A stretch of 64,000 nucleotides of DNA from Quercus robur. Its lineage: Eukaryota; Streptophyta; Magnoliopsida; Fagales; Fagaceae. Made by a program: the position numbers and the translations under genes. Location: NCBI RefSeq assembly GCF_932294415.1, contig NC_065538.1, positions 41,422,843 to 41,486,842 of the forward strand, written 5' to 3'. Of this stretch, positions 1 to 64,000 are shown one piece after another. Positions within the stretch are counted from its first letter, which is position 1. Every line of letters begins with the position of its first letter. Under the pieces are notes generated by a model. That model saw only the letters and a list, made by a program, of their open reading frames with translations. It did no database searches and was not told where the DNA came from.

Positions 1-652
1 AGATTTAGAGGATGATCAAGCACAAATAAGAGGTACTGATATGAATGAACTTACTGTCCGAGAAGTTAATTTTTCATATAAATCAACTAAACAGAGTACA
101 AGTACAATTTTTATTGCTATAGTATTCTTTCTCTATTTTTCCGATCCCCTTCCTCTGGGGTCTCTACTCTCATTTATACATCTCTTCCTTCATCTTTACC
201 CTACACGTGGACAGTTGATGGTTTATGCTGATATTTGTCCCATCAGCCTTCTCTAGAAGTTTTTAGGGGTGGTTGTAAGGCTGAAAAAGTACTGTTCAGA
301 GATCACTTCCTCATTAATGAGGCCAGAGAGTTAGCTACAAAGCATTCAATGTGGTGGTAGCAACTTTCCATTAGACATTTTCGGGTTCCCATCTTTTTTG
401 TACGTTTATGGCGCACGTCTTTATCACTAGAGTTTCTTAGGAGGTCACTTTGATCATTAGGATCTATATCTGATCTGTGTTTAGCTTATTCGAGGAGATA
501 TTTCTCCTCGGACCACCTTCTCATTTGTATCTTGCTCATTAAGTCCTGAGTCTGAATCATCCATTACCATTCATTCGTCCTCGGACTACTCACACTCTCG
601 GTCAAGACCCAAGGCCCAATATATGATTTGGGCCCTTAACCCTATAGTTACA
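1..652 (-). mobile_element. Partial LTR (same family as the solo LTR at 35127-35936), cut by the window edge
   Basis: The reverse complement of roughly 130-652 aligns with 35127-35650. Both share the stretch around GCATTGAATGC, the block AATGAGGAAGTGAT, the phrase GCTGATGGGACAA and CACGTG followed by a TATA element. The outer end is near 652, where the minus strand begins TGTAACTATAGGG. A minus-strand TATA-like sequence lies at about 173-179. The other end is outside the window, so I cannot tell a solo LTR from one end of a complete element. No coding sequence is visible in it. Confidence 0.7.
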
Positions 653-3119
653 AATACATATAATCTTGTAAATTAAGGGTTTCAAATTAGACATTATAAT
701 TTTCTAGGTTACCAATTAAAAAAAGAAAAAATAAAAAAACCTCTCCCGTGAGCCTCTTGTCTTGTTATAAGACCAATTTTTTCAATAAAAAAAAATAGAA
801 AGTCCAATTTCGGCCAAATAGGAAAAACAAACAAATAAATAATTAAAAAAAAAAAAAAGAACAATTTTCATATTTCATATAGAGTGGGCCGTATAATGTC
901 CATTAATCCATCAGAGTGCCTATGGTTTTGAGGTTTAGCCCCAGCTTGGCTCAGCACCTAGTTACTGGAAACAGAAACAGTAGGCAGTGGCACTATATCG
1001 TACTTACCACATCAACAAAAACCGAAGGCCCTACACCTACACGGGTCTATTACACCAACATAAGCTGCATTATTTGCGACTCTTCTAAGTTCTAATTAAC
1101 CCACCAAAAAGAGCTGTCTTCAAAGCTTTGGGAAATTGAGGCCATCTAAATACCTCCTTGGCCTATCTTCTGCCTATTGGGAAATTGCATCCATACACAT
1201 CTTATTGTCACCTTCAATAATTACCACTTAATCACAAGTTGCCATATTATAAGTATTGGTTTGGGTGTATCTGTAGGTGCAGACTAATAATTATATTAAT
1301 AATTACCCTAAGAATTTCATTCTTCGTAGGTAACTGGGACCACAATAAAGCTTCAGCTTCAACTTAGAGATGGGGGATGTTTAATGGTTATGGTATTAAG
1401 ACCTTTTTATTAGAGCTGGCTAAAACCACCGCCCCTCTCCAATCTCTTGCTACTACTGATAGAGAAGCTAGCTACTCCCTATGGCTGCTGCATCATAATT
1501 AAACTTGTACCACTCTCTTCTAGGCTTGGACCAGGTTGTTAAATGAAGGGATAACTCTAGCTGTATTATGGTCCCACTACATAGCCATAGCCATAGCCAT
1601 AGCCATAGCCATATGCATATGCACGTGAAATGAATCATAGGCGACTAAAATTAACTTAGAAATTAGAACGAATATAAAAAGAAACTCATTGGATTTTTTT
1701 TTTTTTTTTCCACCCGAATCATCCGCACCTTCTGCGGTTGTACTTTGAGTAGAAAGTCTGTAAGCATCTTTCAAACCAACCAGCCTAATCATTTAAGTCT
1801 TCAAGTTCAAACCAACCAATTTAATTATAAATACTTAAATAGTTCCGACTTAACTCGATAAACAATTTTATAATGTTTGTTTGCTAGTCGATTTCAACTC
1901 ATATGGTTTTTGAAATGTGTCAAGATTTCAATTTCATTAATCCTGGATTATTTTGTTATATCTAGTTAATCTTAATGTTTAAAGAAATATTACCAATATA
2001 CTTATACCCACTTTTCATTTTGAAATCGATTGTTTTTAGTTAAATTGTCTTACAACTTAAATAATTTAATTTGTGTTCGACTTTAATTCTTACTAATTAG
2101 GGTGTCATTCATTTAGCCATAATTATAAACTATGCAAAAATATTCTAATCTTCCTTGTTTCTTTTGGTGGCTAGAATATTTTTTATATTTTAGATTTGGA
2201 TTCGGTTAATAGGTGTTATTTGAACATTATTAATAGACAATTTTATTAAAGTTTTGATATCGTAAAAACTATAAAAAAAAAAGTTATTTTTTTAATAAAA
2301 AGTTTTTTAAAATATTTTTAAAATCCATTAACTTTTCCCTTTTTTATAATTCAATAATCAACAATAATTTAAATTTTAGATGTCTAATTAAAAATAAAAT
2401 AAAATTTAGTTACAAAATTAGTTGTAACTTAAGGCTACAACTTTATCTAATAAAATAAACATTACTACATATTTGAAAATCTAACCATTGAATCGCGTGT
2501 TCTTTATATTCTTAATGTACATATTAAATTTTGTGTTAATCGGATATTATTTACCATATTATTTATGAGCTTATATTTTATTCATAATTTTAAACTACGA
2601 AAAATTGCAATTTAAATAATTTATTGATATTATAGTTATTGATTTTTAATTTTTTACAAATTTTACAAGTATGGAAGATATAAGAAGAAAATATAATCTA
2701 ATAGTAAATTTATCAAAATTTACTTCCAATAAAAATAATATTAAATAAAATTATAAATTTAAACGGCAACCAATTTTATAACTAAATTCCCTCCTTTCAA
2801 ATATTAAAAGATATTAACTACTTTAATTACAATCCACTTGACAACCAGAAGACTATTAATACTTTGAACTTAAAAGTCAGTGAAACAAATTGAAAAAAAT
2901 TAATTAAAAAAAAATTATATTTACACACTTGTGTCCCGGACACTGTAGAGTAGGTACAAAAACAATTAGAAGAAAAAAATAGGTGAAAAAAAAATAAGTA
3001 TCAAGCATGGTCATCAAGCACCTCCTGGGTCCCTCCATACTCCATACGCTCTAGCTCAAGAAGTCTCAATCTTCACCGAATTCCAAATCTCCAGTTCTCA
3101 GGTCAACTGATACTGAAAG
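653..3119. other. AT-rich intergenic region, no gene seen
   Basis: This stretch upstream of the Dabb gene is strongly AT-rich, with many A and T runs and stops in all frames. The only structured element I see is a short CATAGC microsatellite near 1580-1611. The last 100-200 bases before 3120 presumably include the promoter and 5' UTR of the downstream gene, but I see no convincing TATA box. Confidence 0.6.
1580..1611. repeat. Hexanucleotide microsatellite (CATAGC)n
   Basis: About five consecutive copies of CATAGC, followed by a degenerate CATATGCATATGC stretch. Read on the minus strand it produces a Met-Ala run in a spurious ORF. Confidence 0.9.
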
Positions 3120-3815
3120 ATGGCATCTCAGTCCGAGTCCGAGTCCGAGGCCATCGAACACATCGTCCTGTTCAAGGTGAAAGACGAGGCCGAACCATCG
3201 AAGGTGAAGGCGTGGCTCGACGCTCTCAACGCCTTGTCCTCCCTCGTCCAAGTGGCACAGCTCACCGCCGCCCCATTAATCCAAACTACCACCACCTCCT
3301 CCTCCGCCACTTCGCTCAACTTCACTCACATCCTCCACAGCCGCTACAACTCCAAGCAAGACCTCAAAGCCTACACTATCCACCCCCGCCACGACAGCGC
3401 CGTCAAAGATCACGGCTTGCACATAGTCGAAGACATCATGGCCTTCGATTGGGTCGCCCCCGATCTTCATCTGGCGGTCACACCCAAACCCAAACCCGGG
3501 TCCGCAATTCGAGTCAGCTTCTTCAAACTAAAGGAAGAAGATGTAAAAAAATCAGAGATACTTGGGGTTTTAAAAGAAACGAAGGATGGTTTGTTGTTGG
3601 GGCAGCATAAACAAATTAGTGAGTTGAGTTATGGAGAGAACTTTTCTACAGAGAGAAGCAGAGGGTACTCGTTAGCTTATCTGGCGGTTTTTCCTGGACA
3701 CACAGAGTTGGAGGATTCGAATGAGGAATTGGGGAAGTTGAAACACAAGTTTACGGATTTTGTCGAGAGTGAGGTCGTCGTCGATTTCCTCATCCCCTCC
3801 TCCTCCTCTGTTTAA
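3120..3815 (+). CDS. Stress-response dimeric A/B-barrel (Dabb) domain protein, two domains
   Basis: Single-exon gene of 231 residues. The first Dabb half (about residues 10-113) starts with EHIVLFKVKDE and contains the typical FTHILHSRY and HPRHDSAVKDH segments. The second half (about 127-225) begins IRVSFFKLKE and contains YSLAYLAVFPGHTEL. This is the tandem-Dabb layout of plant proteins such as Arabidopsis DABB1/UP3 relatives, usually about 200-230 residues, so it looks full length. Plant Dabb proteins are small ferredoxin-fold proteins linked to stress and defence; the substrate is generally unknown. The Met at 3120 precedes a Ser/Glu-rich leader just before the domain, and no better upstream Met exists in frame. 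Codon use changes sharply: C/G-ending codons dominate to about 3535, then A/T-ending codons. No signal peptide or membrane segment is seen. Confidence 0.9.
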   Translation: MASQSESESEAIEHIVLFKVKDEAEPSKVKAWLDALNALSSLVQVAQLTAAPLIQTTTTSSSATSLNFTHILHSRYNSKQDLKAYTIHPRHDSAVKDHGLHIVEDIMAFDWVAPDLHLAVTPKPKPGSAIRVSFFKLKEEDVKKSEILGVLKETKDGLLLGQHKQISELSYGENFSTERSRGYSLAYLAVFPGHTELEDSNEELGKLKHKFTDFVESEVVVDFLIPSSSSV

Positions 3816-4936
3816 TTATTTAATGACTGGATTTGGAAGGATTCACTTTGTTTTGTCCTCACTCTGTGTCTGTGTGTGTGTGCATCTAAGAATAAGAGCA
3901 AGATTTCACTGCAAACTTTGCTATTTGTGTTTAATTGAGTGCAACGACCGAGTGTATTTTAACCTAAGAATAATGTGTAAACCATGCATATTTATTGGGA
4001 TGGAGGATTTAACTTTCAAATCCGTGTGCAAAAAAATACCTCCTCCTTGTAATTTTCATTCAATGTAAAATATTGCTATTACTTTGAGAGAAATTTTGGT
4101 TTCTTCATCTAATATTTGTTGGTGTTTTTAGTTTTTTTTTTTTTTAATAAGAAATACTATTAGCATTTTATAATATTCACAATAATATCATTTTGGCCTT
4201 TACATTCAAAGATCATAGTTAATTTGATTCGTATTTTTTTTTTTAGAAGTTAATTTTGTTCCTTTTATTTTTAACTTGTAGTCATTTTCTTGAGTTAACT
4301 AAAAGGATCAAATTATCACAAATTGAAAATAATATAGACCAATTAACTTACACCAAAATATAGGAATTAAAATATCATTTTCGCCTAACATATTTCATAT
4401 GATTTTTGTGATGAATAGCCACCTCAAATTGTGATGGGTGGGTGCGCGAAGTTGTGAATCCACTATTTTTCCAATAAGTTTTTCATCCGCTAATGTCTTA
4501 ACAAGTTAATGAACCTATGACCGTACAATATAATGGAGCTATAATTGCATCTGTGCATACACTTATGGGTCTTTTCATTTTATTTTTTATTTATATCTCT
4601 CTATATTAAATCCATTATCAAGTGATTATAACGGTAAAGACATTTTTTGTGGTACTTCAGGTTTAGGGTGTTTTAGCACAGAGACGTGCTGTTTAGCAGT
4701 TTCCTCTCCTTTTGAAAAGAAGATTAACAAAATAGCAACAATATACAAACTCACGTTGAAAATGTCATAAATTTATCAGAGCAACAGGTATTCACAACTC
4801 AGTATTTCTATACAAATAATTATAAAAGATGGGGGCAAAATTCTTTTTATCTGCATTATTAAGGATGGAAATTAACAAAAATGCTGAAGTTTATGAACAA
4901 ACTCCCTAGCTAATGTGCCTAATAGAAATAGGTAGT
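3816..4936. other. Intergenic region between Dabb gene and LSD1-type gene (3' ends converge)
   Basis: AT-rich sequence with long T tracts. The two flanking genes converge here, so both 3' UTRs must lie in it. No open frame resembles a gene and I see no structured repeat. Confidence 0.6.
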
Positions 4937-7900
4937 TTAGTGAACAGGGTTGGGAGGCTGTGGTGGTTGCCCTTGCTGTACAGACCATGGAGGTCGCCTA
5001 TTGTGCTCCTACAAAGAAACAGTTAACAAAATCAGTTTCCAGAATGACCTCCAAAGCAAATAACACATATAAATCACAGACAATTACAATATGATCTTAA
5101 GAAGTCAGTTTCTACAATAACATCTAAATAGAATTAGTTGAAGAGATGATATAATTGTCCAAGGACATCATAATCATTTTTTTCCCTTCAAAAGCATCCT
5201 TTTTAACCTTTTACTTCTTTATTTCCATAAAGAAATCTTTGCTGTTTCAGGTACAAGTTTCAATACATATTGAACAGCTGAGGACAGAGTTAAATATCAA
5301 TTTTTCTTTTCTTTAATCAGTAAGAAAAAGAAGTTCATTGATGAATAGACATGCTGCCTCTCAAAAAGAGAACCCAACAGCTAATATGTGAGTTGAATAG
5401 TGTTCCTTTCCATCAAAATTTTGTAGGTTCCTTTTCCTCCAAATAGTCCACATCATATGTGCCAGTATACATACTCTTATATCTTTGTAATATCAATTTT
5501 TAAAGTGTCTATACATTCAAATGTGTATTTTTTTTTTTAATCAGGAAAATAAGAGAAGGAAACCTGTCTTAAAGTCAAATATTTAGGCCAAGAGCCTTCT
5601 AACTCAAGTGGCATAGCTTGCTCTCTTTTATTAGGAGAACCAAGGTTCGAATCCCCCCCTCCCCATTGTTGTAACTATCTAATTATCAAAGTCACATAAT
5701 TAGAAAACTAAGCCAAATCCTGGTCGGCATGTTAACATTTAACAACCAAACTCTACATTTCACCAACTTTATTTCCACAGAATTTACTTGGCATAATGGG
5801 CATTGATCAATTGGTGTATAAATGTGGTATGTCAGCCACAGTTAGAAATTAATGCTTGCAAAGGAATTTCAATTATAGTCATAAAGGTAATGAGGAATAA
5901 TAGATTTAAAACATATAGGCTACTATATAGTTGAAAGAATGTACTTCACATACTCCAATTTCGGTCACAACAGAGCAAGAGGAACACTTCACTGATGATG
6001 CTCCATGTTGATACATCAGCAATACTTCACAGCTGCCACATTTAACTAGTCCAACCTCATGAGCTGAGAAACAAGGATCAAGTTTTTATAAAAAGGCCTT
6101 GCCATTATGACAGTACACATTGCAAAACAAAAGATTATCTTCACCTAAATCGAACAGAGGTTCTATGAAAAGGCAAAACTAGACATTTAGACAAGAACAG
6201 ACTTGACACTCTGATGCACACATGTAAGTGACAAAAAGATTTACTTGTCATAATAATCTGAAATTTTGTGTCAAATGTTGAACTCAATGACCTTAGGTCC
6301 ACAATTATCTGTGCTGCACCACATATCTAGAGATTAAAGAATCAAGGTTCACAATTTCTTTCACCTTGGTTAGAAGATAATCACAAAACCAAGGTCTGGG
6401 ACTAATTATTTATTTACCTAAAGGCAGAGACAAGAATTTGAATGTACAATTTAGAATAATTAATAGAGACTAAACCATGTTGAGCCTATTTTGAAATAAA
6501 TTAAGACACGTAATTTCTTCATGCAACACATCAAAAAACTTGATAATATTTCAATGCTTTAACTACATATGATTTAAGTTCTACATGTATAAAAACTACA
6601 TAATATAATTTTCCGCCCAGCCTTAATTGGGTTAGTGCCTTTCGGTGCTTTTCAACTTTGACTCCATACTACATATCCAATATATCCACAATGAGGATAT
6701 GCCTGTGCATGTTTTGTGATAGGGAGGCAAAGAGAGGTATTCCACATGATCAACGTAGTCAAAGCCTTGCCCCACTAAGTGAATTTGGTGTCACACCATG
6801 TCAATAGTGCTAGACAAGTAATGTGGGGTTGTTTCACCTAAGTTAGGAGGTGATATCCAAAACCCAATGTGGGTCTATCTATGAAATTCCCAAAAGGCTA
6901 GCTCACAGTAGAATTATTGAGTTATCTGCAAGAAAATCAACGTCTAATACAGAGCTGTCAACAACTCATAATTTCCAAAAGTTTGATCCTTCATATTTGA
7001 AATATAAAATATAATAGAGAAACCTTTAACCTTTTTTTATAAAAACAACAAAACAGTATGAAAAGCTTAACTGCTAATATCTAGGGGGGGGAAATGCATT
7101 TGTTTAAGTACAAGAAAAGAGAGGAGGAACCTTCTAATACAAAATTGCCTGTGTGACAGCACGAGCAATGAACATGTCTTGCCCCTCGAGGATACTTAAG
7201 CAGGTTATGGCAAGTACCACAAACCATTTGAGCCATTTCTGCATCAGAAAACATAGTTCACCAGTTACAAAGACCATTAAGAAATTAATTTACTAATGAA
7301 ATTCAAGAGAGCACCGGTATGGAAAACATCAATTCATCAAAGTCCTAATGGATTTCTAGGTCAAGGACATGGTTCAAAAGCAATAAACATTCATCTATCC
7401 TAATTCCTTCCTGCTGTAATCATCTGAAAACTTTTTCGATGTATAACCAAAAATTTTAATAATGTCATCATCATCTGAAAAGTGAAAACTGCCCCACCGT
7501 GGCAGCTTTGTTTATCACTAATCATTATCATTTTTAGGTTAACATTTTTTTTTAATAAGTTACGCACACATTGAGTCTTAAACCCACAACTTCACCCTCG
7601 ACCTCGCACTTGCAAGGGAGGGAGGTGCTAGTTGAGCTAGAGCCCATTGGCATTCAATTTGATGTGATTCGATACATGAGTTCAAGTTTAAATTCTCTAG
7701 AGAAATTCCAAGTTGAACCCATCTTAACTGGGAAAACAAGAATAAATAATACCATGAAACTTTTTAGAAGATCATTTTTTTGCTCCCCTTCACCCTTCCC
7801 CTTCTGCTTGGACCAAACTCGCCTATCAAAAGAAATTTTCCCTTACACGTGAATATTCCAGTGGAAAACCAAATTAGGACTCAACATTCCAAAACAAGAG

Positions 7901-9544
7901 GAGGTGATCAACATTCAAAACATATTACCCTCATGCCCTCTTCAACAAGCTTCCTATTAGACAAAGGTGAGTCATCGAATCAAAACTGTCAAATACATGT
8001 AAAAGGCCTTACAGAATTTGAAAGAAGCATAAAAATACTTCTGATTTCTTCCTTTAACTTCAGCTTATTACCACTTTGTACTGATCTTTTCTCCTAAAGC
8101 AAGCAAGCAAAGAGCTTTCTCTCAATGCCATTGCTCACACTACAGCAATAGCGGCGTGATGGATTTGTTGGAGCAAGTAGCTCTGGTAACAGGCATACAA
8201 AGTTAGCTACGTAACAAGCCAATGAGTGAACACCATGCAGGATGTTGGTGGGACTAACTTTGACAAAGGAGTATAAAATTGAATTACATGGCATTTGCTC
8301 ATTGGCTTGTTACATGGCTGACTTAGCATGCCTGCCACAAGAGAGTCTTTCTCAGAATTATAAAGCCTAAGCAGTAATAGGTCTTCCTACAAGAAACTTC
8401 CATAAGCAAGCACTGGCTTCCTTTCATCCAAACCAATCAACAAAACTATCAAGATTTAGTTTTGAACCAAATTTTCAGGCGAGTGCCCTCCAATGAAGCT
8501 CATTCCTTTTTGTTCCCACTAAAATAGGTTGAATTCTTATGCCAACAAAGAATTTCATACTATTTTTCAGATATTCAAACAATCAAGCAGCTCACAATAA
8601 GTCTATATGGTTCTTCAAATCCACCTTTTTAGGATTACATAATTGAATTACAAAGTTTCTAATGAAACCTGATATCATTAAGTCTAATATACTTAAAACA
8701 GAGACAATCAACTGTTCTTGATATTAGAGCAAGAACTAACAATTTTCTGATACCTCTTCAAAAAAGGAAATTACCAGAAAGACACTCATTCCTTCAAATC
8801 AATCATAGTTCAGTTTCTGATACCAACACCCAGTCTTATCCTAAGGATGATGACAACTACAAACAAAATCCATTTTTCTAAGCTCAGGCCAGAGAACTTA
8901 CACTATTCCCAATAAGCCACACCATTAACTAAGAACACAATTAGGGATCACACATCCAAAACATAAATAAAAGATACCCCTTTGAAAGCTAGAGAACCTT
9001 ATAACTAGTGTCCTCAAGTTACAAGATCCAATTTTTACTACTCCTTTTAGACCCGGATATTCATTGATGATTTATGTGTGGCGGGTTCAAGTTTGAGAAT
9101 CCAAAGAATTAGGATAAGACTGCCTACCAACCACCTCTCTCAAACCCAAATCGCAAAAGCGAGAGTGTTGTACTCTATATATGAATTCACGTATCTAAGT
9201 GTTGGTGATGACCCAGCTGATTGTTTGTTTTAGATTAGCAAAAAAAATATAAAAGCAAAAGGCAATTGATAGACAAAGCAAGATCAAGTGAATCAATCAC
9301 CAAGTGGGCAACCTTCAAAAAGTGTAAAGAAAGGAAAAACTCATTGAAGCTGGTAATGAATGAAATAACATAGAAGCATTGAAAGAATTGTGATAGGGTC
9401 ACTGAAAAACATGGGAAGAGACTCACCAGAAGGAGGTGGAGGTGCTGGTGCTGGTGCTGGTGGCTGTGAAGAAGGGAGAGGGATTGACTGCCAACCTGGT
9501 GGTGGTCCTTCGTCTTCTTCTTCCTCCATTTCTTTGCTCCCCAT
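4937..9544 (-). CDS. LOL2: LSD1-type zinc-finger protein, LOL2-like
   Basis: Four exons on the minus strand: 9427-9544, 7131-7238, 5954-6063 and 4937-5008. They join in phase with GT-AG junctions to give 135 residues. The N-terminus is acidic then proline-rich (EEEEDEGPPPGW, a PAPAPAPPPP run). Two zf-LSD1 motifs of the form CxxCxxLLxYxxGAxxVxCxxC follow, with Cys 46/49/64/67 and 84/87/102/105. A short Pro/Gln-rich tail ends at the TAA at 4937-4939. LSD1-family proteins are plant-specific nuclear or cytosolic regulators of cell death and reactive-oxygen responses. The acidic, proline-rich N-terminus plus two fingers matches LOL2 better than LSD1, which has three fingers. Large introns (about 1.1, 0.9 and 2.2 kb) hold SINE-like insertions. 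A (TC)n tract lies just upstream of the start, probably in the 5' UTR. Confidence 0.87.
5587..5695 (+). mobile_element. tRNA-related SINE-like insertion in intron 3 of the LOL2-like gene
   Basis: An A-box-like segment (AACTCAAGTGGCATAGC) is followed about 40 bases later by a clear Pol III B box, GGTTCGAATCC at 5644-5654, then a C-rich stretch and TTGTTGTAACTATCTAATTA. This layout is typical of plant SINE heads. It does not fold as a tRNA. I could not define target-site duplications, so the boundaries are approximate. Confidence 0.5.
7541..7655 (-). mobile_element. SINE-like insertion in intron 1 of the LOL2-like gene
   Basis: Read on the minus strand: an A-box-like GGCTCTAGCTCAACTAGC (about 7627-7645), then a degenerate B box GGGTTTAAGACTC (about 7573-7585), then an A-rich end near 7547-7555. 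The order and spacing match plant tRNA-derived SINEs. Boundaries are approximate. Confidence 0.5.
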
Positions 9545-9580
9545 TCAGATCTCTCTCTCTCTCTCTCTCTTTCTGTGTAT
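9545..9580. repeat. (TC)n microsatellite upstream of the LOL2-like start codon
   Basis: A run of about eleven TC dinucleotides at 9550-9571, 6-27 bases upstream of the ATG on the minus strand, where it reads as (GA)n. It probably lies in the 5' UTR. GA tracts are common in plant 5' leaders. Confidence 0.8.
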
Positions 9581-12512
9581 TCGTGAGAGTTACAACCTTA
9601 CTGAAACATTTGTATAACTCCAAACGCCCCCGTTTTGACTCGAAGGATGAAATTCTAACTTCTATTTGACTGAATTGCTATTTATACCCTGCCTTTCCCT
9701 GTGTTTGGTTGCAATGACAAGAAGATTATTTAAAAAAACATCGATAAGGGAAAGGATAGGAGAAACACCTGTCTAGGGTTTAGAGTTTAGGATTTAAGTT
9801 TCGTTTGAGAGTTCATAAGAGAATGAAATGGAATAAAATGTATTTAAATAAGGAAAAATAAAAGAATAGAATGCAATTAAAGAACCTTATTTGGATGTTT
9901 TAAAATAAAAGCATTCAAATGAATGTAATGTAAGTAATTATGTTTGGGAGTAATATAGAGGAAATAGTATGGATTATTTTATAATAATATTACTATTAGA
10001 CCTCTATTTTAAAATAAAATACTGAATATATAAGGATATTTTGAGAGTTTTAGTATTAAAAAAATAAATCTAATTTTATTCCTTCCAATTTTAGGCGAAA
10101 TGAAAATTTGAGATTTTAAGGAAATAGAGAGGAATGAGTGTTCTTTCCTACCCATTCTATTCCCTCCTGCTTAAACTCCCAAACAATGGAATGAACTTTC
10201 CATTTCTGCCATTAAAACTCCCAAACAAGGGAATGAAATAATATTCTAAAATTATTCTCTTCATTCATTTCTATTTCATTCTAGTCTCTCCTCATAAACT
10301 AGGGCTTAGGCGTTAACTTTTACAAACTCACTTTTTCCTTCATTTCTTACTTTTTCAAAAAATTTCAGAGGTACTTTAGCACATTTTTAGCAAAAAACTA
10401 GATAAATTGTTTCCAAACAAACACTATGATATCAAGTTTATACATGTTTGTTATCAAAAAAAAAAAAAAAAGTTTGTACATGTTTAGGTAAGAAAAGAGA
10501 AAAATATTCCTTTGTTTTAGTAAATGGAACTAGCTTAGGGCTGAGAGGGGCCATGAAAAAAATCAACTAATATATATATTAACACAAAAAAAAAAAAAAA
10601 AAAAAAAAACTTTTGGCTCTAAAATGTATAACTTCGCTCCCTTTCTCCCAAAGAATTTACAAGCTGATCCATGAAATTTCAAAAATGGATAACAAGAAAA
10701 ATCTTAAAAAAAAAAAAAAAAAAAAAGCGCATATTCGAATAATAAGAAAAATCTTTGGACAAATCATAAATCCGGTCTAAGCAAAAACAATAACAATAAA
10801 TCAATTACAAATCTTAGCAAAACAAATCACAAAAACCCAATTTCTCATTCTCATTTGAGAGCTACGCCTCTCTCAAATGACTCCACCATCATAGTCACAT
10901 AGACAACTCCTATGCCACTGATCACTCCATCCGCACACCAACCAAAAGGCTTATATAAAGCTTAGAACAACTGTATGAGCATGGGAGAATGAAAATAATA
11001 ATTAAAACATAAATTTGCAATATCAAAATCAAACTTGACTCTTTGGAACTAGAAACACAATAAAAGACTTGTCTACCTAGGAGAATTAAAGTATAAAGTT
11101 TGATAATTCCTTAGGAATGGCTAATTAAAGACTATTTGACTTCTTTTTGGAAACTATAACTCATTAATGATATTTTTGGAGGGAAAAACATTCAAAACAA
11201 TGAGCTGCACTTCTGGACTTCAAGAAAAACATAGGGGCTAGACTTCGCATCAAAAATGAGTCAAAACTACAACCAATTTTAGTTCTATCAAGTTGACCAA
11301 AACGGCAAAACTATACCAATATAGGAGATTGGATACAGGTTGACTCATTTTTTTTACAAGTCTCAAACCAATACCCCGTTTTATCCTGAAGGTTCAGCCA
11401 GTATAGTCACTCCATTAACCATTCCAAAAGGAAAAGAATGTATAGGCAATGAGAGCGCTCAAAGTTGGACCAAAATTAGAGCCTGGCTTTGGTGGTTCAC
11501 AATGAGATTATCTGACTTTGTTTTATGTTGCTTAATGGAATTCATAACTTTTTTCTTTTAAAGAAGGAAAAAAAAAATGCTCGTACTATGTTACATAGTT
11601 ATTTCTAGCTAAGGTTATCCAGAATTTTTTATTTTATTTTTGGAAAAAGGGGAAAAAAAACTACCATGTTCTACCTTATTGCATATCACATATAAACTCC
11701 ATATAAATTTATTTTATCTTTAGTGAAAGCAACCTCAGCTTGAGCCTGTCACTAACAAATCCAACATCAAGAATGGATTAGTTACCCTTTTAATTCCAAA
11801 TTTCCATTCAAGTAGTGGGTTGGAATTTTTAGGTAGGATAAAAAACTAAATTAAAAATTAAAAACAAAAATCACCACCAATATACGATACGATAAAGTCA
11901 AGTTAGCCGACTAATAACATGCTAACTGTGGCCTTCCCATTGAGGCTTACTATGCCAATAATGAGAGAAAATTCGTCCCTCTTTCACATTCTCATTCAGA
12001 ATTGCGTAGATTTATAATTCTTACGATCTCATACATTCATATTTATGTCCGAGCCCTATAAAGGGGTCGTATTCTCCTTGGAAATTGGAGGTTTTATTGA
12101 ATGTGAAGAAAACTATTTGGTTTTATAAATGAGTCACGAAGGCATGAGACTTATATTGGAATTAAACTTTGAACGAAACTTGGGCATTTATTACTAGAAA
12201 ACATATTAACAATTTATTGACATATTCACTACTGTACACCCTTAGTACAATGGTCACTCCACAAATATAAATGTTTTTGGAGTGTGAGAGTTAAAGGTCG
12301 GAATTCAAGTTTCTAGGAGAGAACTTCACATACATATATACTTTAGATTATATTAAAATAGAATTTCTATCTTGTAAAAAAATAAAAATAAAAATGACAT
12401 ATTTGAACAACTAAAAGTTCAATGGAGCGGAGCACTTGCAACACCAAGTTCCTTTTTTAGCTTGATCTCACCAGCGTCATTCCTACTAAAACCTATGGTT
12501 TCTCAGTCATGA
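9581..12512. other. Repeat-rich intergenic region upstream of the LOL2-like gene
   Basis: AT-rich DNA with several long A runs (about 10450, 10590 and 10710). Between about 9790 and 10310, segments resembling GAATGAAATGGAAT recur in both orientations, as in a decayed MITE with imperfect ends. No open frame longer than about 75 codons shows recognisable protein similarity. The proximal few hundred bases should contain the LOL2-like promoter. Confidence 0.5.
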
Positions 12513-12521
12513 CCAGCCGAG

Positions 12522-12743
12522 GTGGATTAGGATCCAATGCAATACCTAAGGTATTGCACCAGATGCAATTCACCTACTTTCTCTCATAAAATTTTCTCAC
12601 TTATCACTCTTTTAACTTTCCCTTTTTACTTTAATCAACTCTTTTTAAGCAATGGTTGAAATTGAAAGTTGTATTTTGCAATTATCAATCTCAACCATTC
12701 GTAATTGCATCAGGTGCACTACCATATTGCACATGATCTCAAT
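12522..12743. mobile_element. MITE-like element with inverted ends and a 9-bp target-site duplication
   Basis: The left end reads GGATTAGGATCCAATGCAAT and the right end, reverse-complemented, reads GGATTGAGATCATGTGCAAT. The inverted similarity continues inward through a shared GATGCAATT. The 9-bp word CCAGCCGAG flanks both sides, at 12513-12521 and 12744-12752. A 222-bp non-coding element with a 9-bp duplication fits a non-autonomous Mutator-like element. The family assignment is inference from duplication length. Confidence 0.65.
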
Positions 12744-12752
12744 CCAGCCGAG

Positions 12753-13622
12753 TTAAAGTTCCATTAAAGTGCATTTCCACAGGGCAAAAACTCTGGAAAA
12801 TCTAGAACACCAGTATCATTTTTGTTGAGGATGGTAGGGAATAGTAGACTGGGTCAGTTCTCAAAACTCCAAGGCTGGTTACTGGTTAAACTTTTTCTGC
12901 AAAGCAACCTAAGAAAACGAGTTCATCAAGTCCAGCAACAGAACAAAGATGATGGCATGGATAAGTTAAAAGCCACAACTTTGCACCACTCTCAATTATA
13001 TGCTATATTACAAAGGTTAAATATTAAAACATGTATAGCACAGGGAATCCAGTCGCTGCTACAATAGTTTCACGAATAAATACTTTTTGATACGATATCC
13101 TCTCTTTCTCTCTCTCTCTCTCACAATGGAGAAGGCAAAAATCAATTAATTACCAACACATTACAAAAACCTCTCTCCTACAGTGGAAGGCAAAGAGTGA
13201 AAATTAAAAAAGTAATGCAGCTGATCCCAACAAACACCGGACATTGATGCATACGCAACAATGTTCTTACAATGAGGATATGGAGGATCCAAGATGAAAG
13301 CAGCAGAGAGGAAAAGCAGTTCTCCCAGATGGCAGATTTGTTCACTTAAGGGCTCAATTCCTCTTTGATTCTTCCAGCTGCATGGCAACTGGCTACTTGA
13401 TAGGCTATGTCAGGATGTGTTGTAAATTATAATGATTTTAAATGTAACAAGGCAGCAGCATCTCTTCTGGATAGAGGCTCTCGCTCACTGAGAATGAAGA
13501 AATGATTTGCTGCACCTTTGGTCCCAAAACATCAACTTCTCTATACCAACAAATATTTCACAAATTACCTGCAAAACTGCAAAAGAAAAATAAATCCAAT
13601 AACTTTTGCTTGACATGATATA
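12753..13622 (-). other. Region downstream of NRPB2 including its probable 3' UTR
   Basis: No exon is recognisable here. The part next to 13623 is the likely 3' UTR of the minus-strand NRPB2 gene. A (TC)n microsatellite sits near 13100-13122. The minus-strand open frame at 13161-13388 has no recognisable domain. Confidence 0.5.
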
Positions 13623-22678
<9,056 letters not shown>

Positions 22679-23737
22679 GGCTCTGCGATTCCAATTCGAA
22701 ACCCTAACTGTTGAATTTGGGTATGGAAGTGATGAGATAGAGTGTGGAAGTGAAACCCTAGCAGAGCGTTTAGAGAGAACAGATGTTTCAGTGTTTTTTT
22801 TTTTAAGCAAAAGAGAGGTTTGAGTTTTGGGGGTTCAAAATGACGACTAGTTTGGGGCAAGGTGTAAATTTGAAGATTTATAGTCGGGGTCGGGAGGCCG
22901 TGTCTCTGGCGGTTGGATTAGAACAGAACAACTTTGCTCTTTTATGTTTTTACTTTTTACCAATTTGGCACGCTATTTTATCGAATTTTTTTTGCATTTA
23001 ACATTATTTAATTTATTTTTAAAACATTTTAATTAGTTGTCTTGTTTACAAAACAATGTAACAAACTAGTATTTCAAGGCTCTAAAACTCGAGTTCAGAG
23101 GTTGAACTCGAGTTTTTAAAACTCGAATTGCATGTGATGGCAGTCTGATGTGAAAAAAAATTCACATAGAAATCGAGTATTTAAAACTCTAGTTCTCATT
23201 CTCCACATTCCACGAATAGATCTCTTTCTTTTTCTTCCTCAATTCTTTTCTTCTTCCTTCCAAATCTAATTCTTCTTCTTCTTGCCCGATCTAGTCCTCT
23301 GTTCATCTTCCTCTCTTCTTCTTCCTTCTGGATCTATTCCTCTGATCTAGATTTGATCTGGTCCTCTGTTCTCTGTTCCTCTATTCTGGATCTAATTTGA
23401 TTTGTTCCACACTTCCACTATAGAAATCGAGTCCTATAGACTTGGGCTTACTTTTTACAAACTTGAGTTTATAAGACTCGAGATCTACATGGCAAAAAAC
23501 TCCAGATCAGCAAGTGGAACTCAAGTCTTTGAGACTCGAGTTTCATATTGAACTCATGCCAATAAAACTCGAGATGCTACTTTACTAAATCGTTTCTAAC
23601 GCATGCTAACTAACGCTATTGTCTCCCAAATGCATGCTAGCCTGCAAATTCCCTCCTATTTTATCTATTTTACCACTTTACTTTACAAAACACTCCTTGT
23701 TAGTTAATTTATTTTAGCATTTAACACAATAAAATAA
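22679..23737. promoter_or_regulatory. Upstream region of NRPB2 and a tract rich in CTCGAG-containing words
   Basis: The first 250 bases upstream of the NRPB2 start (22679-22930) should hold its 5' UTR and promoter, but I see no clear TATA box. From about 23080 to 23580 the palindrome CTCGAG occurs five times (23088, 23107, 23477, 23535, 23568). It is usually embedded in AAACTCGAG or ACTCGAGTTT, alternating with pyrimidine-rich TTCTTCTTCC sequence. No gene is visible. Confidence 0.4.
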
Positions 23738-24081
23738 TACTAGCCTCATCACATGTGCTTCGCGCGTACGATAAGACTTTTTTTTTTTTTAAACCTGTGT
23801 TTTTATTTATAATTTTTATTTTGAAATTTTAATTTATAAGTGGATAAAGCAATTTGAAAATTAATAAGAGGTGTGTTCTAATAAATATTACTGTTTACTC
23901 AAAAAGAAAATCAATAGGAAAGTGGCTCTATTTTTTAAGCAATTTTAGTGGGAGTTAGAGTTATATTTTTACCGGATTGTCCTTTAGTTTTGTCTCTACT
24001 TAAACATAGAAGTGTAGGGACATTTTTGAACCAAAAAAGAGCATCCCAAACAGAGGAAGCCCCTTAAATAGTAGTATAGAT
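23738..24081. repeat. Left arm of a large inverted repeat
   Basis: This segment (starts near TACTAGCCTCATCACATG, ends near GTAGTATAGATA) reappears in reverse complement at 25760-26083. The similarity covers the whole length with point differences and small indels. Shared landmarks include GTTTTGTCTCTACTTAAACAT and the outer TACTAGCCTCATCACATG. It may be two separate copies of one dispersed element in opposite orientation. Confidence 0.7.
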
Positions 24082-24550
24082 ATCCATTACAATAAACAAC
24101 AACCACAACCACCACCAACAACACAATAGAATAATATTTTTAATAAAATATTTTCTTTTTTACCATCTTAGCTACTGTGTATCTATGCACTATAGCTCAA
24201 CAGCAAAAAAATATGGCTTTTGCTCGACTGATGCATTAGCCTTTTATTCCGTTTTGTTATATTTAGTTGCTAAATATAGCATTTTACCTATTTGCCTCCA
24301 CTAATACTAATGCTCTTATGCTGGCATTGACTATGGAGGCTTACTTAGACCTCGTTGGAGTGTGGGAGTTGGGATTGTAATAAATCTTGAATTATCAAAA
24401 ATTTCATTATTTTTTTTCATAGTGTTATTGTTATATGTTATTACTATTTTTTTATAATTGGATAGTTACAAGGTAATTTGAACCTTTGATGTCATTGATG
24501 AAAATATTAGAAAGTGCTAGTTGAGTTACAAAGATTTCGGTGTTGTACCT

Positions 24551-25588
24551 TGATAGGCCAAAAACGAATTGACCCCTTGTGATGAATTAATTTATCAATT
24601 AACCAAGTTTATTAATTAATCAAATTAACATGCAAAGCGCGTGGTAACACAAACAAATCACCAAATAACTAAATATGCGGCGGAAAATAAAAGACACGGT
24701 GATTTGTTTACGAATGAGGAAAACCTAACGGCAAAAACTCCATCGGGTGATTTTTAGGTCACCACTCCCGAAACTTCACTATTATCACAACAAGCAGTTA
24801 CAAGTAAAGGAATCTCAAGTACCTTACCAACCTACAGTTGAACCCTTACCCCAATCAATTGGACTTGTTCTATAGTGACAATTTCCCTTTTCGATGCATG
24901 GCTCCCAAGTATGTGACTAACCAATTGATTCACGGATCCCAGTACGCGGCTTACTCCTTTGCACGAATCCAAGTACATGACTAACTCCACAACAACCCTT
25001 TGATTGTTGTAGTTGATTTGCAGCAGCTTCACATAGAAATACCAATAAGATCTTCAATGTTGGTGCAAGAGACTTTGCTTGGTTATAAAACCCAAAAGCG
25101 TACAAGAAACGCAGCAAGAACTCTTTCTTCTGTAGGAGGAGGCTAGGGTTTCAAAAAGAAAAACTTATGACACTCTCTAGGGTTAGGTTTTTCTTTTTCC
25201 ACCTCCTTTTAAATAGGAGTTTAATGGGCTCTCCTATTCCAAATAGGTTTACACAAACCTTGGGCTTTCCTAGTCCTATAAGGATATACAAACCCATAAA
25301 CAAATAGCCTTTTAGAATAAAAGGTTTCTGGCTATAATTTGAAAACTCGTAAGCTCGATCGATCGAGGCATCTGTCGAGCTTTAATAAATCTCGACAGAT
25401 CGAGCTTCTATCGAGCAAGTATCGAGACCTGCAGATTGCACTTTTCTTGAACAGTTCTTGAGTAGTCTTCATGTCTTCAATTTAACCACTTGTAATGATC
25501 ATCTTGAATCTACTTAGATTTACCCAAATACAAGTAAAGTGCGTTTTGTCAAAAGATATGCCAATTACATAAAAATATGTCCCCAACA
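24551..25588 (-). mobile_element. Solo LTR (copy 1), TSD TACCT
   Basis: The element begins TGATAGGCC and ends CCCCAACA, with the 5-bp word TACCT directly repeated at 24546-24550 and 25589-25593. It matches the element at 42958-43934 over most of its length: shared GAATTGACCC, GCGGAAAATAAA, TGATTT followed by TAGGTCACCACTCCC, CCTACAGTTGAACCCTTACC, and the terminal GCCAATTACATAAAA. Read on the minus strand it starts TGTTGGGGACATA, a common 5' start for plant Copia LTRs, and has a TATTTAAA box about a third of the way in. I therefore prefer the minus orientation. No internal region or second LTR adjoins it, so it is a solo LTR left by recombination. Confidence 0.88.
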
Positions 25589-25759
25589 TACCTTGTATGT
25601 TGTTATTAGTGTAAAGTAAAAATGATATCAATAAAATATTAAAGTATATATAAAATTGATAAATTAATTTTTAAAAAAAATTTCTAACCATAATTTATGA
25701 TAAATTTTGATTTTTTTTTTGGTTATATTTATAACATTATTTTTATTTTTGTTATGTTT

Positions 25760-26083
25760 ATCTATACTACTATTTAAAGGGCTTTCCCTGTTTGGAATCC
25801 CTTTTTTTTGTTCAAAAATGCCTCTACATTCCTATGTTTAAGTAGAGACAAAATTAAAGGACAATCCAGTAAAAATACAACTCTAACTCTTACTAAAACA
25901 TTGCCTAAAAAATAGGGCCACTATTCTGTTAATTTTCAAATTTCTTTATCCACTTATAAATTAGATTCTTAAAATAAAAATTATATGTATAAAATAAAAA
26001 CATAGTTTTTTTTTTGCTACAAAATAGGATCACTAAAAAAAAGCCTTATTGCATGCGTGAAATGCATGTGATGAGGCTAGTAT
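25760..26083. repeat. Right arm of the large inverted repeat
   Basis: Reverse complement of 23738-24081, ending in GTGATGAGGCTAGTATAA. The two arms flank about 1.7 kb that includes solo LTR copy 1. See the left arm for shared landmarks. Confidence 0.7.
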
Positions 26084-28210
26084 AACATTATTTGGATTAT
26101 AAAAAGGCTAAAAATCGTCAAGAGAAGCCAACCAAATTGCCTCTCATATTTCCTCAAAAAAAAAAAAAAAGTCCCTAACAGGCCTGGTTACCTAAATGGC
26201 TAAATTGACACTTAACCAAACCAAAATCACATCTCCATAAAAAGATCAACCCTTGGGAATTTTAGACACAAACCTTGGCAATTTTAGAGTATACAAGCTC
26301 ACCAACCTAGAATCACTCCATTTACTATGATCTTACTCAACATAACGTTTTTATGTCAAATACAACAAAAGCCAAAATAAGTTTCATTAGGCCCTTATTC
26401 AGCCAAAAAAAAAAAAAGTTTCTTTAGGCCCTTGATCACATGTGCATAATCTTCCTCTCTCTCTCTCTCTCTCTCTCTCTCCAAAAAAATATTTCCCTCT
26501 TTTTGTCATATTTTATTGTCGGTCACCTTTGGTTGTTGTACATGTGTAGTTTTGTCTACCCCTTCTATTCAGCTCATGTTTTTGTGTGTAGCCCTTAAGG
26601 TAAAGCTAGCCTTCACCACAATACATGTCAATGAAAGTAGCAAAGATGAGCCCTATCTTGAACCCAGGTCCGAAAGCAAAGCCAATTAAACACAACATGT
26701 GCCAACATGAAGAAAAGGCTTTGACATTTCTGGCGACTTCATTGGGGATTTGAGTTACACTGTCAGAAGAATATGCTGACTAAGTCACGAAGTTTGCAAA
26801 ATGAAATATTAATAACCAACATGAACATACTGTCACATAATATACTCAAGCTGCAATCTTGAATACATTAGTTATCACAATCACAAATTGTGAAATATCT
26901 GTCGAAATAAATACCACACAAAACATTGGATTTTCCCCCATTTTCACAAATGGGAAATACTTTTTCTAGCCTAGAGCTTTTTATAGCTCAATTGATATAT
27001 TTTGTTGTTTCTTACGGAGCCATCCAAGGTTTAAGTCCCCCACAACTATTGAATTAAATAATAATAATAATAATAACTTATCCATGTAAGGTAACATTGC
27101 AACTATTATATACAATTTAGCACAAGTAATGTATATGGACTCTTTTGCTTGCACTTAAGGATGGCAAATGTGTGGGCTATAAATTACTATGGGATTCCAT
27201 GTGCTACCCCTTTTTGTAGTTGTACTATGGTTATGTAATATATTATAAACCCAGTTTAAAACACTAGTATTACTATTTTCGTATGTGTTTTAATAAGTAT
27301 TACTGTTTACTCAAAAAAAAAAAAATCATTCACCAATTTATTAATCATTTATAAGATAATTATGACCTATATCCAAACTAATTATTTTTTGATAATTCAA
27401 TAGTTACAATAAAAGATGGGAGATTTGAACTTTGGATGTCATGGACATGATTAGGATATGCCAATGAGTTGAGTAATTGAGTTACAAGACTCTTGATATC
27501 TAAACCAATTATTTAATTTAATGTAAAACTCAACTCAACCCACCCACTTGTCCATTTATATATATATATATATATATATATCACCAAAATATATCTAAAA
27601 CTTCAAAAATAACTTAAAACTTTTAAATTGATCAAAATATCCCTAAATTATTTAAAATGAACAAAATACCTTAAGCCTAAAAAATGACCAAAATGAAATT
27701 ATTTCCATATAGACAAAAGAAGAAAAAAGAAAAAAGTAATGCATTTAAACGTGTCCAAAAAGCTCATACTTTAACTAAAGACAATTACTGTCGAGCTTAG
27801 TAACGTGAGCTTGTCAACAATGAGGCATTAAGATAGTTGAAAATATGGAGAAATTGATTTGGTAGTTGGTTGAGACTATGTGGTCTACTAGCTTGGAGTT
27901 AACCGTAGCATGCCCCCTCATCCTTGGGTTAATGGTCGATACTTATGCCTAAAAAAAAAAAAACTAAAAAAACTAAAAACAATTACTATATATTAGAAAT
28001 TAAGTAGGTTATAGTTAGCTTAACTGATAAAATCTATCATATGTGAATAAGAGATCTAGACTAATGATGCAAAATAATTATCATAGAGCAGACCTCATAA
28101 GTTGAAATTCTATAAAATCAATAAAAATATAATAAAATTCTACTTAAACCTACACCCAAGTTTGACATGTACAAGGACCAATCATATTTTAGTTATTATT
28201 CTTACAATGT
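26084..28210. other. AT-rich repeat DNA, no gene
   Basis: Contains a (TC)n microsatellite (about 26454-26481), an ATA-trinucleotide run near 27058-27075, an (AT)n run near 27558-27581, and a short fragment of the inverted-repeat-arm family near 27285-27330 (ATTACTGTTTACTCAAAAA). No convincing coding exon is seen in either strand. Confidence 0.6.
26970..27060 (+). mobile_element. SINE-like insertion
   Basis: An A-box-like TATAGCTCAATTGATA is followed by a B-box-like AGGTTTAAGTCCC near 27029-27041 and then ACAACTATTGAATTAAATAA. This is the plant SINE head pattern. Target-site duplications were not identified. Confidence 0.45.
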
Positions 28211-28211
28211 T

Positions 28212-28868
28212 GGAAAATACTATGATGATTTATCTAGAGTTTTTATTTTATTTTATTATTATTAAAAAAGTTAGGTAGAAATACAATTTACACCTATTAA
28301 GTTTTAAGTTTGAAGTTAGTCATTTTGGTCATTTTGGTCTAGTAGCTTTAGCCCAAAATAATTTTAGTAATCTTTATTTGGTAACTTTACTAAAAAATCA
28401 TTTTACTTTCTTAAATTGGTCATTTTGAGTGATATTTTGGGCAAAATTACCGATCCTTAGATAACTAAAATGATTTTTGGAAGTTACCAGATTAAAAGGA
28501 CTACATTCAAATTCAAATGACTAAAATGTTGGAAAATACTATGATGATTGGAAAATACTATGATGATTTATCTAGAGTTTTTATTTTATTTTATTATTAT
28601 TAAAAAAGTTAGGCAGAAATACAATTTACACCTATTAAGTTTTAAGTTTGAAGTTAGTCATTTTGGTCATTTTGGTCTAGTAGCTTTAGCCCAAAATAAT
28701 TTTAGTAATCTTTATTTGGTAACTTTACTCAAAAATCATTTTACTTTCTTAAATTGGTCATTTTGAGTGATATTTTGGGCAAAATTACCGATCCTTAGAT
28801 AACTAAAATGATTTTTGGAAGTTACCAGATTAAAAGGACTACATTCAAATTCAAATGACTAAAATGAT
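28212..28868. repeat. Tandem duplication, about 338-bp period, of a long-inverted-end element
   Basis: The segment starting GGAAAATACTATGATGATT at 28212 restarts at 28550 and is almost identical for about 318 bases. The 19-base start word is present a third time at 28531-28549. The block holding AATACAATTTACACCTATTAAG near the left is matched in inverse near 28880-28975, where the minus strand reads AATACAATTTACACTCGTTAA. The unit may therefore be a partly duplicated MITE with long inverted ends. No coding content is credible. Confidence 0.8.
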
Positions 28869-31800
28869 TTTTGGGCAAAGTTACTAGACTAAAATAACCA
28901 ACTTCAAACTTAAAGTACCTAAATAATTTTTGGGCAAAGTTAACGAGTGTAAATTGTATTTTTGCCAAAAAGTTACAAGCTAAAATTACTATCATTGTTG
29001 GACAAATCAGAATCAAGAAAGAATCAACATTCATCAGATCAAATCAAAATCATAATATTAACAAAGCAGTACCATCGGGATATATTAGATTATCCAAATC
29101 TTCACCTAAATTGTAGTTACGCTCCATTTATTTCTTTGCTACATTTGAAATTTTTTTTAAGTGTTTGATGTGATTTGTAAAATTTTTCAAGCACAAATCA
29201 TAAAAATGGCGACTAGCTACGAGAGTCAATGGTCTAGTTGAAGTTGCTGGTTCAGCAGCTAGACCATAGGCTTTGTTGACTAGACCGACGACCAAGTGAC
29301 GGCCACTAGATGGAAGGGAGAGCCACTATGTGTGTTTTGTAAAATATTTTATAAAAATATGATAAAATGTTGAAAATATTTTCAGTAAAATATTTAACAA
29401 CAAAACAAAAATGTTTTTTTTTTGGTTTTTTTATTTTATAATTAATTTCAAATTTTATGGCTTCATAATTTGTTTTTCTCTTTCCCTTCACCAATCAAAA
29501 TGGAAAACGCGTTCCCTATGGCATCCTCACAGACTTCTTTTGCAGCGTCTTGAATCCCTTGATCCTACCTTTACAACAACTTAACTTGCAAGGACTTGAA
29601 GAAGTTCTTGGAGTTCGATCTCCAACTCCAAGCAAAAGGAAATTTGGTTTGACGGGTACCTAATAAGTCATCTGGTTACAACTCATTTGGTACTTGTGTT
29701 AAATAAGTATTATTTTATTTTATTTGCAGATGCACCTCCTGATACCACCAAATAATGATAACTCATATGTTGACATATTATCCCTAGTTCCCCACCCCCT
29801 CCTCCTCCCCAACCCAAGGATGAAAATTAATGCCCCCCCCCCCCCTCTCCCTCCCTCCCTCCCTCCCTCCCAACACCCAAGCATTTATTAGCTGTTTATT
29901 AGATTAGACCCACTTTTACAAGTATAAAAAAAAAATAGATAATTCATTTTAGAACACTAAAAAGGATAAATTAGTGTCAAGAGCCTTGTAGTTTATCTGG
30001 TTGGCACCTCGTGGTGTTTCTAAAGGAGACATCCAAGGGATAAATTAGGATGTCATATTATTTGTGCAACTAATAGTTGCATGGGTGTAAAACCAAATAT
30101 ATTACACCACACATCAAGGGCCCGTTTGGTTGGAGATTTCTGATATCGTTGTTCAGTTTTGTGAAAATATGTGTTTGAGTGTTATAGAAATACATATCAG
30201 AATTGTTATTATTGTTTAAACACTGAAAACTGTTGTTTAAACATTGATATCAAACAGCCCCCAAACTTCTCAATATCAAAACTATTTCTCAAATTTGCTA
30301 TACACGTCTTTTTAATCATTTACTCAAAATTTGAGTAAATATATCACACAAAAACCTACTTTCTGAATTTCATATTTTTCCCCCAAAATTTCTAATTCTT
30401 CACTCATAAAAAAAAAAAAAAAAAAAAAAAAAAATTCCTCTCCTTTTCTAGCTAGTATTCACCAAAGCTAAAATGTGAAAGAAACTCTCCCCCACACCCA
30501 AAAAAAAAAAAAAAAACAAAACAAAACAAAACAATAGTGCATTTTCTTTCCTTTCACATCTCTTTTTTATATCAAAGCAAACTTATCTTTATTTTTTAAT
30601 CAACAAACATCTTCAAGACATTAAAATTAAATTTCAATTATGTCTTTAGTTTCACACACTCTTTTTAGATATCTTGTTTGTGTTTCAATAAATTTAGTTT
30701 AGATAAGCCAAACATAATGTCAAACTAATTAAAGACTGAGTTTAGACATTTGCATAAAAACTCAAACTAGTTCAATGTTGATTTGATTTTAAAGATTGAT
30801 TCAACATTAAACTAAACCAGCTTTTTGGGTTGTCAAACACCATTCCAATGTGTAAAATTGGAAGTGCTTCCTTTGTGTATTAATATCCCATTCCCAAAGG
30901 GTTGGCCTAGTGATTCCTAAAACCTTATGAGTTCCATGAGGTCTTTTTTTTTTTTGATACTAGAGTTCCACGAGGTCTTGGGTTCAATACTTTTAGCCAG
31001 CATCTTGGGGACACTCCCAAGGGATTCCTCCCTATAATTACCTAGTGTGTGTGAGAATATTGGGGGGGGGGGGGGGTACACTCACCCGGGGAAATAGTCA
31101 AGCTCTTGAAGAGCTTTGGACACCTTTGTTAGCCAATATATATCCCAATACCCACCTCCCTCTCTTCCTCAAACAAGATCCTGGCTGCACCAATGTAGAT
31201 GAATGTAGGATTGTCTAAGGGTTAGTATATTGATGGAGGGTGCTGTTGAATTTATGGGCTCTCTTACTTGAAAACATGTTGTAATATGATTATGTGGGCT
31301 TATGGAAGGGTTTTGTGAGTCAAAGTTGAAAGAACTGAAGGAAAAAGGTTGCTGGAATTTTAAGATGGAACAACCTTTAGTCCAAAGGTTGAATTAAATT
31401 GTGAATTAGTGACTCACGGTTTGGAACAATATAGGCCTTTTAGGGTTTAGAAATATGTATTAGGATCAAGGGGTGAAGGGAATTTAAGACAAGTGAAACA
31501 GATGAGAGAAGGAGATAAAGAAGGAATAAAGTGCTCAATACCACAAGATGAATGAAGAAAAAACTGCAGATCTTCATTCCAAATTACAAACCTGTTATAA
31601 AGTAGGAAACCCTAATGACAACTAATTCTAATCCTTCGAAGAAAAAAAATATCCCTACATATAAAATCCTATTAATAATAAGATTCAAACAAAAAGCTAG
31701 TAAGGCTCAAATAACTTCTATGGACACTAAACACTGGACCAAAAGGGGTTCTTAATTAGTTTCTTTGCCTCTTAATTGGCATAATGCCCAGATCTTTTGT

Positions 31801-33565
31801 CTTGGGATTCCAAAAGGTTAGTTTTTCTCTAGCCATCCAAGAAGTTTTCTGTCACTTGAACACACTTCATGTGGATTCCTATAGGGTACTAAAATGCATG
31901 GATTTTTCTCATCCAACAAACATAACCTTTTTCAAGCAAAGATTGGGTTAGGAAAGAGTGTAACTGTATATATGAAGTAAAACCTATGAAGCACCTACCA
32001 GAAGACCCAAATTGGTAACTGGCCATGCGCTAAGTTTTGGTGATTGCTGCTTGCTACTTGACATGTTCTCTTCCAAATAGTGAACTCTTCCTTAGGTTTG
32101 TCCCCCCTCCCCCCACCCCCCCCCCCCCCAAAAAAAGAAAAAAAAAAAAAGAAAACTCTTTCCTGCGTTGACCTTTGAAACTAACTACTCCAAAACAAAA
32201 AATAAAATTTCAAGATAGGAGCCCTACACTATTTGAGAATCCCTTAACCAAACCAGCATATTCTCTTTCTTATGAGTTTGCTAAAAGATACAGCCACCAA
32301 GGTACAAATGGAGGTCATAATGGATTTCTTTTCTACTTATAAAAAAGGGTTTATTTTCTTTTCACCCTTGGGCTCCTATTTAAACATGGAGAGATATTTG
32401 TGGTTTTAACTTGCCTCTGGCCTATGGAACAATGGCAGTTCATCTCTTCATAAAGTGATGAAAGGTGACAGTCCCAGGTCCAATCTTTACTGGCATGTTT
32501 GGATGGAGGAGAGGGGAGTAGAGGGGAGGGGGTGGGAGGTATAATTAACCTTATTTATATGTTTTTTTTTTAAAAGGAAAGGTGAAGAGGTTTGAGGGGA
32601 TTTGGAGGGGTAAGATATGCTTTCAAACCCCTCATTTTTAACTCCTCCAAAAGTGGGGGAATTTGGAGGGTTAGGGGGAGGCAGAGGGAAGGGAAGGGGT
32701 TCCACTTATATTACGAAAAATTGTCAATCTTGCACTTATGATGTCAATTTATATTTATTTCTTTAAATTGAATGACAGAGGTATACTTGCCAATTTATAT
32801 GATGTCTTTTTATTTCCTTTCCTTTCCATTTTAATTTTTAAACATTCAAAACAAAGGGGAGGGATATCTATACCCCTCCTCCCCTCCCTCTACTTAATTT
32901 GTAAAACATCCAAACAAGGGGAAGGGATAACCATTCCCCTCCACTCTTATCCACTTTTCCCTCATAACCTATACTCTACTCTCCTTTCAAACTTCCAAAA
33001 ACACTTTACAGGTGTGTGAATTGTATTTACATCCGAAAAAACAAGGGCTTAGGGACACATAAGATTGATTCTTTACTGAAAATTAGATGCAATATTTTGA
33101 ATTCAACATTTGGGGAAGGATTGTGCTAACATCAAACGCATTAAAGGGATTCAAAATAATTGGCTGTCTGTGCATATGATATTTCTGAATCAAATTACAA
33201 ACCAAGATGTACCTGTAACCCAAAGGTGTCCCTTATGGAATGTTTTCTAACTTTCACCCCAACCTTGCTGCACACACAACATTGGGTCAGATAAAGCAAT
33301 CTTGTTGTAGTAGCATATTGTAAAAGTGAAATCGTGGTGGTCCTGTAGGATAGATTAGAAAACAATCTGGAGTCCAAAGAATAAATATAACAGAAGTAAC
33401 TATTTTAAGTATGTGTTTGGCTTGTTGACATCTCCTTTCTCATTCTTCTTTATAGAATGATCTTTCTTTTACTGTTACTGCAATTTTAATCTTCAATTTA
33501 GTAACTGCTACAATCTTTCTTTCTGGATTAGTAACTACAACAATCAAATTGGTTTAAAATTGCAG
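28869..33565. other. Repeat-rich intergenic region upstream of the orphan exon
   Basis: Contains a (CTCC)n tract at about 29846-29871, several A runs (30410-30434, 30500-30515), a G tract near 31063-31077 and a C tract near 32116-32130. A small inverted-end segment near 30117-30262 has GGGCCCGTTTGGTT facing GATATCAAACAGCCCC. A SINE-like stretch lies near 30895-31060. Around 32490-33000, GGAGAGGGGAGTAGAGGGGA faces its near complement CCCTCCTCCCCTCCCTCTACT, suggesting a decayed inverted-repeat element. I looked for other anthranilate synthase beta exons here and saw none. Confidence 0.5.
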
Positions 33566-33676
33566 GGGGTTCAGTTCCATCCAGAAAGCATTATAAGCAC
33601 TGAAGGCAAGACAATTGTCCGCAATTTTGTTAAACAGATCGAAAGAAGGGAAGCTGAATCCAGAATTGAGGGTTGA
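33566..33676 (+). pseudogene. Orphan last exon of anthranilate synthase beta subunit (glutamine amidotransferase)
   Basis: A TTGCAG acceptor at 33560-33565 is followed by an open frame of 36 codons and TGA. It begins GVQFHPESI and continues TEGKTIVRNFVKQIE. This is the C-terminal end of a class-I glutamine amidotransferase, and the sequence GVQFHPES plus EGKTIVRNF is what plant ASB (TrpG-like) proteins end with. His and Glu in HPE are two members of the catalytic Cys-His-Glu triad. ASB releases ammonia from glutamine for anthranilate synthesis in the plastid tryptophan pathway. The rest of the protein (the nucleophile Cys motif and N-terminal exons) is not visible upstream in this window on either strand. 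I call it a gene fragment with its intron border and 3' flank retained. A gene with very distant exons cannot be excluded. Confidence 0.75.
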
Positions 33677-34846
33677 ATGTCTCAACGACACTAAAGCTAT
33701 GTAACGAATTATGATATGCAATTACACTAAAATTGCATTCTCTGTATTTGTAATCTTCTTGGATCTGGCTCAGACCTCTTGAAGCATTTGTATCTTGCAA
33801 GTAGTTTTCATGTTTTCAAATCATACCGAGGCCTAGTAGTGTATCTTTCCTTAGATGCATAAACATTTTGATGATCATTTGATTGAGGGTTGACAATATA
33901 TATTTTTTTTGAGAAAACAATAATACTTACTAGAATACATGAACATGAAAGTAGTATATAGAGTTTTTTAAACAGACTTAAAATATATTATATAATCAGA
34001 GTACCACTACAGAAGAGCCTAACATTTGTAGTAGTAGTAGCCTGGGGTTATAAGGATTGACAATAATTCATAAAACTAGTCGCAGACTCACGCGATGCAT
34101 GAAAATAAATAATTATTTTGTAATTGTGATATAATGTATAATTTGTTTTCCCTAAAAATTAAACAATTTTTAAAATTATTTTCATATTTCTGTTTCTACC
34201 AATATATCATTCTATTATTTTTGGTGTAGTGTTTGATTGATATTATTCCTTTATAATCGGGTCAATATTCTTTGAAATTATGTTGTAGTGTGCTGTGTTT
34301 TTCCAATTTCTTTCTCTGCAACTAAACCTTTAAAGTTTCAAATAAATGATTCAAAATTACTTTTATATGCTGTGTTTTTACAATTACTTTTCCAATTAAA
34401 CTTATAACAAAATTACTTTTTAATATTACTTAAATAATTGATAAACATTTTTTAAAGGAGATAATCATGATTCATGATAATAAAAAATCTTAACAAAATT
34501 AATTTTTAATATTACTCAAATATTCAATAGACGCATTCAAATGCATAGCCAATATTGTGTATTGATATAAATTCAAATTCTCACTTCCAAAATAATTAAC
34601 TCAAACAAAAATCAAACCAAAGTTATAAGAGGGAGATAGACTACTTGTGTTGTGGAACTCAAAAATACAACACCAAAACTCTATTAACCTAAAATAGAGT
34701 TATAAAAAAACATAATGTTTCATCAACCTAAAGTAGAGTTGCAACAAATAATAAAAAATCAAGAGAGAGAGGGGGAAATAGGTGGATGATATAGACGTAT
34801 GATGTGGCTCAACAAAAGCGTAATAATAATAAATGTTATGTTCTAG

Positions 34847-34880
<34 letters not shown>

Positions 34881-35126
34881 TAGATAGATAGATTTGCTTG
34901 TAAAATTGCATGGTAGAATTCCATTTAATTGCGCTAAATACCATCTATGACATCTATTTTTCTGCCCCTTTCTTGCCTCCCAAATCTCACTCTTAGTTTC
35001 CCCTCAAAAAAAAAAAAAAAAAAAAAATCTCACTCTTAGTTTGGTATGTTTTGCACCATTGGTCATACACTATCAGTATTAATTGGTCTTACAATATTAT
35101 ATACAGTAATGTTTTATGATCCTTAA
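33677..35126. other. 3' flank of the orphan exon and AT-rich intergenic DNA
   Basis: The first 150-200 bases resemble an ordinary 3' UTR. The rest is AT-rich with stops in all frames. A compound microsatellite, (AT)n then (GATA)n, occupies about 34850-34893. Confidence 0.55.
34850..34893. repeat. Compound microsatellite (AT)n(GATA)n
   Basis: A run of about 13 AT dinucleotides directly followed by four to five TAGA/GATA units. Confidence 0.9.
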
Positions 35127-35936
35127 TGTAGGGGTGATAGACCCAGTATTATGTATATATATATATATATATATATATTGGGCCAAGGGCTCAATCTGAG
35201 GACATTAATTAGTTTGAGGACGGGTAAAACACTGTCATGGGAGTTCGTGTTAGTGAATGAAGAGATGAAATTTGGTCATAAGAGCCCAAGAAGGTGGTCC
35301 GAGGATGAATGCATCCTTGTCTGGGCAAAGCCGAGGTCCGAAGGTGTGGTTTGCCATCCAGGGCAACATTCTAGAAGGCTTTGTTGATAAGGACAAACAT
35401 CCTGGAAGCACATGACAGAGGAAAGCCATATAATATCTAAGAAAAAGCTGCTACCACCGCATTGAATGCTCTGTAGCTAACTGTCTGGCCGCATTAATGA
35501 GGAAGTGATACCTGAACAGTAATTTTTAGCCTTACAGCTGCTCTCCAAAGATTTCAGGAAGGTGCTGATGGGACAATGATCAACACCAGCAATCTAATCT
35601 ACACGTGGAGGGTAGAGATGAAAGAAAAAAGATAGTATAAAGCAGAGAGGGGATCAGAGAATTAAGAGAAAAAGACTGTAGTAACAAGAACTGTGCTTGT
35701 AATCAAATTTAAAAGATTTATACAAGAACTGATCTTCTCAGATTGTGCTGAGGACGATTTCCTTTAGATAAAACCAGTCTATTTTTACTTTATTGTCATC
35801 TGAATCCATTATAATTGAGACTCAACTCATTAGAGCCTAGTTTTTTCAATTCACTCTCTACAAATTCATTGTATTGGACTCCTTGGGTCTAGATCCTTTT
35901 ACCTTTTAGGCTTAAGACTCAATTCGTGTCCTTACA
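35127..35936 (+). mobile_element. Solo LTR of a second family, TSD CTTAA
   Basis: An 810-bp element starting TGTAGGGG and ending CCTTACA, flanked by the perfect 5-bp duplication CTTAA at 35122-35126 and 35937-35941. It carries an (AT)n tract near its start, a CACGTG motif, and a TATA-like AGTATAAAGCAGAG near 35634-35647 that sets the + orientation. The sequence aligns with the reverse complement of the partial LTR at the left window edge. No internal domain or second LTR adjoins it. Confidence 0.85.
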
Positions 35937-35941
35937 CTTAA

Positions 35942-36577
35942 CATGTTACATAATACAAAACGTACGTACACTTTTCAAGGAATTTTCTATAAAACGTACC
36001 CTTTAAAGAAAAGCATTCTAACATGGCGGTCTATAAAAAACCAGAATTCTGAATCATCTTGGCCTCTATTGGGTCAATATAACCAGGCGGCATGCATATT
36101 ATAAAGAAAATGATTACGTGACATGCACTTGATCACACAAAATGCATAAGTCACTTGTGAGTCACATATCATTGTGTGGAATAATTATGTACGCAACTAG
36201 GGTTGGCTTAATAGATTTTGGGGTTTAATTAAGACCATAAATTAAAGTGGAATTTCCTTTAATATCTAAATATATTAATTATATATATTTGGTATAAAAT
36301 TGCTGTTGTTTTGCTTTTTTAAGATGCAATATTAGTAATTAAGTTTTTTTATATTTAAGCTTTATTAACTCATTTTATACCATTGATAATAGTTAATCTA
36401 CTTAAAATTATAATATGACATGACAAGAATTAAATAACTTTTAAAGTGTAGAATAGTAGAATCTAACTTTAAAGACATTATTGAAAATGAATTATCAAAT
36501 TTATTACAAATGGCTCATAAACTAATATTACAAATTCATAGGATTAGGGTCACATAAATTTGACACATTGTTAATTC
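35942..36577. other. AT-rich intergenic DNA, nothing recognised
   Basis: No open frame of note on either strand and no clear repeat structure apart from short A/T tracts. Confidence 0.5.
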
Positions 36578-37107
36578 GTAAACTTTATGGGTTCCAATTA
36601 CATGACTTAGAAAATCTTTTTTGTTTCTTGAATAATAGACCTAAGTTTGAATCCTAACGCCTATAAAAAAAAATCAATTGATATTTTGACCTAATGAAAA
36701 AAATCAATTATTATAGTATATATAGACATTTTATATTTAAACATTTATCATATATATATAAAGTTTATGTGGTATCTATTTCTGATAATTGACATTCAAC
36801 TACCTCCTCTCCTGGTGAAGATCCATTATTAAGGATCTGTTTGTAAACTTTATGGGTTCCAATTACATGACTTGGTATATCTTTTTTGGTTCTTGAATAA
36901 TAGACCTAAGTTTGAATCCTAACGCCTATAAAAAAATCAATTGATATTTTGACTTAATGATAAAAATAAATTATTATAGTATATATAGACATTTTATATT
37001 TAAACATTTGTTGTATATATATAAAGCTTACGTGGTATCTATTTTTGATAATTGACATTCAACTACCTACTCTCTGGGTGAAGATCTATTATTAAGGATC
37101 TGTTTGG
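36578..37107. repeat. Tandem duplication with a 265-bp unit
   Basis: The segment beginning GTAAACTTTATGGGTTCC at 36578 is repeated from 36843. Shared landmarks in order are GACCTAAGTTTGAATCC, TATAGACATTTTATATTT, GTGGTATCTATTT, GACATTCAACTACCT and ATTATTAAGGATCTGTTT. The copies differ by scattered substitutions, so the duplication is not very recent. Confidence 0.85.
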
Positions 37108-37831
37108 ATACCGTTTATTATTGAAAATTGAAAAATTATTGCTGAAAACACTGTCGTAAAATAATTTTTAAATTGTGAATAATGCCCGTGAGATCCAGAT
37201 TTTTTTTTACATTTTCCGTACTTGTAACACAAACACTTGCCGCGGACGCTATCCGAACTCACACTAATTATATTATACCAGCTCACCTAATATTCCAAGC
37301 AAAATTATGCAATATATTGTACGTTATTGTCTACGCCATAAATAGGTGCTTTAATTATTGGTGCCTAGAAATGGTGAGATCCGTACAGCCTCAGGTAGTT
37401 AGGTGAACGGACCACAAAAAATACTAGCAAAAATTCTCCAAGTTGCACGAGGCATCAAAGTAAGTACTTACACGTTTAAAGGAATAATCCCTGAATTCTT
37501 ATTATTTTTTCTTGTTACGTTCTACTTGTGATTATTTTAGTTGTTTAGCGTTACACATATTGCTTTTAAGTTATCACAAGCACAAAATCTTCATGCAATA
37601 TGCATGTTTAGGTTACCAAACCATTTTGGCTTGATGAGAGAGATGCACAAGAAAAATAAGTTCTCACCACTGCCTGTCTGTCCTTCTAGCGAGCGCACAC
37701 ACACTACTTATCTCTCCTCACTTGATTCTTCATATGCTTTCTCATCCAAATTGATGTTTCACATTTTTAAGACTCTCCTAGCCAGGGACCCATTTTCCTC
37801 TTCACTTGACTTGTCAAAAGCTAAATTTCCA
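37108..37831. promoter_or_regulatory. Upstream region of the CASP-like gene
   Basis: About 720 bases between the tandem duplication and the CASP-like start. The reading frame upstream of the chosen Met is open back to 37541 (97 codons). Its composition (Phe/His/Ser-rich, no homology I recognise) and the position of the family's usual start argue that it is 5' UTR or promoter. I see no definite TATA box. Confidence 0.4.
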
Positions 37832-38678
37832 ATGACTAAGACCAGGAGGATCTTCACCCTTTTGCTAAGGCTACTAGCCTTGGGTGCTACCCTAGCCGCG
37901 ACCATTATCATGGTTACCAGTCATGACTCAGCTGAAGTCTTGAACTTAACATTCGAAGCAAAATATAGCAATGAATCTACTTTCAAGTAAGTTTTAATTA
38001 ACTTTCAACTTTTAGTATAATCATCATTAATAATCGTCATCCTTTTAGCTCTGTTTTATTGTTGATTTCAATTTAAAATGCTTGCCATATATAGGTACTT
38101 TGTGATCGCAGAAGCAGTAGCAAGTGGATACAGCCTCATTGTTCTCTTTATTTCTTCAAAGAGTTTGCTTAGGCACTTGGTTATGATCCTAGATGTGGTA
38201 ATGAAGCTTTTTAATGGTTTATTTCCACACACACACACACACACACAAAAAAAAAATCTCAAATATGTATGTAATATTAAGTTACTTTTTTTTTTTCCCT
38301 TAAAACGTATATGGTTACTTAAATTTAATTAACTAGAGGAATTGTACATGTGATTTAAAAAAAAATTAAGTTAGTTTATAGGTAAATAGATACAAATGAT
38401 GAGCTATCTCTTCTTCATCTTGTTTTTTTTTTCTTTAATTTTATTTTGTGTCATTTGTAATTTAGGTTATAACGATGCTACTGAGCTCAAGCGTATCGGC
38501 TGCCATGGCGATAGCTCATGTGGGAAAGAAAGGAAACAGTCACACTGGTTGGCTGCCTATTTGTGGACAAGTCCATAAGTTTTGCAACCAAGTCACTGGA
38601 GCTCTAATCGCTGGTTTTATTGCTGCAATAATATACTTGGTGCTTCTTCTCTACACTCTTCACACTGTTTATATGTAG
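37832..38678 (+). CDS. CASP-like protein, subfamily 1C type (Casparian strip membrane domain)
   Basis: Three exons, 37832-37986, 38095-38197 and 38466-38678, join in phase to give 156 residues, the usual CASPL1 size. Four membrane helices are seen at about 8-29, 53-73, 87-107 and 131-150. The family's conserved Arg in helix 1 ([10 protein letters not shown]) and Asp at the start of helix 3 (MILDV) are present, as are two Cys in the second extracellular loop (119 and 126, in GWLPICGQV and KFC). CASPs build plasma-membrane scaffolds; CASP-like 1C members are membrane proteins of largely unknown role. The start at 37832 (MTKTRR) was chosen because it matches the short N-terminus of the family; an in-frame Met at 37754 would add 26 residues. 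Splice sites are GTAAGT/TATAG and GTAATG/TTTAG. The gene appears intact. Confidence 0.92.
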
Positions 38679-41600
38679 TCCTCTCTTCACCATTAAACCT
38701 TAGACAATTCTCTTTCTGTGGATTCTGTAACTCCTTTTAGTATATGTTCTGTCCTTCCTTTCGTTTTCTTTACCTCTTCCCCCCCCGCTCGTTTGATTCT
38801 GAATGTAATATGCTTATAATCTTTATTTACTAAAGTTTCATGCAATGAAATGTTTATTACTCCAGTTTGAGAAAAATAAATAATTGGTTTTTTATTTTTC
38901 TCTTTTCTTTTTAAAGTTCATATGCGTAGGATTGAATGCATATTTGCTACAATCTGATAAGATAAATATGTTTTATTTGAGCAAAACTTTGAAGAACTTA
39001 CCGTTTGATGGAGAATCATACTCAAGACAAGTTGTGTGCGTTAATATGGACATTTTTACCGAGTTAAGCATGCCACTGGTTATTTGCTAAATCTACAAAA
39101 AAAAGTTGGGCCTCTTCTTATAATGATAATGAGACGAGGAAAGCGTGAATCACATCTATATTTATACTCTAAAAAAGACTGGTCAAATTACAATTAGATT
39201 TCTTGTAATTACTTATATACTACTTAATATCCAACTAATAAATATCTTATGTGAAACTTAGCACAAGCCTGTAAAACTATTACTCATACAATCCAATTTA
39301 ATAAAAACAGCACAATTTAGGATTCCTAAATTAGGAATAACACTTATTATTTTATGCTCAAGTGAGTAGAAATTAAATTCACTTAAGTAAATGATCAATG
39401 AGTTGCAGCTATATATAGTTTTTCCATTGATATAGTGGCATATAAATTATAAAGGGTACTTTTAATACTTTTAATTAGTTGAAAATCAAAGGGTGCTAAT
39501 ATAAAACTTTTTTATTTTTTGATATTTAATAGTTGTTGGGATATGGGGAGTTGAATCTGAATATTTTTATTGAAACACTAGTAAATACTAACCAATTGAG
39601 TTATAAGACTTTTGGCCATACTCCAATTTAAAACTTAAGTATTCAATGATAGAAATTAAGGACATGTTTGGTAAGAGGATTTATATACAATTTTTTTTTT
39701 TTTTTTTTTTTTTTGTTTTGTTTTGTTTTGTTTTTTTTTTTTTTTGTTTTTTTTTTTTTGTTTTGGAAATCAGAAAATAGTGGCTCCCACACTTAAATTT
39801 ATTGTTTGACTGATGTTTTCCAAATACAGTTTTCAGAATATTGTTTCCTATTTTTTCTATTCAAAACAAGATTTTGAAAATAGCTAAGATGATGTTTTTA
39901 AAATACAGAAAATGTTTTTAAGCATATCTTTATCACTAAATAATTCTTACTCTTCAAATTTGAAGCATACCACTATCCAAAAAAAGGGGTACATGAGCTC
40001 TGTTCTTTTATCATTATCCAAAAAGAGAAAAAAGAAGCAATCTACACGTTACTTTCTATAAAATTTTATGATTAAAAAAATCTCAAAAGTAGAAATGGTC
40101 TCCCAAACCCTTTTTTTTTTCGCAGTTTGAAAATTGTTCTTAAAAGTGGGAGCCAAAATATGTATAGTGTTAAAATTATTATCTGAAAATTAGTTTCAAA
40201 TTCAATTTTTTGAAATTTATTTTCTTACTATTTTGGAAACAAAAACAAAAACAAAAATCCTCCCACCAAAACTAAAAATATTTGGTACATATAAATTACT
40301 ACTGTATTTTTCAATTTAATTTCTTGAATTATTTAAGGAAAACAAATATTAAATTTGTTTTAGAATTTGCAAAAATCACAACTTTACTCTGAGATAATAA
40401 GTAAGTATTGCATTGTAATATTTAATTTATTTGAAAATTAAAATTTGAATGGCCATTATACTAGTAGCACTATTAATGTGTGAGTGGCTATTGATTGATT
40501 TGTAGACAAAATTGGTGATGAAAATATCGTAAATGTAGTATTTTTCAAATGAGATTTTATATCCGCAATAATGTGTCCCCGTGGCGCTGACAAATTATTA
40601 ATAATATTAGGTAAATACCAGTAATATACCTTGAGTTTCTGGGTTAATGCCAACCATGTTCAAAACTTTTTCAAATTGACCAATTTAGTCCCTAAGTGAC
40701 TAATAGGCTTAGGAACTTAAAGCATTAGCATTGGGTGCGCAGGGGGGCGGGGGGGGGGGGGGGGGGGTGGTAAAACCCCCCAAATTGCTATTTTAGATTC
40801 ACACAAGCCCAAAACATGCAACAATTGGGTTCCTATATCTAAAAAATTGTACAACTCAGCTATAGTAATTTGCTACATTTACAAATTGCTATTCATTGGT
40901 TGTAAGCTTAAAAATCAATTATTTATTCACCCCACACACTCTATCTCTTCTTCTTCTTCTTCTTCTTCTATGGCATGTATCAGGTGGTCCCAACCCTTTG
41001 CTTACCTCTTTTGGGCAAAATGTCATCCCAGTAAGGCATTTTTCCCAAAAGAAGTCTTGGCAGGAACTCCAAAATAGACCCCTTTTCTTCCACCACCAAA
41101 CTGTTGCAAAAACTGGTTTTGCATCTCATACAAAACCCATAGCGGAAGCAATACAGGGATCTACTTAATTCATGAAAGATAACATGTAATCTTGAATACT
41201 CAAACAAAGAAGAAAAAGCATATCTTGGTGCAATAAAATTCAAAAACAAAACTTGAGAATACTTTCAATCTTCATCTTAATTCCACATAGTGCCCAAGAT
41301 GAGTGGTCTTTCAATAGTTTTTATGTACGTTAATTTTCCTTTGGAAAAGTGTATTCCAAAATCTTGTAGAGAAAAATTGTTTTCTCTTCTTTTAATCATA
41401 CGTACGTTTTAACTGTCTTGACAGTTACTTTTAACTCTTATTAAATAAAAACTTTATCTAATTGGGCTAACCTTTTGCGCCAGCCTAATTGGGGTTAAGT
41501 GTGTGGTTTAGGATGGGACCAAAGGGACTAATAAGGCTCTAGCTCCAATGGATTTCAGACTTATTTGTCAACTTTTGACAAATCCAAAGTTACCATTAAT

Positions 41601-42740
41601 TATATAACAAGTACTACTATAGAAATATAATTGCACTCTAGATCTTATTAATAAATTATATCCCAAAACTCTAATACTATATCATTTGACCCCTCCATGA
41701 AATATCCATAGTAAACAAAGTCATGATAAATTATCACTTTGTAAACAATTATTTTATTTCTTGAAGATCCAATTTAATCTTTTAGTTATTCATATTTATG
41801 AAATTTAATTTCAATAAATATAAACTTCAGTAACTCTTTACTAAAGTGGCCGGCCTTGAATAATCAATTTTCATTAAACTTATCTCAAAAGGATATTTCA
41901 TGTCTTCATAGAAATAGATTATGGATTCTATCTTGAGAATATGTGTTCTCTCGACACTACGTGCGGTTACCCAACATACTGAGATTTTGACCGTTAAATT
42001 AGATCTCACTCCTGATATATCAAAGTAACTTATATTTCATGATCAGATTCACAATACTCTCAGGATTGAGAGTTTATGAAATTAGAAATTGTGAGATTTA
42101 TTATTCAAGTGACAGTTGTTAATTGAATAATTTATCTCACAGCGGTTTAGTTCAATATGTCTTATACACTTAAGATATATCAACACATCAACTAGAGGTC
42201 TCCACTTTCATGATCAAGACAACCATCTTAGTTGCAGATAAAATGCCCAATTTCATCATCGACGATGAACTACATTTAGAGTTTACAAGGAACTTGTGAT
42301 TTATATCTTCTGTAACTAAATCATATAAATCATATACAATGCATCTTAAGGACTATGATAATGTCCACTTAGTTCATTTACAAATAGTTTCATATAATTA
42401 AACAATTTAATTATTTATAACATGCCAATAAATTGGATTTTAGAGCATAAACCCTAACACAAACCACACTATCTGAGTCTCTTGACTGAGCGCCCACCTT
42501 TCCTATATTGGCTGGGTACAAGAGGGTGATGCTCTGGCCCTTGCGTATGTGTTCCACTACCTTCTGCATTTGTCTTCTTTTACTCCCACGTCATTTCTGT
42601 CATCCTTGCCATGTCTCATTCTGCTATGTGTCTCTTATATTGTGCTTATCTTCCACGGCATGAAGGGCGTGGACTCTTGGGCTTGTAATGTTTCCTCTTA
42701 TTTCCCCACAGGCTTGGACATTGGTTTGGCAGAAGTCCTC
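38679..42740. other. Gene-free AT-rich interval downstream of the CASP-like gene
   Basis: Starts with the likely 3' UTR of the CASP-like gene. Contains a long T/(TTTTG)n tract at about 39690-39765, a G tract near 40743-40767 and a (CTT)n run near 40946-40970. Open frames such as 40847-41168 sit on low-complexity sequence and show no domain. From about 42480 the sequence becomes less AT-rich and leads into the tandem array that follows; this lead-in looks like retroelement DNA but has no coding motif. Confidence 0.5.
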
Positions 42741-42749
42741 GCCCATCTA

Positions 42750-44200
42750 GTCCGTTGGGCTTTTGCTCTTGTTACTTATCTTCCTGTTATGCCTATGGAC
42801 CTGCTGGTCGTCATTCCTGCCATATTGGCCCATTGGGTTTTTCACCTCTTTTCTTGGGCTTCCATGATCCATTTACTTTACTTTTACCTCTTATTGTGCC
42901 AATGGGCCTATTCCCTGTTATTCCTACCATGTTTGCTCATTGAACTTTTTACCTCTTTGTTGGGTTAAAATGAATTGACCCATTACAATTAATTAATTAA
43001 TTAATTACCCAAGTTAATTAATTAGATCAAATTTCATGCAATAGCGTGGTAGCACAAAAAAATTACCAAATTATCTAAATGCAGCGGAAAATAAATTTGA
43101 CACAGGTGATTTATTTACAAATGGGGAAAACTACCGAGGCAAAACCCCACCAGGTGATTTTAAGATCACCACTCCCAAGAATCCACTATTATCAAATACA
43201 AGCGGTTACAAGTATAAGGAATCTTACCAAACCTTTTGGCCTATCTTGAAATACCAACCTACAGTTGAACCCTTACCCCAATACCTAATTGGACTTGTAT
43301 TATAGTGACAATCTTTCCCTTGATGCACGAATCTCAGTACGTGACTAATCAATGTGCATGGATCCCAGTACGTAACTAACTCCAACAACTTGAAGAGGTT
43401 GTTGGTTAGAAAGTTATTAAGGTTGTTGGCTAGAAAGTTATTCAGTTCATCAACAATGAAGATTAGGAAGCTTCTTGGTCACAAAACCCTTGGCGTAAAG
43501 ACGCAGTAACTTCTTCAAAGAGAATAATGAACTAGGGCACTTTCTGCATGCGCAACGACCTTTAAAATAAACCTTATATATGTTTAGGACTGTGAGAAAA
43601 GAAACCCTATACAAATATTTCAGCATGGGCTGAAAATCAGATCTGGAAGTTCTGAATTCATAAGTCTTGACAAAAACAGCTTCTGTCGAGCTTCTGTCGA
43701 GCTTCTATCGAGTTTCGACTATAAACTTCGATAGAAGTCTTTTTGTCGAGATTGCCTTTGAGATTTAATGAACAGCTTTTCTTCACTTGTTTCTTGGTCA
43801 GATCTTCATGACTTTAACACTTGACTTGAACAACATATTTCTTGAAGTCCTAAACCCATCCTAGATCTACCCAATTACAAGTAAAATGCATTTTGTCAAA
43901 GGATTTGCCAATTACATAAAATATATCCCTAACACTCTTTTCTTGGGCTTCCACAGCCAATTTACTTTACTTTTACCTCTTGTTGTGCCTATGGGTCTGT
44001 TGGCTGTTATTCCTACCATGCTAGCCCATTGGGCTTTTTACCTATTTTCTTGGGTTTCCATGACCCATTAACTTTACTTTTACCTTTTGTTGTGCCTATA
44101 GGCTCGTTGGTTGTTATTCCTGCCATGTTGGCCCATAGATCTTTTTACCTCTTTTCTTGGGCTTCCACGACCTATTTACTTTGCTCTTACATCTTCTACT
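42750..44200. repeat. 107-bp tandem repeat array interrupted by a solo LTR
   Basis: The phrase CTTGGGCTTCC starts at 42853, 43942, 44049 (as CTTGGGTTTCC) and 44156. The last three are exactly 107 bases apart. Removing the 977-bp LTR and one 5-bp duplication puts the first also 107 bases before the second. A more diverged unit precedes 42853. Each unit contains ACTTTACTTTTACCT, TGTGCC, GTTATTCCT and CCATG with GCCCATTGGGCTTTTTACC. The array is long enough to create open frames rich in Leu/Phe, which I do not regard as genes. Confidence 0.85.
42958..43934 (-). mobile_element. Solo LTR (copy 2), TSD CTCTT
   Basis: A 977-bp element starting TGTTGGGTT and ending CCCTAACA, with the direct repeat CTCTT at 42953-42957 and 43935-43939. 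It is related to copy 1 at 24551-25588 over most of its length. It contains the run TGTCGAGCTTCTGTCGAG near 43685, and copy 1 has a matching CGATCGAG/TCTGTCGAGC block. It lies inside a 107-bp tandem array whose phase is kept across the insertion. Minus orientation is preferred for the same reason as copy 1. Confidence 0.88.
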
Positions 44201-45664
44201 CCCTTTTTCTTTCATCTTTCCTCATTGTTGGGCCTTTTGTCCAAAATGAGTTTCAACACTAGTTAAACAAATATAAACTGGAACACAAAAATGCTTAACA
44301 AGCAAAATACATAAGGTCTATAACAGTGTACCATATACATTGCTAGTCATGCCTACTGAGAGTGAGAGGGTATCAAGAGAGAAGAGTGAGAGTGTGAGAT
44401 GGAGAAGTTAATAAGGTTTTGAACTTCTGATTATATATTTAACCAAAACAAAGTTGTTTTTAACATGAAACTAGAATGTACTAACTTTAGGTTGACCATT
44501 TACTTCATATAATATTATATATATATATATATATATTGCAATTTTGTGTCGTTTTCTTATCATAAAATTGCACATTGCATCGCATAGTGTGGTGCGGTTC
44601 ATTGCCATTTGTGGTGTGGTGTAGTACGGTTACTCAATTTTACAGGCGATTTTGGTCGGTTTGGGTGTAGTCATACAATTTGAGCAGTTTGGTGAACACC
44701 CTTAGGCCCTAAGTGTCTTAGCAAACTTTGAGTTAAAAGTACTTTAGATTGCATGGGGGTTGCCTTTAGCTGCATTCCCTTCTCCTTATGCATTTGCCAA
44801 CAAATTAAAAACTAGTTTCTAGCTTAAATTATCTATTATTTGTAGGTCTCACCCCTACTTTTTGTCTTAACTTTATTTTAATTATTCTAATTTTCAATTT
44901 TTTTTTTTTAAAAAAGCTAACTTTTAGCTTTTTGCCTCACTTACGCAAACAAATTACTAAAAACAAGTAATTCTCAAATGAATAATAGATAAGAAACACA
45001 AAATAAGTCTTCTCAAGATGTAAGCATATCTATGTGACAACAATATCTTCCACGCTTTATCATAACCATTCTACATAATTGGCTGATTGTCATTTTCATA
45101 TAAACTAACTTTTTTTTTTCAAACTCTCACAGCAGTCATATAAATGAGTTGTGGTTAAACATGTAGAATAAGTTATGATCTAGAATTTTTGCTATGATAA
45201 ATACAAGAAGGTATTTGGTATTAAATGATATCATGTCAGCGGTGTCAAAATTTAATAAGTGTGAGATATATCAACAAAAAATAACTACTTCACTAACAAA
45301 TGAAAGACATGTGTTAGTGGGTAGTTTATTTTTATACACCTATCTCTCATTTATTAGATTTTGATACCGTTGATATGATATAATTTGATACAAAATAAAT
45401 ACAAAAATAAGAGATCACCGCCCAGCTATAAATACCCATATCTAAGCCAATCAATCCACAACATCCCATCAGATAACGATGTCAAAACGAATCAACGATC
45501 AAAACTTACTCATGCAAATCTCTGTTATGTACAGCCAACCACATACTAATCTCCCACAAAGGCATCAAAACTATCTTCAGCGACTGAGCGAGAGACCACC
45601 CAGATAAGAAACTTAGGAAACAATAAGACATCTCATAGTTGGACCAACCAACCACTCGAAGAAG
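44201..45664. other. Intergenic DNA upstream of the histidine-phosphatase gene
   Basis: AT-rich with an (AT)n run at about 44515-44536. No recognisable gene or repeat family. The last few hundred bases should include the promoter and 5' UTR of the downstream gene; I see no definite core promoter. Confidence 0.5.
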
Positions 45665-48600
45665 ATGAATTCTGGAGTTCTTACCTTGACTACGTTCTTA
45701 TGTTCAAGTTCCAGCTCCGTATATGATTCTAAAAGACTCACTAACCTCCACAATCGTTCTTATGCAACACTCACAGTTCAGTGCTCCAATTCTAACCCAG
45801 ACATGCCTCTAATAACTGGTAAGTTTATCACTCTACAGTCTAACCCTGTTTTATTTTTATTTATTTTTTAACCTTTACAAGTTCATATTTTGTTAGTCTA
45901 TGAAATAAAATCATGTCCATTATGAGTCCAAAGTTGGGAACATTGATGGGTTCGGAGAGTTTGATCATTTAAAAAAATTCTTAAAGTCTGAGTTTGTCTC
46001 TTTCTATTCCTATTGTTTTTATAACTTCAGTAAAACTTTGACAAGAACCCTTCTGACATTCTTTATGAGAAGCTTTTCTCATAAAAATTAGCTGCTCTAT
46101 TTGTCCAAAAAGATTGAAATTAGCTGCCTATTAGGTTGAAGGAAATTAATTATTTAATTAATATATATTTTTAGGTACATTTTATTTATATGTAGGGATA
46201 TTTTATGTTTATTTTAAGTTTTCAAAATAAATACAATGATCAAAATCATTAAAAACATATCTAAAATCAAACAAATTTTTTTAATATAATTTTTTTTTCC
46301 TCCTAACGAGTATGCATAAGTGTCCCTAGAGTGTCCATGCATAAGTGCTAACCTTCTTTTCTTTTCTTTTTTTGGTCCTTTTTCTTACAAATGAAATTAA
46401 AAAGTATAAAGAGTTGCTTAAAAAAAAAAAAAAAAAAAAAAAAAACGTCTGATGATGCCTATCTTGAATAGCTGTTGCTAACTTTTTCTACTTGTTTAGT
46501 GTAAGGGAATGTGTTATCTCTACTGCTTGATAAATGCTTAAATTTTAGTCTTTACAGAAAAGAGGAAAGGAGTGCATGGAAACAGCTTTCTTGTAAACGT
46601 TTCTGTGGTTTACTTATAATTGGGATGTGCATGATGGTTGTCCCTTTACTTGCTATAAATGGGAATAAGGATGATTAAGGATCTGGTGCTTAGAGGCTGT
46701 TATTCAAGCACATTACCTATTTGTGAAACTTTTCATGGATGTTCAATCCATCTGATATATATATTATTTAGCTGTGTTAACTTCCCATTTTGAGAAATGG
46801 ATGCATGGATTTCTTGTTTGCATAATTTCCCATAGGGGTATTGACTGATTTCTAGGGATTTCATATTTTAGTTTCCCAAAGCTATAGAGTGGTATGAATT
46901 CAATGATATGGCTGAATCCAGTTCGGCAGCGTAAATGCTAACAAAAAATGGTCTATAGAAAATCTTTCATCTAATGCAGTGATTATAGGATCTAAGGAAG
47001 CATGAAATGAATATATATTGTGGAAGGGACGAATCTTTCCCCAATCACGTATTGTCCACTTTGGGAATGGGCCAAGGGCCGATGCCACCCTCATGAATTT
47101 GCTCAATCCCACATCGGGGAGAGACGCCTCCCACCCTTGCCTTATAAGCATTGAGCCTAAGGAAGGGAGTACCAATCATGTGTAGCAAGGGTGGGAGGCA
47201 ACAATACCTGATTAAGGAAAGATTCGTCTAGGAATTCATTAGCTCTAATGAATTTGAAGTGCTTGCAAATATTTATTCCAATTGGAATTAATTTTAATAA
47301 TGCATATATGACAGAGAATTTTCATTTATTCCAATTGGAATTAATTTTAATAATGCATATATGACAGAGAATTTTCAAAATGATGGCTATATGACTGGTG
47401 GTGCATATGATTTTCAAAGAGCAACGACATCGCTTACTAATCAGTCAATATCATCATCTAAGAAAGTAACTCTTGTGAGGCATGGCCTTAGCTCTTGGAA
47501 TGAAGAGGGTAGAGTTCAGGTGAGTTTTTTCTCTGCTTTTTATAATTCATTTATTCATCTTCTGTCATTCTTTATTCTTTTTTTTTTTGGGGGGGGGGGG
47601 GGGTTGTGGGGAGTGGGGGATGATTGTCTTGTTGTTTAGGATGTGAAAATTGAATGTTTTGTTGGTAAGTGCAACTTCTTTGCTTCTCAAATCCACTAAT
47701 AATCAGTTAATCATCATTTATTTAATTTTTGAAACATACTGAGGGTCACTACCCAAAGAAAATGATAGAAATTCAAAGAATATGGTTGATAAGCTCGTTA
47801 GTCCCATTTCTCCTTCGCCCTGTATTTATGCTAGATAAGCTTTTCCAAAGCATTGTAAGTTTGTCAATGTGTTACAAGATTTGATCATAAGTTATTATTC
47901 TCATTGATAAGAATTATGTCTCAGCATTACTCTTATAATTTTGTAAAATGACAGAAATCAAACACGTGCACATTAAAACACTAAAGTTCTGAGTTTCATT
48001 AGTTGACAAGAAGCACCTAGACTTCCAAATTTGATGTTATTTATGTACATATGTCTCTTCCCTTTCACTATATTAGGATTGAAGGAAATATTTAGTCCAA
48101 CTTAGTAAATGTTTCCCCTTGAGGGCTTTTGTGGTTGAACAAAAGTTCAAGTCCCATTCATCTCTTTGTCTATTATCATTCTGTTAAGTTTTTAGCTATA
48201 ACTTGATTGCTATATTTACATTCAGGGAAGCTCAAACTTATCTGTCCTAACAGAAACAGGAGTGAAACAAGCAGAGAGGTGCAGGAAAGCCTTGGCAAAG
48301 ATATACTTTGATCAGTGCTTTTCAAGTCCAATATCTCGTGCCAAGGTTTGACTCACACAATCTAGTATGTTGATATTTCATAATTTACCATTTTATCTCT
48401 GAGTGTTTAATGCAGTCCACTGCTGAGGTTATATGGCACGGGAAGAAAGAACCGCTTGTTTTCCTTGATTCGTTAAAGGAAGCCCATTTATTTTATCTGG
48501 AAGGCATGAAAAATGGTCAGTCTCCTTTTTATTCATATAGTTCTAAAACTTGAGAACTGTATGTGTAATTTGTAGTGACATGATTTAATTGCTTTCTTTA

Positions 48601-49898
48601 TATCTTACTCATTAAATTAGTCAATATTTTAACCCAATTCACTTGACTTGGTCACAACTTGGTTAAAATTTCAGTTGGCCTGGTTGAAACTTTATAAAAG
48701 GGGAAAAAAAAAAAAGTTTCCTCTCTAGCCTGCTCAAACTTGCTTTAGTTAACTTGGGGATTTGTAATTGTGCATGATTTATATCCTTCCTTTATTTCTT
48801 TATGCGTAACTAAATCACATTCAGAATTTGGAGGCAGTGAATGCTAAGGACAGATATCCAAAGGAGTATACAACATGGAGAGAAGATCCCTCTAATTTCA
48901 ATGTGAATGGCATCTACCCAGTACGAAAACTATGGGGAACAGCAAGAGAGGCTTGGAGGGAAATATTGTTGTCACCTGTAAGCTTTTCCCTTAATATTGT
49001 TATTTTAGTTTTTCATATTGTGAAGCTAATTAGTTGTGATATGAATATCTTTCTTTTCTATTCTATTTTTGTTTTGGATGAACATATGGACATTTTTTCT
49101 TTCACCTGCAGGGAGAGAGTTTTTTGATTGTCACTCACAAATCAATTTTGAGGGCACTGATCTGTACAGCTTTAGGGCTACCACCAGAGAGGTACGTAAT
49201 TGGTTCAATAGATGCAGCAGCCACCCAGGTGGTTATTTTTGCTGATCATTGCAAAAATATTTCTGATTATTAACAAAGGTTTCTGGATCATTTTGTAATA
49301 TGAATCTAAAAATTCTGACATTCATAAAAAGGGTGTGAAGGTTTGGCCAATAACATTACTACTTAATGAATTTTTCCTCATACAGTATGGTTGATCTTAC
49401 CAAAATCTGTGTATTCCTTTCCCAGATCCTCATAAATTATAAAAATATGAATAATAATGTTGCCGATCTTTGGATAATGTCATTAACCTATTACAAAGAT
49501 CTTAAATAAAATAACCTACTATTTACAGCTGTACCTGTTTTTTCCCATTTTTGGTGAGTTGCCTTCTTTTTCCCATTTTAGAATGGCACTGCTTCTCAGT
49601 GGCACATTTTCAATCACTTCTTTACTAGTTAGCCAAATAACAAATTCTGCACTGTTGGTATTATTGTCACATTTTGATTGACCATGAAATATCATCATAA
49701 TGAAAGATGACAAATTATGCACTTTTCATTTCCTTCAGCAAGTAACCCTAATAAAGCTTTTAATCGTTCAGGTTCCGAGCAATAGATGTGAATAATGGTG
49801 GGATATCTGTTTTTAACTTCAACAAAAGAGGAGAAGCTATGCTTCAATCCTTGAACATGACAGCCCACATGTATAGCGATCACTTCTATCTTTACTGA
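45665..49898 (+). CDS. Histidine phosphatase (phosphoglycerate-mutase-like) family protein
   Basis: Seven exons, 45665-45818, 47368-47519, 48226-48345, 48416-48515, 48838-48977, 49112-49191 and 49772-49898, join in phase to give 290 residues. The first about 50 residues are Ser/Thr-rich with basic residues and few acidic ones, compatible with a plastid or mitochondrial transit peptide. The catalytic motif LVRHGLSSWNEE places the phospho-acceptor His at about residue 90; the second catalytic His is in IVTHKS at about 231. Both active-site histidines, the SSPISRAKSTAE segment and the acidic KEAHL segment are kept, so it should be an active phosphatase or mutase. Closest plant relatives are annotated as phosphoglycerate mutase family or 2-carboxy-D-arabinitol-1-phosphatase-like; the true substrate cannot be read from sequence. 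Intron 1 (about 1.55 kb) carries a foldback insertion and a duplicated acceptor. The gene converges on the CMP-KDO synthetase gene. Confidence 0.92.
46390..46446. repeat. Poly-A tract in intron 1 of the histidine-phosphatase gene
   Basis: A run of about 25 A near 46421-46445. It could be the tail of a retroposed sequence, but no source element is recognisable in front of it. Confidence 0.6.
47029..47227 (+). promoter_or_regulatory. Foldback insertion with snRNA-type USE and TATA boxes in intron 1
   Basis: The word ATCCCACATCG at 47106-47116 exactly fits the plant snRNA upstream sequence element RTCCCACATCG. A TATA-like TTATAAG follows at 47142-47148, 25 bases after the USE, near the spacing known for Pol III snRNA promoters. 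Two nested inverted repeats frame the site: an outer ACGAATCTTTCC (47029-47040) with its complement at 47216-47227, and an inner GCCTCCCACCCTTGC (47126-47140) with its complement at 47185-47199. A transcript starting about 25-30 bases after the TATA box would not be any snRNA, 7SL or telomerase RNA that I recognise. This may be a dispersed repeat that carries a promoter-like motif. Confidence 0.55.
47271..47377 (+). repeat. 53-bp tandem duplication spanning the exon 2 splice acceptor
   Basis: Bases 47271-47323 are repeated exactly at 47324-47376, with the match extending one base further. The unit contains ATATGACAGAGAATTTTCA, so the intron 1 acceptor CAG is present twice, at 47314 and at 47367. 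Only the downstream acceptor keeps the frame. Use of the upstream one adds 53 bases and meets a TGA within 17 codons. Confidence 0.95.
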
Positions 49899-51364
49899 AA
49901 CTTGGTGATATGTCGCATTCATTGATAAGAAAGAAGGAGCCAACCTTGCTGCCCAACGTCTAAGGATACTCTATGTATCAGATTCAGAGGACAATAGACT
50001 CAAGAGTTGAAAATGAGAAAAAACGTTTTTTAGTTCAGCAATACACTGGTTAATTCCAATAAAAGGTCTCAACCTTGAAGTTGAGAATCTTAAGACTCAA
50101 TTGTATTTATGGTAGAATAACACTTGGAATTTCATGGCTGGATTGTACATTCATGCAGCATATTACTCTCAATAATTACTCAAATTACTAAGGGATTTTT
50201 TTTTTGAACCTGCCCTTCCCTATGTGTGCGTGTGTATATATTATATGTACTCTCTGAATTTGCTTACTCTTCTCAAACCTTGATGGGAATACACATCAGC
50301 CTGCTCATTGTTGGTTTCCCATAATTCTTTGCCTTAGCAATCTGTCACTCATCCCTTGTCAAAAAAGAAAAAGAAAGAAGAAGCTATTTGTCACTCATCT
50401 TCACGACTGATGTTGAGAAATTTTGTTAGGAATTCCGGTGAGGCTTATTTGTTAGAAACATGACTTACATTGCCATCTGAGCAAAGTTTGTAATTTGGTA
50501 TTAAGTTTAAGATCAATGCACTACACAAATTGCTTGGACATCAGCTCCACGAGAAAGCAGGTGAGGCTGCAGGAGATATTAGTCACGTGATTGCATCCAT
50601 GCATGTAAAGAAATTTAAGGCCAAAAAACGTACATTACAAAATCAAATGGTACCATTCCTTGGAGAGAGTATACATATGACAACTTTTGTGCAACAACTT
50701 TTACCCCAATCTAGATGTGCAATTGTGAATGGTGGAAAACAAAAATTGTGGATCCATGTGAAAGTTATGGTTCACCAATTACACTCACACATGTCATCAA
50801 CAAGTTGTAGCAAATTGTGTGGTCATAAAAGAACTGCTCCTTGAGATAGGGCAGATTATCTTAATGTAAAAGATACCAATGGAGTACACTCATGGACCAG
50901 TCAAGTGCAAAGTTTACGCAAAGTTGTATGAATGATGTTTGCAATGTTGGATTTATGAGAACTTTTAGCTTCACAATTAGTATGAAACTTCTGAATTTGT
51001 CATTAAAGAAACAAGATCTCATTAATCAAATTTGCAAGTAATGCCCACACCACACACATTGTTGTTAAACCCAGATGGACAGTAAGCCGGTGAAAAGACT
51101 GGATAAGGGGCTACTGGTCCAAATTGGTTGGATAGCTAGATTATACATGTAACTTGAAAATTACATCTAGTACTTGGCTTAATATAATTTACAGCAGAAA
51201 ACTAGCACAAATAGGCTTGACTCAAAACAAGGAAACAAAATGATGGCAAGAGGAAACAGAAGTCCAAACTTTAAATTTACTGCAAGAACTTCTAGATCAT
51301 GCTAGTTCCCATTATAAATGAAGTAAGAAAAGGGTTCTCTCTTTTTCTTCTATTCTGTTGAGAA
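49899..51364. other. Convergent intergenic region between the phosphatase and CMP-KDO synthetase genes
   Basis: Holds the 3' UTRs of both flanking genes. The open frame at 50530-50844 on + has no recognisable domain and its composition is not gene-like. No repeats with clear ends are seen. Confidence 0.55.
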
Positions 51365-53564
51365 CTAAGACAAATTTCTTTCCCGCATCAACAATTCTAT
51401 CTTCTTGACATCTTCTGGAATGTCGACACCATGGGCATCATGGTCAACCTTGATCACCTGTGATTAATAATGTACCACGCTTGTGAAATTTATTAAAAAA
51501 TAATTCACATCTCTAAGAAAACAAACAAAACATAAGCCAATATAAATTGTGATCCACAAAGACGTACTAACATATGAATAATTTCAGCAGCTCATATGTG
51601 AACCCAATAAGTTAAATAAGGTCATCTCAGCATCAACTTCTAAGAATGTTATTAATTGCAGAGGACAATTCACAGTGAAATACAATTCTAGCAAAATATC
51701 CAAATTTGTTTTGGGAGTTACATTCATGTAATGAACAAAAGGATGTGACTTAGGACACATGCGTCATAATAGAATAGCTTTACATACTTATGCCCATAAA
51801 AATGTATGCCGCTGAGGTCATATAGTTTCTGTCATGAGTTTTCCTCTCATTTTTTAGTTAAAAACCTTTATGTCGACTAACTATATTTAATGAATGGATT
51901 TATTATCATCTGCAAGCACCATGCACAACGGATACTCCAAATCACTCAACATTATCAATCAACAAAGGAAAAACAAATTGATATGCCTAGTTTGAAATGC
52001 AAATGCAAACTGAAACTCAATAGGTGTCATGACTCATGAGCATCATTAATTATAGACAAAACACAAATATCATTGTGCAAGTGGTGAGGTCAGCGGCTGT
52101 CCTGTGCCACACACACACACACACCCCCAAAGAAAAAGGAGCATGGGGTAAAATGTAACCATAACTAGACTCTGATCCATGAAGAGTTAAACTGGTACAG
52201 ATGACAGATAATTGATCAAATGAATTTAGAACAAGTCAATCAAAATATAAAACAAATGATTGTATGATACCTTCATCTTATAGCCATTCTCAAGGACTTT
52301 AAGCTGCTCTAAATCTTCTTCTAGCTGCAATGTAGTAGGTGGAAGATCTGGATATATCTTTAAAAACTGTGTATCATAGCTCTGGCAAGACAAAAGAAAG
52401 TCAGCACGGTAAAAGACCACACAGAAATTACTTACATAAGAACCTCACAGCAACGGTCCTTTTTAAACATACAGGTATATCAATACCTGGATACCAAGAT
52501 GAAGCAAATATGGAAAGTGTGGATTGGCCTTCCCTGACCTGTGTTTCATACATAAAGATAAACGTAAATTACTAAGGCTACACACTCTATTTTGTATTGC
52601 ATAATTTGCATCTATATAGGATATTCAATAAATCTCACTTGTTACACGGGATCAGACCCCTTGAAAAATAGATTGCATATCCATGAGTGTCCACCACACA
52701 TTTCACTCGATTTGGATCAGATGCGTCTTCGGGTTTCAAAGATGTAACTGCAGTGCTGAATACAGCATCTGGAGCTGCCTGCAGTACTTAAACTAAACCA
52801 ATCAATTCATATGGAAAAGGAAAACAAAAATCAGGAGCAACCCAAAGACAGAAAATTATATTTATATCAAAAGAATAATATGTAGCTGTCCTGCAGATGA
52901 TACTACAAAGATATTGAGTGTGATGAGAGAAGGTTTTACAGGTTAGCCACATTCTTATCTTCTATCAATTAGAACAATTTTCTAAGAAAGAATATTATTT
53001 ACTCAAGGCAGGAGTTAAAAAAAAAAACGATAACACAAGAGTCAATAAACCAAAATTTATTTATCAAAAGATAAAATGTAAAGAAATAGCATATGTTCTT
53101 TTCATCCATGTTGAAGAGGAATGTAACTAATGTGTAACTTTCTTAGTTCCAGATATGAATGGCCACCATTTTCCAAAAAGAAAAGAAAAAATTACAAATG
53201 GCCATCATATTTATGCACGGAAAATAACTTACCTGCAGAGCTTTGACAACCCCATCTATTATCTCAGGCTCTATAAGGGGCTCATCTCCTTGAATGTTAA
53301 CAACAATGTCAAATTTCTTTCGAAGCTTTTGAATTGCCTCGTTGCAGCGTTCAGTTCCTGCCAATCAAGCAATTAAGATAACCTTCTGAGTCTATTCAAT
53401 TAATACAAAAATAAATGTGACTAATAAGGTTGAGCCACTGGTCTCACCATTTTGGCAAGATTCTGACGTCATTATCACATCAGCTCCAAATCCCAGACAG
53501 ATTTCTGCTATCCTCTCATCATCGGTGGCCACAACTTGCAGAAGAGAAAACCAGATATTATAAA

Positions 53565-53605
<41 letters not shown>

Positions 53606-55628
53606 CTTTTAAAAAAACTTATTATATGATGATAGGCATGTGCTTAATCAATTCAAAATGTTTCAATTGTTTTAGTTTATTAATCATTAGTGTAATCCTA
53701 TATTTGATGCTTAAAATAGCTTCCCTTGCCACAGGTGAGAAGAATCATAGAGTGAAACTACTAAACCAAATTTGCTAAAGTTATCATTTTGTGACAGATT
53801 GCCATTTAAACGCAAGATAAGTCATAAATAATGTGATTACATTGCTGCTTCTGGGTAGTTTGTTATAATGCCCTCACTACAGAATGCAAGACTAATGCTG
53901 CCCTTGATTCAGAGCAGAGGCAACATTACAATGCAAATCTCAGTGGCGTTAGCTGCATCAATAAGACATAGAACCTGATCCTCTCTCTCTCTCTCTCTCC
54001 TGGTGCTAATCAATCAAAGCTGCATCTTTCAGAATATCATAAAGAACGACTGCAACACATGCCATAAGGTAAAAACACTCATACCTTAACCCAATAAAAT
54101 GTCAGAAGATCTTGAGGATCATAATTTCATTAGCTATAGTGCATGACTTTGCCTCTTTCTTACATTGTACCGTAATTGTCTTTTCTTTTTTATTTTGGTA
54201 AGAAACCAAAATGTCAACATCAAAAGGATATAATCCCCTTAGTAACAACATATGATGTCAACCATCTTTGGAACAAAAAAAAAAAAAATAGATATGAAGC
54301 CCAATTGCAGGACATACCAAGTTTGTCTAATGTGGTTGCAAGTTTTGCTCTTTCCCATGTTCTCTGCCAAGCACAATTTTAGTAAACAAAATCCATAAAC
54401 TACGGTAAACCTGTGCAGGGCATATAATATTTAAAGACATACTGGTTGAAACAAGAACAAAAAGAGATTAAACATGGATTACAAGGACAATTAGTGCCTT
54501 GACCAAAAACACAAAAATTGCACCTCATTCAATTCAATCTTTTCCACAGTAGTAAATGAATACGTGTAATTTTGCATCTACAATTCCCAATGAACTGACA
54601 GTTTCCTGAGATTGAGCCATATACTATGAAAACAAGAACAAAGTCTGCATCTGTAATTTAACTACTCTTGTTGAAACCACTTATGCTATGGGTGGGGTTG
54701 AGGTCAGACTTGGGCTTAATTCACCTTAGGAAGTGCTTTTGGCCTCTGTTCCGTCTAAACCCCTCATGCATTGGTTCTCCAAGGAAGCACAGACACTTCA
54801 TTAGGGTGCCGAACCCGTGTCATACCCATGTCATACTAGTATCATACCAGCCGTTTCATGTTATAATTTTTCCAAAATTGGTTGTGTAACCATGTCATAT
54901 CCGTGTCCGTGTCTCCTAGGTCCTTAGTAGAGGAGCTAAGATGGTAACACCCAGGTAGGGAAGCCACGGTTGGTCCCCCTCACGCAGAGAACCAAAACAA
55001 CTGTAAGGAACAACTTTGCCATTTTCAATCAACCAAAACATGCACCGAGGACTTTTTAATTGGCTATCTAACAATTAAGCATTTGTCTAAATTTGTTCTC
55101 ATCATGCATTTGCTAAGATAAAGTATAAACCATGAAACTGTACTTAAAAAATTAAATAAATAAATAATTTAACAAGCTAGCTATATTTGACTTTCGGTTG
55201 GACTCAAAACTAAATCAATCCAATTGAAAAACAAAGACATTTTCAACTCTAAACTAAAATTTGAAGTTTCAAATGTAGAGTCAGAGTCATAGCTTACATC
55301 AACTAAAACAGCAAAACCTTAATCTCAAAACTATTTAAGGTTGTTAACATGTAAAATGTAGAGCCATACTTAAAAATAAATAAAAAAGAGTAAAATGTAG
55401 GACCTGAATCATGGGCTTTCCGAGGATTGGAATCAGAGGTTTCCCTTGAAATCGTGAAGAAGCAAAACGAGCTGGTATGATACCAACAACCCGGCTCCGA
55501 TACTTTGCGGTTCGGCGCGTGGATATCACCGCGTAAGCTCCAGCCGCCGCCACTATGGCTGCCCCGGAGAGTAGGCCTTGCACAAGCCATGAACCGGTGG
55601 TGCTAGACGTGGTCGATGTGGGACTCAT
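51365..55628 (-). CDS. CKS: 3-deoxy-manno-octulosonate cytidylyltransferase (CMP-KDO synthetase)
   Basis: Eight exons, 55404-55628, 54318-54363, 53448-53534, 53233-53357, 52639-52778, 52487-52538, 52271-52381 and 51365-51457, join in phase to give 292 residues, close to the roughly 290 of plant enzymes. A short N-terminal hydrophobic segment (about 14-36) is the membrane anchor known in plant CKS. The nucleotidyltransferase core follows: [15 protein letters not shown] (51-65), the ATDDERI segment, [12 protein letters not shown] (about 140-151, Asp/Glu for metal and CTP), and the CMP-KDO synthetase C-terminal part with [10 protein letters not shown] and [12 protein letters not shown]. The enzyme activates KDO as CMP-KDO with CTP. 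In plants this feeds KDO into rhamnogalacturonan II of the pectic wall, and the Arabidopsis enzyme is reported in mitochondria. All motifs look intact. Confidence 0.95.
53571..53601. repeat. (GA)n microsatellite in CKS intron 2
   Basis: About 15 GA dinucleotides just upstream (on the minus strand) of exon 3. A matching (TC)n run lies near 53986-53999 in the same intron. Confidence 0.85.
54650..54960. other. Dispersed-repeat-like segment in CKS intron 1
   Basis: Contains short iterated words such as CCCGTGTCATACC, CCATGTCATACTAG and CCGTGTCCGTGTC, a pattern of degenerate internal repetition typical of an old transposon insertion. Boundaries and family are not clear. Confidence 0.35.
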
Positions 55629-56466
55629 GACGTTTCAGTTGTTGAGACAAAGAGAAGTGGCGCGTGTGGTGATAGTGAGGGCATTCGCGCGTGTTTATAG
55701 CATTGTAAATTGAAAGGAAGCTTCCTAAGGGCGGGAAATCAAACAGTGTCGTTTTCCCACTTTTCTTGTAGCTTCCGCCAAACGGTGCGTTCTGATGATT
55801 TTCTCCCATAAGAAAATGACAATTACTATTATCAAAATTACAACTTTATTAAATTTTCAATTCTAAATTATAAATTTAATTTAAAAATGAAAATTTTAAT
55901 TTATACCCTATTAAATTTTCTTTTTAATATTTTTTATGCTCTGATTGGTTTGGGAGGAAAACAAGAGAAAATTGTAATTTTCTATTATTTGATTCGGGTA
56001 AAAAGGAATAGAGGAAATTGAGTGGATGGACGATAAAGTTTTCTATTTAAAGCCACCATTTGTTTTCTTTCCAAATTGGGGAGGGGAAAGAAAAAAAAAA
56101 CCTAACATGTAAAAAAAACTAAATTACAAATTGTACCTTAAATGTTTTTAAAATTTTTGATTTTGTCCTTAAAGTTTCAAAAGTTTGATCCACTCTCCAA
56201 ACATCAGCTATCGTTTGACAAATTTTTTTTTGTCTATTTGTCATTAAAGTGGTTGTTAACATCACTCTATCTCAAAGTAAAATAGTTTTAATGCATTAAA
56301 ACTATGCAATTTTTGCTATGTCGGTAAAAAAAAAGTATTTACCACTTTTTTTTTTTTTTTTGCATTTTTCTCTCATTTTTATTTATTTATTTACACTTTA
56401 CTTTTCTCTCTTCCTATCTCATATCTCACTCTCTTACATTAGATTACACTTTCTCCACCTCTCATT
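55629..56466. promoter_or_regulatory. Upstream region of the CMP-KDO synthetase gene
   Basis: The 5' UTR and promoter of the minus-strand CKS gene should lie in the first few hundred bases. The distal part is AT-rich with a T run near 56347-56361. No gene is seen. The left copy of the LINE target-site duplication lies at 56467-56479. Confidence 0.5.
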
Positions 56467-56479
56467 ACCATTTGTGATC

Positions 56480-57226
56480 GCATGTGGTGAATGTGGTATG
56501 CTAGGAGTACTGGGGTCAGGATGCTCTGAGTGAGAAGGGTTAAGAAGTACCTGTTGATGTGTTTGGTCCATATGTCCAAAGCGAACTTGGGTGGTCCATC
56601 TCTTCCTTCGATTGTGATAGGCCCTGAGCTCATTTGTGAATTGGGGTTGTAAGGCATCAAATCTATATTGCACTTGTTGCAACTCTTGTATGCGTTGCCT
56701 CTGTCTGAATAGCATCAGTTCCACCTCTTCCATGTTATGGGTGCATTGGCCACGTGTATGACCAATGAGGCCACATCTAGTACAAAGCTTGTGGACTCTT
56801 TCATAACGACATTGAATCCAGATTCTAGCACCATCATCCAATCTGAGCATGAAACCAGCTATCACTGGTAACCAAGGATTGATTTTGAACTTCACTCTCA
56901 TAAATCGTATGTTCCTTGGAATCTTGTCTTCCCAATCTACTCTTTCCACTATTCCCATTAACTGACCCATTTTTTAACCTAATTCTGGGTACCAGACAGT
57001 GGCTCCAGGAGTCTCTCTATGTTGCTAAATCTTCAAGATCAGGCTCTACCACAGGACCATGTCTTGCAAAAGGAACTTCATCCTCTTCTCTAGGTAAAAG
57101 GTCTAATTCTAGTTCTCCAGCAAAAAGATCAGAGCTAATGTCTGAACTACTACTATCAGTCCAACCAACTTCTCTAGGAACTATGTGATCATCCATATTG
57201 GAAAGGAAGACTAGTAGCAGTTGCAT
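56480..57226 (-). pseudogene. LINE ORF1 fragment (DUF4283-like / CCHC zinc knuckle), inverted
   Basis: The minus strand reads from a Met at about 57196 (MDDHIVPREVGWT) through an acidic Ser/Asp-rich stretch. After stops near 57017 and 56975 it continues from 56970 with a segment typical of plant LINE and retroelement gag-like ORF1 proteins. A CCHC-type knuckle, CTRCGLIGHTRGQC, lies at about 56743-56784. ORF1 proteins of this type bind the element RNA. The fragment is broken by stops and probably lacks an internal part. The open frame running past 56480 into the flank does so by chance. Confidence 0.8.
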
Positions 57227-57479
57227 GCACAGTGAGTACAGTGTAGTACAACGACAACTAGGTACTCTAAAGGACGCTGAATAGTCAGAGGGTTAGAGAA
57301 TATCATCATAGCCTCACTGCATTCAGCTATACACTTGTTAAACCTTAATCACAGTAGGCTGAACCCATTTAAAACAATGCCCATTTGAAACAATACACTT
57401 GTTCCCCCCTACCCCAACAAACTCTTTGAACTCAGAGGACCCTAGAACAATCCCAAACTCAGATGACTTAGAATCACAC

Positions 57480-58210
57480 ATTGTGCATGATAACCCTACA
57501 CCCCCACCCCAGGATTCAATGGACCTGGATTGAAGGTAATGGACCTTATATTACTAATGGACAGAGCACTAGGCAACACTTTGAAGCATCGGATATAGAC
57601 AGTGATACCACAACAATCATGTTTAATCTAGAAAATTTGAATGAAGATAGACCTGAGGTCCAATGCCAGAGATGGGATAAGGGTTGCATACCTGAGTCCC
57701 CTGACTTCTACATAGAGTTGTTGGTATAGAGAGTTAATAGAGGGAGATTCAGATTTGAATTAGGAGACTCTAGTGATGGGCCTAGACTAATTAACCCCCA
57801 AGAAGAGCAAAATGGGCTTGTTCAACCTAACCCATTAGAAAACCCATTACATACTACCCAATTGAACAATAAATGAGCAAATGAAAGAAATCTAGACCCC
57901 TTTGAACTTCTTACCTTAGGACCTGGCCCTTCTTTATCTAATACAAACCTACTTGCCTCTATTTTAACATCAAACTTTTGGTGTAATGAAGGTGGGGGGA
58001 CACTTTGGCTGGAGACACATCAAGACTGAGCTCGAGAAAAAGAATCAGGAAGGAAATAGGAAAATTTGGGAGAAACAATAAACAGAAGTTGCTATGTAGT
58101 TTTTTTGAAAGGGAAGGCACCACTTCCAAGACATTTCTGATGTATTTGAACATAGGACATCTTCTAATGGTGAGAGAGCTAAAGGGTTTAGCTAGGGAAG
58201 CTGGCCTATA
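57480..58210 (+). pseudogene. Probable ORF1 C-terminal part / ORF1-ORF2 linker of the LINE
   Basis: Forward sequence with several short open frames rich in Asn, Pro, Glu and then Lys/Arg (RLSSRKRIRKEIGKF). Compositionally it resembles the disordered C-terminal part of plant LINE ORF1. It is broken by many stops, and its assignment rests on position before the endonuclease. Confidence 0.45.
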
Positions 58211-58228
58211 ATAGCTTCCCCAGCAGCC

Positions 58229-58920
58229 ATGAGGGTCCTAAGTTGGAATTGTAGAGAGTTGGGCACCCCCTCTACAGTTCTGCAATGTCAAAAAAAGGCC
58301 AGGGAGTATAAGCCTAATATTATGTTTTTAATGGAAACAAAATTAGCAAAAGACAAAGGAGCCGCAATTTTGGAGAAATGTGGTTTTTGGCATGGCTGGG
58401 AGGTTCCTCGAGAAGGCATAAGTGGTGGTCTGCTGCTAGGATGGGTGGGGAATCTAAGCTTAAGCATTTTGTACAACTCAAAACATCTCCTGCATGCTGA
58501 TCTCAATGACAAGAAAGGTACCCCTTTATCCGTTTCTTTTGTATATGGACATCCAAATCATACTAAAAGAGAGGAAGTGTGGACTGAATTAAGGAATATT
58601 AGGAATTTAGTTCACAAACACTGGGTATGTATAGGGGATTTCAACCAAATCTTATCTCAAGAAGATAAATTTGGTTTTAGTTACAGGAAAATAGAAGGTG
58701 CAGAGGTGTTTAGACAAACTCTGTTTGATTTGGGTCTTTGTGATCTCCAAGCAAAAGGGCAACACTTTACTTGGATGAATGGTCATGGAGAAGAATCTTT
58801 TGTCATGGACAGACTAGATAGAGCCTTTGCCATAGTGGATTGGATCACTTCAAATCCATAATATGCTCGAAGGAACCTTCCTATCCTAAGATCTGATCAT
58901 GGTCATATTATCCAAGATTT
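58229..58920 (+). pseudogene. LINE ORF2 endonuclease domain (exo_endo_phos family), broken
   Basis: Starts MRVLSWNCRELG, the usual beginning of plant LINE ORF2. Endonuclease motifs appear in order: WNCR, LMETK (metal-binding Glu), GDFNQIL (catalytic Asp/Asn), DRLDRAF and, after an in-frame TAA at 58859-58861, LRSDHGHI (catalytic His). APE-type endonucleases nick the target to prime reverse transcription. The single stop between DRLDRAF and the SDH motif inactivates the domain. Confidence 0.9.
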
Positions 58921-61275
58921 TGAGTTTCAACAACCCTTTAGGAAAAGACCCTTCAGATTTGAAAAAATCTGGTTAACTTATGATGGCTATAAAACTCTGA
59001 TTCAGAATGCTTGGAGTGTTTACTCTCAGGGATCTAGAGCTTTTCAGCTTCAACAGAAGCTAAAAAAATGTTAGGAAGGAGCTTCATGGTTGGAATAAAA
59101 ATGTATTTGGAAAGGTGGACAAGGAGATAAGAGAAAAACAGAAGACTTTGCAAGATTTACAAGACTCAATCAAGTCTATATAAGATATTAGAATGGAGAG
59201 AGAGCTTAAGGAGAATATTGAAAATCTGATGGAAAAGGAAGAATTTATGTGAGCTCAAAAGGCTAGAAGTACTTGGATTATCCAGGGTGACAAAAATACA
59301 AAATTCTTCCAAACTCTAGTCAAACAAAGGAGAGCTAAGAATAGGATTTTGCAAATTAGGACAGCTGATGGGAGCATATTAGAAGAGTTAGGAGATATTG
59401 AGTACTACATACTAAAGCATTTCAAAAATCAATATAGTGAAACAAGTACAAAATCAGTACAAGATCTAATGAAAGAATTGGAAAGCCTTGAAATTCCTAA
59501 GCTTGATTATGCCCAGAGAATTGATCTAGATAGGCTAGTGTCTAATGAGGAGATTGAAATGGCAGTTTTCCATCTAGGGCCCCAAAAATCCCTTGGTCCA
59601 GATGGGATACTAGTCTTTTTCTATCAAGAATTATAGAGCATAGTATGGGCCAAATATCTTTAACTATGTCCATGCCTTTTTCCACTTAGGTACAGTTCTA
59701 AAATCTCTCAATCAGACATATATTGCTCTTATTCCTAAAACCAAAACCCTAGAAGAGGTAGCTCACTTTAGGCCCATCAGTCTTTGTAATGTCACCTACA
59801 AAATCATCTCAAAAATTTTGTTATCTAAGCTTAAACCCTTTATGGATACTCTTAGTACTCCTTACCAAAATGCTTTTATTGAAGGTAGGAACATTATAGA
59901 CAACATTCTCTTGGCACATGAGATTTTTGATATGCTAGGGAAAAAGAAGCATCATAAGATAGGATATGGTGCTTTGAAAATTGACATGTCTAAGGCTTAT
60001 GATAGAGTCAACTGGAACTTTCTTAAGGCTGTTCTCCTTTCCATGAATTTTAGTGACAAATGGATTGATTGGATTATGGAATGTGTGACTTCTGTTCAAT
60101 ATTCTTTGCTTATCAATGGTAGCCCAACTAAAGCTTTCTTTTCTTCTAGAGGTCTTAGACAAGGAAACCTTATCTCTCCTTATCTTTTTCTTTTCTATGC
60201 TAATATCTTATCCATTGCCCTCTCTAAGGATGAGAATCAAAAAAAGATCAAAGGAATCATAGTAGGCAAAAATGACATACCCTTCACCTACCTACTCTTT
60301 ATTGACGATTCTTTCTTTTTCTTCAAAATTGACAAGACAACCCCAACTAACCTAAAGGATACTATTCTTTGGTATTGTGCAGTGTCTGGTCAGTGCATCA
60401 ATTTTAGTAAACCTGACTTGTTTTGTTCACCTAACACTCCTCAGGAGGATAAGGAGCCCCTTGCTCTCTCTCTTCAAGTTAACCTTATTCTTAAACCCAG
60501 CAAGTATTTAGGGATAAACTTCAAACTAAGGGGTAAGAGGGTAGCTGATTTTTAGGATATCATAGATAAAGTTCAAGGAAAGCTTCAAGGTTGGAAGGCC
60601 AAACTCTTATCTCAGGCTAGTAGGACTACTTTGATAGTTTATGTGCTTCAAGCAATGCCTTTGTACATTTTTTCTTGTTTCAATGTTCTTGAAGCAACAT
60701 GTAACAAGCTTAATGCTATAGCTAGATCTTTTTGGTGGGGACATGAGGTTGGAAGTAGAAAACTTCACTTGATCAAGTGGGACACCATTTGCCAACCAAG
60801 AAACATAGAGGGACTAGGTCTGAAAAATTTTAAAATCATCAACCAAGCTTTGTTAGCTAAGCAATATTGGAGATTACAACAATCCCCAAATTCCCTTCTC
60901 GCTAAAACATACAAAGCTAAATATTTCCCTAGGACCACCCTAAAAGATCATAAGACTAAACCTCATCACTCATGGATCTGGAGAAATATGGCTAATCCAA
61001 GTCTAGCCTCCTTGAAAGAGGGTCATTGGGTGATTGGGGATGGTCATCAAATTCCCCTCACTCACCTAGACTGGTTTAAATGCTCAAATCATAATCTAAT
61101 AAGAAACAACCTTCTTGGAGGTACAGTTGCAGATCTCATTAATCAGAACAAAAGAACTTGGAATCATACTTTAATTAGGAAATTATACCAGCCTCACATT
61201 AGTAAGGAAATCATGCAGCTTCATATTCCTAGAACCTTGGGCCTGGAAGACAAGCTCTTATGGAGACACTTTTAA
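58921..61275 (+). pseudogene. LINE ORF2 reverse transcriptase region, broken into pieces
   Basis: Non-LTR RT blocks follow in order across several frames and stops. GPDGILVFFYQ lies near 59600, HFRPISLCNVTYK near 59770, then IEGRNIIDNILLAHE, KIDMSKAYDRVNW (catalytic Asp) and GLRQGNLISPYLF. The active-site motif reads FIDD, where plant LINEs usually have FADD, near 60302. Uninterrupted pieces are 59349-59636, 59818-60555 and 60631-61275. At least six stops or frameshifts rule out function. The part after 60631 corresponds to the thumb and connection region. Confidence 0.9.
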
Positions 61276-61379
61276 CTCATGAGAATATAAGGTCAGCAAA
61301 GCTTAGTCAATGATTCATCAAAAACATTACTCTTCAATGGGGCAAGAAGAAAGAAGACATGTATTACCCCATATAGTGT

Positions 61380-62323
61380 GGAAGCTTCTCTGAAAGTAGA
61401 ACTCCCCTATAAAATTTTGACCTTTATTTGGAAAAATCTTGCATGGGAGCCTTCCTATTTTTGAGACTCTAAATAAGAGAGGTATAAGAACCACTAACCT
61501 TTGCCTTATGTGTAATGAGGAGGAAGAATCAATAGACCATCTGTTCTTGTACTGCCCTTTTGCAAGAGGTATCTGGCATGGCTCCAATCTAGAAGTCAGA
61601 ACCTTAAATTTAATCCATAACTTAGTTGATTTCTAGTTGTCATCTTCCATTCCACATAATGTCAACAGGGACAAGGATAGAATGTTTTTCCTTCAATCCC
61701 TCTTCACTATACTATGGGCTATCTGGAACCAGTGAAACAAGGTTCTTCATCAAGGTAAATTGCCAAACCCAATGGAAGTTATGCTAATAGCTCAATCTCT
61801 TGCTTACAGGTATAGGGAAGCATTCCAAAAAGATCAACCTTAGCATCCTAAATTTTCAAATCATCCTCACTAGACACCTACTAACTAGGGATGGCAAGTC
61901 ATCATCAAGGTAGCAGCTTTCAGAAATAGGAAAACTAAAAGGAGTGGTTGGGCTTATGCAGTGATAACAATGGATGGTGCTGTTATTCTTAAGGGTGGGG
62001 AGAGCAATGGAACGAAATCATCTTCTCAGTCATTTCAGGAAGTTGTGAAGGAGGCTATTTTCAAGTCCAAGGAGCTAGGATTCTCAAAAATGTTAATTCT
62101 CTGCAACACCAAGAGGCTTGTGCAAATTTGCAATCAAAGGAGAAACCCAACTTGGCTTGAGCAGATCATCATCTCAGATTTGGTCCATCTTCAGCAACAG
62201 GGCCTGATCATTACTTCCCTTTTTGTTCCTAAGGAAGTTATTGCAGATATTTTGTATTTGGCCCATATCACTACTTGTTTCCCAGTCCATTACTGTAGGC
62301 TAAGGCCAGACTTATCTTTATAG
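61380..62323 (+). pseudogene. LINE ORF2 zf-RVT and RNase H (RVT_3-type) remnants
   Basis: A zf-RVT-like cysteine/histidine segment (CLMCNEEEESIDHLF followed by YCPF) lies near 61500-61570. After stops, an RNase H-like segment runs from about 61950 to a stop at 62323, with GWAYAVITMDGAV, EAIFKSKELGF and a late HITTCFP region. The first catalytic Asp position of RNase H is not clear. The 3' UTR and A-rich tail follow. Confidence 0.75.
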
Positions 62324-62416
62324 ACTTTGTCTTAACTACTTTTCACTTAATGAATGAATGATGATTATTTGGTATCCAAAAAAAAGAAAAGAAAAAAAAA
62401 AAAACCATTTGTGATC

Positions 62417-62696
62417 TAACATTACATATTCCTCTCTCTCTCTGTCAAATGACATCATGTCAGAAAATCTTATTGATGTCATTGCCACTGCCACGCATTC
62501 ATCCACGCCCTCTAGCACTTCAAACACTATCACCTATCATCATTTTAAAATAACCTCACATCTAGATCGAGATAAAATCAAAATTATCCAAAAACTTAAG
62601 GGTGAAATTTAGTCTAAAAATTATAGTATGTCATTGCTTGGCAAATTTGTAAAATAATATCATTGTGTAATGTCATCAACTCTACTTATTCTTCCT
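62417..62696. other. Short flank between the LINE and the right-edge LTR-like region
   Basis: Original target flank of the LINE. It is AT-rich apart from a CT tract near 62434-62443, and has no gene. Confidence 0.5.
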
Positions 62697-64000
62697 TGTT
62701 AAGGTAAAAAAAATCATGACACTCAAGCCCAAGGAAATAACACAATGGGCCAACCTCATGACAAGTAATCATAAAAGGGATGAATTCACCACAAAGAAAA
62801 GGGATGGTAAGCCCAAAAGTTTTGAAGCCCAAAAATCCACAGAAGGAAAAGACTTAGCCTTTCAAGATCAGGGAGTTGAGGAGAGTCCAGCATAAAGAGC
62901 TGGGCCGGGATCCCCAGGGGCTACCAAAGGCTCGGGATCCCTGGGACGCACAGCACAGCTGAGGTAGGATGGAGACAACTCGGAAGGGGTACCATGAAAT
63001 ACAAGAAACGAAGAACATATGTGTCCTTCTTAAGCACCCAGTGGTGTAGAAAAGAACCAGAAAGCTTGGAGAGTAACAATTCATGAATAAAAAAGCTGGT
63101 ACCTTGGGAAACCCAGAATGAAGAACTATAAGGGGAAGTGCCTGAGAAAACCTTCAACCTAGTAGAAAAGGATTCTGATTACTTGGGGAAAATGACAAGA
63201 AAAGGGACAGCCAAAAGCTGAAAAGGTAAAAAGCCAAAAGTTGAGGTCAGCTACCTAAGGGTGCCTCGGAATGGAAAGTCAGCAAGGGACTTTCAGGGAG
63301 ACAACACCAAAAGGAGAAAATTATGAGGAATAAGGAAAAGACCAGCCCTCTGAGTGACTGGCACAGCATGAGCTCTGGTGCCTAGGGGAGCAAAAGAGAG
63401 AAGTTAGTGGTACTTCGGAACCTTACCAGGACATTATAAAAGGGGAAGGTAACCAACATTGAAGTGGGCAATCAGGCATGCAGTGAACCATAACATAATC
63501 ATTGAGAAAACTCTGTCCAAACTTAGAGAAAGTAGTAAAAAGAGAGAAATACTCCCGGTATCTCAATACAACCACTATAGAACATACTCGGATTCAAAGA
63601 TTCAAACTTTGCAAGTCTTGGAGGCTTGAATAGCCATCTAAGTCTGTAACTTTTGAGCTTATTTGGAGCTTGTAACACGTCTTAGTGAGTGCATTGTAAT
63701 CCATAATTAAGAAAATAATCAAATAATTTCATATTGACCTAGGGATTTCTAACAGTTATTGTGTATTTCTTTTTCCTTGTTACATTGTTTTCCTTTTGCT
63801 GTATTCTTGCTGTTATATATATATATTCTTGCTTGCCAGTGCATACTCGTTGTAGGACCTTTGTCCTGTGCACCACTTGGTTTGTAAACAACCTATTTAG
63901 CTGCGATGAACTAAGCCCAATCCACCAAAACACAAGTATTTGGCCCGGGATCCTTGGACCTGGGAACTAAGAAAAAAGGCACCTACACACTCCTTTATTT
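62697..64000 (+). mobile_element. Probable LTR or LTR-retrotransposon end at the right window edge
   Basis: The composition changes at about 62697, where TGTTAAGG begins. The following 750 bases have little coding character and include a near-palindromic GGGATCCC pair (GGGATCCCC at 62909, GGGATCCCT at 62935). A TATA-like CATTATAAAAGGGG lies at 63433-63446, and a T-rich U5-like part near 63760-63820. This fits an LTR with a promoter in + orientation. A matching end and target-site duplication were not found inside the window, so the call is tentative. Confidence 0.4.

Follow-up and report, generated by a model that had tools for sequence, protein, structure and literature searches.

Structure of the element

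The window, a 64,000-nt stretch of the Quercus robur genome (GCF_932294415.1, NC_065538.1:41,422,843–41,486,842, forward strand), contains a LINE whose front is inverted relative to the rest (Table 1). The element is an old, decayed plant LINE copy with broken frames. Its inverted front carries part of the 5′ leader, the start of ORF1, the ORF1 zinc knuckle and a linker, and the C-terminal part of ORF1 lies on the plus strand, extending by translation to roughly position 58060. ORF1 is thus split; an earlier note on this DNA had placed its zinc-knuckle part on the minus strand, which holds. The same note had assigned endonuclease, reverse transcriptase (RT) and RNase H to a plus-strand ORF2. 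The first two were found there, together with a zf-RVT domain, which makes up an ORF2 as in plant L1-type LINEs, but RNase H gave no Pfam match. The A-rich tail, also noted earlier, was recovered as an interrupted A tail; the 3′ end TTTGGTATC followed by an A tail is an ending common to several relatives.

Table 1. Features of the inverted LINE and its target site (positions within the window).
Feature	Position	Strand	Evidence or remark
Target-site duplication, left copy ACCATTTGTGATC	56467..56479	+	Exact 13-mer; 3′ end is the putative second primer
Inverted LINE front	56480..57300	-	L017 1098-2213 minus 290 bp; 90-91% identity to L017
zf-CCHC_4 zinc knuckle of ORF1	56740..56844	-	Pfam PF14392, E 8e-8; residues 43-77 of the reading from 56970
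Site of 290-bp deletion versus L017, within ORF1	56993..56995	-	Short shared bases, no GT-AG borders
ATG opening ORF1 reading MDDHIVPREVGWTD	57194..57196	-	Sequence and translation
Inversion junction, 2-bp overlap (AA)	57299..57300		L017 1098 joined to L017 2242
Forward LINE part: ORF1 C-terminal part, ORF2, 3′ end TTTGGTATC	57299..62377	+	
Site of 72-bp deletion versus L017	57515..57516	+	
ORF2 start and endonuclease domain	58229..58858	+	PF03372, E 1.7e-6; translation; stop after 58858
Reverse transcriptase domain	59644..60552	+	PF00078 (RVT_1), E 8.4e-29; frame differs from endonuclease
zf-RVT domain	61421..61633	+	PF13966, E 4.1e-13
Region homologous to the weak RNase H-like (RVT_3) match of L009	61889..62320	+	69% amino acid identity to L009
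Interrupted A tail	62378..62403	+	
Target-site duplication, right copy	62404..62416	+	Exact 13-mer

An ORF1 with DUF4283 and zf-CCHC_4 is typical of plant L1-type LINEs. In the window copy, Pfam detected the zinc knuckle and no DUF4283; the latter is present in the relatives L014 and L016, and the 290-bp deletion spans most of its location as seen in relatives. RNA splicing as the origin of the 290-bp and 72-bp gaps was rejected, because fitting GT-AG borders were absent; from their sequence, both gaps look like short-homology deletions. They are extra changes outside the twin-priming explanation given below. A C-terminal RNase H is found in part of the plant L1-type lineages. For the window copy, none was detected among PDB sequence matches either, the RVT_3 matches of relatives (E 0.00057 in L009, 0.0054 in L022 and 0.11 in L014) all stayed below the curated cut-off, and L012 gave no RNase H match.

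No other LINE copy was found inside the window, where further protein matches were at chance level (E 0.34–0.89). Relatives of the RT were not confirmed in viral and genome contig collections, as expected for a plant element. The only sign that the site lies between the terminal inverted repeats of a host transposon is a weak 40-bp match (73% identity).

One duplication at both edges

The 13-mer ACCATTTGTGATC has two exact sites in the window and no third, even with up to one mismatch allowed, and 0 of 100 shuffles gave two matches. Its copies adjoin one LINE at both edges, in agreement with the earlier claim that the same word encloses a single unit. When anchored at element edges in this way, a 13-bp match is rarely due to chance (8 of 2,000,000 random anchored pairs drawn within the window, pairs less than 40 bp apart being skipped). 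The length of the duplication is given as 12–13 bp, because its first A may be part of the tail. That the duplication is still perfect had been considered notable for an insertion that is not recent; at ∼4% window-private change, however, an intact pair of 13-mers is expected about one time in three. A search of the one assembly for an empty site returned no second copy of the flanks spanning the insertion point. If the element arrived in a single insertion, an allele without it is predicted to read CTCATTACCATTTGTGATCTAACATT, with one 13-mer.

Breakpoints and source of the two parts

The breakpoints were fixed by comparison with L017, a ∼90% identical, collinear relative from the same genome. 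Read from 57300 back to 56480, the window corresponds to L017 1098–2213 in inverted orientation, and from 57299 to 62403 it continues forward from L017 2242. The two parts overlap by 2 bp (AA), which may be due to chance, and 28 nt of L017 are missing between the breakpoints. The junction thus falls inside the range guessed before (57227–57480), and the overlap and the 28-nt loss are the outcome of the suggested check for microhomology or a small deletion. Among five genome matches, the window alone has this inner junction intact. At the outer junction, the target GATCACAA matches the homologous L017 sequence AAGCACAA at six of eight positions (P 0.006–0.013, for a measure picked post hoc), the terminal 3′ base being one of the mismatches. 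At least six of eight are reached by 31 of 4927 L017 positions, the putative priming site included, and in the more distant L009, L011 and L020 just three to four of the eight match.

The same two blocks would result if a normal, 5′-truncated copy had inserted first and its front had later been inverted by breakage and rejoining, with the 28-nt loss, and the two other deletions show that the copy or its source was rearranged. However, one break would then be needed exactly between duplication and element, with zero bases left over, and there would be no explanation for how well the target fits L017 at the outer junction. Inverted-repeat arms at both 56480 and 57300 were absent among the 25 of 32 pairs listed; a T-run at 56346–56369 does pair with the A tail, although an exchange between these two would flip the whole element. 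Such a later inversion is considered very improbable.

From L017, the inverted part diverges by 9.0% (74/821) and the forward part by 10.3% (350/3383; Fisher P 0.27, gapped alignment columns excluded). Since both are equally diverged, they are taken to stem from one source element. This argues against two RNAs or events, by which a separate ORF1 fragment would have been inserted or captured beside a truncated LINE through dual priming or template switching. Dual priming has been proposed for primate L1 (in the available part of PMC2837659), and the inverted piece of another oak LINE, L016 (see below), is difficult to derive from one RNA unless strand displacement took place. In the window, on the other hand, 28 nt of an element longer than 6 kb lie between the breakpoints, and the inverted and forward parts have no sequence in common. 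The inverted part has neither a poly-T at the target edge nor a duplication of its own, the longest word common to its ends being a 7-mer. The possibility of two separate insertions, raised earlier as a check, is therefore not supported and is likewise regarded as very improbable.

Orientation of ORF1 and ORF2 in relatives

Among 28 ORF1 loci that have an endonuclease or RT match no more than 5 kb away, ORF1 and that match share a strand in 27, the sole exception among the matches listed being the window. The survey comprised 130 of 130 RT rows, 43 of 43 ORF1 rows and 82 of 151 endonuclease rows, the other 69 having at most 39% identity or lying outside the matches listed; it pairs nearest neighbours and is blind to inversions as short as the one in L016. 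At 19 further loci from the ORF1 search (15 distinct places), LINE sequence is on one strand only, and full-length L009, which has its own duplication, is collinear. When 20 loci were searched by tblastn, ORF1 was on the RT strand in nine, on the opposite strand in one (L013) and not found in 10. L013 was rejected as an inverted copy: its opposite-strand ORF1-like piece reaches just 26–28% identity with ORF1 of L014 and L016, and ∼2.8 kb lie between that piece and the start of the LINE of L013.

For the loci tested, these counts refute a reversed ORF1 as the normal arrangement of the family. Nothing was found in favour of either this or an assembly error, and misassembly would hardly place the duplication exactly at both element edges. 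The chance that either of the two accounts for the locus is very small.

Probable insertion by twin priming

The original twin-priming paper, on human L1, is said to be that of Ostertag and Kazazian from 2001. A single insertion by twin priming, starting from an ordinary plant LINE RNA in which ORF1 and ORF2 have the same orientation, is very probable, and this reading, which the earlier note had put forward, is supported by the single duplication, the mapped breakpoints, the equal divergence and the collinear relatives. Cleavage of the bottom strand by the endonuclease at ...GGT/AATGAG would have provided the start point for copying of the A tail. After a second nick, in the top strand and 13 bp from the first, the 3′ end ...TTGTGATC of that strand could then anneal to the same RNA inside ORF1 and prime a second cDNA at the site homologous to L017 2214–2221. 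This second cDNA would run toward the 5′ end of the RNA and halt ∼320–375 nt before the 5′ end of the family, and the first cDNA would halt at L017 2242, ∼20 nt before reaching the annealed primer. Joining of the two cDNAs at a 2-bp match and filling of the gaps would leave one duplication, an inverted front and a forward rest. That the second cDNA had copied the full 5′ end of the RNA was rejected, because the sequence common to L009, L011 and L017 reaches far upstream of L017 1098.

A second 5′-inverted LINE

L016 (G000:C2:3760432-3769331) is a second 5′-inverted LINE of the same genome. Like the window element, it has a duplication (ACAAGTGGGCA), an inverted piece, which begins two bases after the duplication, a forward element and an A tail. 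Unlike in the window, the inverted piece is just 124 bp long and derives from the 3′ part of ORF2, a segment that the forward copy retains too (123 of 124 positions identical). It is possible, though rather less likely than not, that the L1-type LINEs of Q. robur twin-prime in two geometries. In that of the window, the second cDNA would prime just ahead of the first, which would halt ∼20 nt short; in that of L016, a 124-nt second cDNA primed in 3′ ORF2 would be overrun by the first, via strand displacement or a second RNA. If this is true, the doubled segment of L016 (inverted plus forward) can serve to date the insertion, much as the age of an LTR element is read from its two LTRs.

Comparison with known systems

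Human 5′-inverted L1 insertions, as described in the available part of PMC2912911, resemble the window insertion in that a single duplication encloses an inverted 5′ segment and a forward 3′ segment that ends in an A tail. The short gap between the cDNAs and the 13-bp duplication are further similarities, as is the small overlap at the inner junction, unless that of the window is a chance match. The human duplication has a median of 13 bp, and the two cDNA ends lie within 20 bp of each other in 46% (132/287) of human inverted insertions (available part of PMC12016303). Unlike human L1, the window element is an old, decayed copy of a plant LINE with a zinc-knuckle ORF1, and it differs from human twin-primed L1 in that most of the element was kept (5.9 kb versus 6.7 kb in L009). 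Whereas 5′ inversion affects 30.9% (639/2068) of human- and chimpanzee-specific L1 insertions (PMC2912911, same part), it was found here in one of 28 ORF1 loci plus L016, which is outside those 28. The human share of inverted insertions is put at 18–31%. Long inversions like that of the window may be rarer than in mammals, one in 28 being a coarse and biased count.

The A tail and the target duplication are shared with plant L1-type LINEs (maize L1-like families, in the available part of PMC2774510), and in the relatives of the window element ORF1 precedes an ORF2 with endonuclease, RT and zf-RVT, as it does in those LINEs. The window differs from them in its inverted front, the loss of most of DUF4283 and the broken frames. 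No LINE inversion is mentioned in the portions of PMC2774510 (maize) and PMC3747384 that were available. By title, no plant case of twin priming appeared in the literature searched; most subscription journals lie outside it, and a printed case is possible.

A new instance of the known twin-priming accident is by far the best explanation of the window insertion. The mechanism as understood is unchanged by it; what it indicates, through breakpoints resolved to the base and comparison with other copies in the genome, is that this accident of mammalian L1 also affects LINEs in a plant, which points to second-strand nicking and first-strand synthesis occurring in a common order. Such inverted copies will be missed or mislabelled by annotation in which ORF1 and ORF2 are expected to share a strand.

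Architecture of the inserted unit

The LINE unit of the window (56467-62416) is flanked by ACCATTTGTGATC, and no third copy is present elsewhere in the window, even when one mismatch is allowed. Two such 13-mer matches were obtained in 0 of 100 shuffles, and only 8 of 2,000,000 random anchored pairs from the same window reached the 13 bp seen for the pair anchored at the insert's ends. Since the first A may be part of the tail, the duplication measures 12-13 bp. The 3' end of the unit, TTTGGTATC followed by an A tail, is seen again in relatives. The unit described in the earlier note is thus present: the exact repeat flanks it on both sides, the zinc knuckle is on the minus strand, and endonuclease, reverse transcriptase (RT) and zf-RVT are on the plus strand.

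The genome of the window (785.7 Mb, 42 contigs) was searched for RT, yielding 130 scored matches, from which 20 stretches were fetched for comparison. Among these, the closest relative having the element's front was a collinear copy, L017 (G000:C4:16265222-16273758), which also ranked first, behind the window itself, when the genome was searched with that front. In the alignment to L017, the end of the inverted part coincides exactly with the duplication edge, the forward part restarts 28 nt farther on, and the two overlap by 2 bp (AA) at the inner junction, which settles the breakpoint that the earlier note had left to be mapped. Two extra deletions relative to L017, of 290 bp in ORF1 and of 72 bp downstream of the inner junction, have no splice borders; the former removed most of DUF4283, which adjoins the zinc knuckle in two other LINE loci (L014 and L016).

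Segments of the window unit and of a second inverted LINE
Feature	Position	Strand	Counterpart or basis
Duplication, left copy	window 56467-56479		
Duplication, right copy	window 62404-62416		
Inverted front, first block	window 57300->56993	minus	L017 1098-1406
Inverted front, second block	window 56995->56480	minus	L017 1697-2213
Forward part, first block	window 57299-57516	plus	L017 2242-2458
Forward part, second block	window 57515-60719	plus	L017 2531-5704
L016 inverted-case segments	1668-1808 + 7146-7269	L016 reverse strand (element sense)	

Normal order or separate insertions

The opposite strands of the two parts would need no inversion if ORF1 were normally reversed in this family, an alternative raised in the earlier note that the loci surveyed do not bear out. 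After merging of fragments, an ORF1 search gave 34 loci, 28 of them lying no more than 5 kb from a match to endonuclease or RT; ORF1 was on the strand of these matches in 27, the sole exception being the window. Endonuclease and RT shared a strand in 57/57 pairs (the survey took in 82 of 151 endonuclease rows), and L009, a full-length element with its own duplication CACTTACCATGG, is collinear. Among 20 fetched ORF1-search loci (some overlapping), only the window's own carried LINE sequence on both strands. In the 20 RT-search loci, ORF1 was on the same strand as RT in nine, opposite in one (L013) and not found in ten; the opposite-strand piece of L013 belongs to another family and lies 2.8 kb from its truncated LINE.

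The same note had also considered two elements inserted separately. Divergence from L017 is similar in the inverted (74/821 sites) and forward (350/3383) parts (Fisher P 0.27), as expected of parts of one element. At the target edge of the inverted part there is no poly-T; the two ends of this part share no word of more than 7 bases, and it has no sequence in common with the forward part. The inner junction gave five genome matches, of which the window alone runs across it, and the L017 locus matches its two halves on opposite strands. That the unit is a twin-primed plant LINE is well supported.

Comparison with known 5' inversions

Twin priming itself is a known kind of event, to which the window adds another member, and the unit has the same anatomy as 5'-inverted L1. 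Of 2068 lineage-specific human and chimpanzee L1 insertions with duplications, 639 carry a 5' inversion (PMC2912911), and long reads gave inversion rates of 18.4% (germline) and 21.9% (somatic), a median duplication of 13 bp, and cDNA ends ≤20 bp apart in 132 of 287 inverted insertions (PMC12016303). The 28-nt gap (~20 nt counting the annealed stretch) and 13-bp duplication of the window agree with the latter figures. No plant case surfaced in the literature searched, in which coverage of subscription papers was poor.

Outward from the outer junction, target GATCACAA and L017 AAGCACAA are identical at 6/8 positions, with CACAA uninterrupted. This match is equaled or surpassed at 31 of 4927 positions in L017 (present site counted); the same level is reached at 0.8% against window DNA, and a run-extension score gives 1.3%. 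Because these measures were picked post hoc, with the alignment already seen, and L009, L011 and L020 (further LINE loci) match at just 3-4/8, we regard the evidence for pairing of the target end with the RNA at an internal priming site as suggestive. The second cDNA did not reach the family's 5' end: sequence common to L009, L011 and L017 begins at L017 ~777, and the L009 edge lies some 54 nt beyond.

L016 (G000:C2:3760432-3769331) is another 5'-inverted LINE. Its duplication ACAAGTGGGCA is followed by two extra bases and a 124-bp inverted piece that matches the 3' part of the same element's ORF2 at 123/124 positions, that part being retained in forward orientation as well; the forward element starts at about 1805-1808, after this piece. 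The inverted cDNA thus falls entirely within the span of the forward cDNA. If both came from a single RNA, the first reverse transcriptase would have displaced the short second cDNA; without strand displacement, a second RNA would be required. The doubled segment serves as an internal clock.

Age, flanks and other copies

Window-private changes amount to 4.1-4.5% (three outgroups), an upper limit on change since insertion. At that divergence, the chance of both 13-mers remaining intact is ~0.3; therefore, the perfect duplication, which the earlier note considered noteworthy for an insertion that is not recent, is not odd. The one assembly searched revealed no empty site: the right flank has one other genome match (37 bp), and of 27 to the left flank, 26 fall within its outer stretch (around 56110-56240) while a single one covers 56283-56352, none extending to the insertion. 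The 26 matches (70-88% identity) mark window 56110-56240 as a dispersed repeat, and the right flank holds a weak 40-bp inverted match. The LINE lies ~0.8 kb upstream of a first exon-like cytidylyltransferase reading (window 55344-55634, minus; CTP_transf_3, E 2.2e-9), presumably plant CMP-KDO synthetase.

L010 (G000:C37:18445500-18454390), a ~86% identical relative, has a ~1.07-kb interruption at 2250-3340, with 5-9 bp of overlap between the flanking alignments; it resembles a nested insertion flanked by a duplication of its own. L011 and L018 lie at G000:C35:35185400-35198862, with more ORF1 matches at C35:35234939-35252113; several copies of the window's subfamily thus lie within ~67 kb, and in two of them the RT region is broken in a similar way by ~0.7 kb, as if one copy had been duplicated locally. 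Beside this decayed subfamily stands a distinct LINE group (33-40% identity in endonuclease-search rows, 42-47% in RT-search rows), perhaps younger, since many members have uninterrupted frames of 1366-1385 residues.
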